From contig CALUMK010000002.1 in the NCBI GenBank assembly GCA_944321735.1, positions 167,596-231,595 of the forward strand: 64,000 nucleotides of DNA, written 5' to 3'. The notes under the pieces are model-generated. The model worked only from the letters and a program-made list of their open reading frames with translations. It made no database searches and had not been told where the DNA came from. This document shows positions 1-64,000 of the stretch, one piece after another. Numbering within the stretch: position 1 is the stretch's first letter; each line of letters opens with the position of its first letter. The DNA is from an uncultured Bacteroidales bacterium (GTDB lineage Bacteria; Bacteroidota; Bacteroidia; Bacteroidales; P3). The position numbers were made by a program, and so were the translations under genes.

Positions 1-897
1 GTGTTCAGTCCGGATCTGCCTGTATGGAATACGGATTTGGACATGGGCGTGATTCCGGATGCTTTGCAGAATCCGGGGGCGAATTTGGATTTTGAAAGGC
101 CTTACATCTTGGTATCTTTGGACTGCAATGCGGATATTCCGATGAATGCCGATTTGGAATTTGTTCCATGGAGCGAAGATGCCGACTGGTCTTCCTCCCG
201 GCAGCAAGCCCGGATTCACTTGCCCGCCATTTCAGAACGGGTGGATGGGCCATTGGATTTCTATCTTTGCAATAATCCGGATTTGGTACCGGAAGGGGGG
301 ATTTTCGTAGAAACCGATGTGCCTGAACTCTTTCGCCATATGCCGGATTTGGTGTTGGTGAATGTCAGGATGGAATCCGATACGACGAGGCTTCATACGT
401 ATTCTTTTGTAGATGAGTATCACGCAGATGTGGCAGTGCATATCGATATTCCTGTCGTGTTCGGGGAGGAACTTTTCCTTCCTTTCGGGGATACATTGAT
501 GAACAATATTCCGGAATCTTTGTCGGTTTATATGGAGGAGGATGCCTTGGTGATTTACGGAGAGTCTATCAATACTTATCCGATGGACATGGCTATCAGT
601 TTGATGCTGCTGGATGCCGATCACCGGGTATTGCCCCTTGAGACGGGAGAACCTCAGATATTGGATGCCTCGACTGATGGCAAGCCGGTCCGTGTTCCCG
701 TAGAATACAGGATTGTGGATAGCAGGGGGATTTTGGCAGCGTATCCCATGAAATATTTGTATGTGTCTTGCGAGGCTTTGTCCAATGAAGGTGCTGTTGG
801 GTTGCCGGTTCGTCATTCTTCGTTTTTTCAAGCTTTCTTGAAATTGAAGAAGACTGGGGGCATTGCTTTCGACTTGGATGAAATTGGGGCTGAATGA
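1..897 (+). CDS. Hypothetical protein, probably 5'-truncated by the window edge
   Basis: I do not recognise this protein. The frame is open from the first base and the GTG at position 1 is probably internal, so the N-terminus is likely missing. The visible 298 residues are rich in Asp, Pro and Val with alternating hydrophobic stretches, which suggests beta-sandwich structure, and there is no membrane segment. It lies 25 bases before a DUF5723 outer-membrane gene on the same strand, so the two are likely co-transcribed and this one may be a surface or periplasmic partner. That role is inference from position only. Confidence 0.6.
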   Translation: MFSPDLPVWNTDLDMGVIPDALQNPGANLDFERPYILVSLDCNADIPMNADLEFVPWSEDADWSSSRQQARIHLPAISERVDGPLDFYLCNNPDLVPEGGIFVETDVPELFRHMPDLVLVNVRMESDTTRLHTYSFVDEYHADVAVHIDIPVVFGEELFLPFGDTLMNNIPESLSVYMEEDALVIYGESINTYPMDMAISLMLLDADHRVLPLETGEPQILDASTDGKPVRVPVEYRIVDSRGILAAYPMKYLYVSCEALSNEGAVGLPVRHSSFFQAFLKLKKTGGIAFDLDEIGAE

Positions 898-922
898 TGC
901 AGTTTTCCTATAGAATCGATTG

Positions 923-2413
923 ATGATGAAGAGACTGTTTGTTATGCTTGTTTTGGGGACCATGGCATGGGCTTCGGTTCGGTCGCAGTCCCCGGTATCA
1001 GGGATCGAGTATTTCCAGCCGGGGTATAGCTACCGTCATTTGCTGAATCCGGCTTTTGTCCCTTTATGCGGTTATGTGGGGATTCCGGTTTTGGGTAATC
1101 TCAATGCCAGCGTGGGCAGCAATATGGGACTTTCGACCTTGCTATATCCTTTGTCGGACGGGAGTCTGGGTACTTTCATGCATCCGGAAGTGGATGCCGA
1201 TGCCTTTATGAAAAAAATCCATAGGCGGAATTATGCGGGCATGGATTTCCAGACAGCTCTGTTGTCTGGAGGATGGTTTATGGGAAAATCCTTTTGGAAC
1301 GTGAATGTCTCGGTAAGAGGAATGTTGCAGATGGGATTGCCTTACGAGTTTTTTGAATTTGCCAAGAAAGGAATGCAGGGGAATCCTTCGGAATACACGA
1401 TGGAAAATCTGGAGTTCTCTGCCAGAGCCTATCTGGAGTTAGCTGTTGGTTATGCTCGTCCGATTCACCCGGATATAACGGTTGGCGGTAAGTTCAAGTT
1501 CTTGGTGGGGTTGACAGAGATGGAATTTCGTGCGGAACGTGTCGATGCTTATTTGAGTGAAGATGCCTGGAAGGTCAACAGTTCGGCTGATTTCCAGGTA
1601 TTCGGCCGGTTGATTGATCCGGATTGGCCAGATCGGCAAAGTCTTCCTTATTTGACATTGGGTGATGTGCGGCCGTCTGGATATGGGATAGCGGTGGATA
1701 TGGGGGCGGAATACCGTCCGTCTTTCCTTCCCGGTCTTCGTTTCTCGCTATCCTTGCTCGATTTGGGTTTTTTGGCGTATCCCGCTCAGGACATAACGCG
1801 GTATTCGGCTTCTGGCGAAGTTCAGTATGATGGTCTGGAAGAAATCGGTCCCGGATTGGATGTGGAGGAGGCGATAAAGAATACGTTGGACGATATGTTT
1901 TCGATGTTTGATTTTGGGAAGACGGACGTGGAAAAATCGGTTGGCCGGATGTTGAATCCAGTCCTGAACATGGGCGTGGAATATGCTTTATGGAACAATC
2001 GTTTTAGTGTCGGGCTGTTGAATACGACAACCTTCCATCACTGCTATACGGAGAATGAATTGTCGGTGGTGGCCAATCTTCGGCCGGTGCGTTGGTTTTC
2101 GTTCTCGCTGGCCTATTCGTTCCTTGCCGGTGCGAACGGTCTCGGCTGGGCATTGAATTTCAGTCCGGATGTAGGGCTGAACCTGTTTTTGGCATCCAAT
2201 TACCTTCCTTTGTCGGTTAGCCCTCAGCTGATTCCTCTCAAGCGGGCTCATGTCGATATACAGTTCGGGTTGGTTGTCCCATTGGGAAGGAACAGGTTGG
2301 CCATCGAAGACAAGAATCCTATGGATGTGAATGTTTTTCCATATACTCCGAAAGATTCCTTCGGTGGATGGAAGCAGGCCGGGCAGAAAGGCAAGAAAGT
2401 GAAGATAAGATGA
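923..2413 (+). CDS. DUF5723 family outer-membrane protein
   Basis: The protein has an N-terminal signal peptide (hydrophobic core VMLVLGTMAWASVRS, cleavage likely near residue 20) followed by the opening typical of DUF5723: a motif around HLLNPAFVP and a glycine-rich GYVGIPVLGNLNASVG stretch. The rest alternates aromatic and polar residues as in a beta-barrel, so an outer-membrane location is likely; the molecular function of the family is unknown. The frame can be opened at TTG 920, but ATG 923 or ATG 926 is a better start. The stop overlaps the queE start as ATGA (2410-2413), so translation is probably coupled to queE although the functions seem unrelated. Confidence 0.8.
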   Translation: MMKRLFVMLVLGTMAWASVRSQSPVSGIEYFQPGYSYRHLLNPAFVPLCGYVGIPVLGNLNASVGSNMGLSTLLYPLSDGSLGTFMHPEVDADAFMKKIHRRNYAGMDFQTALLSGGWFMGKSFWNVNVSVRGMLQMGLPYEFFEFAKKGMQGNPSEYTMENLEFSARAYLELAVGYARPIHPDITVGGKFKFLVGLTEMEFRAERVDAYLSEDAWKVNSSADFQVFGRLIDPDWPDRQSLPYLTLGDVRPSGYGIAVDMGAEYRPSFLPGLRFSLSLLDLGFLAYPAQDITRYSASGEVQYDGLEEIGPGLDVEEAIKNTLDDMFSMFDFGKTDVEKSVGRMLNPVLNMGVEYALWNNRFSVGLLNTTTFHHCYTENELSVVANLRPVRWFSFSLAYSFLAGANGLGWALNFSPDVGLNLFLASNYLPLSVSPQLIPLKRAHVDIQFGLVVPLGRNRLAIEDKNPMDVNVFPYTPKDSFGGWKQAGQKGKKVKIR

Positions 2414-3030
2414 GGATGAATACAGGAAAGAATGCGCTACTTCCGGTAGTGGAATGTTTTTATTCGTTGCAGGGCGAAGGCGCTCATGCAGGCTGGCCGG
2501 CTTTTTTTATCCGTTTGGCCGGCTGTCGCAATGCTTGCAGCTTTTGCGATACCAAGGAGTCCTGGAGCGAAGAAGGATATCCTCGGCTCAGCCCGGAGGA
2601 ATTGGCAAAGAAGGTATTGGCGTCAGGAGCGAAGGCCTGCGTATTGACAGGAGGCGAGCCCTTGTTGCACGATTTGACGGCATTGTGCCGCTGTTTGAAG
2701 GATGCCGGGATTGATCTTTGGTTGGAGACTTCCGGATCCGAACCTTTGTCCGGGCAGTGGGATTGGGTCTGCCTTTCTCCCAAGAAAGGCATTCCGGTAG
2801 ATGGCAGCTGTTATGCGGCGGCTTCGGAATTGAAGGTGGTGGTGGAAAGCCCGGCCGATTTCGTTTTTGCCGAAGAACAGGCCGGAAAAGTAGGGGCGCA
2901 TTGCCTTTGCTATTTGCAGAGCGAATGGAGCGTTTCATCGGATATGTTGCCGGGCATACTTTCCTATATTATGCGGTATCCAGGCTGGAAACTTTCGTTG
3001 CAACAGCATAAAATATTGAATGTTAGGTGA
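2410..3030 (+). CDS. queE: 7-carboxy-7-deazaguanine synthase QueE
   Basis: QueE is a radical SAM enzyme that contracts the ring of 6-carboxytetrahydropterin to 7-carboxy-7-deazaguanine in queuosine synthesis. The cluster-binding motif CRNACSFCDT lies near residue 40, preceded by the family motif FYSLQGEGAHAGWPAFFIRL, and TGGEP follows near residue 80. At about 206 residues it has the usual size for the short form. ATG 2410 is chosen because it precedes all conserved sequence and forms an ATGA overlap with the upstream gene; a longer reading from 2368 would run inside that gene. No other queuosine genes lie in the window. A hairpin with a T-tract follows at 3071. Confidence 0.95.
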   Translation: MRMNTGKNALLPVVECFYSLQGEGAHAGWPAFFIRLAGCRNACSFCDTKESWSEEGYPRLSPEELAKKVLASGAKACVLTGGEPLLHDLTALCRCLKDAGIDLWLETSGSEPLSGQWDWVCLSPKKGIPVDGSCYAAASELKVVVESPADFVFAEEQAGKVGAHCLCYLQSEWSVSSDMLPGILSYIMRYPGWKLSLQQHKILNVR

Positions 3031-3070
3031 TTTTTGTCTGCGGACTGCTATGGTGGATTCTGTTTCCCGG

Positions 3071-3098
3071 CGAGAGATCCGACTCTCGATCTTTTTTG
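3071..3098 (+). terminator. Rho-independent terminator after queE
   Basis: The stem CGAGAG/CTCTCG (3071-3076 and 3083-3088) with a 6-base loop is followed by a T-tract. It lies between the queE stop and the next gene. Confidence 0.7.
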
Positions 3099-3111
3099 CT
3101 AAATTCGCCCC

Positions 3112-5697
3112 ATGATAGTAAGAACCGGTTTTCGACGGACGCTGATATTGCTCCTTCTCTTGGCAAGTTTCTGCTTGAGACTGTACGGCACGCATCAAAA
3201 GGCTGCAGAATTGATTGTGGAGCATGTTTCCGGTTATACCTACAAGGCTAAGCTCTATACATATACCTTTACGCAGACCGATGTGGACCGGCCTCAGCTC
3301 GAGATTGGCTGGGGAGACGGTACGACCACTATTCTGACCCGTTCCCGGGAAGTGACACTGGATAACGATACGAAGCTGAATTATTATGAAGGGACGCATA
3401 CGTATGCGGGACCAGGGACTTATACATTGTATATGGAAGACCCCAATCGCAATTCCGGGGTGGTCAATGTGCCCAACAGCGTGTTGACATACATGTATAT
3501 TTCGACGACGATTACGATAAGCCCTTGGTTGGGGGAGGGCAATAGCAGCCCTGTCACGACAAGAAGCCCGGTGGACGATATGGCCTGCTTGGGACGTCGT
3601 TACGAGCATAACCCGGCTGCTTATGACCCAGATGGGGACAGCCTTTCGTATCATTTGATACCGTGCCGGGGCGAAGGAGGAGAATCGATACCCGGTTATA
3701 CGTATCCAGCTGCGAGCGACACCTTTATGATTGACCCTTATACCGGCACGCTGGTATGGGATGCCCCGATGGCGCAGGGAGAGTACAATGCGGCGATATT
3801 GATCGAGGAGTGGCGCAATAAAATCAAGATAGGGGATGTGACCAGAGATATGCAGATTATCGTCCGGGCTTGCGAGAATCTCCCTCCTTCGATAGAATGC
3901 GATGAATCCTATTGTGTGACAGCCGGGCAGACTTTGATGTTCCCTGTATGGGTTTTGGATCGAGGACGGAACAGGCTGAAGCTTGAAGTTTCGGGCGAGG
4001 TGATGCAAGGAGGCGTCAGAGCCGGTCTCCAGACGGTTTATTCCGGCGAGGATTCGGCATTTTATTTCTTTTATTGGAATACCTCTCTTTCCGATTCCAG
4101 GGATAAGGAATATATGCTGTATTTGCGGGCTGAAGACGATGGGGATCCGGCTTTGAGTTCGGTCAAGATTGTCAGAGTGAAAGTAATGGCGCCGCCTTCT
4201 GTTTTCGAGGAGCCAAGGATAGAAGAGGATGGGTTTTATCTGACATGGACAGCGAGTGTGAGTCCTCATGCGGCTTCTTACGAGTTGTATCGCCGGGATT
4301 GTTACCGGAAAGAGCCTGTTTACGATTCGTGCCAGGTCGGCATAGGGGATGATACTTACCGGCTGGTGGCGGACTTGCCCTTGGATCAACCTTATTATTT
4401 CGATTCGGACGTGCTGGAAGGACGGGAGTATTGCTATCGGCTGCTGACCCGTTTCCCGGATGGGGATATGAGCAAGCAGTCGGATCCGGTTTGCTTGCAG
4501 TTGCGTAATATACATCCTCTTTTGACCAAGGTCGATGTGCTTTCTACGGATGAAGTGCAAGGACGGATGGCGGTGGAATGGGTTGCGCCGGAGGATTTGG
4601 ATACATCGCGGGAATGGACTTATAGCCTTTATGCAGGGATTTCTCCCGACAGCCTGTTTTTCGAGGCGTCATTTCCTTTTGCCGAAAGGGTCATATACCA
4701 GGATTCCGGTCTGAATACGGTTCGCCATCGTTATTTTTACCGGGTTGCCATGGATTCCGTGCCCGGATTGCAAGCTTCTTCGGTTTATTTGAAGGCGGAA
4801 GGTCTGACGCATCGGATCCGGCTTGACTGGGATTTGGAGCATCCCTGGATGAATTACAGGTATGATGTTTATCGTTACGAAGATTCTGTGGGAGGATTTT
4901 GTTTGATAGGAAGTTCCGAATCATCCTTTTATGATGATACGGAAGTGAAGGTGGACAAAGAATACCGCTATTATGTGGAAGCGGTAGGAGGCTATGGTTC
5001 GCAGGCAATACCTGACACATTGTACAACAGATCGAATATTGCCGGGGCAATGGCTATGGAAGGACTTCCTTGCCAGCCATGGTTGGATTTGGCCAATTCT
5101 TCGTGTTCCCCTTTGTCAAATACCTTGGTTTGGGATTTTGACAGTCTTTTCTTGTTTTCGGGGATTGTCGATACGGCTTGGTCTGCAGCGGAAAGGGACG
5201 AGTGCGAAGCTTCGGTATCCTATTACGAAGTTTTCCGGAAAAACGCCGTGGACATGGATTACGAGTGGCTGGCCACCGTGGAGGATAAAGAATATGTCGA
5301 TAACGATCCGGGTTCTTTGTTTTGTTGGTATTATGTGGTGGCAGTCAACGAGTCGGATATGGCAGGGATGCCCAGCAACGAGGTCTTTGCGGACAATTGG
5401 GATTGTTTTTCATTTGAATTGCCGGATGTGTTTACTCCCAATGGGGATAGCTATAATGAGACTTGGACTGCTATCGACCCCTTGCATATCGATCACTTCC
5501 ATGTCAAAGTTGTCAACCGTTGGGGGGTAACGGTCTTTTCTTCTTCGGATCCGGAATTTTCCTGGAATGGGAAGGTCAACAATACGGGAGCGGACTGCCC
5601 GGACGGTCCCTATTTTTATGTGGCAGAGTTTGAAGTCCGTGCAGAAGGGAAGACGTTTAAGAAGGTTCAGTCTGGGAGTGTTTCCATTTTGAGATAA
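3112..5697 (+). CDS. Secreted multidomain protein with gliding-motility C-terminal (T9SS type B) domain
   Basis: The protein has a signal peptide (LILLLLLASFCLRLYG) and then about 750 residues of repeated beta-sandwich modules, several resembling fibronectin type III or PKD folds (for example around residues 50-110, 360-460 and 550-620). It ends in a gliding-motility-associated C-terminal domain: FTPNGDSYNETW near residue 780, a VVNRWG motif and a WNG motif. In Bacteroidota that domain directs export through the type IX system and attachment at the cell surface. Function beyond a large surface or adhesin-like protein cannot be assigned. A -7-like TAAATTCG at 3100-3107 is so close to the ATG that the message may be nearly leaderless. 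A hairpin repeat array starts exactly at the stop codon. Confidence 0.88.
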   Translation: MIVRTGFRRTLILLLLLASFCLRLYGTHQKAAELIVEHVSGYTYKAKLYTYTFTQTDVDRPQLEIGWGDGTTTILTRSREVTLDNDTKLNYYEGTHTYAGPGTYTLYMEDPNRNSGVVNVPNSVLTYMYISTTITISPWLGEGNSSPVTTRSPVDDMACLGRRYEHNPAAYDPDGDSLSYHLIPCRGEGGESIPGYTYPAASDTFMIDPYTGTLVWDAPMAQGEYNAAILIEEWRNKIKIGDVTRDMQIIVRACENLPPSIECDESYCVTAGQTLMFPVWVLDRGRNRLKLEVSGEVMQGGVRAGLQTVYSGEDSAFYFFYWNTSLSDSRDKEYMLYLRAEDDGDPALSSVKIVRVKVMAPPSVFEEPRIEEDGFYLTWTASVSPHAASYELYRRDCYRKEPVYDSCQVGIGDDTYRLVADLPLDQPYYFDSDVLEGREYCYRLLTRFPDGDMSKQSDPVCLQLRNIHPLLTKVDVLSTDEVQGRMAVEWVAPEDLDTSREWTYSLYAGISPDSLFFEASFPFAERVIYQDSGLNTVRHRYFYRVAMDSVPGLQASSVYLKAEGLTHRIRLDWDLEHPWMNYRYDVYRYEDSVGGFCLIGSSESSFYDDTEVKVDKEYRYYVEAVGGYGSQAIPDTLYNRSNIAGAMAMEGLPCQPWLDLANSSCSPLSNTLVWDFDSLFLFSGIVDTAWSAAERDECEASVSYYEVFRKNAVDMDYEWLATVEDKEYVDNDPGSLFCWYYVVAVNESDMAGMPSNEVFADNWDCFSFELPDVFTPNGDSYNETWTAIDPLHIDHFHVKVVNRWGVTVFSSSDPEFSWNGKVNNTGADCPDGPYFYVAEFEVRAEGKTFKKVQSGSVSILR

Positions 5698-5976
5698 ACG
5701 CATTTATAGCGGCATCTACTTTGTTGCGAGCCTTGTCCAAGTCGGTCACATACGGAAGTATGCTCCCTCCTTGGCCAGCGGCTCGACGCCTCGTAGCTGC
5801 TCGCTATAAATGCGTTTCTCATATTGAGCGGCATCTACTTTGTTGCGAGCCTTGTCCAAGTCGGTCACATACTTGAGTATGCTCCCTCCTTGGCCAGCGG
5901 CTCGACGCCTCGTAGCTGCTCGCTATAAATGCGTTTCTCATATTGAGCGGCATCTACTTTGTTGCGAGCCTTGTCC
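5691..5976 (+). repeat. Tandem hairpin-repeat array (two full copies, one truncated; family A)
   Basis: The 119-base unit repeats with starts at 5708, 5827 and 5946. Left boxes (ATCTACTTTGTTGCG) are at 5714, 5833 and 5952; right boxes (GACGCCTCGTAGCT) at 5785 and 5904. The apical stem CATAC/GTATG is at 5749-5753 and 5758-5762. Inner stems are GAGCC/GGCTC and CCAAG/CTTGG. The outer arm 5691-5710 contains the stop codon of the preceding gene, and its near-complement lies at 5803-5820. The third copy breaks off after the left box and about ten further bases. The two full copies are almost identical, differing mainly in the apical loop. Confidence 0.9.
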
Positions 5977-5998
5977 GGCAGAGTCCCCTATGGATTTA

Positions 5999-7510
5999 TC
6001 AAAAGACCGAATAGATGAAAGGTTCGCTGCTGGCATGTTCTTTGAAGAGAATTAAAAGGACAGCGATAGCCAGGGTAATCAGGAACTGGAGCCAGCGGGG
6101 AGATTGGCAGAAAAGGCGTTCTGATTTTCTTTTGAGACGTTCCGGCACAAGAATGACAAGGATGAATGCCAAAAGCAGCAAGGCAAGGCAAACGTGCTGC
6201 TGGCAGATAAGAAGCGGCCTTGACCAATCCATGGGGCTGAACAGGCCGAGAAACATCTCGGCTGCGTTCTGCAAGTTGGGCGAGCGGAACAGGATCCAGC
6301 TGAGACTCACCAATTGGAATGTTATGAACCATCCAAGGAACCGCCAGAGGCGGGATTTCTCTGCTTGATGCTGCCATCCGGTAGCTTTTTCGAGGCATAA
6401 TAAAAGACCGTGAATCCCACCCCAGAGCAAGAATCCCATTCCAGCGCCATGCCAGAATCCGGCCACAAGCATGGTGGTCATCAAAGCTATGCCGCAACGT
6501 GCCATGCCATGGCGATTGCCTCCGAGTGGAATATAGAGGTAGTCCCGGAACCAGCTGGAGAGCGAGATATGCCAACGTCTCCAGAACGAGGTCAAGGAAG
6601 AGGCTTTGTACGGTGTCCGGAAATTCTCGGGAAGCTGGAACCCAAAGAGGGCGGCAATACCGATGGCAATATCGGTATAACCCGAAAAATCGCAATAAAT
6701 CCGGAAGCTGAACGCATAGACAGCCATCCATTTTTCTATCGGGCTGAATGATTCCGGTTCGGCGAAGACCGGGGCAGAGACATGCAAGGATATATAATCG
6801 GCAAATACGATTTTTTTGACCAGTCCCATCAGAATCAGGAAAAGTGCGGAAGAAAATTCCTTGACACTGAGCATATAGTGTTTTTGCAATTGAGGCATGA
6901 ATTGCCCGGCTCGGACAATAGGGCCGGCAACCAACTGCGGGAAGAAACAAAAGTAGAAGCTGAAATCGCCCAGGTTCTTGGTGGCGTGGATTTGGCCTCG
7001 CTTGAGGTCGATGAGATAGCTTATTGCCTGGAAAGTGAAGAAAGACAGTCCAATAGGGGGTATGAGCTTTTCTATGTGGAAAATTCCGTTTTCCATCGGG
7101 TTGGATAGGAAGGAAGCGGAAAAATAGTCGATGGCTGGCAGGCCGGTATCGAACAGGGCATTGAAAACCTGTGTGAAGAATGCGCTGTATTTAAAGATGC
7201 CAAGGATGATGAGATTGGCCATGATACCGAGTGCCATCCAGTTTTTCTTTTGCTTCTGCGGCGCGGTATCGATTTGGATCCCGATGCCGAAGTTCAGGAT
7301 GATGGAGAGCAGGAGGATAAAGATGAAATAGCCTCCTGTTTTGTAATAAAAGAAAAAGCTGCAAGCCAGCAGGAATGTGTTGCGGATTTGCGGTTTTTTG
7401 TAGCAGAGGCAGAATCCCGCCAGCGTGACTAGCAGGAATAACCAGAAATCCAGGCTGGTGAACAGGAAACTGCTTTGCGTATGGGTCAGGAACTGCAACA
7501 AATAATCCAT
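5999..7510 (-). CDS. MBOAT family membrane-bound O-acyltransferase (AlgI-like)
   Basis: This is a polytopic membrane protein of 503 residues with about 10-12 hydrophobic segments and family motifs: PQLVAGPIVR near residue 190, a WRRWHISLSSWFRDYLYIPL block near residue 315, and the predicted catalytic histidine in GFWHGAG followed by WGGIHG. AlgI-type MBOAT proteins move acyl (often acetyl) groups across the membrane onto extracellular polysaccharide or peptidoglycan. It is the last gene of a minus-strand operon, starting 1 base after the stop of an SGNH-like periplasmic protein, which is the usual partner type. The acceptor substrate cannot be read from the sequence. Confidence 0.92.
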   Translation of the reverse strand: MDYLLQFLTHTQSSFLFTSLDFWLFLLVTLAGFCLCYKKPQIRNTFLLACSFFFYYKTGGYFIFILLLSIILNFGIGIQIDTAPQKQKKNWMALGIMANLIILGIFKYSAFFTQVFNALFDTGLPAIDYFSASFLSNPMENGIFHIEKLIPPIGLSFFTFQAISYLIDLKRGQIHATKNLGDFSFYFCFFPQLVAGPIVRAGQFMPQLQKHYMLSVKEFSSALFLILMGLVKKIVFADYISLHVSAPVFAEPESFSPIEKWMAVYAFSFRIYCDFSGYTDIAIGIAALFGFQLPENFRTPYKASSLTSFWRRWHISLSSWFRDYLYIPLGGNRHGMARCGIALMTTMLVAGFWHGAGMGFLLWGGIHGLLLCLEKATGWQHQAEKSRLWRFLGWFITFQLVSLSWILFRSPNLQNAAEMFLGLFSPMDWSRPLLICQQHVCLALLLLAFILVILVPERLKRKSERLFCQSPRWLQFLITLAIAVLLILFKEHASSEPFIYSVF

Positions 7511-7511
7511 G

Positions 7512-9062
7512 TCAGTGCGTTTGGGATACGGGATGGGATTTTTCTATGTGTCTGGCTCGTTCTATGCTCATTTCCCGGCGTTCTTGCTGCAAGAATTGAC
7601 GGTAGGCGTCGAGCAATGCCTTGTAGAAAAGCCGGCCGTTGAGGTTGGTTTTCTCTATGTCGGCCAGATCTGGATTTTTTAGCATTTCTGCTGGATTCCA
7701 GAAAATGCAGGCCGTCTGGAAGGCGGTTTCTTTCTGGATTTGAATCAAGTCTGGCGTATCCGATGGGGAATTTGTCGACTTTGGGGATGAATCCTGCGTG
7801 GCGATCAAGACTACAGGGGTAGATGGCATCAGGCTTCGGATATAGCTCAGTTCCCGGAGCAAATGGAGCCGGAATGTATGATACGGTTGCCCGGAGTCGT
7901 TTTCTGTCCGGGATTGCGCGGTGTCGGACAGTGCAGGCTGATAGAGGATGAGTCCGACATTAGCCAAGAGCATCTGATCGGTTAGGAATCGCCGGTTGTT
8001 GACCGAGAAGACCTTGCCTTTGTTCCTGGGCAGGAAAATGTTGTCAACACTGACGCCGACAGTGTCGTTGAAAGCTATGGCATAGAGATTCCGGTTCCGT
8101 TTCAGAACTAGTTGGAGAAGTATGTTCTGGGTGTTTTTCGGCAAAGGGTAAGAGAGTCGTTGTTGGCCAGGGCATTTGAGCACGGATGCGGGCAGGATGT
8201 TTTCCGGGGAGGATTCCTTGGGGTTTTGTCTGCTGCTGTTGCCGGAGATGGAAATTTTTATGTCTTTCGGCAGTACATCTTCGTGGACAAAAGCTTCCAT
8301 GCATAAACCGGGATAGTTTTGGAAAACGGGGGGGAGGTCGATTCGAATTTGTCCGATATCTTGGCTATGGGAAGCTGTGGCCAAAGCGTTGAGTGGAGGA
8401 GGCCCCAGATAGTAGGTCATGATGCCGAAATTGCCCCGGCGGGTATCGGTTGCAGAGGCGACTTCATGCCAGGTATCGCTTGTCTTTATACGGAAAAGGT
8501 CATTCTTTGCTTCCGGATCAAGGCTGGAGGCCGGCTGGGAAAGGGGAATTATGCCGGGGCCGGATCCTCCGAAGTCGGATTGTATCAATTGACGTAGAGT
8601 GCCGGAGATTCGATTGTCCGGGGCGTATGCCCCTTCATAACAAAGGATGCGGACAAAGTACGGGCGGTTATTGGCCAGGTTCTCGTTCCAGAAGACAGGA
8701 TCAGGGTAGCAGTTTTGGATAAGTTGGGCTTGTTCGGGATGGCTGAGCATTAGTAGCTTGGCAAAGAATTGACGCAAAAGGCGTCTTCCGGCGCCGGTCG
8801 TATCGTATTGAAATGGGGCCAGGGGGATGTCTTGCAGCCGGGCGGACGAAGGAGCGTGCTCTGGAAAACGGTATATCCGTTGGTAGAGTAGCATCAGGCT
8901 GTCCTGCTGCCAGCGTTCATGCAGGCTTTGCTGCACAGGGGCGGGTTGGGTGCCTTCCCAATCGGAAAATCCTTCATGACCAAGCCTTTTCAAGAGGAAA
9001 TGGGCGGCGGAGAGAACCGCTATCGCGCCGAACAGGAACAGAAGGCTTTTCAGAGGTTTCAT
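7512..9062 (-). CDS. Periplasmic SGNH-hydrolase-like protein lacking the catalytic motif
   Basis: The protein has an N-terminal membrane anchor or signal segment (residues 4-24) and then about 490 periplasmic residues. Around residue 140 the segment RILCYEGAYAPDNRISG aligns with the block I of Bacteroidota SGNH/GDSL proteins found next to MBOAT genes, where a GDSQIEGDRIS-type motif is expected, and FGGSGPGIIPL follows as in that family. The nucleophile position of GDS is not Ser here, and near the C-terminus the DxxH motif is also not visible (IEKTNLNGRLFYKALL). I infer a non-catalytic or changed-mechanism partner of the MBOAT protein. The family expectation is from memory, not from an alignment. 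Confidence 0.7.
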   Translation of the reverse strand: MKPLKSLLFLFGAIAVLSAAHFLLKRLGHEGFSDWEGTQPAPVQQSLHERWQQDSLMLLYQRIYRFPEHAPSSARLQDIPLAPFQYDTTGAGRRLLRQFFAKLLMLSHPEQAQLIQNCYPDPVFWNENLANNRPYFVRILCYEGAYAPDNRISGTLRQLIQSDFGGSGPGIIPLSQPASSLDPEAKNDLFRIKTSDTWHEVASATDTRRGNFGIMTYYLGPPPLNALATASHSQDIGQIRIDLPPVFQNYPGLCMEAFVHEDVLPKDIKISISGNSSRQNPKESSPENILPASVLKCPGQQRLSYPLPKNTQNILLQLVLKRNRNLYAIAFNDTVGVSVDNIFLPRNKGKVFSVNNRRFLTDQMLLANVGLILYQPALSDTAQSRTENDSGQPYHTFRLHLLRELSYIRSLMPSTPVVLIATQDSSPKSTNSPSDTPDLIQIQKETAFQTACIFWNPAEMLKNPDLADIEKTNLNGRLFYKALLDAYRQFLQQERREMSIERARHIEKSHPVSQTH

Positions 9063-9080
9063 GGCAGAGGGCTTGCGTTT

Positions 9081-10745
9081 TTATTGCTTGTTGACCTGTA
9101 TTTGGAGGATTTGTCCGGGATAGATGCGGCCTTTGGCATCCAGATTGTTGGTTCGGATGATGTCGTTGACCGTGGATCCCGGGTACATCCGGGATATGGC
9201 ATAAACCGATTCCCCGCTCCGCACTTTATGCTCGTAAGTGCCGGGAGCTACTGTTTTGGGTTTTGTCTGCTTTTGGCTTTTTTGCGAGGATGGTAGCGCG
9301 TTGCTGTAGATGTACAGCAGTTGGTTCGGGTAGATAGTGGAAGATCGCAAATGGTTCAGTTCCATGATATGGGATACCCGGACATGATATTTGGCGGCGA
9401 TGCCGGACAGGGTCTCGCCTCGTTTGACGCGGTGCTGGAATCGGGCAGGCGTGGGCGGCATGGTGTTGTCATCGTCGGCATAAATGTCTTGGGCGTTCTC
9501 CATGAACTTGACTTTGAAGTTGATGGGAAGCCGGATACTGTAATAGTCTGTATTGCCGGGAATCACGTCCATTCGGTACTGCGGGTTGAGGTCGCGCAGG
9601 ATTTGCACGGGAATATCCAGATGTTCGGCTACGACTTTGAGGTTAAGGTCCTGGCTTACCATCAAGGTGTCGGTCAGGATCGGGGGCTGGGAACGGAGCG
9701 GGATGCCATGCTCTTCGTTGTAGTTCATGGCATAAGTAGCGCCAATGAAAGCAGGGACGTAGCCACGGGTCTCTCTGGGGAGGAAGGGGTATATCTGCCA
9801 GAAATCCGTTTTGCCTCTGGCTCGACGGATGGCTTTGCGGACATTGCCGGGTCCGCAGTTGTAAGCGGCGATGGCCAAGGTCCAATCTCCAAAACTCTCG
9901 TAGAGGTCTTTGAGGTAGCGGGCGGCGGCATGGCTGGCTTTGAAAGGATCCATGCGTTCGTCCACGGCCAGATCGATATCCAGGTCGTACATCTTGCCTG
10001 TGCCGTACATGAATTGCCAGCATCCGGAGGCTCCGGCACGGGAAACTGCACGAGGGTTTAGGCCGGATTCAATAATGGCTAGGTATTTGAGTTCTTGAGG
10101 CACGCCATTCTGAGCCATGGCCTGTTCAAAAATCGGAAAGTAGTATTGGGATAGGGCCAGCATCACGTCAACTTGCTGGCGGCGTTTGTTGACATAGACT
10201 TCGATGTAGTTGCGGACAGTCTGGTTGTAGGAAAGTTTGACCAAAAAGCCTTGGTTCAAACTGTCTATGCGGTTTCGGTAAATCGAGTCGGGACTGTCAT
10301 AGACGGGAATGTCAAGGGCAAGGTTGTTCCAGGCTTCGATTCGGGTCGAGTCTTTGGGTTGATAACGGTGTCTGGCATCGTAGAATCGCAATTCGTCGGA
10401 CAGGAAGAACTCGTCGAGCAGCATCTGGCTCAAGCTGTCTTGCGATGTAGGGGCGGCAAACCGTATGAATGTGGCAGAGTCCGTTATGCGGGCGATGGAA
10501 TCCGGGAGGAATCCGGATTGGACGCTTGTGTCGGGAAGGAGGGTGTCTTGGGCAATGGGCTTTAGGAGGCAGCCTTGCAAAGTGTCGTTTGCGGAAGCCT
10601 TTTCCGCGCAGGCTGCCAGGATGGTGTCGCAGGTCGTGTTTTGCTTGAACGGGCGGCTCTTGGATGTGCATAGCCCCTCGTTGATGAATGAAAGGCAGAA
10701 AAGCAGAAGGATTCCTATTGTTTTTTGTCGGTGCGTGTTCACCAT
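9081..10745 (-). CDS. Lytic transglycosylase with C-terminal LysM repeats (MltD-like)
   Basis: The enzyme cleaves peptidoglycan glycan strands with formation of 1,6-anhydro ends. A signal peptide (GILLLFCLSFINEGLC) is followed by a low-complexity region, then an SLT domain at about residues 205-340 with the catalytic Glu in LAIIESGLNPRAVS and the motifs GCWQFMYGTG and AIAAYNCGPGNV. Two LysM repeats follow near residues 435-480 and 505-552 (YHVRVSHIMELNHL; IYPGQILQIQV). The arrangement matches MltD. It is the first gene of the minus-strand operon with the SGNH-like and MBOAT genes, 18 bases upstream of the former, consistent with a role in wall modification. Confidence 0.92.
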   Translation of the reverse strand: MVNTHRQKTIGILLLFCLSFINEGLCTSKSRPFKQNTTCDTILAACAEKASANDTLQGCLLKPIAQDTLLPDTSVQSGFLPDSIARITDSATFIRFAAPTSQDSLSQMLLDEFFLSDELRFYDARHRYQPKDSTRIEAWNNLALDIPVYDSPDSIYRNRIDSLNQGFLVKLSYNQTVRNYIEVYVNKRRQQVDVMLALSQYYFPIFEQAMAQNGVPQELKYLAIIESGLNPRAVSRAGASGCWQFMYGTGKMYDLDIDLAVDERMDPFKASHAAARYLKDLYESFGDWTLAIAAYNCGPGNVRKAIRRARGKTDFWQIYPFLPRETRGYVPAFIGATYAMNYNEEHGIPLRSQPPILTDTLMVSQDLNLKVVAEHLDIPVQILRDLNPQYRMDVIPGNTDYYSIRLPINFKVKFMENAQDIYADDDNTMPPTPARFQHRVKRGETLSGIAAKYHVRVSHIMELNHLRSSTIYPNQLLYIYSNALPSSQKSQKQTKPKTVAPGTYEHKVRSGESVYAISRMYPGSTVNDIIRTNNLDAKGRIYPGQILQIQVNKQ

Positions 10746-10837
10746 GGCACTCGGTCTATCAAGGTTTCGGGTGATTTTGTGACTGAAGGCGGATATGTTG
10801 TTTCATCGTTTTCCGGCGATGTTTTTTTTGCCGGAAG

Positions 10838-11221
10838 TCAACGGTTGGTCGGCCAGGTCTTGCGGGCTATTTCTATGTCCTTGTCGGGTCGCAGCAAGGT
10901 GGAGACCATGATGAGGCTGTAGGTGTCCTCTTCGTGCAGCATGGCGTTGAGCGTGTCGTCTTGGATGGCGGATAGCCTCTTTTGGAAAATCTGTCGGGCC
11001 TCTTCTTCCGCTTCGGCATTGTCAATGGCCCATACCGTGAAATTTTCCATGTCGAAACGGGTCTGCACATAGGTCATGATGGCTATTTCATCGGAATTTC
11101 GGATATCGACCTCGTTGGCCAGACCGAAGACATAGGCCGACTCTTCCTCTTCCGAGCAGGAAAGGAAAACGGTGGGAACAAGCAACAATGCGGCTGTGAA
11201 TATTTTGAGAAGTCTTTTCAT
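10838..11221 (-). CDS. Small lipoprotein, paralogue A
   Basis: I recognise no named family. The ATG at 11221 gives a lipoprotein signal (LLLVPTVFLSC, lipobox ending at Cys 21) followed by an acidic EEEE segment and an about 100-residue helical domain. An upstream frame extension to 11299 lacks a signal peptide at its start and is rejected. The mature part is clearly related to the lipoprotein encoded at 13056 (shared pattern NE...SD...IM.YV..R.D.E.FT and a C-terminal ARK.WPT.R). A -7 element TAACTTTG lies on the minus strand at 11249-11242, about 20 bases before the start, supporting this start. Confidence 0.75.
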   Translation of the reverse strand: MKRLLKIFTAALLLVPTVFLSCSEEEESAYVFGLANEVDIRNSDEIAIMTYVQTRFDMENFTVWAIDNAEAEEEARQIFQKRLSAIQDDTLNAMLHEEDTYSLIMVSTLLRPDKDIEIARKTWPTNR

Positions 11222-11241
11222 CAAACTTGGATTTAAAAAAG

Positions 11242-11249
11242 CAAAGTTA
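11242..11249 (-). promoter_or_regulatory. Bacteroidota -7 element for lipoprotein A
   Basis: On the minus strand the sequence reads TAACTTTG, a full match to TAnnTTTG. No good -33 TTTG is visible at the usual distance. Confidence 0.5.
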
Positions 11250-11326
11250 GAAACTGTTTTGAAATTCTCCAATCCTGCGTTTTGGACATTGTCGTGCATG
11301 GATTCAGGTGTATGGCGGGCGTATTC

Positions 11327-12898
11327 TTAGAATCGGACTTGCTGGAGCTGCCGGAATGCTTCGGGCAAGGCGGCAATGATGTCGCTGGCGGCCATGGATT
11401 GTTCCGTGCAGCGGAGGGCGGCGTAGTCCCCGGCCAAGCCGTGCAGGTAGACGGCGGTGTAGGCGGCTTGCCAGACGGAGAGTCCTTGGCCGAGCAGGCT
11501 GAGGCAGAGTCCGGTCAGCACGTCCCCGCTTCCGCCGGTGGCCATGCCCGGGTTGCCGGTGGTGTTGAAGAGCATGGCTGGGCCGGGGATTGCGCCGCCC
11601 GGGGTACGGATGCCTGCGCTGCCGGGCTGGCTGACGGAGGTATGGGCGCCTTTGAGCACGACAACTGCGCCGTAGCGGTCGGAAAATTCCTGCTGGCGGC
11701 GCAGACGTTCCCTGCTGTCGGAGGTTTTTCCGGCCAGGCGTTCGAATTCCTTGGGATGCGGCGTGAGGATGCAGCGGCCTTTGGGCAAGAATTCCAGCAA
11801 GGTGGGGTCTTGGGCCAGGAGGTTGAGTCCGTCGGCATCGATGACTAAGGGGCAAGCGGCAAAGCGCAGTACGTTTTTGAGCCATTGAGCGGCTTCGTCC
11901 GAAGTGCCGATTCCCGGGCCAATGCCGATGGCCGAATAATGCGCGGTCTTGGCCCAGTCCATTAAACTCGGATCTATGAAAAGGGCTTCCGGCACAGCGG
12001 TTTGCAGCACGAGCCGGTTGTCGGCGCAGGAAGCGATGCTGAGCACCCCGCATCCGCTTTTCAAGGCTGCCCGGCCGGCCAAGACGGCCGCCCCGGCCAT
12101 GCCTGTACTGCCTGCAATCAATAAATCCCGCCCGAAAAGACCCTTGTGCGCGAATTTCGGTCGCTTGGGCAGGTTCCGCGCCGCGTCCCGGTCTTGCAGC
12201 AGGTAGGCATCGGCCGGGTTTCCCCGCATGAAATTCTCGTCCAGGCCGATATCCAACAACACGAAGCCGGCCGGGCGGCCTTCGTTTTCCGGCCAAAGGA
12301 ATGCTTTCTTGGCAAACTGGAACGAGAGGCAGAGGCTGTTTTCCACCACCGGGTTTTCCCTTGGAGTCGGCTTGTCGGCCATCAGTCCCGAGGGGATATC
12401 AATCGAGTATTTTTTCCCGCTGCAAGCATTGATAAAGTCTACCACGGCTGCCGTGGCCTCGTCCAAGCGGCCGTCCAATCCGGTGCCGACCAAGGCATCG
12501 GTCAAGATATCGTTTTCCCCTGTTTCCGGAAGCCCGTCTTGGCCGAAAATCCGTAACGGCATATTCGTTTCCTGCAACAGCTGCGCGTTCCGTTCCGCAT
12601 CCGGGCTGTACCGGCCCTCTTTCTTGTCCGGCATCCAGACTTCCACGATGCTGCCTTTTTCGTTCAGCATCCGGGCCAGCGCGAAGCCGTCGCCTCCGTT
12701 GTTGCCCCGTCCGCAGAAAATGACGAATTTGGGCTTTCGGCTTGAGGCCGGATCGAAGGCCTCCGGTTCGTTTTCAAACAGGAAATCGAAACAGGCGCGG
12801 GCCGCCCTTTCCATCAGCTGCCAGGAACTTATGCCTTGCCTCCGTATCGTCTCGGCATCGGCTTTCCGGATTATATCCACGGGATAGACTGGAATCAT
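11327..12898 (-). CDS. nnr: Bifunctional NAD(P)HX epimerase / ADP-dependent NAD(P)HX dehydratase
   Basis: The protein repairs hydrated NADH and NADPH. The N-terminal epimerase half (YjeF_N, about residues 1-220) shows the motif FCGRGNNGGDGFALAR, and SIDIPSGL near residue 170. The C-terminal half (about residues 230-510) is a ribokinase-like ADP-dependent dehydratase with VIDADGLNLLA, ILTPHPKEFERL, VVLKGAHT and the nucleotide-binding NPGMATGGSGDVLTG. The length of 523 residues is normal for the fusion. It is flanked by two paralogous lipoprotein genes, the upstream one divergent, which suggests a local duplication around this gene. Confidence 0.96.
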   Translation of the reverse strand: MIPVYPVDIIRKADAETIRRQGISSWQLMERAARACFDFLFENEPEAFDPASSRKPKFVIFCGRGNNGGDGFALARMLNEKGSIVEVWMPDKKEGRYSPDAERNAQLLQETNMPLRIFGQDGLPETGENDILTDALVGTGLDGRLDEATAAVVDFINACSGKKYSIDIPSGLMADKPTPRENPVVENSLCLSFQFAKKAFLWPENEGRPAGFVLLDIGLDENFMRGNPADAYLLQDRDAARNLPKRPKFAHKGLFGRDLLIAGSTGMAGAAVLAGRAALKSGCGVLSIASCADNRLVLQTAVPEALFIDPSLMDWAKTAHYSAIGIGPGIGTSDEAAQWLKNVLRFAACPLVIDADGLNLLAQDPTLLEFLPKGRCILTPHPKEFERLAGKTSDSRERLRRQQEFSDRYGAVVVLKGAHTSVSQPGSAGIRTPGGAIPGPAMLFNTTGNPGMATGGSGDVLTGLCLSLLGQGLSVWQAAYTAVYLHGLAGDYAALRCTEQSMAASDIIAALPEAFRQLQQVRF

Positions 12899-12920
12899 CG
12901 TTGATTTGTATTTCTAAATA

Positions 12921-12928
12921 CGAAGATA
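12921..12928 (-). promoter_or_regulatory. -7-like element for nnr
   Basis: The minus strand reads TATCTTCG 23 bases before the start codon. It differs from TAnnTTTG at one base; the same TTCG form recurs before several genes here. Confidence 0.4.
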
Positions 12929-12959
12929 GGTCAATTTTCAATATTCGGAACATTTGCCT

Positions 12960-13016
12960 TATCTTTGCGCCCCCTATGGCGTGTCCCTGTGGCGGATAGG
13001 ACGAGGAAATCCTATC
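12960..13016 (+). promoter_or_regulatory. -7 element and leader hairpin for lipoprotein B
   Basis: TATCTTTG at 12960-12967 fully matches the -7 consensus. The leader then contains a perfect 7-bp hairpin, GATAGGA/TCCTATC (12995-13001 and 13010-13016, 8-base loop), before the ATG at 13056. Confidence 0.5.
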
Positions 13017-13055
13017 GGGTGGCGATGCGGATGGCATAGAAACTTAGTTGATAAA

Positions 13056-13454
13056 ATGAAAAAGATTTTGAAAGCAGGCCTCCTGTTGTTGATGCCTTTA
13101 TCTTTGTTGTTTACCGCTTGCTCTTCGAAAGAAGGGGCTGAAGAAGAGTCCGACTACGCTTATGGTATCACGAACGAAGCCCAGCTGACTCAGTCGGATG
13201 CGCTCTCCATCATGAGCTATGTGGAATCCCGTGTCGATTTGGAGGCGTTCACCATTAGGAGCACCAGCGAGGAAGAAGCCGACGAACGGGCTATTCAGGA
13301 GTTCAATTCCCGTTTGACATCCATTAACGATGCGGAATTCGATGCCATGTTCAAGGGTAGCGACTATTATTCCTTGATTTTGAAAGGCGCGGCTGCGGAA
13401 GGCGAGGAAAACCCGGAACTGGCTCGCAAGATTTGGCCTACCGACCGGCAATAA
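13056..13454 (+). CDS. Small lipoprotein, paralogue B
   Basis: This 132-residue protein has a lipoprotein signal (LLLLMPLSLLFTAC, lipobox Cys near residue 22), an acidic stretch, then the same domain as the protein at 10838-11221, with about one third or more of positions shared by eye, and the ending LARKIWPTDRQ. ATG 13056 is preferred over the open frame from 12954 because the signal peptide begins there and the -7 element at 12960 would fall inside the longer version. Function is unknown. A terminator follows directly. Confidence 0.78.
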   Translation: MKKILKAGLLLLMPLSLLFTACSSKEGAEEESDYAYGITNEAQLTQSDALSIMSYVESRVDLEAFTIRSTSEEEADERAIQEFNSRLTSINDAEFDAMFKGSDYYSLILKGAAAEGEENPELARKIWPTDRQ

Positions 13455-13480
13455 TGCAGTAGTTGCTTTTGATTCCTAAT

Positions 13481-13528
13481 CCGGTATCTGTCAGTGTGTC
13501 ATATATGCTTGAGAGATGCCGGTTTTTT
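13481..13528 (+). terminator. Terminator after lipoprotein B
   Basis: CCGGTATCT (13481-13489) can pair with AGATGCCGG (13514-13522) with one G-T wobble, followed by six T residues. Confidence 0.55.
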
Positions 13529-13558
13529 GTTTGGCATAACGCTATTGGAAAATAGAAT

Positions 13559-15400
13559 ATGATGCAGAAGAATAAATTCAAGGCTTGCTTGTCCTGCGCG
13601 CTTCTTTTGGGCAGTTTCTTTTCGTTGTCGTTTTTGCAGGCGCAGACACCTCGTCCGGCCAATCCGGAATCGAACCCAGAAGTAAAGGAATACCCCAAGA
13701 ACCATCCCGACGTGGTGGACAAGAAGATGGCCGGACTGTTGCAGCTGATCCGCTTCGCATACGTGGAAGAGGTGGACATGGCTCCGATAGTGGAAAAGGG
13801 GGTGGTCACGATGCTGGAGGAACTGGATCCCCATTCGGCCTATATCTCGGCCAAGGACTTGCAGAAGATGAACGAGCCCTTGGTGGGCAATTTCGACGGC
13901 ATCGGCGTTTCGTTCCAGCCCAACAACGACAGCATCGTGATTATCGAGGTGATAGCCGGAGGGCCTTCGTCCAAGGTGGGTCTGCTGGCCGGGGACAAGA
14001 TCGTGACGATAGACACGATGAGCGCCACCGGCAAGAACGCCAACCGGGATTTCGTATTCAAGCATCTGCGAGGCAAGAAAGGCACCAAGGTGAATGTGGG
14101 CATCAAGCGTCAAGGCGAGCCGGAAATTCTGCATTTCGAGATTATCCGGGACAAGATACCAATCAACAGCGTCAATACCTATTTCATGGTTGACAAGGAA
14201 AACGGCTATATCATGCTGACGCGCTTTGCCCGTACCAGCGTGGAGGAGGTGCGCGATGCCTTGAAAGATCTTAAATCGCAGGGAATGAAGAACTTGATTT
14301 TAGACTTGCGAGGCAATTCGGGAGGCTATCTGGATGTGGCGGTGGATCTGGCCGACGAATTCCTGCCTAAGGACGAGCTGGTTGTCTATATGGAGGGCAA
14401 GGCGCAGCCTAAGGAACCTTTCTATGCTACCAAGAACGGTTTCTTCACCAAAGGCCGTGTGGTGGTGATGGTGGACGAGGGCTCGGCATCGGCTTCCGAG
14501 ATTCTTTCCGGAGCTTTGCAGGATTGGGACAGAGCCATCATAGTGGGGCGGCGAACCTTTGGCAAGGGCTTGGTGCAGAGACCCTTCGGGCTTTCGGACG
14601 GATCCAATGTCCGCTTGACGATAGCCCGTTACTACACGCCTTCGGGTCGTTGCATCCAGAAACCTTACAAGGATGGCATGGAAGCCTATTATAAGGATAT
14701 CATGAACCGTTACCGTCATGGGGAAATGCTCAATCCGGATTCGATCAACCTGCCGGATTCCTTACGTTACCAGACGGCCGGGGGACGGGTTGTTTACGGT
14801 GGCGGCGGCATCATGCCCGATGTGTTCGTGGCGGTCGATACCCAGCGGGCCAGCGACTATTATATGGCTTTGCGGGCCAAGAACCTGATGAACCGCTTTG
14901 TCCTGGATCGTCTGGATGGTCAGAGGGAGCAATATTTGGCGGAATATCCCGATTTTGAGCATTTCTACGAGAATTTCCGGATGGACGAGGCTTTCATGCA
15001 GGAATTCTACGATTACGCAGCCGAACACGGGGTTCCCTATACGAATTTCAAGAAGGCGCAGGCGGGCCAGTTTTTGCAGGAGTTGATTAAGGCCATGCAG
15101 TCGGATTCGGCTTTGGACAAGGCCGTATCGTATGAGGATTATATGTCGAGGGTGCTTTGGGCGCAGGATAGCATGCAGTCGTATTTGATGGAAAAGGCCA
15201 GGGCGGAGGATGCCCGGCAGAAAGCCTATGCAGCGAAGTCGGACAAGTTCTTGCGGGCGCAGCTCAAGGCCATGTTCGCCAATAATCTTTATGGGGCGGA
15301 ATACTATTACCAAGTGACCAAGGATGTGGACGATGCCTTTGCCCGTGCGTTGGAAGTGTTGAAGGACAGGAAGTTGTTTGATGAACTCGGCATCCGGTAA
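13559..15400 (+). CDS. S41 family C-terminal processing peptidase with PDZ domain
   Basis: This periplasmic serine protease has a signal peptide (LLLGSFFSLSFLQAQ), a CTP-type N-terminal segment (MLEELDPHSAYIS), a PDZ domain at about residues 105-190 (GIGVSFQPNNDSIVI, VGLLAGDKIV) and the peptidase S41 core. The catalytic Ser is in EGSASASEI near residue 310 and the Lys in RRTFGKGLVQ. At 613 residues it has a long helical C-terminal extension compared with short CtpA enzymes, as is common in Bacteroidota. ATG 13559 is the first in-frame start and is followed directly by a second-position Met. A family A hairpin element starts at its stop codon. Confidence 0.93.
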   Translation: MMQKNKFKACLSCALLLGSFFSLSFLQAQTPRPANPESNPEVKEYPKNHPDVVDKKMAGLLQLIRFAYVEEVDMAPIVEKGVVTMLEELDPHSAYISAKDLQKMNEPLVGNFDGIGVSFQPNNDSIVIIEVIAGGPSSKVGLLAGDKIVTIDTMSATGKNANRDFVFKHLRGKKGTKVNVGIKRQGEPEILHFEIIRDKIPINSVNTYFMVDKENGYIMLTRFARTSVEEVRDALKDLKSQGMKNLILDLRGNSGGYLDVAVDLADEFLPKDELVVYMEGKAQPKEPFYATKNGFFTKGRVVVMVDEGSASASEILSGALQDWDRAIIVGRRTFGKGLVQRPFGLSDGSNVRLTIARYYTPSGRCIQKPYKDGMEAYYKDIMNRYRHGEMLNPDSINLPDSLRYQTAGGRVVYGGGGIMPDVFVAVDTQRASDYYMALRAKNLMNRFVLDRLDGQREQYLAEYPDFEHFYENFRMDEAFMQEFYDYAAEHGVPYTNFKKAQAGQFLQELIKAMQSDSALDKAVSYEDYMSRVLWAQDSMQSYLMEKARAEDARQKAYAAKSDKFLRAQLKAMFANNLYGAEYYYQVTKDVDDAFARALEVLKDRKLFDELGIR

Positions 15401-15526
15401 GGCGATGTGTCATAATGAGCAATCTGCTTTGTTGCTATCGAGTCTCGAACTCAGTCACGTACCAAAGTACGCTCCTTCGTTCTCGCTCTCAGCGCCTTGC
15501 ATCTTACTCACTCTGACACACCGCCT
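15398..15526 (+). repeat. Family A hairpin element after the S41 peptidase gene
   Basis: The left box ATCTGCTTTGTTGC is at 15422-15435 and the right box GCGCCTTGCATCT at 15492-15504. The apical stem CGTAC/GTACG is at 15458-15462 and 15467-15471. The outer arms 15400-15419 and 15507-15526 match at 17 of 20 positions, and the left arm begins at the stop codon. The inner stem is weaker than in other copies (GAG/CTC and GAAC/GTTC). Confidence 0.8.
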
Positions 15527-15588
15527 GAGATTTGTTTCAAATCCCTATTTTGATACACCCTCATAGGAAGAGACGAAGGCTACGGGCA

Positions 15589-15603
15589 ATCTACTTTGTT
15601 GCG
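15589..15603 (+). repeat. Orphan left box of family A
   Basis: ATCTACTTTGTTGCG is identical to the left boxes of the array at 5.7 kb but has no right box or apical motif after it; tcdA begins 26 bases later. It is probably a remnant. Confidence 0.6.
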
Positions 15604-15629
15604 GTTTTTAAGAAATTTTATTGATTCAG

Positions 15630-16487
15630 ATGGAAGATACAGGATGGACGGATAGGACGGCCTTGCTGCTGGGCGATGCCAATATGGAAAAATTGCGCTC
15701 GGCCTCGGTCTTGGTGATGGGCTTGGGCGGCGTGGGAGCTTATGCGGCCGAGATGCTGGTTCGAGCCGGGATAGGGAAGATATGCATCGTGGACGGGGAC
15801 GAGGTGAGCTTGACGAACCTGAACCGTCAGCTGCCAGCTTTGCATTCCACCTTGGGGCAGTCCAAAGCCGGGATTCTGAAAGCCCGTTTCCTGGATATCA
15901 ATCCGGAATTGGAGATAGAGGCGATGGGCGAATATGTCAAGGATCAGCGGATGGTGGAGATTCTGGAAAGCCGGCCTTTCGACTACGTGGTGGATGCGAT
16001 AGACACGCTTTCGCCCAAGATCTACCTGCTCTACCATTGCGTGAAGCGGAAGATGCGGGTGGTGAGCGCGATGGGGTCGGGCGGCAAGGCGGATCCTTTG
16101 CAATTGAAAATCTGCGATATCTCCCAAACTTACCATTGCGCTTTGGCGGACGCCTTGCGCAAACGTCTGCATAAATTGAATATCTATACCGGCATTCAAG
16201 CGGTCTTTTCGCCCGAGCCGGTGCCGGCGCATGCGGTTCGCAAGACTTTCGGGGAACGCAACAAGAAGTCGATGGTGGGCACGGTTTCCTATATGCCGCC
16301 TCTGGTGGGCTGTCTCTGCGCTTCGGTGGTGATCCGGGAGCTGTGCGGGGAGAGAGTCGTGTCGGACTTGCCGGTGCCGCTTTCGGTCCGCCGCAAGATT
16401 GCCGAAGCGGAAAAATTTCCCATAGCGGAAATCGGCGATGGGGCGAGGCCTTTGAAAAGCGGGTCTCCGGATTCGATGTCCGATTGA
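15630..16487 (+). CDS. tcdA: tRNA threonylcarbamoyladenosine dehydratase TcdA
   Basis: TcdA is a ThiF/E1-like enzyme that uses ATP to cyclise t6A37 of tRNA to ct6A. The nucleotide-binding motif VLVMGLGGVGAYAAEML near residue 30, DGDEVSLTNLNRQ and the downstream DAIDTLSPK and VSAMGSGGKADP motifs are all present, and the length of about 285 residues is usual. The frame is open from TTG 15621, but ATG 15630 gives the typical N-terminus. The gene stands alone between a hairpin repeat and gdhA. Confidence 0.93.
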   Translation: MEDTGWTDRTALLLGDANMEKLRSASVLVMGLGGVGAYAAEMLVRAGIGKICIVDGDEVSLTNLNRQLPALHSTLGQSKAGILKARFLDINPELEIEAMGEYVKDQRMVEILESRPFDYVVDAIDTLSPKIYLLYHCVKRKMRVVSAMGSGGKADPLQLKICDISQTYHCALADALRKRLHKLNIYTGIQAVFSPEPVPAHAVRKTFGERNKKSMVGTVSYMPPLVGCLCASVVIRELCGERVVSDLPVPLSVRRKIAEAEKFPIAEIGDGARPLKSGSPDSMSD

Positions 16488-16564
16488 TTATAGGCTTCGT
16501 TGCCGTTTGTTCCCGCCTGGGGGCGGGTCGGCTTGCCTGCGGACCGGCAAAGAAAAAAGGGCTT

Positions 16565-16599
16565 TTTGTAACAGCCTATCGAAAAATGATGTAACTTTG
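16565..16599 (+). promoter_or_regulatory. Promoter of gdhA
   Basis: The -7 element TAACTTTG is at 16592-16599, with a TTTG at 16565-16568 as possible -33. The 23-base spacing is slightly longer than the usual 19-21. About 85 bases of leader follow. Confidence 0.5.
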
Positions 16600-16690
16600 T
16601 CCCTGTTTTCCGGTGGGGCAAGGCAGAAGGGTCTATGGAAAACATTTGGAATTGAATAAAATAAATAATCATAACTTAAAACTTACTGCC

Positions 16691-18025
16691 ATGGACGTAA
16701 AAAAAATCTTGGCTGATCTGAAGGAAAAACATCCTGACGAACCTTTGTTCCTCCAAGCTGTAGAGGAAGTGTTGTATTCCATCAAGGATTATGTGGAAGC
16801 ACATCCCAAGTATGAACAACACAAGATTATCGAACGTATGGTTGAACCGGACCGTATCTTCACTTTCCGTGTAGAATGGGTTGACGACAAGGGCGAAATC
16901 CAAGTCAACACCGGTTACCGTGTACAATTCAACAACGCGATTGGACCTTACAAAGGCGGTCTGCGTTTCCACCCCTCCGTACGTTTGGATACCCTCAAGT
17001 TCCTGGGCTTCGAACAGACATTCAAGAACAGCTTGACCACATTGCCTATGGGCGGTGGCAAGGGTGGTTCCGACTTCAACGCAAAAGGTCGTTCCGACAA
17101 TGAAATCATGCGTTTCTGCCAGGCTTTCATGATGGAACTCCAGAAATACATCGGACCTGAAACCGACGTTCCCGCTGGCGATATAGGTGTTGGCGGCCGC
17201 GAAATCGGTTACATGTACGGCATGTACAAGAAACTGCGTCGTGAAAACACCGGCGTTCTGACCGGCAAGGGTGCTGGCTGGGGTGGTTCCATCCTGCGTC
17301 CCGAAGCTACCGGTTTCGGTGCTGTTTACTTCGTAGAACACATGCTGAAGGCTCACAACATGGACATCAAGGGCAAGACCGTAGCCATCTCCGGTTTCGG
17401 TAATGTGGCTTGGGGTGCTGTTACCAAAGCTACCCAGCTGGGTGCCAAGGTTGTGACCATTTCCGGTCCTGACGGTTATGTTTACGATCCGGAAGGCTTC
17501 AACCAGGAAAAGATCAACTACATGTTGGAACTGCGTGCCAGCAACAACGACGTTGTGGCTCCTTTCGCCGACAAGTTCAAGAGCGCTACTTTCTTCGCTG
17601 GCAAGAAGCCTTGGGAACAGAAAGTGGATATCGCCATGCCTTGCGCTACCCAGAACGAACTCCGTCTGGAAGATGCAAAGCAACTGATCGCCAACAAGGT
17701 TACCTTGGTTGCCGAAGTTTCGAACATGGGTTGCCATGCTGATGCCGTGAACGAATTCATCAAGACCAAGACCATCTTTGCTCCTGGCAAGGCTGTCAAC
17801 GCCGGTGGTGTTGCCGTTTCCGGTCTTGAAATGAGCCAGAATGCTGAAAAGCTGCACTGGACAGGTGAAGAAGTTGACCAGAAGCTGCACCAGATCATGT
17901 CGAGCATCCACGAAAACTGCATCAAGTACGGTAAGGAAGGCGACTACGTTAACTACGTTAAGGGTGCCAACATTGCCGGCTTTATCAAGGTGGCTGACTC
18001 TATGATTGAACAAGGCGTCTGCTAA
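16691..18025 (+). CDS. gdhA: Hexameric glutamate dehydrogenase, NADP type
   Basis: The enzyme interconverts 2-oxoglutarate plus ammonium and glutamate and is a main ammonium assimilation route in gut Bacteroidales. The protein of 444 residues shows the family motifs FRVEWVDDKGEIQVNTGYRV, YKGGLRFHPSV, the substrate-binding Lys in LPMGGGKGGSDF, PAGDIGVGGREIGYM and the Rossmann motif SGFGNVAWGA. ATG 16691 matches the usual start; the longer frame from 16613 would include the leader. Codon choice is strongly biased (CGT, GGT, C-ending codons) compared with neighbours, as in a highly expressed gene. A family A hairpin begins immediately after the stop. Confidence 0.97.
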   Translation: MDVKKILADLKEKHPDEPLFLQAVEEVLYSIKDYVEAHPKYEQHKIIERMVEPDRIFTFRVEWVDDKGEIQVNTGYRVQFNNAIGPYKGGLRFHPSVRLDTLKFLGFEQTFKNSLTTLPMGGGKGGSDFNAKGRSDNEIMRFCQAFMMELQKYIGPETDVPAGDIGVGGREIGYMYGMYKKLRRENTGVLTGKGAGWGGSILRPEATGFGAVYFVEHMLKAHNMDIKGKTVAISGFGNVAWGAVTKATQLGAKVVTISGPDGYVYDPEGFNQEKINYMLELRASNNDVVAPFADKFKSATFFAGKKPWEQKVDIAMPCATQNELRLEDAKQLIANKVTLVAEVSNMGCHADAVNEFIKTKTIFAPGKAVNAGGVAVSGLEMSQNAEKLHWTGEEVDQKLHQIMSSIHENCIKYGKEGDYVNYVKGANIAGFIKVADSMIEQGVC

Positions 18026-18096
18026 TTTTGGAATGTGATAATGCGTGATTTGCTGCGTTGCGCGCCTTGCATCTCACGCATTCTGACATTCCAAAA
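18026..18096 (+). repeat. Compact family A element (core absent) after gdhA
   Basis: Outer arms 18026-18047 and 18075-18096 match at 20 of 22 positions and start right after the stop codon. Between them are only the left box ATTTGCTGCGTTGCG (18048-18062) and the right box CGCCTTGCATCT (18063-18074); inner stem and apex are missing. Confidence 0.8.
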
Positions 18097-18106
18097 GAAA
18101 GGGGTT

Positions 18107-18270
18107 ATCTGCGGCGTTGCCTGCGGGTCTCGGACTCGGTCACGAACAGCAGTGCAAGCCGAATGCAGAGACAGAGTTTACTCTGGCTATGCTGAGGCGC
18201 AGCCTGCTCTCGCTGCGGAGCAGCAACAAAGTACGCTCCCGTCGTCCTCGCCCTTGGCGGCCTTGCATCT
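18107..18270 (+). repeat. Interrupted family A element
   Basis: A left box variant ATCTGCGGCGTTGCC is at 18107-18121 and a right box GCGGCCTTGCATCT at 18257-18270. The apical motif is split: GGTCACGAAC on the left and AAAGTACGCTCC on the right are separated by about 60 bases of other sequence, which includes TCGCTGCGGAGCAGCAAC, an 18-mer also found after dnaK near 36292. It looks like an insertion or rearrangement inside a standard copy. Confidence 0.65.
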
Positions 18271-18298
18271 TACCCATTCTAACGCCCCGACTTCAAAA

Positions 18299-18335
18299 GG
18301 GACTGTGTTGGAATCCTGACACAGTCCCTTTTTTT
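18299..18335 (+). terminator. Strong rho-independent terminator
   Basis: A perfect 10-bp stem GGGACTGTGT/ACACAGTCCC (18299-18308 and 18319-18328) with a 10-base loop is followed by seven T residues. It ends the gdhA transcription unit before rsmG. Confidence 0.9.
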
Positions 18336-18368
18336 GTATGGTTTCATGTGGTCGTTGCATAGGTTTTA

Positions 18369-19112
18369 ATGCAAGAAAATATTGAAATGGAGGAAGTAGT
18401 ATCGCGTTCGGTGCAAGAAGATTTGGAGAAGGTTTTCTCGTTTTTTCCGGCTTTGAGCGAGGAGCAGAAGTCGCAGTATGCGCAGCTGTACCCGCTTTAT
18501 CAGGATTGGAATTCTAAGATTAACTTGATTTCGCGCAAGGATATAGACAATCTGTACATACATCATGTGCTGCACAGTTTGGCCATTGCCAAGGTCTTGA
18601 AGTTCGAGCCGGGGGCGAGGGTTCTGGATGTGGGCACCGGAGGCGGTTTCCCTGGGATTCCCTTGTCGGTGATGTTCCCGCAGGCGCAGTTTCATCTGGT
18701 GGATTCGATAGGCAAGAAGATTAAGGTGGTGCAGGCGGTAGCCGATGCCTTGGGCTTGCAAAATGTGCAGGCGGAGCAATGCCGGGCCGAGACTTTGACT
18801 TCCCGATACGATTTCATTGTGAGCCGGGCGGTGACCCGTTTGCCGGAATTCTACGGTTGGGTCCGCAATTTGGTTTCCAAGGAGCAGCATCATGCCTTGC
18901 CTAACGGGATTCTTTATTTGAAAGGGGGCGATGTGCGTGCCGAGACCGCGCCGTTCGGCCGTCGGGTTTATGTTTATGATATTCTGGACTTGTTCGGCGT
19001 TCCTAAGCCTCCCAAGCGCCGGCCAGAGGACATGGAAGAAGAGAAGCCGGTGCAGGAACAGGGGCTGGCCGAGTATTTGGAGACGAAGAAAGTGATTTAC
19101 CTGTCGTTCTGA
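18369..19112 (+). CDS. rsmG: 16S rRNA (guanine527-N7)-methyltransferase RsmG
   Basis: RsmG (GidB) methylates G527 of 16S rRNA using SAM. The sequence shows YPLYQDWNSKINLISRKD, the SAM-binding motif VLDVGTGGGFPGIPLSV near residue 80, the acidic VDSIGKKIKVV and SRAVTRLPEF. It is slightly long at 247 residues because of a charged C-terminal segment (PKPPKRRPEDMEEEKP) not seen in short homologues. ATG 18369 is used; ATG 18387 is possible. It is followed by a separately promoted phosphatase gene. Confidence 0.95.
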   Translation: MQENIEMEEVVSRSVQEDLEKVFSFFPALSEEQKSQYAQLYPLYQDWNSKINLISRKDIDNLYIHHVLHSLAIAKVLKFEPGARVLDVGTGGGFPGIPLSVMFPQAQFHLVDSIGKKIKVVQAVADALGLQNVQAEQCRAETLTSRYDFIVSRAVTRLPEFYGWVRNLVSKEQHHALPNGILYLKGGDVRAETAPFGRRVYVYDILDLFGVPKPPKRRPEDMEEEKPVQEQGLAEYLETKKVIYLSF

Positions 19113-19266
19113 TCAGCTATGCTCAGAGGGTCGTTTTTTGCTGGAAAAAGGACCAAAGAATGAGAGTTTCAAACCTTTTGTTGTAATATTGCACTTGTGC
19201 ATGTTGTGGTTTGTCAGGGAAGGGCAGTCCTGGGCACGAACAGAGTGGAACATCAAACTTGGACTT

Positions 19267-19878
19267 ATGTTTTCTGCATTGGAACAATTGGATTGGAAAG
19301 TTTCGTTGGCCATCAATCATTGGCGTTCGGACGGGGCTGATATTTTCATGGCGTTTATAACGCAGACTTGGCCTTGGATTCCGTTGTATGCAGTCTTGAT
19401 AGGATTGATTGTCTATTGTTACCGTAAGGAAAATGCTTGGTGGCTGCCGGTCTTGGGCGTGGTGGCTTTGGTCGGCTTGGCCGATTGGACAAGCGTGCAT
19501 TTCTTCAAGGATGTGATATGCCGTTTTCGTCCGAGCCATACTCCTGAATTAGAAGGTTTGCTCTATCTTCCGGATGGGAAGGGCGGCCTCTACGGTTTCA
19601 TCTCTTCCCACGCGGCTAATTGTTTTGCGATAGCCGCTTATGTGACCTTTGTCTTGAAAGGGCGTTTCCGTTTCTTCCGATCCGGCATCATGTATTTATG
19701 GGCGGTTCTGATTGCCTACAGTCGCGTTTATTTAGGCAAGCATTTCTTCGGGGATGTGCTTTGCGGTGCCATCTGGGGCGTGCTGCTGGCCTTCCTGATG
19801 TGGCGGCTTATCCGTTTATTGCTTTCCAGATATTATCCTTCAGTTCTTCAATCCCCTGTCCGCTTACCGAAGAAATAA
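19267..19878 (+). CDS. PAP2 family membrane phosphatase
   Basis: This is a membrane lipid or undecaprenyl-pyrophosphate phosphatase-type protein of about 203 residues with several membrane segments. The three PAP2 motifs are visible: [16 protein letters not shown] and [13 protein letters not shown]. The start at ATG 19267 is preferred over the open frame from 19138, because the upstream part is unlike the family and contains a promoter-like TAATATTG near 19183. The last 71 bases overlap, tail to tail, the 3' end of obgE on the other strand; the extra C-terminal tail after the last membrane segment is encoded there. The substrate is not evident. Confidence 0.88.
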
Positions 19879-20818
19879 AGGTGCAGGGCAGGCCTTCGGG
19901 CAGATTAGCGCGGACTTCCTTTTCCGTTTTCCGGAGGTCTTCGGCCGGGAGGAGGTCGGTTTTGGTGACCGCTAGGAGCCGCTGCTTGTCTAAGAGTTCA
20001 GGATTGTATTTCTGCAGTTCGTTGAGCAAGATATCGTATTGTTCGGCCACGCTTTTCTCGTTTTCTTCCAGGCTCACCATGAACAGCAGCACCGAGTTGC
20101 GTTCTATATGCCTTAGGAATCGCAATCCTAAGCCTTTGCCTTCGGCGGCGCCTTCGATGATGCCGGGTATGTCGGCCATCACGAAGGATTGGTTGTCCCG
20201 GTAGCGGACGATGCCGAGATTGGGGACTAGGGTCGTGAAGGGGTAATTGGCAATTTCGGGTTTGGCCGCGGAGACTACCGAAAGCAGGGTGGACTTGCCG
20301 GCATTGGGGAATCCTACCAAGCCTACATCGGCTAGGATTTTCAGTTCGAGGATTTTCCATCCTTCGATTCCTTCTTCTCCCGGTTGGGCGAACTTGGGGG
20401 CCTGCATCGTGGCCGATTTGAAGAAGTCGTTGCCCTTGCCGCCACGTCCGCCTTTCATCAGGATTACTTCTTCCCCGTCCTGGGTCACTTCGGCTTCGAT
20501 TTCCCCGCTTTCGGCATCGCGGACAACGGTGCCTAAGGGGACTTGTATATAAATGTCCTTTCCGTTGGCGCCGGTTCGCAGGTTCTCGCCCCCGTTCCCG
20601 CCGTCTTCGGCAAAGATGTGCTTGGTGTATTTGAGGTGGAGCAAGGTCCAGAGCTGGGCATTGCCTTTGAGGATGATATGGCCTCCGCGACCGCCGTTGC
20701 CGCCGTCAGGGCCGCCTTTTGGGTTCTTCTTGCTGCGGAAAAAGTGCATGGAACCGGCGCCGCCTTTGCCCGAGCGGCAGAAAATCTTCACGTAATCGAC
20801 AAAATTGGATGAGGCCAT
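19808..20818 (-). CDS. obgE: Obg family GTPase
   Basis: ObgE binds the 50S ribosomal subunit and acts in its assembly and in stress signalling. The glycine-rich Obg fold covers residues 1-160 ([32 protein letters not shown]), followed by the G domain with P-loop [11 protein letters not shown], switch motif DIPGIIEGA and a TKTD motif. The length of 336 residues lacks the C-terminal extension of some homologues, as usual in Bacteroidota. The 3' end overlaps the convergent PAP2 gene by 71 bases. Confidence 0.97.
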
Positions 20819-21013
20819 AGTATGGGTTCGTTTGGTTTGTGGGGCAAGGCGAAAATGGAGGAACGGTTTGGCTTCCGTTACCGATGATTTCCAAAGGAAT
20901 AATGTCGGCGGCCTTTGCGGCTTCTTAGATGTTCCTTGACTTTTTCGGTTCCTCTTTGGGCAGGGATGCCTGATGTTTTTTTCGCTGTCCCCGATGCAAA
21001 AGTATAAAAAGAT

Positions 21014-21044
21014 TTTGGTAGTTAAGAAAATTGTACTATCTTTG
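21014..21044 (+). promoter_or_regulatory. Consensus promoter for tRNA-Phe
   Basis: TTTG (21014-21017), a 19-base spacer and TATCTTTG (21037-21044) fit the Bacteroidota primary sigma consensus exactly. The tRNA starts about 60 bases downstream. Confidence 0.8.
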
Positions 21045-21105
21045 CACCCTCTTTCGCGGGAAGCGGGTTCGTAGAGGATCCAAAGGTGGGTCTTTTGAAG
21101 AGAAT

Positions 21106-21178
<73 letters not shown>

Positions 21179-21680
21179 CTTGGAAATGAGGAGGGTAAGT
21201 GAAAATCTTGCTCTCCTTTTTTTCGTATCCGCCCTTTCCGTTCGCGTTCGTTTCTCTTGTTCGGCAAGCCCGACTTCTGAACGCTGCATCGTCCGACCCC
21301 CGTTTGGCATCGTCCGCTCTTCCGCCTTCGGGTTCTCGTTGGCGGATTCATCGTGAAACCGTCTTGCAGATGGCTGTAAGGCCGTTTTATGCGGTCGAAA
21401 GGTCGAACATTCCTCGCTCGGGGCGTTTGTGCCGGATTCGTTTTCAAGTGTCTATCCCTCTTTCCACGAATCTTGCAAGAATCCTTGCCGCCTCCCCGGA
21501 CTCAAACCGAAAGGTGAACCGGGATTTCCTTGTGTTTTCGAAAGAAATTTTGCAGTTGCGGCTTGAAGAAGTCGATATAAAACTTATATATTTGCAACTT
21601 GGTTTAAGGCGGGTGATTGGCGGAGGTAGTGTGATGTCGGACAGACGGGGAAAATAAGACTGTAGGGGATTTATATAAAC
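21179..21680 (+). other. Gene-poor stretch with promoter for the CPPC proteins
   Basis: I see no convincing gene here. A -7 element TATATTTG is at 21587-21594 with CTTG at 21562-21565 (21-base spacing), suitable for transcription of the gene at 21681. A weak GGAG/CTCC hairpin followed by T residues near 21187-21223 may end the tRNA transcript. Confidence 0.5.
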
Positions 21681-23627
21681 ATGTATGATATGAGATTCAA
21701 CGCTTTTTTCTTTGCTGCCTTTTTGGCGTTGGCAGTATCCGCCTCTACGGCCGAGGCGCAAAAAACGGTTTATTTTGAAGACGATCTGGCATCGGGTTTT
21801 GGGCCGAGCTGGAATCTGGAAGAATCCACGGAAATTGATGCTGCTGGAGCCCCTGCTTATCTGGTGCAATTCAGTCAGCCTGCGATGATGGCGGCCGGGT
21901 GGATTTATGATGCTTCCGGGAATTTGATTGGAGATAATTACGGGCGGCCGGTGGCGACTACCTCCTTGGACGGCATCTATACGCTGCTTGCTGTGCCATT
22001 TAAATTGGACAGCAATGTTTTGAACGTGGTGAGCTTCGATTATATCATCATGGCCAAGTATGCCAGCCCGGACAGGAGTTTCGGCCTTATGACACGCATC
22101 GATGGCGGGCAGTGGGATACTATATGGAGGATGTGGGAAGTTGGAGAATCGATGCCTGAGGATGCCGAAGGCTCTTCGTATGTGTTTTTGCCGGATTCCT
22201 GCCAGGGAAAAAACGTGGAACTGGGCTTTTTCTTTGAGACAAAGGCGACAGACAAAGAGGATTATTATGGTTTGTTCATAGGCAATATCCGTTTTGGCGG
22301 GTATTATACAACACCTGCCATGTCTTCATCGGTGTCTTTGTCCCGGTTTGATGCCGAAAACTGGGACGGAAAACTTTCGTTGGAATTGCGGAATTCCGGT
22401 TCCATCGCGATAGGCGAGGCTTCGTATGCTTATTCGTTCAATGCCGGCGAACCGGTAGGCTTGGGCAATCTGCTTGAGGATTCCTTGATGATAGGGCGGA
22501 CTGCCGAAGTGGAAATTTCCTTGGAAGGGGAGATTCTGGATGGTCGGAATACGGTGGATTTATGGCCGGTTTCCTTGAACGGGGAAGATTCCTTGGGCAG
22601 GGTGGATACGATGCAATGGGTGTTTGTCAACGATTTGGAATCCGCGCCGGCTTATGTCCCGGTCATGGAAGTGTTCTCGGCTTCCTGGTGCCCGCCTTGC
22701 AATACGATGAACCGCTATCTGAATTATACATTGCACCAGCTTTACGATACAGGGATGATTACGCCGATCAAGTTCCAGCAGCCTAGCGATCGGTATGCGA
22801 TTCAAGCCGGTTCGGACAGGTACATGTACTATTATGATATGACGCAAGGCTATGTGCCGGCTCCTATTTACAATGCGGAAGCCAATATCTCCGACTGGTC
22901 GGGTTCTTATTGGGGCATGATGGGGCGTTTGGAAGAGGAAGCGGCCGAAGCCAATACGCATAAGGCTTTGGCGAAGATCGAATATGCCAATGTGGAATTG
23001 GACAGTACGGCAGGAACGCTGAAGTTTGACGTGAACGTGAGCGCAGTGGCCGGTTTTACCGCCAATCTGCTGCCTTTTGTGACTGAAGGGACCGTATCGA
23101 AGCTGAAAGGATCCAATGGCGAAACGGAATTCCATTGGGTGGCCTTGGCCGCAGTGGAAGGCTCTTACGGCAAGGAAGTGTCCTTCATGGGCGACAGCAT
23201 GATGACTTTCTCTTACGAAGTGGATATGTCGCAGACCTTGGTAGAGGAATATGCCGATCTGGAAATCGTCTGCTTTATCCAAAACAGGGAAACGAGGGAG
23301 ATTTACCAATCTTCTGCCCATGATATTGTCAAGACTCCGATGAACCTTGAAAAACCGGCTGAACCGGTTGATCCTTCGGCCAATGAAGAAGATGCGATGC
23401 CGAGTGTCAAGCTGTATCCCAACCCGGCAGTGGACAATGCCTATGTCTCCGGCTTGGAAAAGGCTGCGGTACAGGTATTCGATTTGACGGGGCGTTTGGT
23501 GTATGAAGTCCGTGACGTGGATAATGTGCTTGAACTTCCGGTACGGGATTTGGAAGCCGGAACGTATGTGGTACGTATCGCGCAGGACGGCAAGACGGCA
23601 GTCCGCAAGTTGAACGTATTGAAGTAG
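21681..23627 (+). CDS. Secreted CPPC thioredoxin-like protein with T9SS type A tail (paralogue 1)
   Basis: The 648-residue protein has a signal peptide (FFFAAFLALAVSASTAEAQ), an N-terminal beta-rich domain (about residues 25-210), a middle beta domain, and a thioredoxin-like segment near residue 330 with EVFSASWCPPCNTMN. It ends in a type IX sorting domain with VKLYPNPAVDNAYVSG and the terminal VRIAQDGKTAVRKL. It is expected on the cell surface or outside the cell. Its overall plan is the same as that of the next gene, so the two are tandem duplicates. The redox role is inferred from CPPC only; no partner gene is nearby. ATG 21690 is an alternative start. Confidence 0.85.
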   Translation: MYDMRFNAFFFAAFLALAVSASTAEAQKTVYFEDDLASGFGPSWNLEESTEIDAAGAPAYLVQFSQPAMMAAGWIYDASGNLIGDNYGRPVATTSLDGIYTLLAVPFKLDSNVLNVVSFDYIIMAKYASPDRSFGLMTRIDGGQWDTIWRMWEVGESMPEDAEGSSYVFLPDSCQGKNVELGFFFETKATDKEDYYGLFIGNIRFGGYYTTPAMSSSVSLSRFDAENWDGKLSLELRNSGSIAIGEASYAYSFNAGEPVGLGNLLEDSLMIGRTAEVEISLEGEILDGRNTVDLWPVSLNGEDSLGRVDTMQWVFVNDLESAPAYVPVMEVFSASWCPPCNTMNRYLNYTLHQLYDTGMITPIKFQQPSDRYAIQAGSDRYMYYYDMTQGYVPAPIYNAEANISDWSGSYWGMMGRLEEEAAEANTHKALAKIEYANVELDSTAGTLKFDVNVSAVAGFTANLLPFVTEGTVSKLKGSNGETEFHWVALAAVEGSYGKEVSFMGDSMMTFSYEVDMSQTLVEEYADLEIVCFIQNRETREIYQSSAHDIVKTPMNLEKPAEPVDPSANEEDAMPSVKLYPNPAVDNAYVSGLEKAAVQVFDLTGRLVYEVRDVDNVLELPVRDLEAGTYVVRIAQDGKTAVRKLNVLK

Positions 23628-23695
23628 GCACGATGTTCGGGAGAGAAAAAGAACCGGGAAAACCAATAAAACAATCATAAAAAATAGGAATTGTC

Positions 23696-25633
23696 ATGAA
23701 GATGATTAAGAAGTTGGGCGGATTCATGCTTTTGCTTGGCGGAATCTGCTTGGCTGCGCCGGCCATGGGGCAAAAGAAAGTTTATTTTGAGGAAACCTTT
23801 ACGAATGGGCGCTTGGGGGATATGTGGAACGAGGAAGAGAGCTCGTATATCGATGCCGCCGGCGGGCCCGTGTATCTGGTAGGTGTCAGTGCGACGACCG
23901 TGATTGCCGGCTGGGTGTACGACCCGGACGGGAATGTGATTTCGAGCCGGACCGGGGCCGGGGTGGCCACGACCATGCTGGACGGGCAGTATCTGCTCGT
24001 GACCAATCCGTTCCAGATGGAAAGCGGCCTCAACATGCTGAGCCTTGATTTCGAGTACCTGGCATCGACCACGGTGAAAGGAGATGTGCGGAATTTCGGC
24101 TTGATGGTGAGGGACACGGCGGTAGGTGTCTGGGATACGGTCTTCACGTTGTTCGAAGCTGATGAAACGCTGGAGACCAGTCTGGCGGGAACCTTGGCCA
24201 TGACTTTGCCGGAATCTTATACGGGCAAAGCGGTGGAACTGGCCTTGTACTTCACGAACGAGGATTTGACAGAAGCCAGGAATCTGTATTTCGGGGTCTT
24301 TGTCTCCAATTTGAAGTTTGCTGCCTACGATGCCGACACGGCCTTGTTCTCGATGTCGAACGTGTCCCGTCCGTATGCGAGCGGCAATCCCGCGACGATG
24401 AAGATCCAGGTGGTGAATGAAGGCGCGTTGGCGATAGATACCATGGATTTCTCGTACCAGTTGGGCGAGGGGGCAGCCAAGACGATCCGTGTGGCGGGCG
24501 ATATAGCGGCCTTGTCGTCGACCATCCTGGATGTGCCTTTGGATTTGGGCGAAGTGGAGGCCAACACGGATTACACCCTGAGTCTGAGCTGCACGGCCGT
24601 CAACGGGGTGGGCTGTCCGCAGCCGAAGAGCCTGAGCTGGAATTTCACTTATTTGGATACGACGGATGCCGTGCCTTTCGTGCCGGTAGTGGAACATTTC
24701 ACGGCATCGACCTGTCCTCCGTGCTTTTATGCTGCCAATGCGCTGAACCCTGTCTATGAGAAGGTGAAAGGGGAAGGCAGGCTGAACATCATCAAGTACC
24801 AGATGAACTTTCCGGCAATGGATCCCTACTATATTGCCGACAACGGGGTGAGGGCCAATTATTACGGGGTGAATAGCATTCCGACCATTGTCTATTGCGG
24901 GACATCCGCGGTCAGCTATGCGGCCTTGGCCAGCAATATGGAGACATTGCTCGCCGTTGATTACGGCCAGCCGACACCGGTATCCATCGAATGCCTCGAA
25001 TTCAAGGTGGACACGCTGAACGAGCGCATGTCCGCCCGCCTGGAAGTGCGCTCGGCCATCGATATCCGTTCGGCCAAATTCTTCGCCACCTTGATAGAAG
25101 GGACAACGACACGCAACAGGAGAACCAACGGGGAAACGGAGTTCCACTACGTGACGATGTCGCACCTGGCAGGGCCGCGCGGCGAGGATGCTCGTTATAC
25201 GGCAGGTGAAACGGTTGAATATGAGTATAATATAGATTTGAGCGGCACGCATATTGAAGAAATGACCGATTTGGAACTGGTTTGCTTTGTACAGGATCCG
25301 GATGCAGGGGATGTGTTCCAGAGTGCCGGTTTCGCGGATGTGGTTTATGGCGAAGTGGAAGAAGAACAGGAACCTGACCCGCAGGCCAATGAAAAGGATA
25401 TGCTTCCCGAAGTCCGCTTGTATCCTAACCCTGCCAAGGACAATGTCATGCTGAGCGGCTTGGACAATGCTGAAATCCGGATTTTCGATATGGCGGGACG
25501 TTTGGTTCGTCAGTATGAAAGTTTGAGCGGTTTGACGGAACTTTCGGTATCCGATCTTCATGCCGGTGTTTACATGCTTCAGATTGAACAGGCTGGCAAG
25601 ACAGCAGTCCGTCGTTTGAGTATTGCCCGATAG
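23696..25633 (+). CDS. Secreted CPPC thioredoxin-like protein with T9SS type A tail (paralogue 2)
   Basis: The 645-residue protein repeats the domain order of the preceding gene: a signal peptide (LGGFMLLLGGICLAAPAMGQ), the start KVYFEETF...DAAGGPVYLV, a thioredoxin-like segment with EHFTASTCPPCFYAAN near residue 345, and a C-terminal sorting domain (VRLYPNPAKDNVMLSG, LQIEQAGKTAVRRL). It also has a VNSIPTIVYCG segment resembling the cis-Pro loop of thioredoxins. It lies 68 bases downstream of its paralogue and is probably co-transcribed. A surface oxidoreductase or a redox-inactive binding protein are both possible. Confidence 0.85.
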   Translation: MKMIKKLGGFMLLLGGICLAAPAMGQKKVYFEETFTNGRLGDMWNEEESSYIDAAGGPVYLVGVSATTVIAGWVYDPDGNVISSRTGAGVATTMLDGQYLLVTNPFQMESGLNMLSLDFEYLASTTVKGDVRNFGLMVRDTAVGVWDTVFTLFEADETLETSLAGTLAMTLPESYTGKAVELALYFTNEDLTEARNLYFGVFVSNLKFAAYDADTALFSMSNVSRPYASGNPATMKIQVVNEGALAIDTMDFSYQLGEGAAKTIRVAGDIAALSSTILDVPLDLGEVEANTDYTLSLSCTAVNGVGCPQPKSLSWNFTYLDTTDAVPFVPVVEHFTASTCPPCFYAANALNPVYEKVKGEGRLNIIKYQMNFPAMDPYYIADNGVRANYYGVNSIPTIVYCGTSAVSYAALASNMETLLAVDYGQPTPVSIECLEFKVDTLNERMSARLEVRSAIDIRSAKFFATLIEGTTTRNRRTNGETEFHYVTMSHLAGPRGEDARYTAGETVEYEYNIDLSGTHIEEMTDLELVCFVQDPDAGDVFQSAGFADVVYGEVEEEQEPDPQANEKDMLPEVRLYPNPAKDNVMLSGLDNAEIRIFDMAGRLVRQYESLSGLTELSVSDLHAGVYMLQIEQAGKTAVRRLSIAR

Positions 25634-25806
25634 TGGGCTTCGATAGCTTTTCCGCAAAGAAGCATCGTTTCTGTTGCGGTATCGAAATCGGCTACATTGC
25701 AGTTGCAGTGTGGCCGATTTTGATTAGAGGGGTAGGGTTCCCCTGTTGGGATAGGGCTTGGATGTGGCTGGGCGTGTCGATGCGCTTGAGAATGCGTATA
25801 ATTCAT

Positions 25807-25814
25807 TAAATTTG
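25807..25814 (+). promoter_or_regulatory. -7 element for the desulfidase-family gene
   Basis: TAAATTTG matches TAnnTTTG, 91 bases before the chosen start. Confidence 0.45.
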
Positions 25815-25904
25815 CAGTTTGATATGACAAGTTTTGCCGCTCGCCTATAGGCTTGTTTGCTGGCGGGGCTTGTTGCGATGTTGGATTACGAAAGCAGAAA
25901 AACT

Positions 25905-27215
25905 ATGCTGAGCACACAAAAAGTGAAGGATATGTATTATCTCCTCAAGAAGGAGGTGGTACCGGCTCTGGGCTGTACCGAGCCTATCGCGGTGGCTTTG
26001 GCGGTGGCCAAGGCAACGGAAACCTGGCGCGAATGCGCAGGCAAGGGGAAAGAGGCTTTGCCCGACAAGCTGAAGATACAGGTCAGCTTGAACATCTATA
26101 AGAACGGTATGGGCGTAGGCATTCCGGGTACGGATTTGACCGGGCTTTATATCGCTACGGCCTTGGGGGCTATCGTGGGCGATTCCAAGAAAGCATTGGA
26201 AGTGCTGGCCGGTGTTCAGCCTGAACATGTGGAAATGGCTCAGAAGTATGTGGAGGAAGGCCGAGTTACGATTGATATCAAGAAGGATTGCAACAAGGTG
26301 TATGCCGAGGCGGTCTGCGAGGGTGCAGGGCATCAGAGCCGGGCTGTCATCGAGGAGGAACACCAGAATATCGTGTGGGTGGAAGCCGATGGCAAGTGCC
26401 TGTTTTCCAAACAGGCTGGTGGGGCCGAGGCGCAGGCGGAAGAGGATGCCTACCATATCACGATGGACGAGATTTACGAGTTTGCGAGCACGCAGCCTTT
26501 TGAGGCTATCAAGTTCATTATCGAGGCGGCGGGGCTGAATCGCAAGCTGGCCGATTACGGTATCGAGCATAAATCGGGCATGGGCTTGGGGGCAACCTTG
26601 TTGGGCTGGATGAAGAAGCACAGCGCGATGAACGAATATACCGATTACGCGATGGCGATGACGGCGGCGGCTTCGGATGCCCGTATGTCGGGGGCTTTGC
26701 TGCCGGCGATGAGCAATTCTGGAAGCGGGAACCAGGGGATTACGGCCATGATGCCGATTCTGGCGGTGGCCGAGAAAATCGGTTCGCCGGATGAGAAACT
26801 GGCTCGTGCTTTGATTCTGAGCAACCTGACGGCAATCCACATCAAGCATGGCTTCGGACGGCTGTCGGCAGCTTGCGGCTGCGTGGTGGCTTCTACGGGG
26901 GCCGCCTGCGGGGTCTGCTACTTGCTTGGCGGCAGCTTGGAACAGGTGAAGTACGCGGTCAAGAACATGATTGGGAACCTGACGGGGATGGTCTGCGACG
27001 GGGCTAAGCTGGGTTGCGCGCTGAAAGTGGCTTCCGGTACGAGTGCGGCCATGCAGGCGGCCGTGCTGGCTTTGGACAATATCTATGTGCCGGGTACGAA
27101 CGGGATTATCGAGGACGATGTGGAAAGGACCATCCGGAATATCGGCTATATTGCCCAGAAGGCGATGAACGAGGCCGACAATGTGATTCTGGACATCATG
27201 GTGAACAAGAAGTAA
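25905..27215 (+). CDS. cyuA: L-cysteine desulfidase / L-serine dehydratase alpha family protein (CyuA/YhaM-like)
   Basis: The protein belongs to the iron-sulfur family that releases sulfide, ammonia and pyruvate from cysteine (or deaminates serine). The diagnostic VVPALGCTEPIAVALA lies near residue 18, and later motifs include SGSGNQGITA and a Cys-rich CGCVVASTGAACGVC, which supplies likely cluster ligands. The length of about 436 residues is normal. ATG 25905 gives the usual short leader before the GCTEP motif; longer frames start at TTG 25857 or ATG 25878. It is 24 bases upstream of the aldolase gene, so an operon is likely. Cysteine versus serine specificity cannot be decided here. Confidence 0.88.
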   Translation: MLSTQKVKDMYYLLKKEVVPALGCTEPIAVALAVAKATETWRECAGKGKEALPDKLKIQVSLNIYKNGMGVGIPGTDLTGLYIATALGAIVGDSKKALEVLAGVQPEHVEMAQKYVEEGRVTIDIKKDCNKVYAEAVCEGAGHQSRAVIEEEHQNIVWVEADGKCLFSKQAGGAEAQAEEDAYHITMDEIYEFASTQPFEAIKFIIEAAGLNRKLADYGIEHKSGMGLGATLLGWMKKHSAMNEYTDYAMAMTAAASDARMSGALLPAMSNSGSGNQGITAMMPILAVAEKIGSPDEKLARALILSNLTAIHIKHGFGRLSAACGCVVASTGAACGVCYLLGGSLEQVKYAVKNMIGNLTGMVCDGAKLGCALKVASGTSAAMQAAVLALDNIYVPGTNGIIEDDVERTIRNIGYIAQKAMNEADNVILDIMVNKK

Positions 27216-27239
27216 GAATCAACTAAAAGACTTTGGGAT

Positions 27240-28232
27240 ATGACAAATTACAAGGAACTCGGTTTGGTGAACAGCCGCGAGCTGTTCAGGAAGGCCATGG
27301 AAGGGCATTATGCGATTCCGGCTTTCAATTTCAACAATATGGAGCAGTTGCAGGCCATCGTGTCGGCTTGCGCGGAAACGAAGTCTCCGGTGATTCTGCA
27401 GGTGTCGAAGGGCGCTCGCAATTACGCGAACCAGACCTTGCTGCGGTATATGGCGCAAGGGGCGGTGGAATACGCCAAGGAATTGGGCGTGGCGGTGCCT
27501 ATCGTGTTGCATTTGGACCATGGGGACAGTTTCGAGCTTTGCCAGAGCTGCATCGAATACGGTTTCTCGTCGGTGATGATCGACGGCTCGCATCTGCCGT
27601 ATGCCGAGAATATCGAGCTGACCAAGAAGGTGGTGGAGTACGCGCACAAGTACGATGTGACGGTAGAAGGGGAACTGGGCGTTCTGGCCGGTATCGAGGA
27701 TGAGGTGCAGGCCGAACACCATACGTATACGCAACCGGAAGAGGTGGAAGACTTTGTGAAGCATACCGGGGTGGATTCGCTGGCGATTTCCATCGGGACT
27801 TCGCACGGGGCCAACAAGTTCAAGCCGGAACAGTGCACGCGGAACGCGGACGGCATCCTGGTGCCGCCTCCTTTGCGTTTCGATATTCTGGAGGAAGTGG
27901 AAAAGCGGATTCCGGGATTCCCTATCGTGCTGCATGGTTCCAGCAGCGTGCCGCAGGATTTGGTGGCGACGATCAACAAGTACGGCGGGGCGTTGAAGGA
28001 TGCGATCGGCATTCCGGAAGAACAGTTGCGCAAGGCGGCCTTTTCGGCGGTCTGCAAGATCAATATCGACAGCGACGGCCGTTTGGCCATGACGGCGGCG
28101 GTTCGCGAGGTGCTGGCTACCAAACCGGCCGAGTTCGACCCGCGGAAGTACTTGGGACCGGCTCGCGATTGCTTGCGTGAATTGTACAAGCACAAGATTA
28201 TCAACGTGCTGGGTAGCAATGACAGGATTTAA
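27240..28232 (+). CDS. fba: Class II fructose-1,6-bisphosphate aldolase
   Basis: The enzyme cleaves fructose 1,6-bisphosphate in glycolysis. Zinc ligands and catalytic residues appear in VLHLDHGDSFE near residue 83, TVEGELGVLAG near residue 140, and ISIGTSHGANKF with LHGSSSVPQ downstream. At 330 residues it is the common Bacteroidota form. The N-terminus YAIPAFNFNNMEQLQAI confirms the start. A hairpin follows at 28324. Confidence 0.95.
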   Translation: MTNYKELGLVNSRELFRKAMEGHYAIPAFNFNNMEQLQAIVSACAETKSPVILQVSKGARNYANQTLLRYMAQGAVEYAKELGVAVPIVLHLDHGDSFELCQSCIEYGFSSVMIDGSHLPYAENIELTKKVVEYAHKYDVTVEGELGVLAGIEDEVQAEHHTYTQPEEVEDFVKHTGVDSLAISIGTSHGANKFKPEQCTRNADGILVPPPLRFDILEEVEKRIPGFPIVLHGSSSVPQDLVATINKYGGALKDAIGIPEEQLRKAAFSAVCKINIDSDGRLAMTAAVREVLATKPAEFDPRKYLGPARDCLRELYKHKIINVLGSNDRI

Positions 28233-28323
28233 GGACAGGAAGAGGCTTTGGCCGTTTTGATTGGCTTTTGTTCTTTTGCAGTCTTTGCCCCTGAATTTGA
28301 AAGAGATTTGTCTTATAAAAGAA

Positions 28324-28345
28324 AACGCCGCAGAAATGCGGCGTT
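28324..28345. terminator. Hairpin after the aldolase gene
   Basis: A perfect 8-bp stem AACGCCGC/GCGGCGTT with a 6-base loop. Downstream on the plus strand it is only pyrimidine-rich; the better T-tract is on the minus strand. It most likely ends the aldolase transcript. Confidence 0.55.
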
Positions 28346-28450
28346 CCCTTCTATAAGAGGATATGTGCGCTTTAGGGTTTATATGTTTCGATATATATGG
28401 TATTTATGGATGTACTTCATTGTGATTGATTTCGGATTGTTTTGAAGTTT

Positions 28451-29278
28451 ATGTTTGGGATGAATAAGAAACGGTTTCCTGAAAACTGGCAGGAAGATTA
28501 CGAGCGGATGCTGCCGACTGCTTTGCGGGCAGCGGGATGGTATATACAAAAGTATTTCAAGGATAAGAACGTAGGATTCCCAGAGTTTCGATGGATACAG
28601 ACAACTTTGCAAAAGCCTGCATTTCAACATCTATGCTTTGCCTATAGAGGGAATTTGTATAGTGTTTTGATTGAGATAAAAACCCGGAGAGGTATTTTTT
28701 TGCTTGAACAAGATAAGCAGAATCAACTGCGGGAATGTCGACAGAATGATTTGATAGCATGTACGATACCGTTGTTAGGCGATGATTTTTCCCCTTTGGT
28801 ATCAGATGTGCATCTTCTATCTACAGATACGAGGAAACCAATAGAGGTTTCGGAAAAAGCTGAGCAAGTGAAAATGTCCCCGTGGGAAATCCATAGTCTG
28901 GGAGTCCAAGTTGTCAGGGATCAATTAGTGCGGGATGGCATGCGGATTCTGAGTTATTGCGATGTGTTGCAGATAGACCCACAGATATGGTTCGAGAAAG
29001 CAAATGGCGAGAAATGTTATGTCATGGTGGAGACTTTGGTGGGAACGCTTTCCGAGGATGCTTGTAAAAAATTGAATCAAAATTTTCTGCTGAAGTTCAT
29101 AGATTATGGAGGATATTATGCGAAAGTGAGAGTAGTAGACCCTGAAAATCCAACTTGTCGGACACTTTTTCGCGATCAATCTTATTTTATAGATTACAGA
29201 GGGCTGCAGTACATAGAAAAGAGAGCGGCCAAGGTAGGAACTGAAAATAAGGATATTTTTATTATTCGTGAGTGCTAG
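28451..29278 (+). CDS. Hypothetical protein with possible VRR-NUC-like N-terminal motif
   Basis: I do not recognise the full protein of about 275 residues. Residues 60-100 read VLIEIKTRRGIFLLEQDKQN and continue with LRECRQ, a pattern resembling the VRR-NUC nuclease core (E-x-K, then G and Q at set distances), though the upstream PD element is not seen. The rest is mixed alpha/beta without membrane segments. Base composition is clearly more A+T-rich than that of its neighbours, which suggests transfer. The frame opens at TTG 28442; ATG 28451 or 28460 are more likely starts. It ends exactly where a hairpin element begins. Confidence 0.65.
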   Translation: MFGMNKKRFPENWQEDYERMLPTALRAAGWYIQKYFKDKNVGFPEFRWIQTTLQKPAFQHLCFAYRGNLYSVLIEIKTRRGIFLLEQDKQNQLRECRQNDLIACTIPLLGDDFSPLVSDVHLLSTDTRKPIEVSEKAEQVKMSPWEIHSLGVQVVRDQLVRDGMRILSYCDVLQIDPQIWFEKANGEKCYVMVETLVGTLSEDACKKLNQNFLLKFIDYGGYYAKVRVVDPENPTCRTLFRDQSYFIDYRGLQYIEKRAAKVGTENKDIFIIREC

Positions 29279-29407
29279 TGTAAAAGCCATTCTGTGGGGT
29301 AGATACGAGGCGTCGATTTGATGTCCAAGCCGGGAGTGTACTGATGTACATGACCGGCTTGGACGAGAATCGCAACGAAGCAGATGCCCCGCAGAATGCC
29401 TTTTACA
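29279..29407 (-). repeat. Family A hairpin element filling a convergent gene gap
   Basis: Read on the minus strand, it begins at the stop of the saccharopine dehydrogenase-family gene. Outer arms 29279-29299 and 29387-29407 match at 19 of 21. Left box (minus) is at 29385-29371, right box at 29314-29301. The inner stem GTCCAAGCCGG/CCGGCTTGGAC (29323-29333 and 29354-29364) is perfect, and the apex is TGTAC/GTACA (29337-29341 and 29346-29350). The right arm contains the TAA stop at 29403-29405, and the left arm starts at the base after the other gene's stop. Confidence 0.9.
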
Positions 29408-30611
29408 GTTCCAAATCTCCGTTGATGATTTCCTCCCACGGCAACCCCTCCGGCCCGAGCACTTGCAGGAACGGATCGGGGTCGAACTCTTCCACGTTGA
29501 AGACCCCGGGTTTCTTCCAGAGTCCTTTGAGGAACATCATCGAGCCGACGGTGGCCGGAACGCCGGTGGTGTAGCTTACGCCTTGGGTGCCGGTTTCCTT
29601 GTAGGCTATCTCGTGGCTGCAGTTGTTGAAGATGTAATAGGTCTTTTCCTTGCCGTCCTTGATGCCTCGGATGCGGCAGCCGATGGAAGTCCAGCCTTTG
29701 TAGTTGGCGCCCAGTTCGCCCGGATTGGGCAGGACGGCTTTCAGGAACTGGATGGGTACGATTTTATGCCCTTCGTAGTCGATGGGGTCGATGCGGGCCA
29801 TGCCGATATCCTGGATTACCCGGAGATGGGTCAGGTATTCCTGGCCGAAGGTCATCCAGAAGCGGGCGCGTTTGAGGGTGGGATAATGTTTTACCAAGGA
29901 TTCCAGTTCTTCGTGGTACATCAGGTAGGATTCCTTGGGTCCGATATGCGGGTAGTTGAGCGCCTTGTGGACGCTGAGCGGGTCGGTTTCGTGCCACTGG
30001 CCGTCTTCCCAGTATTTGCCGCGCTGGGTGATTTCGCGGATGTTGATTTCGGGGTTGAAGTTGGTGGCGAAAGCCTTGCCGTGGTCGCCGGCGTTGCAGT
30101 CTACGATATCCAAGTAGCGGATTTCATCGAAATGGTGCTTGGCGGCGTAGGCGGTGAAGACGCTGGTCACGCCCGGGTCGAAGCCGCAGCCGAGGATGGC
30201 GGTCAGTCCGGCTTCCTTGAAGCGGTCGTGGTAGGCCCATTGCCAGCTGTACTGGTATTTGGCTTCGTCCAAGGGTTCGTAGTTGGCGGTATCCAGGTAA
30301 TTGGTCCCGGTGGCTAAGCAGGCATCCATGATATGGAGATCCTGGTAGGGAAGGGCCACATTGATGACCAGTTCGGGTTTGAATTTTTCCATCAGGGCGG
30401 TCAGTTCGGGGACGTTGTCGGCATCCACCTTGGCCGATTCCCATTGGGCTTTTTTCAAGCCGCGCTGTTCCAAGGACTTGATGATGGCATCGCATTTGGA
30501 CTGGGTCCGGGAGGCAATCATTACCTCTGAAAAGATTTCGGGGTGTGAGGCCACTTTGTGGGCGACCACGGTGGCCACTCCACCGGCACCGATAATCATG
30601 ACTCTGCTCAT
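29403..30611 (-). CDS. Saccharopine dehydrogenase family protein, probable carboxynorspermidine/carboxyspermidine dehydrogenase
   Basis: The protein has an N-terminal Rossmann motif VMIIGAGGVATVVAHK, the family segments NVALPYQDLHIMDACLATGTNYLDTANYE (split across residues 84-112) and ILGCGFDPGVTSVFTAYA, and a C-terminal domain with YTTGVPATVGSMM. Its length (402) and these motifs match the bacterial carboxynorspermidine synthase group, which makes carboxynorspermidine or carboxyspermidine from aspartate semialdehyde and a diamine by reductive condensation. The partner decarboxylase is not in the window. A lysine-pathway role is a less likely alternative. A promoter with a perfect palindrome lies upstream. 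Confidence 0.88.
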   Translation of the reverse strand: MSRVMIIGAGGVATVVAHKVASHPEIFSEVMIASRTQSKCDAIIKSLEQRGLKKAQWESAKVDADNVPELTALMEKFKPELVINVALPYQDLHIMDACLATGTNYLDTANYEPLDEAKYQYSWQWAYHDRFKEAGLTAILGCGFDPGVTSVFTAYAAKHHFDEIRYLDIVDCNAGDHGKAFATNFNPEINIREITQRGKYWEDGQWHETDPLSVHKALNYPHIGPKESYLMYHEELESLVKHYPTLKRARFWMTFGQEYLTHLRVIQDIGMARIDPIDYEGHKIVPIQFLKAVLPNPGELGANYKGWTSIGCRIRGIKDGKEKTYYIFNNCSHEIAYKETGTQGVSYTTGVPATVGSMMFLKGLWKKPGVFNVEEFDPDPFLQVLGPEGLPWEEIINGDLEL

Positions 30612-30732
30612 GGTATTGTGTTTTATGCGAATCTTGGCTCTGGGCCGCGAACCGCGTTGTTAATCAAAGTTTTTTGCTGAAAAAGGAATCGCCGGGACAG
30701 GATTCTGCCTCTGCCCGCAGGCGATTTTCCGG

Positions 30733-30749
30733 CAAATTTAGCTAAATTT
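30733..30749 (-). promoter_or_regulatory. -7 element overlapping a perfect 16-bp palindrome
   Basis: The minus strand reads TAAATTTG at 30740-30733, a full -7 match. It overlaps AAATTTAGCTAAATTT (30734-30749), a perfect palindrome that could be an operator. The remaining intergenic space 30612-30872 shows nothing else clear. Confidence 0.5.
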
Positions 30750-30872
30750 CCGCTATGCGGCTGCGCTTTTTCCGTTTGCCGGCTGTTTTGATTTTGTTAC
30801 ATCGGAGGAGAGGATAATGGCCTTTTCAACCCAAAGCCTAATGACCGATTTGGGTTCAAGGGGCGTTTCTTG

Positions 30873-31265
30873 TTAACGGATATCGATGGCCATGAGTTCG
30901 TGGCTGAGTGCCCGGATGCCATTTTGGATTTTTTCTAATTGTTGCTGGCGGGGTTTGTGTACCCCGGCGGCATAGTGCCATAATTGTCGTTCGTTGATTC
31001 CGGTTATCCGGCTAAGGGCTGCTTTGGTGAATATGTTGCTGTAGTAGTTGATAAAGGTGGCGGCATCTATTTCATATTTGAGGCAAAATTCTCCTTGCAG
31101 TGCAGGGCAGGGGGTGGGGTTGTCTTCCAAATAGAGGCTGACGGCATCTTCCATATTGGATTCGATTTCCCGGATGGTATTGCCTACAGTGAACACTGGG
31201 GCATCTTCGATATAGGCGCTTAGATTGTTACCTGCGTGTTCAACAATGACTTTGACGGTTTTCAT
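30873..31265 (-). CDS. hicB: HicB family antitoxin
   Basis: HicB neutralises the HicA mRNA interferase and represses the operon. Residues 1-55 form the RNase H-like HicB fold (VKVIVEHAGNNLSAYIED, then a segment with GNTIREIESNMEDAVSLYL). Residues 80-125 form a helix-turn-helix (AALSRITGINERQLWHYAAG). It starts 10 bases after hicA ends, in the usual hicA-hicB order. The length of 130 residues is normal and no damage is visible. Confidence 0.93.
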   Translation of the reverse strand: MKTVKVIVEHAGNNLSAYIEDAPVFTVGNTIREIESNMEDAVSLYLEDNPTPCPALQGEFCLKYEIDAATFINYYSNIFTKAALSRITGINERQLWHYAAGVHKPRQQQLEKIQNGIRALSHELMAIDIR

Positions 31266-31275
31266 GGTGTTTTGT

Positions 31276-31464
31276 TTATTTAAGTCCGGCTTGTTTTAGG
31301 AAGCTATTGTATGTGCCTTTTTCTATGCCTTTGGAGGTGTGGTTGGGAACTATGACCGTGCGGTCTCCTTTTACGTATTTGACATGGCTGCCCTTTTGGG
31401 ATTTCTTGACATAGCCGTTTTGCAAAAGTAGGTCGATGACCTCCTTGACAGATTTGTAGCTCAT
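31276..31464 (-). CDS. hicA: HicA family mRNA interferase toxin
   Basis: The 62-residue protein has the HicA double-stranded-RNA-binding-like fold. The catalytic His is in QKGSHVKYVKGDRTVIVPNH, and the C-terminal SKGIEKGTYNSFLKQAGL is typical. It cleaves mRNA when not bound by HicB. It is the first gene of the pair, with a -7 element just upstream, and both genes are intact. Confidence 0.94.
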   Translation of the reverse strand: MSYKSVKEVIDLLLQNGYVKKSQKGSHVKYVKGDRTVIVPNHTSKGIEKGTYNSFLKQAGLK

Positions 31465-31483
31465 GCTGGACTGGTTCTGTTTG

Positions 31484-31491
31484 CAAATATA
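31484..31491 (-). promoter_or_regulatory. -7 element of hicAB
   Basis: The minus strand reads TATATTTG, 20 bases before the hicA start. Confidence 0.55.
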
Positions 31492-31569
31492 GTATTTTTA
31501 TGAATACTTTGAGGGTTGTGTGGGATTTTGCGAACCCCAAAAGCAACGATATGGAAACAAAAAGCTTTG

Positions 31570-31716
31570 TACATTTGCAGCCGTTGCGCCGGCGAGGGGG
31601 GATTGGGCGATAGAGGGTGAGGATGAGAGGGTATGAAGGATGGAGAGCCTGCCGTGATTAGGTGAAAGGAGGGGGCGGGGGCGCTGGATGGGTTCGCAAA
31701 AAATAATAGATAGAAG
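31570..31716 (+). promoter_or_regulatory. surE -7 element and purine-rich leader
   Basis: TACATTTG at 31570-31577 is a full -7 match. The following leader of about 130 bases is very G-rich and purine-rich (about 31590-31690). No small ORF is convincing there. Confidence 0.45.
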
Positions 31717-32469
31717 ATGAGAATATTAGTTGTGAATGACGATGGGTATTTCGCGCCTGGGATCAGGCATTTGGCCAAGGTGGCATCCAAGTTCGGGGAA
31801 GTTTTCGTGGTGGCTCCGGATGCGCCACGTTCGGGCCAGGGCCATGCGGTGACTTTGGTTACGCCGCTGCGTCTGCATGAGCTGGGGACGGAAGAGGGGA
31901 TTCATTATTATAGTTGCAACGGGACGCCGGCCGATTGCGTGAAGCTGGCGGTCAAGGTGGTCTTTGGCGGGGATCATCCCGATTATCTGTTTTCGGGCAT
32001 CAATCATGGAAGCAATGCTTCGTCGAATATTGTTTATTCGGGTACGGTGGCCGGGCTGATCGAGGGGGCGTTGGCGGGGGTGCCTTCGGTGGCGTTCTCG
32101 CTGATGGATCATTCGTTGCAGGCTGATTTCGAACCTGTTCTGGATTATGTGGAGGAGGTGATCCGCAAATGTATCGAAACGGGGCGCAAGGATATCTGCT
32201 GGAGCGTGAACTTTCCCAAGCTGCCCAAGACGGCGCTCAAGGGAATCAAGGTCTGCCGGGTGGCGAAGGCCTATTGGGACGAGGATGCGGTGGAACGGGT
32301 GGATCCGGCGGGGCGCAAGTATTATTGGCTGGAGGGGGATTTCATCCGCAAGGACGATGCGCCCGATACCGATTTGGCTTACACCGACCAAGGTTATGTG
32401 TCGCTGACGCCGCTGCATTTCGACTGGACGGATTACGCGGAGATGGAACGGCTGAAGGGCTTGTTCTAA
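31717..32469 (+). CDS. surE: 5'/3'-nucleotidase SurE
   Basis: SurE is a metal-dependent phosphatase acting on nucleoside 5'- and 3'-monophosphates. The N-terminal metal site RILVVNDDGYFAPGI (Asp 8, Asp 9) and VVAPDAPRSGQGHAVT, NGTPADCVKL, SGINHGSNASSNIVYSGTV are all present. The length of 250 residues and the start are as expected for the family. Confidence 0.97.
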   Translation: MRILVVNDDGYFAPGIRHLAKVASKFGEVFVVAPDAPRSGQGHAVTLVTPLRLHELGTEEGIHYYSCNGTPADCVKLAVKVVFGGDHPDYLFSGINHGSNASSNIVYSGTVAGLIEGALAGVPSVAFSLMDHSLQADFEPVLDYVEEVIRKCIETGRKDICWSVNFPKLPKTALKGIKVCRVAKAYWDEDAVERVDPAGRKYYWLEGDFIRKDDAPDTDLAYTDQGYVSLTPLHFDWTDYAEMERLKGLF

Positions 32470-32612
32470 AGGCGGGTTCGGTATGCGAAACCCTGATTCA
32501 TAAAAAAACTGAAAATGGGCAGGGGCGCGATGCGGGCGTGTTGCGTGTCCTTTTGTGTGTTTTGGTTTTATTCTGTATTTTCGCTTTTGAAAATCAAAAG
32601 GAAAGGGGACAT

Positions 32613-32837
32613 ATGGAGGACAGGGAACTTCGGAACAGGCTTACGTACATGATTTATTGTATCAATGCTTTTGCAAAGCAGTATGGGTTGACCGCCAAGC
32701 AGGCTTTTAGTTATTTGTTCCGGTTCAAGGGGATGGCGTTCTTGGATGAATGTTACGAAGCGGAACACCAGCTTTCGTTGCAAGATGTGGTAGATGATTT
32801 GTCGATTGTTTGTCGGAGAAATGGGGGGCGGCTATAA
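32613..32837 (+). CDS. DUF3791 family protein
   Basis: The 74-residue protein begins MEDRELRNRLTYMIYCINAF and has the DUF3791 core (FAKQYGLTAKQAFSYLF, then GMAFLDECYEAEHQLSLQDV). Such proteins occur next to DUF3990 genes. Its stop and the start of the DUF3990 gene share one base (TAATG at 32835-32839), so the genes are translationally coupled. I infer a possible antitoxin role; the sequence alone does not prove it. Confidence 0.82.
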   Translation: MEDRELRNRLTYMIYCINAFAKQYGLTAKQAFSYLFRFKGMAFLDECYEAEHQLSLQDVVDDLSIVCRRNGGRL

Positions 32838-33305
32838 TGATTACATTGTATCATGGCTCGAATGTCAGAATAGAAAGCATCGACCTTGGCAAATGCAAGC
32901 CTTATAAAGATTTTGGGAAAGGGTTTTATTTGACCGATATTGAGGAACAGGCTGTGCAGATGGCTGTTCGCCGGACAAGGATTGCCGGAGTTGGTGTCCC
33001 GACGGTGTCTGCCTATCGGTTTGATGAACGGTTTCTTGATGACGCATCTTTGAAAGTCAAGAAGTTTGATTCTCCCAGCAGAGAGTGGGCCTTGTTCGTT
33101 TTGGCAAATAGGCAGGGGCGAGAGTTGCCTGCGTATGATCGTGTTGGGGCCGGTAGCTGACGATGGTGTTGTCTTTCAGTTAGAAAGATATTTGCAAGGG
33201 ATGATAAGTCTGGATGTGCTGGTAGAAGAATTGACGTATCGGAAATTGAACCGACAGTATTTCTTTGGTTCGGAGGCCGCTATCTCTAAATTGAAAAGGT
33301 TATGA
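32837..33305 (+). pseudogene. DUF3990 family protein, frame broken by one shift
   Basis: The frame from ATG 32837 carries the N-terminal part: ITLYHGSNVRIESIDL, KDFGKGFYLTDIEEQA and WALFVLANRQGRELPAYD, which is like the ADP-ribosyltransferase fold to which I believe DUF3990 belongs. It stops at 33160. The remaining family sequence (GPVADDGVVFQLERYLQG, and RKLNRQYFFGSEAAI) continues in the next frame to 33305. The switch must be near 33133-33150, around TGATCGTGTTGGGGCC; one extra base or two missing bases would explain it. Either the gene is broken, or it needs frameshifting, or there is a sequencing error. Both neighbours are intact and overlap it. Confidence 0.8.
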
Positions 33306-33526
33306 ATGAACGTGTTCAATTTCTGATAGATTCCTTGGTGGGGCATTTGAGTGCGATGGTCATGAAGGGGTATGGGCTTTCGGAGCTGGAGGCTTTGGGC
33401 TTGGTTTATAATTCTCAATTGTACGAGAAGATAATGGACTTGGAAACGGGCCTCTATTACCAAAGTGCCATGTATAATTACGAGTTGCTGCGCCACGAAA
33501 TCGAATTCGGGAAAATTGCCGATTAG
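33302..33526 (+). CDS. Small conserved protein of the DUF3791/DUF3990 cassette
   Basis: The 74-residue protein starts as ATGA overlapping the stop of the DUF3990 frame. It is helical and acidic, with LSELEALGLVYNSQLYEKIM and DLETGLYYQSAMYNYELL. I recall similar small proteins following DUF3990 genes in Bacteroidota, but cannot name the family with certainty. The overlap with the DUF3990 frame suggests a functional unit of three genes. It could be a second antitoxin subunit. Confidence 0.7.
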   Translation: MNERVQFLIDSLVGHLSAMVMKGYGLSELEALGLVYNSQLYEKIMDLETGLYYQSAMYNYELLRHEIEFGKIAD

Positions 33527-33535
33527 ACGGGGTGC

Positions 33536-33787
33536 TTATTCAAATACTTCGGCGGGATTGTCCGGGTTCTGGATCAGTTGCCGGGCGGCGGCTTCGTCTT
33601 CGGGGTTCACGAGGACTTTGATGCCTCGGTTTTCGGTGCTGAGGTAAGGGGAGATGACGCCGCCGAGGCTTTCGTCTTTGAGCATGGAGAGGATGCCGTT
33701 GGCTTCGAGCATGCCTTTGATGATTTCGGCTTCCATCCGTTGTCCGGAGAATACGGCTACGAGCCGGCTTTGGTCTTGGTTTTTCAT
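33536..33787 (-). CDS. DUF2007-type putative signal-transducing protein
   Basis: The 83-residue protein has the DUF2007 pattern: LVAVFSGQRMEAEIIKGMLE, a variable loop, then IKVLVNPEDEAAARQLIQ. The fold is ferredoxin-like; the biochemical role is unknown. ATG 33787 is chosen over an upstream TTG. Possible -7 TACCTTTG lies on the minus strand at 33915-33908. It converges with the DUF3791/DUF3990 cassette, 9 bases from its end. Confidence 0.82.
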   Translation of the reverse strand: MKNQDQSRLVAVFSGQRMEAEIIKGMLEANGILSMLKDESLGGVISPYLSTENRGIKVLVNPEDEAAARQLIQNPDNPAEVFE

Positions 33788-34289
33788 GGGTTTAGGCAAT
33801 TAGGGTGTCTTGTCTTTTTTAATCAGATGGCCGCTTTTCTTCAGAGGGTCGCTTTTCTGCTTTCCTTGCGGGAGAAATTGCGGCTTCCTTTGTTGTGCTT
33901 ATAAGTCCAAAGGTAATGTTTTTTTCGATGCCGGGTTGTATCCTGCCGTTGGAAAGGGCACTGTCGTGTGGGAACGGTGCAGTTTCTTTGATGCGCAAAT
34001 GGCAGGCTTATGATGGTGATGCCTGTGATTTGGCAGGATTTCCTGTTATTCTGGCAGAGGCGGGAGCGTGGCACGGACTTTGCGGAAGAGGGGGCTGTCG
34101 TCGGTCGAAAGGCCGGAGGTCCGCGAACCACCGAGATGGGAGGCGGGCTGGGGCCGGGCGGGCGACAGGGGGCTGGATGTTGAGTGGGAGAAGCCGGAAG
34201 CGGCAGGCAATCTGTGGCTTTTGGTTCGCCCGCAGGGCATCGAAAAAAGCTTCGACAAAGATTGTTTAACCTCGAAAAAATTTTGAATC
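33788..34289 (+). other. Long G-rich dnaK leader region without a gene
   Basis: About 450 bases separate the DUF2007 start from dnaK. The second half (34060-34260) is very G-rich. I see no CIRCE element, no convincing ORF and no known RNA. Any heat-shock control sequence is not recognisable to me. Confidence 0.4.
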
Positions 34290-36257
34290 ATGGGAAAAAT
34301 AATAGGTATCGACCTGGGAACTACTAACTCCTGCGTAGCTGTAATGGAAGGCAGTGAAGCCGTTGTTATCCCTAACAGCGAAGGTCATAGGACAACTCCT
34401 TCCGTGGTTGCTTTTGTGGACAACGGGGAACGCAAGGTGGGCGACCCGGCCAAGCGTCAGGCAGTGACCAACCCGCACGGGACGGTTTACTCCATCAAGC
34501 GTTTCATGGGGGAAACTTACGATCAGGTGACCAACGAAATCAACCGCGTGCCTTACAAGGTGGAACGCGGCGACAACAATACGCCTCGTGTGCGTGTGGG
34601 CGACCGTTCTTACACGCCTCAGGAAATTTCGGCTATCATCTTGCAGAAGATGAAGAAGACGGCCGAGGATTACTTGGGAACGACGGTGACCGAAGCGGTC
34701 ATCACCGTGCCGGCTTACTTCAGCGACTCGCAGCGTCAGGCTACCAAGGAAGCGGGCGAAATCGCGGGTTTGACGGTAAAACGTATCATCAACGAACCTA
34801 CGGCGGCCGCTTTGGCTTACGGTTTGGATAAATCGCAGACCGACAAGAAGATTGCGGTATTCGACTTGGGTGGCGGTACTTTCGATATCTCCATCCTGGA
34901 ACTGGGCGACGGGGTGTTTGAAGTGAAATCGACCAACGGGGATACCCACTTGGGAGGGGATGACTTCGACCAGCGTATCATCGACTGGCTGGCCGATGAG
35001 TTCCAGAGCGCGGAAGGCACTGATTTGCGCAAGGACCCGATGGCGTTGCAGCGTCTGAAGGAAGCGGCTGAAAAGGCTAAGATTGAATTGTCCAGCTCGT
35101 CAACGGCCGAAATCAACTTGCCTTATATCACGGCGATTGATGGTACGCCCAAGCATTTGGTAAAGCAGTTGAGCCGTGCCAAGTTCGAGCAGATTTGCGA
35201 TGATTTGATCCAGCGTACGATTGAGCCTTGCCGCAAGGCCTTGGCGGATGCGGGCTTGCAGCCTTCGCAGATTGACGAGGTCATCTTGGTGGGCGGTTCG
35301 ACCCGTATCCCGAAGGTGCAGGAAGTGGTTCAGAACTACTTTGGCAAGGTGCCTTCGAAGGGCGTGAACCCGGATGAAGTGGTGGCGATGGGTGCCGCGA
35401 TCCAGGGCGGTGTGCTGACGGGCGAAGTGAAGGATGTGCTGCTGTTGGATGTAACGCCGCTGTCTTTGGGTATTGAAACCTTGGGCGGGGTGTTCACCAA
35501 GCTGATTGATGCCAACACGACGATTCCTACTCGCAAGAGCGAGGTGTTCAGCACGGCCAGCGACAACCAGCCTTCGGTTGAAATCCATGTGCTGCAGGGC
35601 GAACGTCCTATGGCGAACCAGAACAAGAGCATCGGCCGTTTCCACTTGGATGGTATTCCTGCCGCTCCGCGTGGCGTGCCTCAAATCGAGGTTACGTTCG
35701 ATATCGATGCCAATGGTATCTTGAATGTTTCGGCCAAGGATAAGGGCACGGGCAAGATGCAGCAGATCCGTATCGAGGCTTCGTCGGGCTTGACCGATGA
35801 TGAAATCAAGCGGATGAAGGCTGAAGCCGAAGCCAACCGCGATGCGGATATGAAGGCGAAGGAACAGGCCGACAAGGTGAACAATGCCGACGCGATGATT
35901 TTCCAGACGGAAAAGCAGTTGAAGGAATACGGCGACAAGATTCCGGCCGACAAGAAGGCTAATATCGAATCGGCTTTGAAGGAACTCAAGGATGCGATGG
36001 CTTCCAAGGACTTGGCTCGCATTGATGCGGCTAACACCAAGTTGAACGAGGCTTGGCAGGCGGCTTCGCAGGAAATGTACCAGGCGCAGCAGCAGGCGGG
36101 GGCTAACCCGGGAGCTGGCGCAGGTGCCGGGGCTAATGCCGGAGCCGGTGCGGGGACGAACGATGGGGCTGATTATAACCAAACGCAACGGATGAATAAT
36201 CAAGGTGCTGGCAACAATGGTACGGTTACCGATGTTCCGTTCGAGGAAGTTAAGTAA
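34290..36257 (+). CDS. dnaK: Molecular chaperone DnaK
   Basis: This is an Hsp70 of 655 residues. The ATPase domain shows [52 protein letters not shown] and [13 protein letters not shown]; the substrate domain follows with [13 protein letters not shown]. The C-terminus has a Gly/Ala-rich linker ([19 protein letters not shown]) and the variant tail [10 protein letters not shown]. Codon use is strongly biased. No grpE or dnaJ lies next to it. A strong terminator follows. Confidence 0.98.
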
Positions 36258-36330
36258 GGTTTTTGCTGAGTCGTAGTTTCGCAGCGTTTATTCGCTGCGG
36301 AGCAGCAACTGAATGGCAAAGTCCCATAGG

Positions 36331-36371
36331 AAACAGGGCGTGGCTCGATGAGCTGCGCCCTGTTTTGTTTT
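36331..36371 (+). terminator. dnaK terminator
   Basis: A perfect 10-bp stem AAACAGGGCG/CGCCCTGTTT (36331-36340 and 36356-36365) with an inner GCTC/GAGC extension is followed by T-rich sequence. A second small hairpin, CGCAGCG/CGCTGCG, precedes it at 36280-36299. Confidence 0.88.
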
Positions 36372-36457
36372 GGTGGCATCGGATGGGTGGGTTTGTTCTT
36401 TCGGATTCTTCGTGCATTTTCCTTCCGCCAAAATCATCTCGGCATGTTAGTTTTATA

Positions 36458-36509
36458 TTTCATATTTGTAAAATGTGTATATTTGCACGTTTCATGTTGG
36501 TAAAATGTG
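36458..36509 (+). promoter_or_regulatory. Direct-repeat operator candidate with -7 element before the DUF4143 ATPase gene
   Basis: Two 20-base imperfect direct repeats (TTTCATATTTGTAAAATGTG at 36458-36477; TTTCATGTTGGTAAAATGTG at 36490-36509) are spaced 32 bases start to start, which is three helical turns. A full -7 TATATTTG lies between them at 36478-36485. This suggests a tandem protein-binding site straddling the promoter. Confidence 0.5.
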
Positions 36510-36531
36510 ATTTTTTGAAAATGTTCGAATA

Positions 36532-37848
36532 ATGGAGATACATAGGGATTGCATGGAGGACTTGCTCCGATGGAAAGAAAGCACGGGAAGGAAGCCTCTG
36601 ATCATACAAGGGGCGAGGCAGATTGGCAAGACGTGGATCATGCAGAAATTCGGGCAGCTCTACTATGATTATGTGGCTTATTTCAATTTCGATGCTTCTC
36701 AGGAACTCTGCCGGGAATTTGAAAATACCAAATCTCCTTCCAGATTGGTGGGAATCTTGGGTTTGTATACCGACCAGCCTGTACTTCCCGGGAAGACTTT
36801 GCTGATTTTTGATGAAATCCAGCAAAGCAACAAGGCATTGAATAGCTTGAAATATTTCTGTGAAGAAGCGCCGGAGTACCATGTCATGGCAGCAGGTTCA
36901 CTTTTGGGCGTTTCATTGTCCTCGGGCGATTCCTTTCCTGTAGGCAAGGTGGAGTTCTTGCAAATGTATCCGCTCTCATTCAGGGAATTCCTCCGGATGG
37001 AAAATCCTAAGATGTATGAATTCATGGAAGGCCTTTCTTCCTTGGATTCCTTGCCTGAAATTGTCATGGGGCAGGTTTCGGAGTCTTTCCGGCGTTATGC
37101 GGTGTGCGGCGGGATGCCGGCCGCAGTGGCGGCTTTATGCGAAGGGCAGGGATTGGATGCGGTGGAGAAAATACAGCGGGATATCCTGCAATCCTATTCT
37201 TTGGATTTTTCCAAGCATGCGCCGGCGGTAGATATACCAAGGATAGCTGCTGTCTGGTCTTCCATCCCTTCCCAGCTGGCTAAGGAGAATCGCAAATTCG
37301 TCTATAAGATGGTCAAGGATGGTGCCAGGGCGAGGGAATACGAGTCGGCCTTGCTATGGTTGCAACATGCCGGTTTGATATACCGGGTGTTCTGTGCGGA
37401 AAAGCCGGGGCTTCCATTGTCCGCTTATAAAGACATGTCCGCGTTCAAAGTGTATTTGAACGATGTGGGTTTGTTGCGCTCCTTGGCTTCTTTGCCTGCC
37501 AAGGTTTATACCGTAGAAAATCCATTATATGCGGAATTCAGAGGGGCGATGGCAGAAAATATGGTATTGCAGGCTTTGGTAAAAGCGTATGGGTCGGAAC
37601 CTTGCTATTGGGTTTCATCCGGCATGGCGGAGGTTGATTTTTTATTGCAAAGGGAGGATGAGGTTTATCCCATCGAGGTCAAATCAGGATTGAATGTGAA
37701 TGGGAAAAGTTTAGGCGTGTATATGAAGAAATATGCGCCTAAGCTGGCTTTGCGGTATTCGATGCGCAATTTGAAGATGGATGGAAGCCTATTGAATATC
37801 CCCTTGTTTATGGTGGATTGGACGGATAAACTGCTGCGCCTGATGTGA
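36532..37848 (+). CDS. AAA ATPase with C-terminal DUF4143 domain
   Basis: The 438-residue protein has Walker A LIIQGARQIGKTWIMQKFG near residue 25, Walker B TLLIFDEIQQS and the sensor-like VMAAGSLLG, then a C-terminal DUF4143 domain with a nuclease-like VDFLLQREDEVYPIEVKSG (D...E-x-K) near residue 365. The family is abundant and variable in Bacteroidota and is of unknown role; the E-V-K pattern suggests a restriction-endonuclease fold. It is a single-gene unit between dnaK and a NifU-like gene. Confidence 0.93.
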   Translation: MEIHRDCMEDLLRWKESTGRKPLIIQGARQIGKTWIMQKFGQLYYDYVAYFNFDASQELCREFENTKSPSRLVGILGLYTDQPVLPGKTLLIFDEIQQSNKALNSLKYFCEEAPEYHVMAAGSLLGVSLSSGDSFPVGKVEFLQMYPLSFREFLRMENPKMYEFMEGLSSLDSLPEIVMGQVSESFRRYAVCGGMPAAVAALCEGQGLDAVEKIQRDILQSYSLDFSKHAPAVDIPRIAAVWSSIPSQLAKENRKFVYKMVKDGARAREYESALLWLQHAGLIYRVFCAEKPGLPLSAYKDMSAFKVYLNDVGLLRSLASLPAKVYTVENPLYAEFRGAMAENMVLQALVKAYGSEPCYWVSSGMAEVDFLLQREDEVYPIEVKSGLNVNGKSLGVYMKKYAPKLALRYSMRNLKMDGSLLNIPLFMVDWTDKLLRLM

Positions 37849-38010
37849 ACTTACGATAGGGGAATCAGGACATATTGATAACTTTGCATGTTTTTTACCG
37901 GATATGCGGGAATGGGGATGTGGAGATAATCCGTATCTTGCATCAGCGGATGGATTTGAAAAGACGCATGCGGGATTGATTTTCTGGTAATTCGTTAAAA
38001 TATAAGAAAT

Positions 38011-38256
38011 ATGGATGCAAAAGAAGTGGAAGCCAAGGCGGAAAAGGCCATTCAGGATAAAATTGCACCGGCCTTGGAGCGGACTTGTGCGGCTACGGCT
38101 CTATTTTACGGAATGGAAGACGGCAAGGCCAAGGTAGGATTGCGGACGCCTTGCGGCAATTGCCCTCGGGCGCATGCCACTATCAAGCAGAGCGTGGAGG
38201 TGGCGTTGAGGACGTTGGTGCCGGAGGTGCAAGGGGTTATTCCCTTCTACCTGTAA
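38011..38256 (+). CDS. Stand-alone NifU C-terminal domain protein
   Basis: The 81-residue protein corresponds to the NifU-type Fe-S scaffold domain. The CxxC is in LRTPCGNCPRAHATIKQSVE, followed by LVPEVQGVIPF. In most homologues the CxxC context is GxCxGCPSS; here it is PCGNCPRA, so it belongs to a divergent subgroup. No other Fe-S assembly genes are near. A family A element begins at its stop. Confidence 0.82.
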   Translation: MDAKEVEAKAEKAIQDKIAPALERTCAATALFYGMEDGKAKVGLRTPCGNCPRAHATIKQSVEVALRTLVPEVQGVIPFYL

Positions 38257-38310
38257 AAAAAACGCGATTCTGGCGGCATCTGCTTCGTTGCGAAGCTCAT
38301 CCAGCTCGGC
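38254..38310 (+). repeat. Truncated family A element after the NifU-like gene
   Basis: The sequence from the stop codon runs into the left box ATCTGCTTCGTTGCG at 38278-38292 and about 18 bases beyond. No right box, apex or complementary outer arm follows. The nadD stop on the other strand is at 38342. Confidence 0.65.
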
Positions 38311-38341
38311 GCAGAAAGTAAAGTTATAGAAGTTTGTGGGG

Positions 38342-38983
38342 TTACGGGATTAAAGATGAGATGTCTTTGCCTTCGCTGAGCAGTTGGCGGATTTGCGTGG
38401 AAGAGATGTCCAAAAGCGGACAGTCGAGTCGGTGGATTTTGTCAGGGAATTGTTGGACGGCAGGGTAGCAGAACCATTCAGCCGGGCTGTGTGGCTTGCT
38501 TGTATCGGCAGGATTGGGCGTTTCTGGGTTTGAACCGGCAATGGCTTCATTGGGATTTCGGTTCGCCCGCGGATACACCCAGATATCGCAATCGGCGAGG
38601 ATCCGGTTGAAGTCTTTCCAGAGGTGGAGACGGGTCAGGTTGTCTTCGCCCATCAGGATTCCGAAACGTTTCCCGGGGTATTGCCGGTGAAGGAAGTCCA
38701 AGGTCTGGACGGTATAGGAGGGTTTGGGCAGATGCAGTTCGGCATCGCAGAGTCGGAACGCCGGATAAGGTTCCAAGGCTTTGCGCAGGCGTTCTTCCCG
38801 TTCGGATTCAGGCCAAAGGCCATCGATCGCTTTGAAAGGGTTTTGCGGGGAAAGCACGAACCAGACTTCCTTGGCGATATGCTGCGCAATGGCGGCTTGA
38901 GCTATTGCGATATGCCCTTTGTGAACCGGGTTGAACGATCCGAAATAGAGGAGGGCATCCAAAGGAAGGCTTGGAGCTGGCAT
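38342..38983 (-). CDS. nadD: Nicotinate-nucleotide adenylyltransferase
   Basis: NadD adenylates nicotinate mononucleotide in NAD synthesis. The nucleotidyltransferase motif YFGSFNPVHKGHIAIAQ and the C-terminal DISSTQIRQLLSEG are clear, as are PQNPFK and ILMGEDNL. There is an unusual insert of about 25 residues before the last domain segment (EAIAGSNPETPNPADTSK). It lies 61 bases after gmk and probably belongs to the same minus-strand operon. Confidence 0.95.
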   Translation of the reverse strand: MPAPSLPLDALLYFGSFNPVHKGHIAIAQAAIAQHIAKEVWFVLSPQNPFKAIDGLWPESEREERLRKALEPYPAFRLCDAELHLPKPSYTVQTLDFLHRQYPGKRFGILMGEDNLTRLHLWKDFNRILADCDIWVYPRANRNPNEAIAGSNPETPNPADTSKPHSPAEWFCYPAVQQFPDKIHRLDCPLLDISSTQIRQLLSEGKDISSLIP

Positions 38984-39044
38984 CTTTGAAGTCGGTTTAT
39001 TGCTGTTGGGTTCGCGTTTTGATTTGGCCTTGATTCGGCATCGT

Positions 39045-39617
39045 TCAGTTGTCTAAGAATTCCCGGATGGTCCGGCGGGTTTCTTCCACGGCTTTCTCCA
39101 AATCGTCGTTGACGATAATTTTGTCGAACTGGGGCGCGTATCCCATTTCTTCTTCGGCTTTCCCGACCCGTTTCTTCAGGCTCTCTTCTGTTTCAGTGCC
39201 GCGTTTCAATAATCTGTTTTTGAGTTCCTCTACCGATGGCGGCTGGATGAATACCGCCAAGGCCTTGTCGGGGAATTGGCGTTTGATATTGAGTCCCCCT
39301 TTCACGTCCACATCGAAGACCACGTGTTTCCCCAAGGCCCAGATGCGGTCTAATTCGGAAAGCAAAGTCCCGTAGAACTGGTCTTTATAGACTTCTTCCC
39401 ATTCCAGGAACTTGCCTTGGTCGCGGTAGTTTTTGAATTGTTCTGCCGAAAGGAAGTAGTAGTCCTTGCCGTCGGTTTCGCCAGGCCGCATGGCGCGGGA
39501 TGTGGCCGATACCGAGAACTGGAGTTCGGGGAACTGCGGCAGGATCTGGTGCACTATAGTGGTCTTTCCCGATCCGGAAGGGGCGGAAAAGATGATGAGT
39601 TTGCCTTGCTGGGTCAT
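39045..39617 (-). CDS. gmk: Guanylate kinase
   Basis: Gmk phosphorylates GMP to GDP. The P-loop IIFSAPSGSGKTTIVHQIL, the GMP-binding SATSRAMRPGETDGKDYYFL and VDVKGGLNIK are present. The length of 190 residues is typical. The ATG overlaps the stop of the upstream gene (39614-39617), giving translational coupling. Confidence 0.97.
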   Translation of the reverse strand: MTQQGKLIIFSAPSGSGKTTIVHQILPQFPELQFSVSATSRAMRPGETDGKDYYFLSAEQFKNYRDQGKFLEWEEVYKDQFYGTLLSELDRIWALGKHVVFDVDVKGGLNIKRQFPDKALAVFIQPPSVEELKNRLLKRGTETEESLKKRVGKAEEEMGYAPQFDKIIVNDDLEKAVEETRRTIREFLDN

Positions 39618-40894
39618 GCTTCGGGAAATTTTTTGTCCAACAAATCGAATAATGTGATGTAAGCCAAGGATTCAGTATCCCATTGGTATTGTTCTTTCAA
39701 GGGATTGATGATGCCTTCCATCTCCTGGCGGGAATCCACGCTGTCTATGGCTTCAATCATTTTGCGATAGTCGTCTATGTTGCCTTTAAAGAGCTTGTTG
39801 ATGAAGAGGAACTTCTCGTTGAGCCCGATGAGCGATTTGAGCTCTTGAGCTTGACGCCGTTGGACATCGTTGACGGTTTTGTGTGTCTTGAGTTTCTCAA
39901 AGAGGCTTTTGAGGTTGCTGACGGGGTGGTTCCCCCGGTTCATGGCTTCAGTCTCCTTGAGTTTGCTGAATATTCCGTTTTGGGAGGATGCCGGCGATGC
40001 CGAGGCGGTTTCTTCGTTTGGCGTCTCCCGGCCTTCATGCGGATCGGAATTCCAACGGTTGGCAACGATTCGGGCTACTTTTTCATCGGGCATCGCGGTG
40101 GACGAGACGGCCACTTGCGACATGTCCTGCTCCTTGGTGTTGGCCTGTACCATGGCGGTGATTTCCGTCACGTACGATTGGGGGTCTTCGTCGGCGTGGG
40201 GCATGAAATCGGAGAGCACTTGGGCATTCGAAAAGGCCGTTTCGGGTTCGTTAGACTCCTGTTCCGGCTCGGTGGCAGTGTGTACGTTTTCAAGGGAAGA
40301 TTGCTGGAACTCGTCTTCTGCAAAAGGCAGTTCGGGCGTTTTGTTTTGCGGTTCAGACGTTTGGATTTGGGGTTCAATCGGGGTCTCTGGGCATTGCTCC
40401 GTGGTTTCGGGTTCGGTTGCAGGCATGCTGGACGGTTTGTCTGTATCGTCCGGCATGGCGTTTTCTATCTTCGTTTGGCTTTCCTGCGGGAGACTTGCTG
40501 AATGGGCATCTTCTGCATATTCTGCGTCTGTTGCCTCTGTTGCGGCCGGTTCGGCAGGAGGGGCCGTTTGGGAATCGGCATGGATTTCGGATAGGACTTC
40601 GGGGTCAGTGGGTGTGGATTCTGCTTCTTGCGTGTGCAGCATTTCTTCTGCTTGTTTCAGTCCTTCCAATTCTTGCCGGAGTTTTTCTGCTTTCTGTTGA
40701 TGCGAACAGTCTGCTGGGGAAAATTCGGCCAGTTCGATTTGGCAAACGATTTTGTACAAGTTGCGCACATCGCTTTTGAGAAGGTCCATGTTGAGTTGCG
40801 TCATGGCGGTACCGTTGGTCACGATTTCTTCGGCACGAAGCATGACATTATCCAAGGCTTCTATCAGATTGTTTTGTAAAACAGTGTTTTGCAT
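39614..40894 (-). CDS. Glu-rich conserved Bacteroidota protein upstream of gmk
   Basis: The 426-residue protein is in three parts. Residues 1-85 are a predicted helical or coiled region. Residues 90-300 are low-complexity and rich in Glu, Pro, Thr and Gln, probably disordered. Residues 320-426 are a conserved domain (LKSLIGLNEKFLFINKLFKG, with YRKMIEAIDS and a Trp-containing end), which I recall from other Bacteroidota proteins of unknown function. It has no signal peptide. It starts at ATG 40894 (TTG 40900 is possible) and overlaps gmk by 4 bases. Confidence 0.75.
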   Translation of the reverse strand: MQNTVLQNNLIEALDNVMLRAEEIVTNGTAMTQLNMDLLKSDVRNLYKIVCQIELAEFSPADCSHQQKAEKLRQELEGLKQAEEMLHTQEAESTPTDPEVLSEIHADSQTAPPAEPAATEATDAEYAEDAHSASLPQESQTKIENAMPDDTDKPSSMPATEPETTEQCPETPIEPQIQTSEPQNKTPELPFAEDEFQQSSLENVHTATEPEQESNEPETAFSNAQVLSDFMPHADEDPQSYVTEITAMVQANTKEQDMSQVAVSSTAMPDEKVARIVANRWNSDPHEGRETPNEETASASPASSQNGIFSKLKETEAMNRGNHPVSNLKSLFEKLKTHKTVNDVQRRQAQELKSLIGLNEKFLFINKLFKGNIDDYRKMIEAIDSVDSRQEMEGIINPLKEQYQWDTESLAYITLFDLLDKKFPEA

Positions 40895-40995
40895 TGGCAA
40901 TGAAAACTAATTTACCTTTTGCAAAATAATTGTAAATTCGCGTTCGCTCGCCATTCTGGCGGGAATTTTCTAAACAATTGAACGTTAACAGGAAG

Positions 40996-41592
40996 ATGCA
41001 TTTTGAAGGTTCGGAATGGATGAACGGTCCTCGGGGCGGCATCGAGGTGATTTGCGGGTCGATGTTTTCTGGAAAGACGGAGGAACTGATCCGGCGCTTG
41101 AAGCGGGCGAGGTTCGCGCATCAGAAGGTGGAGATTTACAAGCCGGCCATTGACACGCGCTACGATGTGGTCAGGGTGGTTTCGCACGATTCCACGGCGG
41201 TGGATTCGGTGCCGGTGCAGACGGCTTCGGAGATTCTGCTGAACTTGGGCGATGCCGAGGTGGTGGCCATCGACGAGGCGCAGTTTTTCGGACCGGAAAT
41301 CGTGGAGGTCTGCACGGGCTTGGCGGCTGAGGGCAGGCGGGTCATCGTGGCGGGTCTGGACATGGATTTCGAGGGGAGGCCTTTCGGCCCGATGCCGGCA
41401 TTGATGGCGGTGGCCGAGTCGGTGACCAAGGTGCATGCAGTCTGCGTGCGTTGCGGCAACCCGGCGCAGTTCTCCCACCGTCTGTCGGCCAGCAAGGACT
41501 TGGTCCAGTTGGGCGAGACCGATACTTACGAGCCGCTTTGCCGTCACTGCTATCTGGAGGCGGTACGGAAAGAAGATAAGTCTAATGTGTAA
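40996..41592 (+). CDS. tdk: Thymidine kinase
   Basis: Tdk phosphorylates thymidine for salvage. The P-loop [21 protein letters not shown], the Walker B-type [15 protein letters not shown], and zinc-binding Cys pairs (CVRCGN, and C...CHC near the C-terminus: PLCRHCYLE) are present. ATG 40996 is preferred to an upstream TTG at 40978. A -7-like TAAATTCG lies at 40933-40940. thyA is 20 kb away. Confidence 0.96.
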
Positions 41593-41689
41593 TCGTTTTG
41601 TATTCAATGATTTGTCGTTGGTGGAATTCCGGGCCGGCGAATAGTCCAAGCGGTTTATTCATCGTTTGGCACTGCTGTTCCGAAAGGTT

Positions 41690-43234
41690 CTATGAAGAAG
41701 GCTGCATGTCTCTTCTTGCCAGCGGCAATAGGAGTCTTGCGACAAGGCTTTTTTTGTCATCAACCCTCATCTTGTCCCTGCCTTTATGTCTGATTTCCGA
41801 AGCAAGGTCGCTTTTGCGTCCGGCAATGTATTTCTGTATTTTCCCGTTTATGGCTGCCTCTATACGGAAATCGTGGCGTGAATTTTCCAGAATGCGTACA
41901 TCCGATACGCTTAAGCCGTCTTCGGTTTCGTATGGCTCAACAACAGTAGGATGGTAATGGTTCATTGTATCCTTGAAAGGAGACCGTACCAGTCCGGAAA
42001 GGAAACGTTCGATACGGTCTTTCCAATAGTCGTCAATTAGATATCTCGATGCATGTTCGTAAAAGTGACTGATGGCCGTGTTCACTTCTTCGATTATCTT
42101 GCGTGCATTCTTGATGCCGTTTTGCTTGGCAAATAGTATGAGTTCAGTCTCTGTGATGTCCTCTGTCTTTCCCATGACACTCATGCTGTGGATGTTCTCG
42201 TAAGCTGTTCCGTCAAGGTTGGTCGAAAATGTCACATCGTAAGCCGGAGAGATATGCCATTTTCCATCCATATCCATCATAAACGAAAAGTTCTTGGTGT
42301 GGTCATCCACGTTTCCGCCTAAGACATTGAATACCATTCTTCGATAGAGTTCAGACAGCTCGTTTGCCGGAAGATTCAGTATTCTGCCTGTCTCGAACAT
42401 GTCATCATAGCTGCCGGCATCAGGATTCATGGCAGCCAATGTCTGTGTATGCATCTTTATGCCTTCGGGACGGTCATACCGTTCTGTGAGGAAATGATAT
42501 TTTCCATCGATATGGATCAGCTGGGAAGGCATCATGTTGATACCGGCTTCTTGTGCCATGTCGTAATATGCCATTTCCATCTGTGTAAACGGGAAATCAT
42601 CTCCTTCCGCAAATTTAAGGATGTAATATTTGTATCCTTCCGGCAATTGTACCTGCCCGGACCTGATGTCGTGCGTCTCTTCATTTATTGCGATAATGGC
42701 TTTCGGATGCTGTCCTCCGGCGGAAGTGCCGACTTCGTATAAGCTTTGAAGATTCAGATTCTCGTTGTTGCGGATAAAGATTTCCTCCCTCTCATCGAAG
42801 ATTTTCTGTGCAAGCCTGTACAGGCTGTCTATCTGAATGGACTTTGGTGAATCCAGTCCGGATACGGATGGAACAAACTCCAAGGCCCCCATTCCGCGTC
42901 TTCCTATGAATGCGAGCTTGTCTACGGGGGTGAGCCGTTGCTTCGGAAGGTGATTCTGGGCGGCCCAATGCTCGAAAACCTTGTTGCCCCAATGATCCGG
43001 CAATGAATCTGCAAGAAACGGAGGCAGGCCTTGATACGGTTTTTCCTTGTTGCCAACTATCGGGAATCCGTTTCCGGCTGCACTTCGTATCGAAGCTGTC
43101 AGCGGCGCTATATCTCTTCCCTTTCTGACAAAATCAGGATTGTAGTTGAAAACGGCTCTTTTGCCGCGTTCGTCCCAATACAGCTTTCCGACCTCATTTC
43201 CCCATAGCATTACGCTGAGTATGTTGCCTTCCAT
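41690..43234 (-). CDS. hipA: HipA family serine/threonine kinase toxin
   Basis: HipA kinases phosphorylate targets such as glutamyl-tRNA synthetase and induce dormancy when not held by HipB. The 514-residue protein has the N-terminal HipA domain (VGKLYWDERGK), the P-loop-like GTSAGGQHPKAIIAI, YILKF with Lys, the catalytic GNVDDHTKNFSFM and the metal-binding SPAYDVTFS. All catalytic residues appear intact. It overlaps hipB by 41 bases. The sequence is more A+T-rich than the neighbours, suggesting transfer. Confidence 0.94.
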   Translation of the reverse strand: MEGNILSVMLWGNEVGKLYWDERGKRAVFNYNPDFVRKGRDIAPLTASIRSAAGNGFPIVGNKEKPYQGLPPFLADSLPDHWGNKVFEHWAAQNHLPKQRLTPVDKLAFIGRRGMGALEFVPSVSGLDSPKSIQIDSLYRLAQKIFDEREEIFIRNNENLNLQSLYEVGTSAGGQHPKAIIAINEETHDIRSGQVQLPEGYKYYILKFAEGDDFPFTQMEMAYYDMAQEAGINMMPSQLIHIDGKYHFLTERYDRPEGIKMHTQTLAAMNPDAGSYDDMFETGRILNLPANELSELYRRMVFNVLGGNVDDHTKNFSFMMDMDGKWHISPAYDVTFSTNLDGTAYENIHSMSVMGKTEDITETELILFAKQNGIKNARKIIEEVNTAISHFYEHASRYLIDDYWKDRIERFLSGLVRSPFKDTMNHYHPTVVEPYETEDGLSVSDVRILENSRHDFRIEAAINGKIQKYIAGRKSDLASEIRHKGRDKMRVDDKKSLVARLLLPLARRDMQPSS

Positions 43235-43517
43235 GTCTTATCCTTTTAGGTTTGTTTCTAAGCAATTTTTCCATCGCATACGCTGATACGGGAATTTCAG
43301 GAAGCAGTTCGTTTGCTTGTTCCAGGCAGCCTACAATGCGCAGCAATGCAAGAAAATTGCCCATATTGATGTTATATGATTTTCCGTTCTCGAACTGCCG
43401 GAGGGTGATGAGACTCACACCGGCTTTCTCTGCCGCCTCTTGTTGCGTCAGCCTGTTTGCCAAGCGGTATTCTTTAAATCTTTGTCCTAATGCTGAAATG
43501 ATTTCAGGATTGGACAT
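43194..43517 (-). CDS. hipB: HipB family antitoxin / repressor
   Basis: The 107-residue protein has a classical Xre-type helix-turn-helix (RLTQQEAAEKAGVSLITLRQ followed by FENGK) and a basic C-terminal tail (KPKRIRHGRQ). It binds HipA and represses the operon. ATG 43517 is chosen because the promoter -7 at 43556-43549 would make a start at 43541 leaderless. An inverted repeat upstream fits an operator. Confidence 0.92.
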   Translation of the reverse strand: MSNPEIISALGQRFKEYRLANRLTQQEAAEKAGVSLITLRQFENGKSYNINMGNFLALLRIVGCLEQANELLPEIPVSAYAMEKLLRNKPKRIRHGRQHTQRNAMGK

Positions 43518-43548
43518 GGCCGAGGTTATGTGGTTTGTCATTGCGTTA

Positions 43549-43614
43549 CAAAGGTAATAAAATTAACTGTTATGTGAAAATAAACCTATAATAGTTAATT
43601 TGTTTACTATTATA
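43549..43614 (-). promoter_or_regulatory. hipBA promoter and operator
   Basis: The minus strand -7 TACCTTTG is at 43556-43549. Upstream, TATAATAGT (43587-43595) and ACTATTATA (43606-43614) form a perfect 9-bp inverted repeat with a 10-base spacer, a likely HipB operator. A similar half site, ACTGTTATG, lies at 43566-43574 nearer the promoter. From 43615 to 43853 nothing else is clear. Confidence 0.65.
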
Positions 43615-43853
43615 ATTCATTGGATTTATGTGGTTGGTGTGCCGGTACGGCATCAAAGGGGTTTTATTCGGGGCATATGGTCTGCACGATATAAAACCAA
43701 GACAATTGAAATTAACTGAAATTTGAGAGAAAGGACGGGCATTGGCGCATCGAAATGCTTTTCTTTCTATCTTTACAGAAAATGCATGGATGACTTTCAA
43801 TAGGCTGTTTCGTTGCATTTTCAGATTGCTCGTTTCTATTAAATAGGGCATTT

Positions 43854-44924
43854 ATGTCTTGGGGTAAAAAACTTTTTCCACTGCCTGATGGCCGGATTGT
43901 CGAGGCGCGGATGCCGGTCATCGTGTCGGCGAGCCGGAGGACGGATATCCCGGCCTTCTATGCGGATTGGTTTTTCGACCGCTTGGAGAAAGGCTATTCC
44001 CTTTGGACGAACCCGTTCAACAAACAGGAATCTTATGTGTCTTACCGGAACACGCGCTTCATTGTGTTCTGGTCGAAGAATCCCCGGCCATTGGCAGGCA
44101 AGCTGCCGGTTCTGGCAAGCAAGCGGATTGGCTGCTATATCCAATATACGTTGAACGATTACGAAAGGGAAGGCTTGGAACCTAATGTGCCGCCTTTGGC
44201 CGAACGCATCGAGACCTTCCGGCTTTTGTCGGCTCGTTTGGGCAAGGAAGCCGTGATATGGCGGTTCGACCCTTTGCTGCTGACCGAAGACTTGTCGATA
44301 GACGGCCTGTTGCAGAAAGTGGAAAGGATTGGCGATCGGTTGCAAGGCTATACGGAAAAATTAGTGTTCAGCTATGCCGATGTCGAGGCATACCGGAAAG
44401 TGAGGGCCAATTTGCAAAGAGGCGGCGTTGCCTATCGGGAATGGACCGAGTTGCAGATGGAAGAATTTGCTTCCCGGCTTTCGGCATTGAACCGGCGCAA
44501 GGGCTGGGGCTTCACTTTGGCTACTTGCGGGGAGAAAATCAGCTTGGAGCACTTCGGCATCGTCCATAATGCTTGCATAGACGGGGATTTGATACGGCAT
44601 CTGGCAGGAGAATCCCCGGCCTTGATGAAAGCCATGGGCGTGCAATCGGAGAATGTTGTCCAGCAGGGAGATTTGTTCGCAGCAGAGGATGTCTTGCCGC
44701 CGGAAGCCACCTTGCCTCCACGGCCTTGTTTCAAAAAGGTTTATCGGAAAGACCCTGGCCAGCGCAAGGCTTGCGGCTGCATGGAGTCCAAAGACATAGG
44801 CGAGTACGATACTTGCCCGCATCTTTGCCTCTATTGCTATGCCAACGCCAACCCGCAGAAGGCCTTGGCCAATTGGGAGAAGCATAAGCAGAGGCCTTTC
44901 GCTGAGACGATTACAGGGAAGTGA
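43854..44924 (+). CDS. DUF1848 domain-containing protein (radical SAM-like)
   Basis: The 356-residue protein has the DUF1848 hallmarks: PVIVSASRRTDIPAFYADWF near residue 22, FIVFWSKNPRP, YTLNDYEREG and VIWRFDPLL, and a C-terminal cysteine cluster CGCMESKDIGEYDTCPHLC followed by YCYAN. The family is thought to carry a Fe-S cluster and is related to radical SAM enzymes; the substrate is unknown. It has its own unit downstream of the hipBA promoter region. Confidence 0.93.
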   Translation: MSWGKKLFPLPDGRIVEARMPVIVSASRRTDIPAFYADWFFDRLEKGYSLWTNPFNKQESYVSYRNTRFIVFWSKNPRPLAGKLPVLASKRIGCYIQYTLNDYEREGLEPNVPPLAERIETFRLLSARLGKEAVIWRFDPLLLTEDLSIDGLLQKVERIGDRLQGYTEKLVFSYADVEAYRKVRANLQRGGVAYREWTELQMEEFASRLSALNRRKGWGFTLATCGEKISLEHFGIVHNACIDGDLIRHLAGESPALMKAMGVQSENVVQQGDLFAAEDVLPPEATLPPRPCFKKVYRKDPGQRKACGCMESKDIGEYDTCPHLCLYCYANANPQKALANWEKHKQRPFAETITGK

Positions 44925-45046
44925 AAAAAGAATGTAAAAATCCGGAATGGAAACCGTGAAGCTGTTTTATTATTGAGTAAGAAAATTATTTTGCTGTTCC
45001 ATAATCACGACGCGAAGCCGAAGCCGAACCGGAGTTTGCTTATTGG

Positions 45047-45174
45047 AAAAAAGTGATTTAGAGAGATGGGATGCGAGGCATCGGAACGAAAGAGAGCCGG
45101 GGAGCGTACTTGTGTACGTGACCCGGCTCTCTGAGTTTCGTAACGAAGCAGACCGCTCTCTAAATCACTTTTTT
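45047..45174 (-). repeat. Family A hairpin element after the M13 peptidase gene
   Basis: Outer arms 45047-45065 and 45156-45174 are perfectly complementary over 19 bp and the right arm overlaps the peptidase stop codon. Left box (minus) is at 45153-45139, right box near 45083-45070. The inner stem AGAGAGCCGGG/CCCGGCTCTCT (45091-45101 and 45122-45132) and the apex CGTAC/GTACG (45105-45109 and 45114-45118) are perfect. Poly-A/T ends make it a good bidirectional terminator as well. Confidence 0.92.
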
Positions 45175-47206
45175 ACCAGATGTGGGCTCGCTTGGTGGCC
45201 TCCAACCACATCCCATCCCCCTCTTCAATGCCAAACGCTTCCAAGAAAGCGTCCACATGCGGCAGCGTGCCGTTTACCCGCCATTTGCCAAGCGAGTGAA
45301 CGTCGAGCATCGTGAGGCGTTCAATTTCTTGGTCGCGGATGTTGCTGGCCCAAAGCGTGGCGTAAGACAAGAAGAAGCGCTGGGCTGGCGTGAAACCGTC
45401 GATTTCGCCTACCGGGTTTTCTTTCAAAGCCTTTTGCAGGGCCGCATAGGAAATATTCAGACCGCCGTTGTCAGCGATGTTTTCGCCCAAGGTCAGTTCC
45501 CCATTGGCATGGATGCCAGGCAGAACCTCGATTTTGTTGAAGTGGTCAACCAGCAATTGGGCGCGAGCCTCGAAGTTCTTGGCATCTTCGGCCGTCCACC
45601 AATCGTTCAGGTTGCCTTCCTTGTCGTAGAGACGGCCCTTGTCGTCAAAGCCGTGGGTCAGTTCGTGGGCGATAACTACGCCGATGCCGCCGTAATTGAT
45701 GGCATCATCGCCGGTGGCATAGAAGAAAGGAGGTTGCAGGATACCAGCCGGGAAGCAAATCTCATTGGTGGTAGGATTGTAGTAGGCATTGACCGTCTGC
45801 GGGGTCATGTGCCATTCGCTGCGATCCACCGGTTTGTCCAATTTGGAAAGCATGTATTGGGTTTCGAAAGCGGCATAGCGTTTCACATTGGCCCAGTAGG
45901 AATCGTCCTTGATTTCCAGGCCTGAGAAGTCGCGCCATTTGTCGGGATAGCCTACTTTTACCAAGATGGCATCCAATTTTTCCTGCCCTTTGGCCTTGGT
46001 CTCATCGCTCATCCAGGTATTGGCCGCCATGCGTTCGCCCATGGCAAGACGGACGTTTTCAACCAATTTCAAGATACGTTCCTTGGCGGCGGCCGGGAAA
46101 TACTTCTCTACATACATCTTGCCTACCGGTTCGCCCAGGATGCCGTTCACCGAACTTACGCTGCGTTTCCAGCGGGGTTTCATTTCCGTCTGTCCCGACA
46201 TGGTGCGTCCGTAGAAGTCGAAATTGGCTTCCACAAAGGCATCGCTCAGATAGGAAGAGGCGCTGCTAATCAGGTTCCATTCGTAGTAGGCTTTGATATC
46301 ATCCAAGTCGGCTTTGGCGAACAATTGCGCCATGCCTTTCATGAAGTCCATCTGGCCTGCCGAAAGTTCTTTTACTTCATGGTTGGGAGAAATGGCTTTG
46401 ATATAGGATTTCCAGTCGAATCCGGGGATCTTTTTTTGCAGTTCGTCCACGCTCATTTTGTTGTAGGACAGGTGCGGGTCACGCAATGACACCTTGTCCA
46501 TCTGCAATTTTGCCAGAGCCGTTTCCATCTTCAGGACCTGTTCCATCTTGGCTTTGGCTTCGTTTTCCGAAAAGCCGCAAAGCTGGAACATGCGTTGTAC
46601 GTGAGCTTTGTAGGCATCCAGGATGGGCTTGTGCTCTTCTTTCAGATAGTAGTCCCTGTCAGGAAGCCCGGTACCGGCTTGGTAAAGTTGAAAGAGGTTG
46701 GCCGTGCTGTTGCCAGGGTCGGAGCTGACATAGAAAGCGAAGAACGGGCTGGAAGTGGTCAGGTGCATCTGGACCAGCATGTCGAATGCGTCCTTTTTGT
46801 CTTTCATGCCGGCAATCGCGGCCAAGTCTTCCTTGATGGGGCTGTATCCGTCGGCGTTCAGCTTGGTCGAGTCCATGGCCACATTGAACAAAGTCCCTAT
46901 TTTGAGCGCATCGCCGCTTTCATTGGCGGTATTGGCTGCCAGGCCTTCAATCAGCGTGCGAAGCTGCTCCTGGTTGTCTTCGGCCAGTTTGTCGAATGAG
47001 CCGTAACGGGAATATTCCCCTGTCAGCGGATGGGCTTTCATCCAGCCCCCGCAGGCATACTGGTAGAAATCGGTTTTAGGATTGACCGAAGTGTCTAAAT
47101 TGGCCAAATCCAGAGTCTGAGGCTTTGAATCCACGTTTGAGTTTGATTTGCAAGATGTTCCAATAATGGCCAACGCCACTAAAGGAACAAAGATGACTTT
47201 TTTCAT
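45173..47206 (-). CDS. pepO: M13 family metallopeptidase (neprilysin-like lipoprotein)
   Basis: This zinc endopeptidase of 677 residues has a lipoprotein signal (LVALAIIGTSC, Cys 19), the M13 N-terminal domain, the zinc-binding helix IAHELTHGFDDKGRLYD and the downstream zinc ligand in LGENIADNGGL. NAYYNPTTNEICFPAGILQP is the substrate-binding edge strand. It is probably located on the periplasmic side or cell surface and degrades peptides. It forms a single-gene unit and its stop codon lies within the outer arm of a hairpin repeat. Confidence 0.95.
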   Translation of the reverse strand: MKKVIFVPLVALAIIGTSCKSNSNVDSKPQTLDLANLDTSVNPKTDFYQYACGGWMKAHPLTGEYSRYGSFDKLAEDNQEQLRTLIEGLAANTANESGDALKIGTLFNVAMDSTKLNADGYSPIKEDLAAIAGMKDKKDAFDMLVQMHLTTSSPFFAFYVSSDPGNSTANLFQLYQAGTGLPDRDYYLKEEHKPILDAYKAHVQRMFQLCGFSENEAKAKMEQVLKMETALAKLQMDKVSLRDPHLSYNKMSVDELQKKIPGFDWKSYIKAISPNHEVKELSAGQMDFMKGMAQLFAKADLDDIKAYYEWNLISSASSYLSDAFVEANFDFYGRTMSGQTEMKPRWKRSVSSVNGILGEPVGKMYVEKYFPAAAKERILKLVENVRLAMGERMAANTWMSDETKAKGQEKLDAILVKVGYPDKWRDFSGLEIKDDSYWANVKRYAAFETQYMLSKLDKPVDRSEWHMTPQTVNAYYNPTTNEICFPAGILQPPFFYATGDDAINYGGIGVVIAHELTHGFDDKGRLYDKEGNLNDWWTAEDAKNFEARAQLLVDHFNKIEVLPGIHANGELTLGENIADNGGLNISYAALQKALKENPVGEIDGFTPAQRFFLSYATLWASNIRDQEIERLTMLDVHSLGKWRVNGTLPHVDAFLEAFGIEEGDGMWLEATKRAHIW

Positions 47207-47347
47207 ATACCTTTGATTTTTAGTGATTTTTTTAATTGTCCGTTATTGGTTTTGGTTGTTTGGTTTTTCATGTTTTTCGCTTATGGGATGCTGTTTTCTG
47301 CGCATCCCGGTATGGTTGTGTGTGGTTGCAATTGCTTTTGCTTGGAG

Positions 47348-47962
47348 CTATTGGAATAAAAGCCCGACGCCGATATTCACGTATTGATAGGGTCTTAAGG
47401 CCTCTCCTCGATACCTGTATTCGTTGAGGGATATTCCGTATTTGGCAAAGATATTGAAGCCAAGAGGAATTTTCTTGCCCAAAGTGAGTTGCACTCCAAC
47501 CGTCGGCGCGAGTCCGAAGTTCCAAGACTTGTCACGCAAAGCCATGTCCAGGAAAATAACCTCCTGCCTCGTGTAAACGGCGCCTGCGCCAATCCCGATG
47601 TAGGGATGGATGATTCCTCGGGCAAGGATGGTGTACTTAATCGTGGCCATGACCGGTATGTCATACAGCTTGTTATAGGTGGAAGCTGTGATTATCGAGC
47701 CTGGAGCCAGTTCGAAAGAGGATCTTGCTTTGTTTTCGTAAAGTTGGTGAAAGCCGACATCGATGCCTAAGGACCAGTGTTTGGTGATATTGAAATCGAC
47801 CCAGAGGGAAGCTCCTCGCGGGGAAAACATATTGGCGAATTTGGAATACTTGCCTAGAGTGGTGGACACATCCCAGTTGATTCCGCCTTTTATGTCGATG
47901 GCTCGGACCGGGGCTGTTGCGCATCCCAGTACGATAAGCATGATGAAAATTATCCGTTTCAT
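47348..47962 (-). CDS. Outer-membrane beta-barrel protein
   Basis: The 204-residue protein has a signal peptide (IMLIVLGCATAPVRA), then alternating amphipathic strands (WDVSTTLGKY, HWSLGIDVGFHQLY, IPVMATIKYTI, PYIGIGAGAVYTRQ) and ends with VNIGVGLLFQ, near the aromatic C-terminal signature of barrels. It is probably an 8-stranded barrel of the OmpW/OmpX type. It lies 27 bases downstream of the DUF4136 lipoprotein gene and is likely co-transcribed. Confidence 0.82.
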   Translation of the reverse strand: MKRIIFIMLIVLGCATAPVRAIDIKGGINWDVSTTLGKYSKFANMFSPRGASLWVDFNITKHWSLGIDVGFHQLYENKARSSFELAPGSIITASTYNKLYDIPVMATIKYTILARGIIHPYIGIGAGAVYTRQEVIFLDMALRDKSWNFGLAPTVGVQLTLGKKIPLGFNIFAKYGISLNEYRYRGEALRPYQYVNIGVGLLFQ

Positions 47963-47989
47963 CTTAGTCTTGTTTTAGCTGCTTCCGGT

Positions 47990-48673
47990 TTAATGTAGCT
48001 CGACTTGTATGGGCTGAAAAGGAGCACATTGGGTCTGATTGAAACATTCTTTTATCGTGTTCCTGATTTCGGTTTCGCTTCGATTGTATCCGGTAAGCCC
48101 TTTGATGACAGCATTCCATACTACATTCATGACTTGTTTGCCTTCATGATTGGTGTATTTGTGCAAGGCGTCCCCCATTTGTATCGAATAGGTCTGAGTT
48201 GTATATGCGCTGGAGACATAGTACGGCGAGTAGTAATACGAATAATAGGGGTAATAGTAATATCCCCAGCCCCAGGGGTCGTATCCTCCCCAATACCCCG
48301 GGTCGTATGATATGGAAATGTTGGTTTCGGTGATTTCCATCATGGTCAGCCGTAGGTCAGCCTGGTTCTTGTCAGAGGCCAATTCGTATCCGGCATCTTC
48401 CATGCATTCGATGATTTGGTCATGGATTAGCCGGGAACGGGCGTTTTGCGTGATAGAAACCTTGTCATCTTCGATAACTCCCAGCGAATCGCTGATATAG
48501 AATGTTTTGTATTGTGTGAAGTTGGTGTCGGGCTCATAATAAGTCCAGGATACCAGCTGGGCGGTGTTGTCTCCTTCCATGCCAGGATATTCATCACAAG
48601 AATGTATGACCAAAGTTGTCATTGATAGGAAAATGGCGATGGAAATCCGGCAGAGTTTTTGCTGTTTTGACAT
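47990..48673 (-). CDS. DUF4136 lipoprotein
   Basis: A lipobox (MTTLVIHSC, Cys 26) is followed by the DUF4136 domain (TNFTQYKTFYI, ADLRLTMMEITETNISIS). A tyrosine-rich loop GYYYYPYYSYYYSPYY is typical of the family. ALHKYTNHEGKQVMNVVWNA is near the end. The protein is anchored in the envelope; its function is unknown. A -7-like TACTTTCG lies upstream on the minus strand. Confidence 0.9.
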   Translation of the reverse strand: MSKQQKLCRISIAIFLSMTTLVIHSCDEYPGMEGDNTAQLVSWTYYEPDTNFTQYKTFYISDSLGVIEDDKVSITQNARSRLIHDQIIECMEDAGYELASDKNQADLRLTMMEITETNISISYDPGYWGGYDPWGWGYYYYPYYSYYYSPYYVSSAYTTQTYSIQMGDALHKYTNHEGKQVMNVVWNAVIKGLTGYNRSETEIRNTIKECFNQTQCAPFQPIQVELH

Positions 48674-48706
48674 GTCCGGTACAGGTTATATATGATTTCT
48701 AACGGG

Positions 48707-48714
48707 CGAAAGTA
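48707..48714 (-). promoter_or_regulatory. -7-like element before the DUF4136 gene
   Basis: The minus strand reads TACTTTCG, 33 bases before the start codon. Confidence 0.4.
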
Positions 48715-48818
48715 CAAAAAAAGTCTGAATTTGCCTGTTTCTGACCTGATAGACGATGCCATGGACAGGATTTTTCATGTGCCTTGACTCCGGTGTCCAT
48801 GCAAAGGGTGCGGTTGGC

Positions 48819-50579
48819 TTAGGCTTCGATATCCTTTTCGAGTGTCTTGGAAGATTCCGCTGTCCAAAGCAAGGAGGTATCCGATACCGATTCGAGTTGC
48901 ACATGCCGGTTGGCGACGCAAAGTCTGGCATGGTTTGCCGGATTCCGGGCTTTGAAGATGTTCCATAGCAGGAACGCCTTTTCCAAACCGTCCCCGCAAC
49001 CGAAATTCCAGACTTCATCGGGTTGGGCCAAGCGATTCCCGGCATAGATGGATTCATGCGGCATTTGTTCCACTTTCCGGACCACTTCTTCCCAGGCAAG
49101 TCCGTCCGATTCCCGGATGCAGACCGGGTTGCGTTCCAGTGCGGCTTTGACGAAAGGCGTCCAATCGGTATGATCCATGTCCCTGTATGCATACAGGCTT
49201 AGAATGGCCAATGGATGCTTCTCTTCCAAGGCTTTTTGGTGCAGGTAGGTTGAGATTTCTTCCCGGCTCTGGTTCGGATGGATATCTAGAAGCGGGGCGG
49301 GGACAAAGTCTTTTTCAGAGGCATTCGGCAGGCGAGGCTCGGTTTTCAGGAATTGTTGTAATTCATTGAACATCTTTTGCCTGTTGGGGCATTCACGGCA
49401 TTGCTCCTTGCCCATGAAGTATGCGGCATATTCGTCGAGCCTGGTATGGGGATGCGTATTCAGGTATTCCTCGATTTCGTTGATTATCATTTTGTCCCCG
49501 ATGGGAGCCAAGGCGAAGTCCTGGCTGTTCATTTCCTCGATCAGGGCTTGACGACTCTCGTTATCGAAGCGGTTCTTGCTGGAACGCTGGGTGTTGAAGA
49601 TGCTTTCCAAGGGGATGTAGCATTCTTTTCCATTGCGTATGTGCTTGTATTGGAAACATTTCCAGTAGCATTCCCGGCTGTAGAGGAAATTGGCGAAGTA
49701 TTCGAAGCTGAGCTCGGCTTCCAGAAAAGCGCGGAACTTGTCTTTGAAGAACGCAAAACGTTCCGGATCAATGGTGGCTTTCTTGTAGAAGGTGTGCATG
49801 CAGCCGCTCAAGTGTGAGACAATGGTGATTCGTTCGTGTTCGATGGAGCGTCGGGCTTTGGCCGAAAGTTCGGTGCCGTTGTACCACATGTTCTTGGTTA
49901 CGATACGGCGGTTGTTGGTCATGAAACCGTCTTTCTCGGCAATGAAATTCTGCGAGTGCAAAGGCGTGCCGATCATGAAGATGTCCTTGAGCGGAATCTG
50001 CCCAACGATAAATAAGGCGGCTACGTACAAGGCGGCCAATGAGACGCATTCCCCGGCTCCACAGCTGTAGCCTTCCTTGCGCTTGAAGGCCATCATGGCT
50101 TCGACTGTTTCCGTTTTCCAGTAAGGAATCACCTCGGTATTGTACTTGTCCAAGCCGAAATGGCGGCGGATGTCCACGTCGTAGTAATATTTGTCGCCTT
50201 CGTAGCCGAACAGCGCGTTGGACTGTGCTAAGGCTTTAGGGTCGATGAAGTCTTTGAAACGGTTGATTTCCTTTTCTTTGGTGGTGAGCCCCCAGGTTTC
50301 CAAGTCCAGGTTGAACACGAAGTGGTCCATGATGTACTGCTTGACCCGGTTAATCTTGTAGCTGAACGACTTCTTTCCGATATTCTTGAACCAAGGATCT
50401 TCTTTCCATTTCCAGATTTCCGGCGACATGATGTTGGCCAAGACCAGCGAGTACATCAAGTCGGGGAAGATGAAGATTTCCATGTCCGAAAGGCTCGATG
50501 CCGAGGAATACATTTCCATTTCCTTTGGAGTGGCAGGCGAGATGGGGACTTTTTTTTCTTGAGTTTCTATGGTTTTCAT
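48819..50579 (-). CDS. Cytoplasmic protein with transglutaminase-like Cys-His-Asn motif
   Basis: I do not recognise a named family for this 586-residue protein. It has no signal peptide. Near residue 190 the segment YSCGAGECVSLAALYVAALF is followed by IGTPLHSQNFI and DGFMTNNRR, the order and spacing of the Cys, His and Asp/Asn residues of transglutaminase-like cysteine proteases. The C-terminal half is helical with CRECPNRQ near residue 400 and TPR-like features. ATG 50579 is chosen; the longer frame begins at TTG. It lies 69 bases after the LD-carboxypeptidase gene. Activity is inference. Confidence 0.7.
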   Translation of the reverse strand: MKTIETQEKKVPISPATPKEMEMYSSASSLSDMEIFIFPDLMYSLVLANIMSPEIWKWKEDPWFKNIGKKSFSYKINRVKQYIMDHFVFNLDLETWGLTTKEKEINRFKDFIDPKALAQSNALFGYEGDKYYYDVDIRRHFGLDKYNTEVIPYWKTETVEAMMAFKRKEGYSCGAGECVSLAALYVAALFIVGQIPLKDIFMIGTPLHSQNFIAEKDGFMTNNRRIVTKNMWYNGTELSAKARRSIEHERITIVSHLSGCMHTFYKKATIDPERFAFFKDKFRAFLEAELSFEYFANFLYSRECYWKCFQYKHIRNGKECYIPLESIFNTQRSSKNRFDNESRQALIEEMNSQDFALAPIGDKMIINEIEEYLNTHPHTRLDEYAAYFMGKEQCRECPNRQKMFNELQQFLKTEPRLPNASEKDFVPAPLLDIHPNQSREEISTYLHQKALEEKHPLAILSLYAYRDMDHTDWTPFVKAALERNPVCIRESDGLAWEEVVRKVEQMPHESIYAGNRLAQPDEVWNFGCGDGLEKAFLLWNIFKARNPANHARLCVANRHVQLESVSDTSLLWTAESSKTLEKDIEA

Positions 50580-50648
50580 GGTGTCGGTTTGCGGTTGGGC
50601 TCTCAAAATAGGATTTCGGTTTCCTTGGGACTGTTTATTGCATGTCCC

Positions 50649-51578
50649 TCAGGGAAGTATGAAGCTTAGTTGCGAAGGATCCCCTGCTTGAGCAGACACT
50701 TCCAGGCAGGCGGGAATACCCATGTACAGCGTGTGGTTGTGCGGAATGTGCCCGGCAGGGAAACCGTAGCAGACCGGGTAGGTCTTGCCTTCGGTGTAAC
50801 GGGAAATGATTTCCCAGACGTTTCTCATATAGGGGTTCGCCCCTTTTTTGATAAGGGTGAAGGTGCCCACAATGAGACCGGCCGGATTTTCGAACCATCC
50901 TCCTCTGGCCAAGTTGAGCAGCATTCTGTCTATATGGTAATCGTATTCATCCAGATCTTCAATGAAGAGGATCTTGCCGCTGGGGTCAATGTCGGTAGGT
51001 GTTCCTCGCAGACTGTAAAGGATGGACAGGTTTCCTCCGATAAGCGGGGCTGTGACGATGCCGGGTCTGTTGAGGAACTGGTTTCGGAATCGGTAAATCA
51101 GTCCTTCACCGAATAAAGCGGCATGAAGCGTGCCGGTGGAGGCCAACGCGTCCTCGCTGCTGCTTGATGGGTAGGTTTGCGGCATGGTGGAGTGAATGCT
51201 GGCAATATGCAGGTTCTGTTGCAAGTGTGAATGGAAAACCGTGATATCGCTAAAACCGACGATCCATTTCGGATTAAGGCGGAAGCGGCTAAAATCCAAC
51301 TGGTCAATGATACGTGCCGAACCATATCCTCCGCGTGTGCAGATGATGGCTTTGATCTCCGGGTTGTCCAGCGCCCGTTGGAAGTCTGCGGCTCGTTCTT
51401 GGTCGCTTCCGGCAAAAGTGCCGCAATGTTTGAGCGCGTGCAGCCCTGTTTCGTATTTTAATCCCCAGCTTTCTATCAAGCGGATACCTCGTTCCAGGCA
51501 GGCTGTCGTGATGCAACCGGCCGGGGAGACAAAAGCGACTTTCTGGCCTTTCTGCAAAAAGGGTGGGATGGTATTCAT
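50649..51578 (-). CDS. ldcA: S66 family LD-carboxypeptidase
   Basis: The enzyme removes the terminal D-Ala from the tetrapeptide of recycled murein. The nucleophile Ser is in ICTRGGYGSARIIDQLDF, the Glu in ILFIEDLDEYDYHIDRML, and the His in GFPAGHIPHNHTL. VAFVSPAGCI near the N-terminus is typical. ATG 51578 is chosen; the frame is open to 51623. About 309 residues is normal. A promoter is shared with divergent hydF. Confidence 0.93.
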   Translation of the reverse strand: MNTIPPFLQKGQKVAFVSPAGCITTACLERGIRLIESWGLKYETGLHALKHCGTFAGSDQERAADFQRALDNPEIKAIICTRGGYGSARIIDQLDFSRFRLNPKWIVGFSDITVFHSHLQQNLHIASIHSTMPQTYPSSSSEDALASTGTLHAALFGEGLIYRFRNQFLNRPGIVTAPLIGGNLSILYSLRGTPTDIDPSGKILFIEDLDEYDYHIDRMLLNLARGGWFENPAGLIVGTFTLIKKGANPYMRNVWEIISRYTEGKTYPVCYGFPAGHIPHNHTLYMGIPACLEVSAQAGDPSQLSFILP

Positions 51579-51610
51579 GGCATTTGCACGCATTGTTGGG
51601 AACTCGACTG

Positions 51611-51650
51611 CAAAACTACGCATATTTTCCGGGCTTTTTGCTTATCTTCG
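51611..51650. promoter_or_regulatory. Divergent ldcA / hydF promoter region
   Basis: The minus strand carries TAGTTTTG at 51618-51611 (full -7 match, for ldcA). The plus strand carries TATCTTCG at 51643-51650 (one mismatch), 21 bases before hydF. Confidence 0.5.
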
Positions 51651-51670
51651 CTTGATTAAAGATTGTAACT

Positions 51671-52903
51671 ATGAGCCAGGAATTATATATAGGCCTCTTC
51701 GGAAGGCGGAACCAAGGCAAAAGCAGCCTGATTAACCTTCTTGCCGGGCAGCAGGTATCCATTGTGTCCGAGAATCCGGGCACGACCACCGACCCGGTCA
51801 AGAAGTCTTGCGAACTGTTCGGCATAGGCAAATGCGTGTTTATCGACACGGCCGGATTCGACGATGCCGGCGAAGTGGGGCGGAAACGGGTAGAGAAGAC
51901 CAAGGATATGGTTCTGCGGATGGATGCGGGAATCCTGCTGGTTTCAGCTAATACTTTCACCGAAGAAGACAAGTCTTTTGCCAATTATTTGCAGGAGGCC
52001 GGTGTGCCATTTTTGATTGTGCATAATAAATCGGATGCAACTCCTTTGTCCGCTACATTCAAACAAATGTTGCAGAAATTGTACCCGGCTTGTACGGTCT
52101 TGGATTTCAGTATCAAGGAGGCTTTATTGATGGCCGCTTCCGTGGAATGTCCCTATCTGCCGATATCCGAGGCATTGAAGAATCTGCTGGATCGGTACGG
52201 TTTGGTGCATAAACCGGTTATGGCATTGGAAGGTATTGTCCGTCAAGGTGATGTTGTGGTTTTGGTGTGTCCGGTCGATGCCGAAGCGCCGAAGGAACGT
52301 TTGATTTTGCCGCAGGTGATGATGGCGAGGCAATGCCTGGATTTGCATGCGATGCCGTTTTTATGCCAGGTGGAAGAATTGCCTGCGGTTTTATCAAGAT
52401 TGAAGGCGAATCCTGCTTTGGTGATTACCGATAGCCAGGCATTCAAGCAAGTGGCGCAGCTTTTGCCGCCGGATATCCCCTTGACCAGTTTCAGTATCTG
52501 CCTGGCTCGGCAGAAAGGGCATTTTGACGATTATATCCGGGGAAGCGAGGCCTTTTCGCGTTTGCAGGACGGCGACAGGATTCTGATGTTGGAATCGTGT
52601 ACGCATCAAGTCAATTGCCATGATATAGGCCGGTCCAAGTTGCCGGCAGCCTTGAAGAAAGCCGTGGGCAAAGATTTGTCTTTTAGCTATGTGTCAGGCT
52701 TGGATCCGCTTCCTTCCGCATTGGACGTTTTTGCTATGGCCATCCAATGCGGCGGATGCATGGTTAGCGAGCGTCAGCTATCCGTCCGTGTCGGGCAGCT
52801 GCTCAAAACTGGGCTTCCCGTCTGCAATTACGGAATGACGCTTGCTTGGGCTAACGGGATTTTTGATCGTGCCGTGCAGCCGTTTGTGCAGGATGCTTGT
52901 TAG
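51671..52903 (+). CDS. hydF: [FeFe]-hydrogenase H-cluster maturation GTPase HydF
   Basis: HydF is the GTP-dependent scaffold on which the 2Fe subcluster of [FeFe]-hydrogenase is assembled. The N-terminal G domain has GLFGRRNQGKSSLINLLAGQ, NPGTTTDP, FIDTAGFDDAGE and VHNKSD. The C-terminal cluster-binding domain has SCTHQVNCHDIGR and IQCGGCM (the CxHx(n)CxxC set). The length of 410 residues is normal. hydE, hydG and a hydrogenase are not in the window, so they must be elsewhere. Its presence indicates a fermentative, hydrogen-metabolising anaerobe. Confidence 0.97.
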   Translation: MSQELYIGLFGRRNQGKSSLINLLAGQQVSIVSENPGTTTDPVKKSCELFGIGKCVFIDTAGFDDAGEVGRKRVEKTKDMVLRMDAGILLVSANTFTEEDKSFANYLQEAGVPFLIVHNKSDATPLSATFKQMLQKLYPACTVLDFSIKEALLMAASVECPYLPISEALKNLLDRYGLVHKPVMALEGIVRQGDVVVLVCPVDAEAPKERLILPQVMMARQCLDLHAMPFLCQVEELPAVLSRLKANPALVITDSQAFKQVAQLLPPDIPLTSFSICLARQKGHFDDYIRGSEAFSRLQDGDRILMLESCTHQVNCHDIGRSKLPAALKKAVGKDLSFSYVSGLDPLPSALDVFAMAIQCGGCMVSERQLSVRVGQLLKTGLPVCNYGMTLAWANGIFDRAVQPFVQDAC

Positions 52904-52943
52904 GGTTTCTTGTTATTGCAAGTCTTCTTGCTGTATTGTGAGG

Positions 52944-53462
52944 TTAAAAGCCTCTGATTGATTTTGTTGCATCGGTCTCTCTCATGAACTCCCCTTTGAT
53001 GGAAAACATCAGGTCGCGGACTTGGGCTTTCTTTCCCCTGCCTTTTTTCATGACAGCCCTGTAGCCTTGGTTCCGGTAAGTGTATTCGTAATAGAGTTCC
53101 TTGAGCTTGAGGCCCGGGGCCAATGTATCGACAGCCCCTCGGATGCCGGCCGGGCAGTATTCCAAAGGGATTTCGGTTTCGGTGCAGTAATAAGCTCCGT
53201 TGCGGTAGACTACTTTTCGCTGGTCGCCATCGGTGGAATAATAACCAATGACATAAGTGTTCCGGCCTTCTTTGAGCTGGTACCAGTCAACTTCCGCTGT
53301 GCCGGAATTCCGGTTGCGGAAATGGCGGAGGATGTTGTCGGAGGGGAGCTCTATCTTGACGGGTTCTGCCTTCGGCGTTTCTTGTTTCTTGTCTTGTGCG
53401 GATGCGCATTGCAACGAGGCCATTGTTACGGACAATGCCAAGATCCATGATTTTGTATTCAT
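52944..53462 (-). CDS. Periplasmic PepSY-like protein
   Basis: The 172-residue protein has a signal peptide (ILALSVTMASLQCASAQ), then a PepSY-like pattern with FRNRNSGTAEVDWYQLKEGR and KVVYRNGAYYCTETE in the middle. Such small periplasmic proteins are common in Bacteroidota and of unknown role. It begins 21 bases after the outer-membrane efflux gene ends and is probably the last gene of the RND operon. Confidence 0.72.
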   Translation of the reverse strand: MNTKSWILALSVTMASLQCASAQDKKQETPKAEPVKIELPSDNILRHFRNRNSGTAEVDWYQLKEGRNTYVIGYYSTDGDQRKVVYRNGAYYCTETEIPLEYCPAGIRGAVDTLAPGLKLKELYYEYTYRNQGYRAVMKKGRGKKAQVRDLMFSIKGEFMRETDATKSIRGF

Positions 53463-53483
53463 AGCATTGAATTTAATACTTGT

Positions 53484-55145
53484 CTATTCGTTTTCCTTTG
53501 CCGGTTCGAATTTCCGGTTTTTCCGCCTTTCCTTGCGGTCGGCTTTCTTTTGCTCCGGATTCAAATCCTGCTGGATGTATTTTTCGGTGTTTTCCGTAGC
53601 TTGCCGGCCGAGGTATTCCCGGTAGGTTTCACGCAAGGTTTCTTCTTTGGTGAGTCCTGGGCGGGCCTGTATCGAATCCGACAAATGCTTCTTGACCATC
53701 TTTTCCTGCTTGCGCAGCTGTTCCTTGGTCAAGGCCTCTTCCGGCAGTTCCTCGTTCCAGCCGCCGCCTAAGGCTTTGTAGAGGTCAACCAAGGCCAAGT
53801 ACTCGTGGCATACGCTCTGTACTAATTCCAGCTGGGCATCGAAATACTGACGCTGGGCATCCAATACGTCCATGTAGCCGATGACCCCGTTGAGGTATTG
53901 CAGTTCGGCCAGTTCGGCGTATTTGCTGGCCGCCTCCTGGAGGTTGACTAAAAGGGAGGAGGTCTGCGTGACTTTGTTATAGACCACCATCGCGTCGTTG
54001 ACTTCCTTGAAAGCGGTCAGCACCGTTTTCTCGTAGGCGGCCTTTTGCTGCATGTATTTTTCGATAGAGGCCTTGTACCGGTTCTGGTTACGTCCCCAGT
54101 GGAGCAAAGGTACTAAGAAATTGACGATAGGGTAGGCGTAGGGCGATTGGAATATATGCGCCCATGAATCGGTGTTGGCTTCGAAACCCACGTTGGTGTT
54201 GATTCGGAACGAAGGGAAGCGGGAAGCGAAATAGAAGCCGGCATTGGCCATGGCTTCGTGCAGTTCGGTCCGGGCTTGCCGTATATCCGGCCGGCGGAGC
54301 AGGAGGTCGGAGGGAAGCCCTACCGGGATATCGATCAGGAACTGGCTGCGCATCCGGGTCTGGGAGCGTTCCACGCTGGAGGGGAATTCCCCGGCCAGCA
54401 ACGAGATTTCATGTTCCTTGAGCGCGATTTGACGTTCGATTTCAGGAACCAGGGTGGCGGCACTGGCGTATTCCACAATGGCTTGGCGATAAGGGATTTC
54501 CGAAGTGAGGCCGCCTGCGAAACGCAATTCAGCCTTTTCCCGGCTTTCCTGGCGGGTCTCCATGGTCCGGCGTACGATTTCCAGTTGCTGGTCGAGCGAG
54601 AGCAATTCGAAATAAGCGGTCGCCACTTGGGCAATCAGGCTCATCTGCAAGGCTCGCTGGCCTTCAATCGAGGACAGGTAGCGGTCGCGGGCTTCTTTCG
54701 ATTCCCAGATGGAAGCACCGAAGAGGTTGAATTCCCAGCCTATCGTGGCTTTCAATCCCGGTTCCGGGCCGGGATCTTTCGGCAGGCCGTAATAGTTCAG
54801 GATCTCGTTCCGTTTGCCAATCCACAAATCCACGGTGGGGAAGTTTTCGGCTATAGCCCCGCGGCTGCTGTAGCGCAGTTCCCTGATTTTGGAAATGGCA
54901 GCCTGCATGTCCTTGTTGTTGTCCAAGGTCTTACGGATCAGGCTTTGCAGTATGGTGTCGGTATAGATTTCCCACCATTGCATATCCGCCAATGCCAGCG
55001 AATCCAATACCGTCTCGTCCCGCAGGATATGGGCGGGGAGCTCTGTGTCCGGTGCCGGGCAGTACTTCTGCATGGAGCAGGAAGAAAGAACGAGCATTCC
55101 TGCTACCAGCGCAATGATGCTATGTTTTGATTTTAGAATGTTCAT
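53484..55145 (-). CDS. RND efflux outer-membrane factor (OprM/TolC-type lipoprotein)
   Basis: The 553-residue protein has a lipobox (MLVLSSCSMQKY), then the doubled TolC repeat with DNNKDMQAAISKIRE, GRPDIRQARTEL-like sequence (RRPDIRQARTELHEAMANAG) and VLDAQRQYFDAQLELVQ. It carries a highly charged C-terminal extension of about 90 residues (EEALTKEQLRKQEKMVKKHL, and a Lys/Arg-rich end) not usual in the family. It is the third gene of the adaptor-permease-channel operon, 35 bases after the permease. Confidence 0.94.
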   Translation of the reverse strand: MNILKSKHSIIALVAGMLVLSSCSMQKYCPAPDTELPAHILRDETVLDSLALADMQWWEIYTDTILQSLIRKTLDNNKDMQAAISKIRELRYSSRGAIAENFPTVDLWIGKRNEILNYYGLPKDPGPEPGLKATIGWEFNLFGASIWESKEARDRYLSSIEGQRALQMSLIAQVATAYFELLSLDQQLEIVRRTMETRQESREKAELRFAGGLTSEIPYRQAIVEYASAATLVPEIERQIALKEHEISLLAGEFPSSVERSQTRMRSQFLIDIPVGLPSDLLLRRPDIRQARTELHEAMANAGFYFASRFPSFRINTNVGFEANTDSWAHIFQSPYAYPIVNFLVPLLHWGRNQNRYKASIEKYMQQKAAYEKTVLTAFKEVNDAMVVYNKVTQTSSLLVNLQEAASKYAELAELQYLNGVIGYMDVLDAQRQYFDAQLELVQSVCHEYLALVDLYKALGGGWNEELPEEALTKEQLRKQEKMVKKHLSDSIQARPGLTKEETLRETYREYLGRQATENTEKYIQQDLNPEQKKADRKERRKNRKFEPAKENE

Positions 55146-55180
55146 GCGTTGCAGTTCCTTTCAAAAGCTGGGTTCGATAC

Positions 55181-58100
55181 TTAGGCTTGGCTGCCTGCGC
55201 TTGCAGGAGCAGTGGCGTAGGTCTGTTTCTTCTTCCTTTTCATTTTGAGGCGGTAGATCCAGACAAAGAAATAGGGAACGAAGAGGATGCCGACCAGAAT
55301 GGCGGTCATCATGCCGAAGAATACCCCTGTACTGATATCCCGGCGGGCTTCCGAACCTGGACCCGATGCGAAAATCAGCGGCAACAGTCCTAAAATGAAG
55401 GCCATCGAAGTCATGATGATGGGTCGGAAACGCAGCTGGGCCGCCTTGAGCGCAGCCGGGACGATATCCAGACCGGCTGCCACTTCGTCTTTGGCGAATT
55501 CCACAATCAGAATGGCATTCTTGGCTACCAGACCGATTAGCATGACCAAGCCGATTTGGAAATAGACGTTGTTTTCCATGCCGCAAAGCACGATGCCCAA
55601 GTAGGCACCGAACACCCCGATAGGCAAGGAAAGAATCACCGCGATAGGAATCGACCAGCTTTCATATTGGGCAGCCAAGAACAGGAACACGAACAGGAAA
55701 GCCAGCCCGAGCACGAAGCCAGTCTTGCCGCTGGAATGCTGTTCCTGATAGGATAATCCGCTCCATTCCACGCCGATGCCCGGAGGCAGTACTTGCTCTA
55801 CCGTTTCTTCCAGAATCCGCATCACATCGCCGGTACTGTATCCGTGGGCGGCTTCGGCCTGTACCGTGGCCGAATAGAACATGTTGAACCTTTTGATGGT
55901 ACCCGGTCCGGTGGTGTAATAGCTGGAGCCTAAGTTGGAAATAGGGATCATCGCGCCCGATGAACCGCGTACAAAGAACAGGTTCAGGTTGTCGCGATGC
56001 GCCCGGAACGGGGCTTCGGCTTGCATGTACACACGGTATACGCGGTTGAACATATTGAAGTCGTTGATGTAATACGAACCGGTAAATGTTTTCAGCGTGG
56101 AGAAGATATCGGAATTGGGCACGCCGAGGATTTTGGCCCGGTCTCGATCCACATCGAAGTACAACTGGGGAATATTGCCTTGCATAGCGGCCGAAATGCT
56201 GCTCATCTCCTTGCGCTGGGAGGCCACCATCAGGAAAGTGTCCACGGCGGCTTGCAGTTGCTCGTAAGTGGTGCTTCCGCGGGCTTCCAGCACCATTTCG
56301 ACCCCTCCGGAAGAACCCAGGCCGGGAATGACGGGCGGGGTAATCAGGTAAACCTTGCTTTCGGGATAGCTTTCGAACTCTTTTCGCACTTCCTCCATCG
56401 TCTTTTCGATGTCGGTCTGCTGGCGTTCGTCCCAAGGCTTGAGGATGACGGTCAGCTGGCTTCGCGACTGGCTCGTTCCCAGACGGGGACTGCTCCCGGT
56501 CACGTTCAGCACGTCTTCCACATCGGGATGCTGCATCAGGTAGGCCATCGCCCGGTCGGTCACTTTCCGGGTGCGTTCAATGGTCGTGCCTTCGGGCAGT
56601 TCGAATTCCACGGTGAAATAACCCTGGTCTTCCTGCGACATGAAGCTGGTAGGCGCAATCTTGTTCATCGCCCAGATGCCGATCAGGACTAAAAGGAATG
56701 CGCAGAACATACGGCGGGAATGCGCCAAGGTGTAACGGATGCCGCCTTGATACTTATTGGAGCCGACTTCAAGGAATTGGTTGATTTTCCGGAAAATCCA
56801 TGGCTTTTTCTTATGAACGTCATCCGGACGGAGAATCAGGGAGCACATGACCGGGCTCAACGTCAGGGCCACGATGGTCGAAATGATAACCGAAACGGCA
56901 ATCGTGATGGTAAATTGCCGGAACAATTGTCCGGTGATACCGCTCAGGAAGCTTACCGGCACGAATACGGCGCACAAAACCAAGGACATCGCAATCAAGG
57001 CGCTGCTCAGGCCGTTCATGGCTTTCTTGGTGGCCTCGTAAGGCGAAAGCCCTTCCTGGTGCATGATACGGTCCACGTTTTCCACTACCACGATGGCATC
57101 GTCCACCACGATCCCGATGGCCAGAATCAAGCCCAACAAGGTCATCGTGTTCAAGGAGAAGCCGAAGGCCAGCATGACCCCGAAGGTACCAATCAAGGAG
57201 ATAGGCACGGCCACGATAGGAATGATGGTGGCTCGCCAGTTCTGCAAAGTGAGGAATACCACTAAGATAACCAAGAACAAGGCTTCAAACAAGGCTTTGA
57301 ACACGTGATGGATGGAGTCGGAAATATAGGTGGTCATATCGAACGGGATCCGGTAGGTGATTCCGTCGGGAAAGCTTTGGCTGATTTCTTCCATTGCATT
57401 CTTGACGTTTTCCGCTACTTCCATCGCGTTGGCTCCCGGCAAGGTGCTGATTTCAAGCACAGCGGCATTGCCTCCGTTGATACCGCTTTCGGTATTGTAG
57501 GAAGAGGCTTCGAGCGAGACCCTCGCCACATCCCGCAGACGGATCAGCCCGCCTTCGGATTCGGCCCTGACGACGATTTCTTCAAATTCTTCCACGGACG
57601 AAAGGCGGCCTTGGGCGGTGATGGGAATCGTGATGTCCAGTCCTTCCATCGGGGCTTGTCCCAAGACCCCGGCGGCCGATTCCCGGTTCTGGTCCCGGAT
57701 GGCATCTTGTATGTCTTTGACGGTTAGTCCGAAATTGGCTAATTTGTCGGGCTGTACCCAGATTTGCATGGCATAGTAACGGCTGCCCACATTCCTTACC
57801 CGGCCTACGCCCGGAACCCGTCGGAGCAAGTCCAATACGTTGAGGGTGGCGTAGTTGCTGAGGTAAATCTCATCGAATTTGGGGTCGCTCGAAAGCAGGG
57901 TCACGGTCAGCAGCTTGTTGGAAGCCTGCTTTTCTACTTCCAAGCCGTTAGTCACCACTTCGGCCGGCAGACGGGATTCGGCCAATTTGACACGGTTTTG
58001 GATTTCTACAGCAGCCAGGTCGGGGTCGGTGCTGATATCGAAAGTGATGATGGCCGAGAAGCTGCCGTTGTTGGTGCTGGTCGATTCCATGTAAAGCATT

Positions 58101-58324
58101 CCCGGCGTGCCGTTGAGTTCCTGTTCGATAGGGGTGGCTACCGCCTGGGTCACGGTCTCGGAGTTGGCCCCGGGATAGGAGGCCGACACGCGGACCGAGG
58201 GAGGAACGATTTGCGGGTATTGGTCGATGGGCAACAAGACCAGTCCGATAATCCCGACAATCAGGATCAGGATGGAGATTACCATCGAGAAGACCGGCCT
58301 GTCGATGAAAAAATCTGCTTTCAT
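55181..58324 (-). CDS. RND efflux transporter permease (HAE1/AcrB family)
   Basis: The 1047-residue inner-membrane antiporter has 12 predicted membrane segments. The N-terminus is FFIDRPVFSMVISILILIVG. The proton-relay residues are present: the Asp pair in GIVVDDAIVVVENVDRIM and the Lys in GLVAKNAILIVEFAKDE. It should export hydrophobic or amphiphilic drugs or bile-like compounds. It starts 3 bases after the adaptor gene ends. Confidence 0.97.
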   Translation of the reverse strand: MKADFFIDRPVFSMVISILILIVGIIGLVLLPIDQYPQIVPPSVRVSASYPGANSETVTQAVATPIEQELNGTPGMLYMESTSTNNGSFSAIITFDISTDPDLAAVEIQNRVKLAESRLPAEVVTNGLEVEKQASNKLLTVTLLSSDPKFDEIYLSNYATLNVLDLLRRVPGVGRVRNVGSRYYAMQIWVQPDKLANFGLTVKDIQDAIRDQNRESAAGVLGQAPMEGLDITIPITAQGRLSSVEEFEEIVVRAESEGGLIRLRDVARVSLEASSYNTESGINGGNAAVLEISTLPGANAMEVAENVKNAMEEISQSFPDGITYRIPFDMTTYISDSIHHVFKALFEALFLVILVVFLTLQNWRATIIPIVAVPISLIGTFGVMLAFGFSLNTMTLLGLILAIGIVVDDAIVVVENVDRIMHQEGLSPYEATKKAMNGLSSALIAMSLVLCAVFVPVSFLSGITGQLFRQFTITIAVSVIISTIVALTLSPVMCSLILRPDDVHKKKPWIFRKINQFLEVGSNKYQGGIRYTLAHSRRMFCAFLLVLIGIWAMNKIAPTSFMSQEDQGYFTVEFELPEGTTIERTRKVTDRAMAYLMQHPDVEDVLNVTGSSPRLGTSQSRSQLTVILKPWDERQQTDIEKTMEEVRKEFESYPESKVYLITPPVIPGLGSSGGVEMVLEARGSTTYEQLQAAVDTFLMVASQRKEMSSISAAMQGNIPQLYFDVDRDRAKILGVPNSDIFSTLKTFTGSYYINDFNMFNRVYRVYMQAEAPFRAHRDNLNLFFVRGSSGAMIPISNLGSSYYTTGPGTIKRFNMFYSATVQAEAAHGYSTGDVMRILEETVEQVLPPGIGVEWSGLSYQEQHSSGKTGFVLGLAFLFVFLFLAAQYESWSIPIAVILSLPIGVFGAYLGIVLCGMENNVYFQIGLVMLIGLVAKNAILIVEFAKDEVAAGLDIVPAALKAAQLRFRPIIMTSMAFILGLLPLIFASGPGSEARRDISTGVFFGMMTAILVGILFVPYFFVWIYRLKMKRKKKQTYATAPASAGSQA

Positions 58325-58327
58325 GCC

Positions 58328-59782
58328 TTAATCCAGATTAGGGTTAGAATCTTGTTGGATGCCTTGCGCGGCCATGGTCCCGGGTATCATTCCCGAATCC
58401 CTGCCGGCGTCTTTGAAGGGAGGACGGAGCGAATCGGCATCCTTCTTTCGGCAGCTGTCGCTGGAAACCTGCGTGCTGTCAGACAGTATCCTTGTGCTTG
58501 TATCCGTCGGGCTGCTGGCGGGAAGCGTTTCTACCGAAGTACTGTCTCCCGGTACGGGCACGAGCTGGACCTTGGTGCCGTGGACCAGCTTGTGGTATCC
58601 TTCCACGATGATTTGTTCATCGGCGGCCAGACCGCGTTCCACGATGACCGAGTTGCCGATTTCAGGGCCTAATTCGATGAATCGCTGTTCGCAGACGCTG
58701 TCGGGGCGGACAACGAAGATATAGGCACCGCCCTTGTCGATAATCAAGGCCTTCTGGGGAACCACGATGGCGTTTTCACGTACATCCAGCAGGAGCTTCA
58801 CCCGGGTAATCTGGCCGGGAAGCAGGATATGGTCGGGGTTGGGAATCGCGGCGCGGACCGTAAAAGTCCCCGTCTGGGGATCCACTTGCGGGTCGGCAAA
58901 ATCGACCAGACCGCTGTACGGATATACCGTGTTATCTACCAGTGTGATAGTAATGAAAGGATTCCATTTCCGGTCGTCTACCTTCTGGCCTAGGTTCACA
59001 TTCCGTTCCTTGCTTCTCAGGTAGTCGAGCCCGGTCATGCTGAAATCCACTTGGACGGTATCGCTCTTGACCACGGTGGCTAGCAAGGACTTGCCGCCGG
59101 GTCCTACCAACGTCCCTATATCCACGCTCCTTTCGCTGATATATCCGGAAATGGGGGAACGTACCGAAGTGTAACCCAAGGCGATTTCGGCCTGGGTCAG
59201 GTTGGCTTCGCTCATCTGCACTTCGGCAATCGCGCTCTCGTAGGCGGCAATCGCATTGTCCAGGTCCAACTGGCTGGCTGCATCCTGTTCATACAGGGGC
59301 TGGATACGGTTCAAGTCCCGTTCGGCTTTCTGCGCCAAGGCTTTGTTCTTGCTCAGCGAGGCTTTGGCACCTTCCACGCGGGCTTGGTAGACTTTGGGGT
59401 CGATGACGAACAGCAACTGGTCCTTCTTGACATAGGTACCTTCTTCGAACAGCATGCTTTCCAGGTAGCCTTCCACGCGAGCGCGGATTTCCACGAATTG
59501 CTGTGCCCGGATTCGTCCCACGTACTCGCCATAGAGTTCCATGTCTTTGACTTCCACGGGCTGGGCGGAGACGATGGGTAGCTGGACAGGTTCGGGTTCG
59601 GGCTTAAGGAGAAACCAGAGTCCTACGCCGATAGCGGCCAGTACCACAAGGATGATAATCCAGTGCTTGAACTGCAGTTGTTTTATTTTCCCGAAGAACC
59701 GGGAAAGGGCGTTTTTCGCTGCACGGCCTTTTTCCAAGGCCTTGGTTCCGTATTGCATGAGTTTGTCGCTATCTACTTGCAT
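58328..59782 (-). CDS. RND efflux periplasmic adaptor with N-terminal membrane anchor
   Basis: The 484-residue protein has the adaptor parts: a barrel-sandwich with GRIRAQQFVEIRARVEGYLE, an alpha-hairpin of residues 145-205 (KNKALAQKAERDLNRIQPLY) and ALGYTSVRSPISGYISERSV. Instead of a lipoprotein signal it has a basic N-terminal segment of about 40 residues and one membrane helix (HWIIILVVLAAIGVGLWFLL). The C-terminal 70 residues are Ser/Asp/Thr-rich and appear disordered. It leads the efflux operon. Confidence 0.93.
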   Translation of the reverse strand: MQVDSDKLMQYGTKALEKGRAAKNALSRFFGKIKQLQFKHWIIILVVLAAIGVGLWFLLKPEPEPVQLPIVSAQPVEVKDMELYGEYVGRIRAQQFVEIRARVEGYLESMLFEEGTYVKKDQLLFVIDPKVYQARVEGAKASLSKNKALAQKAERDLNRIQPLYEQDAASQLDLDNAIAAYESAIAEVQMSEANLTQAEIALGYTSVRSPISGYISERSVDIGTLVGPGGKSLLATVVKSDTVQVDFSMTGLDYLRSKERNVNLGQKVDDRKWNPFITITLVDNTVYPYSGLVDFADPQVDPQTGTFTVRAAIPNPDHILLPGQITRVKLLLDVRENAIVVPQKALIIDKGGAYIFVVRPDSVCEQRFIELGPEIGNSVIVERGLAADEQIIVEGYHKLVHGTKVQLVPVPGDSTSVETLPASSPTDTSTRILSDSTQVSSDSCRKKDADSLRPPFKDAGRDSGMIPGTMAAQGIQQDSNPNLD

Positions 59783-60121
59783 GGCACGTTTATAATGTTT
59801 GCAAATAAGGGGATGCCCAAGAGTCAGGCTCCCGTGAAAGAACAGATGTGATGGATTGGGGCGGATAGGGAAAAGAGTTTACGTTGATAAACAGGTCTTT
59901 CCATTTTGGTTGCCCCTTGCATTGGTGGGCAAAAATAAGAAAAGTTTCGGATATTCGATGCCGGGGGCTTCCTGTCGGATTCCCGGTCTTTTTTTATCTT
60001 CGCGTGCCGGAATCGGAAGAAGCGACAGGTTCATTGTTGTGGCCTAAGGCGGTGTTTGGGATTGGACTTGGGCCGGTTGTTTTGCGCCCTGTTGCCGTTC
60101 TGGCATTTTAATATGTTTGCT
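59783..60121. promoter_or_regulatory. Divergent intergenic region of the RND operon and MBL hydrolase gene
   Basis: No gene is seen. The minus strand has TATTTTTG at 59937-59930 (full -7 match) for the RND operon. The plus strand has TATCTTCG at 59995-60002 (one mismatch), 120 bases before the MBL gene. No regulator gene or clear operator is adjacent. Confidence 0.45.
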
Positions 60122-60883
60122 ATGAGCCGTTTGACATTTTTAGGGACAGGGACTTCGCAAGGCGTGCCTATTATCGGTTGCCATTGCCCGGTCTGCCAAT
60201 CTTCTGATAGTCATGATAAGAGATTGCGGACTTCGGCTTTGGTAAGCACGGAGCAGGTTCAAGTGGTCATCGATGCCGGGCCGGATTTCCGCTACCAGAT
60301 GCTGCGGGCCGGGGTGGAGAACGTGGATGCGATTCTGCTGACTCATCCCCACAGGGATCATGTGGGCGGCTTGGACGATGTGCGGCCTTTCAACTATTAC
60401 CAAAAGCATCCGATGCCGGTTTACGGGAACGCGATTACGCTGAAGGCCTTGCGGACCACGATTCCGTATGCTTTTGCCGAGCACCGCTATCCGGGAGCGC
60501 CCGAGTTTGCGCTCTACGAAGTGGATGACAAGCCTTTCCGGGTCGGAGACTTGGAAATCCTGCCTTTCGAGGTGATGCATTACAAATTGCCTATTACGGC
60601 CTATCGTATGGGCGATTTGGTCTATATTACCGACGCCAAATTCATCAGCCGGAGTTCGGTGGAGAAGATTAAGGGGTGCAAGACTTTGGTGGTGAATGCT
60701 TTGCGAAAAGAGCCGCATCTTTCGCATTTTAGTCTGAGCGATGCCTTGGCCTTGATAGAGGAGGTGAAGCCGGAACGGGCTTATCTGACCCATATCGGCC
60801 ATACGATGGGGTATGCGGCGATTTCGGCGGAACTGCCGGCCGGGGTGGCGATGGCCTACGACGGGCTGGCGATAGACTTTTGA
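60122..60883 (+). CDS. MBL-fold metallo-hydrolase (PhnP-like)
   Basis: The 253-residue protein has the N-terminal FLGTGTSQGVPIIGCHCPVC, the metal motif LLTHPHRDHVGGLDDVRPF, ITDAKF and a late LTHIGHTMG. The Cys-rich GCHCPVC and the layout match PhnP-type phosphodiesterases or related tRNase Z-like hydrolases; the substrate is not certain. ATG 60122 is chosen; ATG 60113 is possible. The gene is followed by thyA after 171 bases. Confidence 0.92.
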   Translation: MSRLTFLGTGTSQGVPIIGCHCPVCQSSDSHDKRLRTSALVSTEQVQVVIDAGPDFRYQMLRAGVENVDAILLTHPHRDHVGGLDDVRPFNYYQKHPMPVYGNAITLKALRTTIPYAFAEHRYPGAPEFALYEVDDKPFRVGDLEILPFEVMHYKLPITAYRMGDLVYITDAKFISRSSVEKIKGCKTLVVNALRKEPHLSHFSLSDALALIEEVKPERAYLTHIGHTMGYAAISAELPAGVAMAYDGLAIDF

Positions 60884-61054
60884 GGACAGGACTGCTTAAG
60901 CGCAAGTGCGAAGAGCCTTGTACGTTAGTTTTTTGCGGACGGGTCTTTTGAATCTGCAAGCCGCGTTCGTCCTTGGAGGATTGACCGCAATGCGAGGCCG
61001 ACCCAAAGCGTGAATTTTGACTTTGATTTATAGAAACGCCATAAAAATACAGTC

Positions 61055-61849
61055 ATGCAGGCATATTTGGATCTTTTGCGGACCATTTTGGAAAAAGGTA
61101 CCGACAAGCACGACCGGACCGGTGTCGGGACCCGGAGCTATTTCGGCTATCAGATGCGTTTCGATTTGGCCGACGGCTTTCCGTTGGTCACGACCAAGAA
61201 ACTGCATTTGCGTTCGATCATCTATGAATTGCTTTGGATGCTCAAAGGCGATACCAATATTCAATATTTGCACGACCATAAGGTGACTATCTGGGACGAA
61301 TGGGCCGATGCCCAAGGCGACTTGGGACCGGTCTATGGCAAGCAGTGGCGGGACTGGGTATCTCCCGACGGGCGGCATATCGACCAGATAAAGAATGTGG
61401 TGGAGCAAATCAAACATAATCCCGATTCCCGCCGCCTGATTGTGACGGCCTGGAATCCGGCCGATGTGGACAGCATGGCCTTGCCGCCCTGCCACGCCTT
61501 TTTCCAGTTTTATGTGGCGCAAGGGAGGCTTTCCTGCCAGCTCTACCAGCGCAGCGCCGACTGTTTCCTCGGTGTGCCGTTCAATATCGCTTCCTACGCT
61601 TTGCTCACTTCGATGATGGCGCAGGTCTGCGGCTTGCAGCCGGGCGTGTTCGTGCATTCCTTGGGCGATGCCCATATCTACCATAACCATATCGATCAGG
61701 TCAAGTTGCAGCTTTCGCGCGAGCCTTACCCGCTGCCCCGCCTGGTACTGAATCCGGAGGTTAAGGATTTGTTTTCGTTTGATTACGAGGATATAAAGAT
61801 TGAGGACTACCAATGCCATCCGCATATCAAAGGCGATGTGGCGGTCTGA
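61055..61849 (+). CDS. thyA: Thymidylate synthase
   Basis: ThyA methylates dUMP to dTMP with methylenetetrahydrofolate. The 264-residue protein is of the short form. [19 protein letters not shown] is near residue 20, [20 protein letters not shown] follows, the catalytic Cys is in [13 protein letters not shown], and the nucleotide-binding [20 protein letters not shown] and [10 protein letters not shown] are present. A dihydrofolate reductase gene is not next to it within the window. Confidence 0.97.
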
Positions 61850-62319
61850 GGATTGGTTTCAGGCAGGCATGCATTTGCGGCGATGCATGGCAAGTCTTAC
61901 ATTTTGACGCATTTTTGGGTTAAGTCGTAATGGTATTCGACTGAAAATCTGTTGGTTTTGTTTTACTTGCCGTTGAATTGTATGGACAAAAGAATGTCCG
62001 TTTTTCTGTTTTAGTGTTTGGGTTGATTTTTTGGGGGGATGGGGCTATTCCTATTGCGGTCGGATGGGGCTGGAAGCCGAGCCGGTTTGCGTAAGCGGTA
62101 CGATTTTTGTCGTTTTCTTGCTTTGGTATGGGAAGAGTCTGTCGAAGCCTATTTTGTCGAAGCCTACCGGGATCGGATTCGTCTTGTACAGCCTGTAGCT
62201 GGGGGCTTTTCAATGTGGAAATAGGCTTGATATTTTAGGCTGTCTTGTTTACTTTTGTACAGGAAATCATGGAGACAATGTTCTTGCTTTCCGTTGGAAA
62301 TTTATAAGAGAGGGAAATT
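61850..62319 (+). other. Gene-free stretch before the MntA/HepT module
   Basis: I see no real gene. A -7 element TACTTTTG is at 62250-62257, suitable for mntA. A short direct repeat TGTCGAAGCCTA occurs at 62140-62151 and 62155-62166. Confidence 0.4.
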
Positions 62320-62613
62320 ATGCTGACATTAGAAGAATGCAAGCGACAATTGGCAGAATTCAAACAGTTATCAGGAAAGAAGTATGGGATTCGCAAAATT
62401 GGCATTTTCGGTTCTGTGGCGAGAAACGAACAAAATGAGGGCAGTGATATCGACATTTTGGTGGAGTTGGAAGAACCAAGATTATCTTTGATGTATGATT
62501 TGCAAGTGCGTTTATCTGGAATGTTTCAATGTTCTGTCGATTTAGTGAGATATAGAGATTCTTTGCGTTCTTCTTTCAAAGAGCAGATTAGAAAGGAGAC
62601 TATTTATGTGTGA
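62320..62613 (+). CDS. mntA: MntA-type nucleotidyltransferase antitoxin
   Basis: The 97-residue minimal nucleotidyltransferase has the motif IFGSVARNEQNEGSDIDILV, with the catalytic Gly-Ser and Asp-x-Asp pairs intact. MntA antitoxins adenylylate a Tyr in the HEPN toxin. The stop overlaps the start of the toxin gene by 8 bases (62606-62613). The gene seems intact. Confidence 0.92.
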   Translation: MLTLEECKRQLAEFKQLSGKKYGIRKIGIFGSVARNEQNEGSDIDILVELEEPRLSLMYDLQVRLSGMFQCSVDLVRYRDSLRSSFKEQIRKETIYV

Positions 62614-62978
62614 GTTGAAGTTTGATAGGATTAGAGATAAGCTGTTTCAAATTCGGGAATCTGTGGAATTGATAGTAGAAAGGGTTGGCGAGATTGCTGA
62701 ACCGGCAGATTTTTTTGACGACTCCCAAAGGTGTATTCGTGTTCGATGCTTGTGTGTTGCGGTTGCAGGTCATAGGTGAGAATGTCAAGAAAATATTGGA
62801 TGAATCGGAGAATCCTTTGGAGAAATATCATGAAATTCCTTGGCGGGCGATAGTCTCTTTGCGGAATATAATTTCGCATGAATATGCCAACGTGGATGAA
62901 GAAATCGTCTTTCAGGTGATTAAAGAGGATTTGCCGAAATTGAAAGCTGTGGTTGATGCGTTGCTGTGTATAAATTGA
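62606..62978 (+). pseudogene. hepT: HepT-type HEPN toxin, frameshifted at a T7 run
   Basis: The frame from ATG 62606 starts as a HEPN protein (MCELKFDRIRDKLFQIRESV, ERVGEIAEPADF) but runs out of frame after a run of seven T (62710-62716) and stops at 62779. The rest continues in another frame to 62978: TPKGVFVFDACVLRLQVIGE and the HEPN motif RNIISHEY, an exact R-x4-H-x-Y. Removing one T gives a continuous protein of about 123 residues, the normal HepT size. This may be a true mutation, slippage-based phase variation or a sequencing error. Confidence 0.88.
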
Positions 62979-62988
62979 AAGAAAAGAT

Positions 62989-63744
62989 ATGAAAAAAATC
63001 GCGTTGATTACCGGAGCTACCTCCGGAATAGGCCAGGCGATAGCCCGCAGGTTGGCCAAGGAAGGTTATGATTTGATTATCACCGGCCGTCGTGCCGAGA
63101 AATTGGAAGCCGTGGCCAAGGAACTTTCGGCCGAAGCCAAGGTGTTGCCGTTGGTCTTCGATGTCCGTCATCTGGACGAGGTGCAGAAGAACCTGGGCAA
63201 TCTGCCGGAAGAATGGAGAAACATCGATGTGTTGGTCAACAATGCCGGTCTTGCCGCCGGTTTGGAGCCTTTGCAGGAAGGCTTGATTGATGATTGGGAA
63301 CGGATGATCGATACCAATGTGAAGGGTTTGCTCTATGTGAGCCGGACTATCCTGCCGGGAATGATTGCCCGCAAGAAAGGCCATGTGTTCAATTTGGGTT
63401 CGATTGCCGGGAAAGAGACCTATCTGAACGGCAATGTGTACTGCGCTAGCAAACATGCGGTGGATTCCTTGAGCCGTTCGATGCGGATGGAGTGCTTGCC
63501 CTACAACATCAAGGTGACGCAGATCTGTCCCGGTGCGGTCGAAACCGAGTTCTCGATGGTGCGTTTCCATGGTGACCAGCAGCGGGCTGACAATGTGTAT
63601 AAAGGCTTTACGCCCTTGAAAGGGGAGGACATTGCTGATTTGGTAGCCTATTGTGTGAACCTGCCGGCGCATGTCTGCCTGAACGATATCGTGGTGATGC
63701 CTACGGCGCAAGCTAATTCAGGCCTGTTCCATAAGGTGCTGTAA
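62989..63744 (+). CDS. SDR family NAD(P)-dependent oxidoreductase (YdfG-like)
   Basis: The 251-residue short-chain dehydrogenase has the cofactor motif LITGATSGIGQAIARRLAKE, NNAG, and the catalytic Ser-Tyr-Lys set (GSIAG; YCASKHAV). The end matches the YdfG branch (3-hydroxy acid or serine dehydrogenase), with PTAQANSG. It lies 10 bases after the HepT frame, so it may be read from the same transcript. The natural substrate is uncertain. Confidence 0.94.
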   Translation: MKKIALITGATSGIGQAIARRLAKEGYDLIITGRRAEKLEAVAKELSAEAKVLPLVFDVRHLDEVQKNLGNLPEEWRNIDVLVNNAGLAAGLEPLQEGLIDDWERMIDTNVKGLLYVSRTILPGMIARKKGHVFNLGSIAGKETYLNGNVYCASKHAVDSLSRSMRMECLPYNIKVTQICPGAVETEFSMVRFHGDQQRADNVYKGFTPLKGEDIADLVAYCVNLPAHVCLNDIVVMPTAQANSGLFHKVL

Positions 63745-63769
63745 GCTATTGTCTTTTAGGAGATTCGGT

Positions 63770-64000
63770 CGGCTCGACCGAGGAGAAGAGGCGAAAAATC
63801 CTCACGAAAAAAGGGAGAAAGAAAAGCGGGAAGCTGGAGCGTCAAAAAAGCAAGCATGTCTGAGCGCAGGCGCAGCCAAGCGAGTTCTTGCTTTTAGCGG
63901 AATTACCTGCTTGTCGTTGGATGCCGCCGGCTCGACCGAGGAGAAGAGGCGAAAAATCCTCACGAAAAAAGGGAGAAAGAAAAGCGGGAAGCTGGAGCGT
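63770..64000. repeat. Two 73-base direct repeats flanking a hairpin
   Basis: Identical 73-base units lie at 63770-63842 and 63928-64000 (158 bases apart); the second runs to the window edge. Between them is a hairpin with arms AAAAAGCAAG/CTTGCTTTT (63845-63854 and 63887-63895) around TGTCTGAGCGCAGG and CCAAGCGAG, a REP-like arrangement. It differs from family A. More units may follow beyond the window. Confidence 0.9.

Follow-up and report, generated by a model that had tools for sequence, protein, structure and literature searches.

The window analysed here, a 64-kb stretch of DNA from a Bacteroidales gut bacterium taken as a whole, contains a hairpin at positions 29277..29407 (minus strand) whose conserved boxes recur elsewhere with stems that differ from copy to copy yet stay paired. 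What kind of element holds its boxes fixed while its stems change, and what accounts for its location in the genome? We consider it probable that this is a dispersed non-autonomous mobile element of the ERIC superfamily, tolerated or used as a 3'-UTR hairpin.

Anatomy, copies and folding of the hairpin

The element is a hairpin of ~130 bp made up of copy-specific outer inverted arms of about 16–22 bp, two conserved boxes and a core. Box 1 (CATCTGCTTCGTTGCG, variants CTGCGTTGC) stands opposite box 2 (GACGCCTCGTATCT, variant CGCCTTGCATCT), and the inner stem inside the boxes is different in most copies. The apex runs in the order GG-TCA, a 5-bp stem, ~4 loose bases, the returning stem and CTC-CC. 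In consensus folds, the conserved letters lie at a pair of 3x3 internal loops, one in the boxes (TTC/CTC) and one below the apex (TCA/CTC); on the complementary strand both loops are purine-rich, and G-A pairs could form there. The earlier note on this DNA had described compensating stems, two boxes and an apical GGTCA-stem-loop-stem-CTCC, and we found all of these in the sequence as reported. Its statement that the outer stems share no sequence did not hold in full, as the arms form two loose classes that drift with compensation (about AAAACGnATTTnTAnnGG and GGCGTGTGATAAtGGG; class A arms about TAAAACGnATTTnTAnnGG, class B arms about GGCGTGTGATAAtGGGC). Class A arms have an A-run and a T-run at their ends. 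In one class B subfamily the unit is longer, and its far end (GATACACC) shows partial complementarity to the left end in the manner of an insertion-sequence terminal repeat.

A covariance model built from 19 aligned copies with the structure assigned by hand (R1) gave five matches in the window. The left box gave 15 matches at up to three mismatches, compared with 1.96 expected, and the right box by itself was weak (9 matches against 4.09 expected, with 3/100 shuffles reaching as many). The earlier note had listed seven copies, of which those at 5.7, 15.4, 29.3 and 45.1 kb are full-length; the rest of the list required revision. The element under study (29277..29407; class A arms; R1 112.8 bits; site comparison) has its left end at the stop codon of the minus-strand gene 29403-30611, and the full-length class A copy at 45044..45175 (minus strand; 125.1 bits; site comparison) has its left end at the stop codon of the minus-strand gene 45173-47206. 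The 5.7-kb copy turned out to be a plus-strand tandem. Its first unit (5692..5823; full-length, class A arms; 129.6 bits) has its left end at the stop codon of the called gene 3112-5697 and is followed by a second, recognised from repeats, in which most of the left arm is replaced (5811..5942; G000:C2:173406-173537, 109.5 bits), and then by the left half alone of a third at about 5939..5999 (direct repeat D1, left box at 5952). The class B copy at 15399..15559 (plus strand; 85.8 bits), which belongs to the CTATCGAG subfamily, consists of a hairpin at 15399-15529 and a 3' tail ending in GATACACC, with partial complementarity to the left end; this left end is at the stop codon of the gene 13559-15400. 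At 18026..18098 (plus strand; 39.3 bits) lies a shortened copy without a core, its left end at the stop codon of the gene 16613-18025. The copy listed at 18107 has an enlarged apex, with ~85–90 additional bases and a nested extra hairpin in the apical loop; it occupies 18100..18295 on the plus strand, with approximate ends placed from the sequence and repeats D4 and D9, and gave no R1 match. The one listed at 38254 is a half copy (38254..38303, plus strand) with the left arm and left box but no right half, so the right box claimed for it is missing; the corresponding stretch of a relative (G011) gave two tandem matches.

Core-less or shortened derivatives recurred (L080, L293, L295, L297 and L319), and at L319 (G000:C27 near 2659) a unit of ~70 bp without a core has its left arm fused directly to a right arm and tail. 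The extra apical-loop bases (GCAGTGCAAGCCGAGTGCAGAG...GCAGCAACAA and variants), present at window positions 18100-18295 and in L001, L025, L300, L304 and L318, look like a nested insert of their own kind. The window's end (63762-64000) holds two direct repeats of 81 bases, 96% identical, with a start-to-start distance of 158 bases.

In the window's own genome (2,714,796 bases), R1 gave at least 107 matches at E <=0.01, some of them partial; the number is a lower bound because 150 of 748 candidates were scored. Seventy loci were taken with their flanks, and 69 of these were aligned, yielding 84 matches and 76 distinct rows. Covariation was assessed by shuffles and slides. Among the 76 distinct copies, whose alignment was fitted to the model and is hence biased towards structure, standard pairs occupied 91.0% of 3259 pair cells, compared with 62.0% when partners were shuffled and 32–49% when they were slid. 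The same alignment had 989 double-change cells (327.5 shuffled), and both sides had changed in 40 of 44 pairs (33.7 shuffled). The unfitted alignment of 19 copies had 82.0% of its cells paired, compared with 65.8% after shuffling and 37–47% after sliding, with 138 double-change cells against 51.6. When the arm ends were examined in 72 of the 76 copies (those dropped were short or too close to a locus end), pairing ended abruptly 2–3 nt beyond the modelled ends. The expectation of many genome-wide copies with covarying stems was thus borne out, and the data are compatible with recognition of a folded strand, whether RNA or single-stranded DNA. Covariation alone is no proof of selection for folding, because the exchange of cores between arms makes part of the differences between copies.

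Turnover of sites and exchange of modules

Comparison of copies at the same and at different loci separated the behaviour of the core from that of the arms. Forty-one copy pairs had flanks at least 85% identical, and nine of these had cores less than 80% identical; three of the nine kept their arms (identity 0.84–0.94) and six differed in both core and arms, three of the six being one 29-kb site in different genomes. The 79 pairs at unrelated loci with a core identity of at least 0.9 had a mean arm identity of 0.59, compared with 0.55 for 7874 other pairs and 0.49 for shuffled arms (copies shorter than 120 nt were dropped, and a few weak reverse-strand matches are included). Near-identical cores with dissimilar arms indicate that core and arms are nearly independent modules, and at arm identities of 0.55–0.59 against 0.49 shuffled, a terminal inverted repeat common to all copies, such as defines ERIC, was not found. 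We suggest that recombination in the conserved boxes swaps cores between copies, with the arms staying at their locus, and that a second process, re-insertion at favoured stop codons, would operate besides.

The element comes and goes within the genus. At the 29-kb stop codon, followed in 11 genomes, one element was present in G000, G011 and G004, none in six, another element of class B followed by a class A remnant in G001, and a left half in G009. The 45-kb element was also present in G001 and absent from nine other readable genomes, the site in G008 being cut by a contig end. In G011, the L082 site and the apparent empty sites of L048 and L099 proved to contain internally deleted copies. 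Element-free sites for L086 (in G011, G004 and G009), L099 (in G009), and L093 and L103 (in G004) could not be cleanly aligned on both sides, and no target duplication was readable at these sites. At the L086 site of G011, ~24 other bases occupied the element's place and included an unrelated short hairpin (TTCCGGATTGTTCCGGAA). We also considered that pre-existing terminator hairpins might be the targets, their stems turning into the outer arms. At G000:C1:435256-435421, two elements are fused head to head; G011 keeps two separate inverted copies there, so the fusion reflects deletion of the intervening stretch, and a template switch was rejected for this case.

A mutational process, either template switching at hairpins or gene conversion between copies, might generate the compensating stems in the place of selection for folding. 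We think this possible, though on the unlikely side. Orthologous sites with left flanks 94–99% identical carry swapped cores, or wholly different yet well-paired arms, and internal deletions at the boxes are recurrent, as such a process would predict. It accounts poorly for the outer helix, in which 91.2% of cells are paired despite little arm sequence in common between copies, and a blind process would not preserve the boxes and apical feet that recur across phyla.

Placement at stop codons and RNA genes

Neighbouring genes were called with a crude codon-score finder. Of the 76 copies, 49 had the left end within -8..+3 of a sense stop codon and 57 within -20..+15, and no right end (0/76) lay within -8..+3 of an opposite-strand stop. 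With random intergenic TA sites and random orientation, ~4.4 stop-flush copies would be expected (69 copies with both neighbours called). The 49 stops comprised 33 TAA, 12 TAG and 4 TGA, compared with 24, 7 and 16 among window genes (n = 47), so that TGA was rarer at the elements (4/49 vs 16/47, Fisher p = 0.0023). The scarcity of TGA together with stop-flush left ends agrees with insertion into the TA of stop codons, with the first base of the arm restoring the stop. A TA was mirror-placed at both ends in 23 of the same 72 copies used for the arm ends, compared with a permuted mean of 6.0 and maximum of 12 (200 permutations), a count that arm pairing itself inflates. The stop codons at the 29-kb and 45-kb sites are natural and also occur in species without the element. 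We picture a transposase acting in trans that would insert the element at TA dinucleotides; insertion at a stop codon would be harmless because the arm's first base (A or G) restores the stop.

Placement in the sense orientation alone and flush with stop codons suggests that the RNA form matters at 3' ends. Once transcribed, the hairpin may act as a 3'-UTR element in RNA end formation, processing or stability, which would keep it in the sense orientation. A 2024 review reports that, in Yersinia, an ERIC at a gene's 3' end unmasks an RNase E site and raises mRNA degradation (PMC10969869). Ordinary terminators followed stop-flush elements and control stops at rates that did not differ significantly (7 of 46 and 14 of 57; p = 0.33), compared with 71 of 1400 for random stretches.

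The same placement would be expected of a non-mobile cellular cis-acting RNA, such as a 3' processing signal or a large terminator, which would have arisen at many genes and have its folding kept by selection. The A-run and T-run at the class A arm ends would suit such an RNA, as would the A-stem-T hairpin, judged by eye from the folds, that follows the same stop codon at 29 and 45 kb in several element-free species. Near-identical cores at unrelated loci with different arms argue against it, as do presence and absence within one genus, tandem and nested copies, and kinship with a known mobile element, ERIC. We regard a cellular RNA of this kind as improbable and continue to favour a mobile element tolerated, or used, at gene ends.

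For copies in other taxa, we compared sense stops within -12..+20 of the left end with antisense stops at the right end. Left stops outnumbered right stops in other Bacteroidota (9 vs 2 of 28), in Verrucomicrobia (10 vs 2 of 24) and in others (4 vs 0 of 12); enterobacterial copies, picked by the apex pattern, had no stop-codon bias (3/15 left, 4/15 right). Reportedly, De Gregorio (J Bacteriol, 2005) described a TA duplication for ERIC and Yersinia copies at stop codons in one orientation. In Bacillales, a sense stop stood at the left end in 1/17 and an antisense stop at the right end in 0/17. In 14 of 17 Bacillales loci examined for RNA genes, the left end adjoined (-2..+4) the 5' end of an opposite-strand 16S, 5S or tRNA gene. 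The exceptions were L168 (at 8), L136 (at 45) and L154 (partial match only); the count leaves out L196, L214, L222 and L226, and in L122, L168 and L176 no second copy adjoins an RNA gene. In L122, L125, L158, L163, L176, L151, L179 and L195 of this order, the element lies antisense, 3–4 nt from the 5S rRNA 5' end.

Kinship with ERIC and comparison with known systems

The earlier note knew of no described element with this layout. The apex, however, is that of ERIC, and a second covariance model, made from copies of the window's genome only (R2), brought out the match in both boxes, the apex and the long-hairpin layout. R2 matched the ERIC in a 2-kb E. coli stretch at 31.1 bits, keeping box 1, the apex and box 2 in register, and when it was aligned with the ERIC of K-12 and E2865 the apical GTCA-stem-loop-stem-CTCC corresponded, as did both boxes; sequence identity was confined to these short boxes and the apex. 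Four 50-kb stretches of K-12 (200 kb in all), one of them picked for its cus genes, gave three R2 matches up to E 10, all of them repeats. The ERIC scored 31.1 bits (E 0.00037), and the other two matches were copies of a second dispersed intergenic repeat of K-12 (L315:43651-43776, minus strand; L314:7692-7816, plus strand) at 26.3 and 23.9 bits (E 0.0044 and 0.015). This second repeat has the apex TCACGTAC-loop-GTACGCTCC in common with the window elements and gave matches in 5375 of 5426 E. coli genomes, with a median of five places per genome.

Matches extended well beyond the host. With at most 55 candidates scored in each genome, matches appeared in 11 of the genus's 13 genomes (between 1 and at least 55 per genome; G008 and G012 had none) and in 7 of 48 relatives outside the genus (1 to 9 each). 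An R2 scan of the phylum, an undercount with 11 candidates scored per genome, found at least 16 of 296 genomes, namely that of the window and 15 from a single other family (f42). Scanning a species-genome collection for the apex GTCACGTACNNNNGTACGCTCC gave at least 115 stretches. R2 was run on 80 of these, with 111 matches at E <=1, some of the apex alone, and on 22 of the other 35, with 29 matches at E <=0.01 and at least one on every locus of the 22. Full-length matches among these came from Bacteroidota, Verrucomicrobiota, Lentisphaerae, Bacillales, enterobacteria, Deltaproteobacteria, Clostridiaceae and others, under taxon names that may be wrong where the relatives are metagenome bins. 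Several of the full-length matches were second copies outside the pattern selection, and on Verrucomicrobia R2 reached up to 74 bits.

Because the search pattern itself picks the apex, the flanks were tested alone. By a simple motif, both box cores were found near the apex in 13/24 Bacteroidota, 13/20 Bacillales, 3/14 enterobacterial, 1/11 Verrucomicrobia, 2/11 other and 11/34 unlisted apices, against 0.03–0.1 expected per group in shuffled flanks. Judged from sequence, Bacillales and Bacteroidota have good support for homology, which by this box motif is thinner in the other groups. One strict pattern gave no match in viral contigs. Rfam at gathering score returned one tRNA and nothing else from the window, and the elements in L054, L092, L075, L171 and L122 had no match up to E 0.1. 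A known Rfam family was accordingly rejected for the elements searched, and the Rfam match that the earlier note had named as evidence against itself did not appear among them.

Sequence likeness suggests that the window element is a relative of ERIC and that ERIC itself belongs, as a single branch, to a far wider bacterial family of small mobile elements. The open-licence full-text literature yielded no report of ERIC outside Gammaproteobacteria, and the wide distribution of ERIC-like elements is likely to be new. More tentatively, and with rather less confidence than we would need to call it likely, ERIC may be a branch of a pan-bacterial superfamily in which the core module, with its two pyrimidine 3x3 internal loops, moves or recombines independently of the arms and the left end lies flush with functional borders, namely sense stops in Bacteroidota and Verrucomicrobiota and antisense rRNA or tRNA 5' ends in Bacillales. 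Relatives in several phyla, exchanged arms and cores, and a strict border position would amount to many independent natural experiments on the core's role. We know of no enzyme that mobilises ERIC and of no deep origin for it; the cross-phylum relatives offer a route to the enzyme by co-occurrence, and if the pan-bacterial reading is true, an enzyme recognising the folded core would represent a new type of mobiliser.

Among known systems, REP/REPIN sequences mobilised by a Y1 (RAYT) transposase that recognises a single-stranded hairpin are likewise small, palindromic, dispersed and intergenic, and the many intergenic copies of a hairpin with asymmetric conserved feet would suit such a system. 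The window element is much longer, and the Y1/RAYT transposase proposed in the earlier note was absent: Y1_Tnp (PF01797) was found in 0/13 genomes of the genus, 11 of which carry the element, though the same search was positive in 26/61 genomes overall and in 5/14 control genomes including E. coli. We regard a REPIN/RAYT-like system as very unlikely. An integron attC-like recombination site would also have fixed boxes between variable stems and act as a folded single strand. Copies here are mostly single and scattered at gene ends with no cassette array apparent, and the attC core motif was not spotted by eye; this identity seems to us the least credible of all.

RUP, Correia/NEMIS and other bacterial MITEs, TA-flanked by description, are likewise inverted repeats that fold when transcribed, and differ from the window element in their fixed terminal repeats (PMC2229807). 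A RUP-type MITE served in trans by an IS630-type transposase was rejected, as DDE_3 (PF13358) was not found in the window's own genome (completeness 94.67%).

ERIC remains the closest relative. It was first described in 1990–91 and is ~127 bp, a single long hairpin with terminal inverted repeats, a target duplication and TA at its termini (PMC2229807). The 2024 review places it in Enterobacteriaceae and Vibrionaceae (PMC10969869). The window element shares with ERIC the one long hairpin, the apex GTCA-5 bp-loop-5 bp-CTCC and both alignable boxes. It differs in that ERIC has one conserved terminal repeat, whereas here the arms are copy-specific and of two classes; in that core and arms assort nearly independently; in a host from the Bacteroidales, to which the records nearest to the window belong, instead of the Gammaproteobacteria; and in a stop-codon placement far stronger than in the 15 enteric copies examined. 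According to PMC2267715, V. cholerae ERIC is ~20 bp shorter because its terminal repeats have eroded, which agrees with the arms being the loose part of the element.
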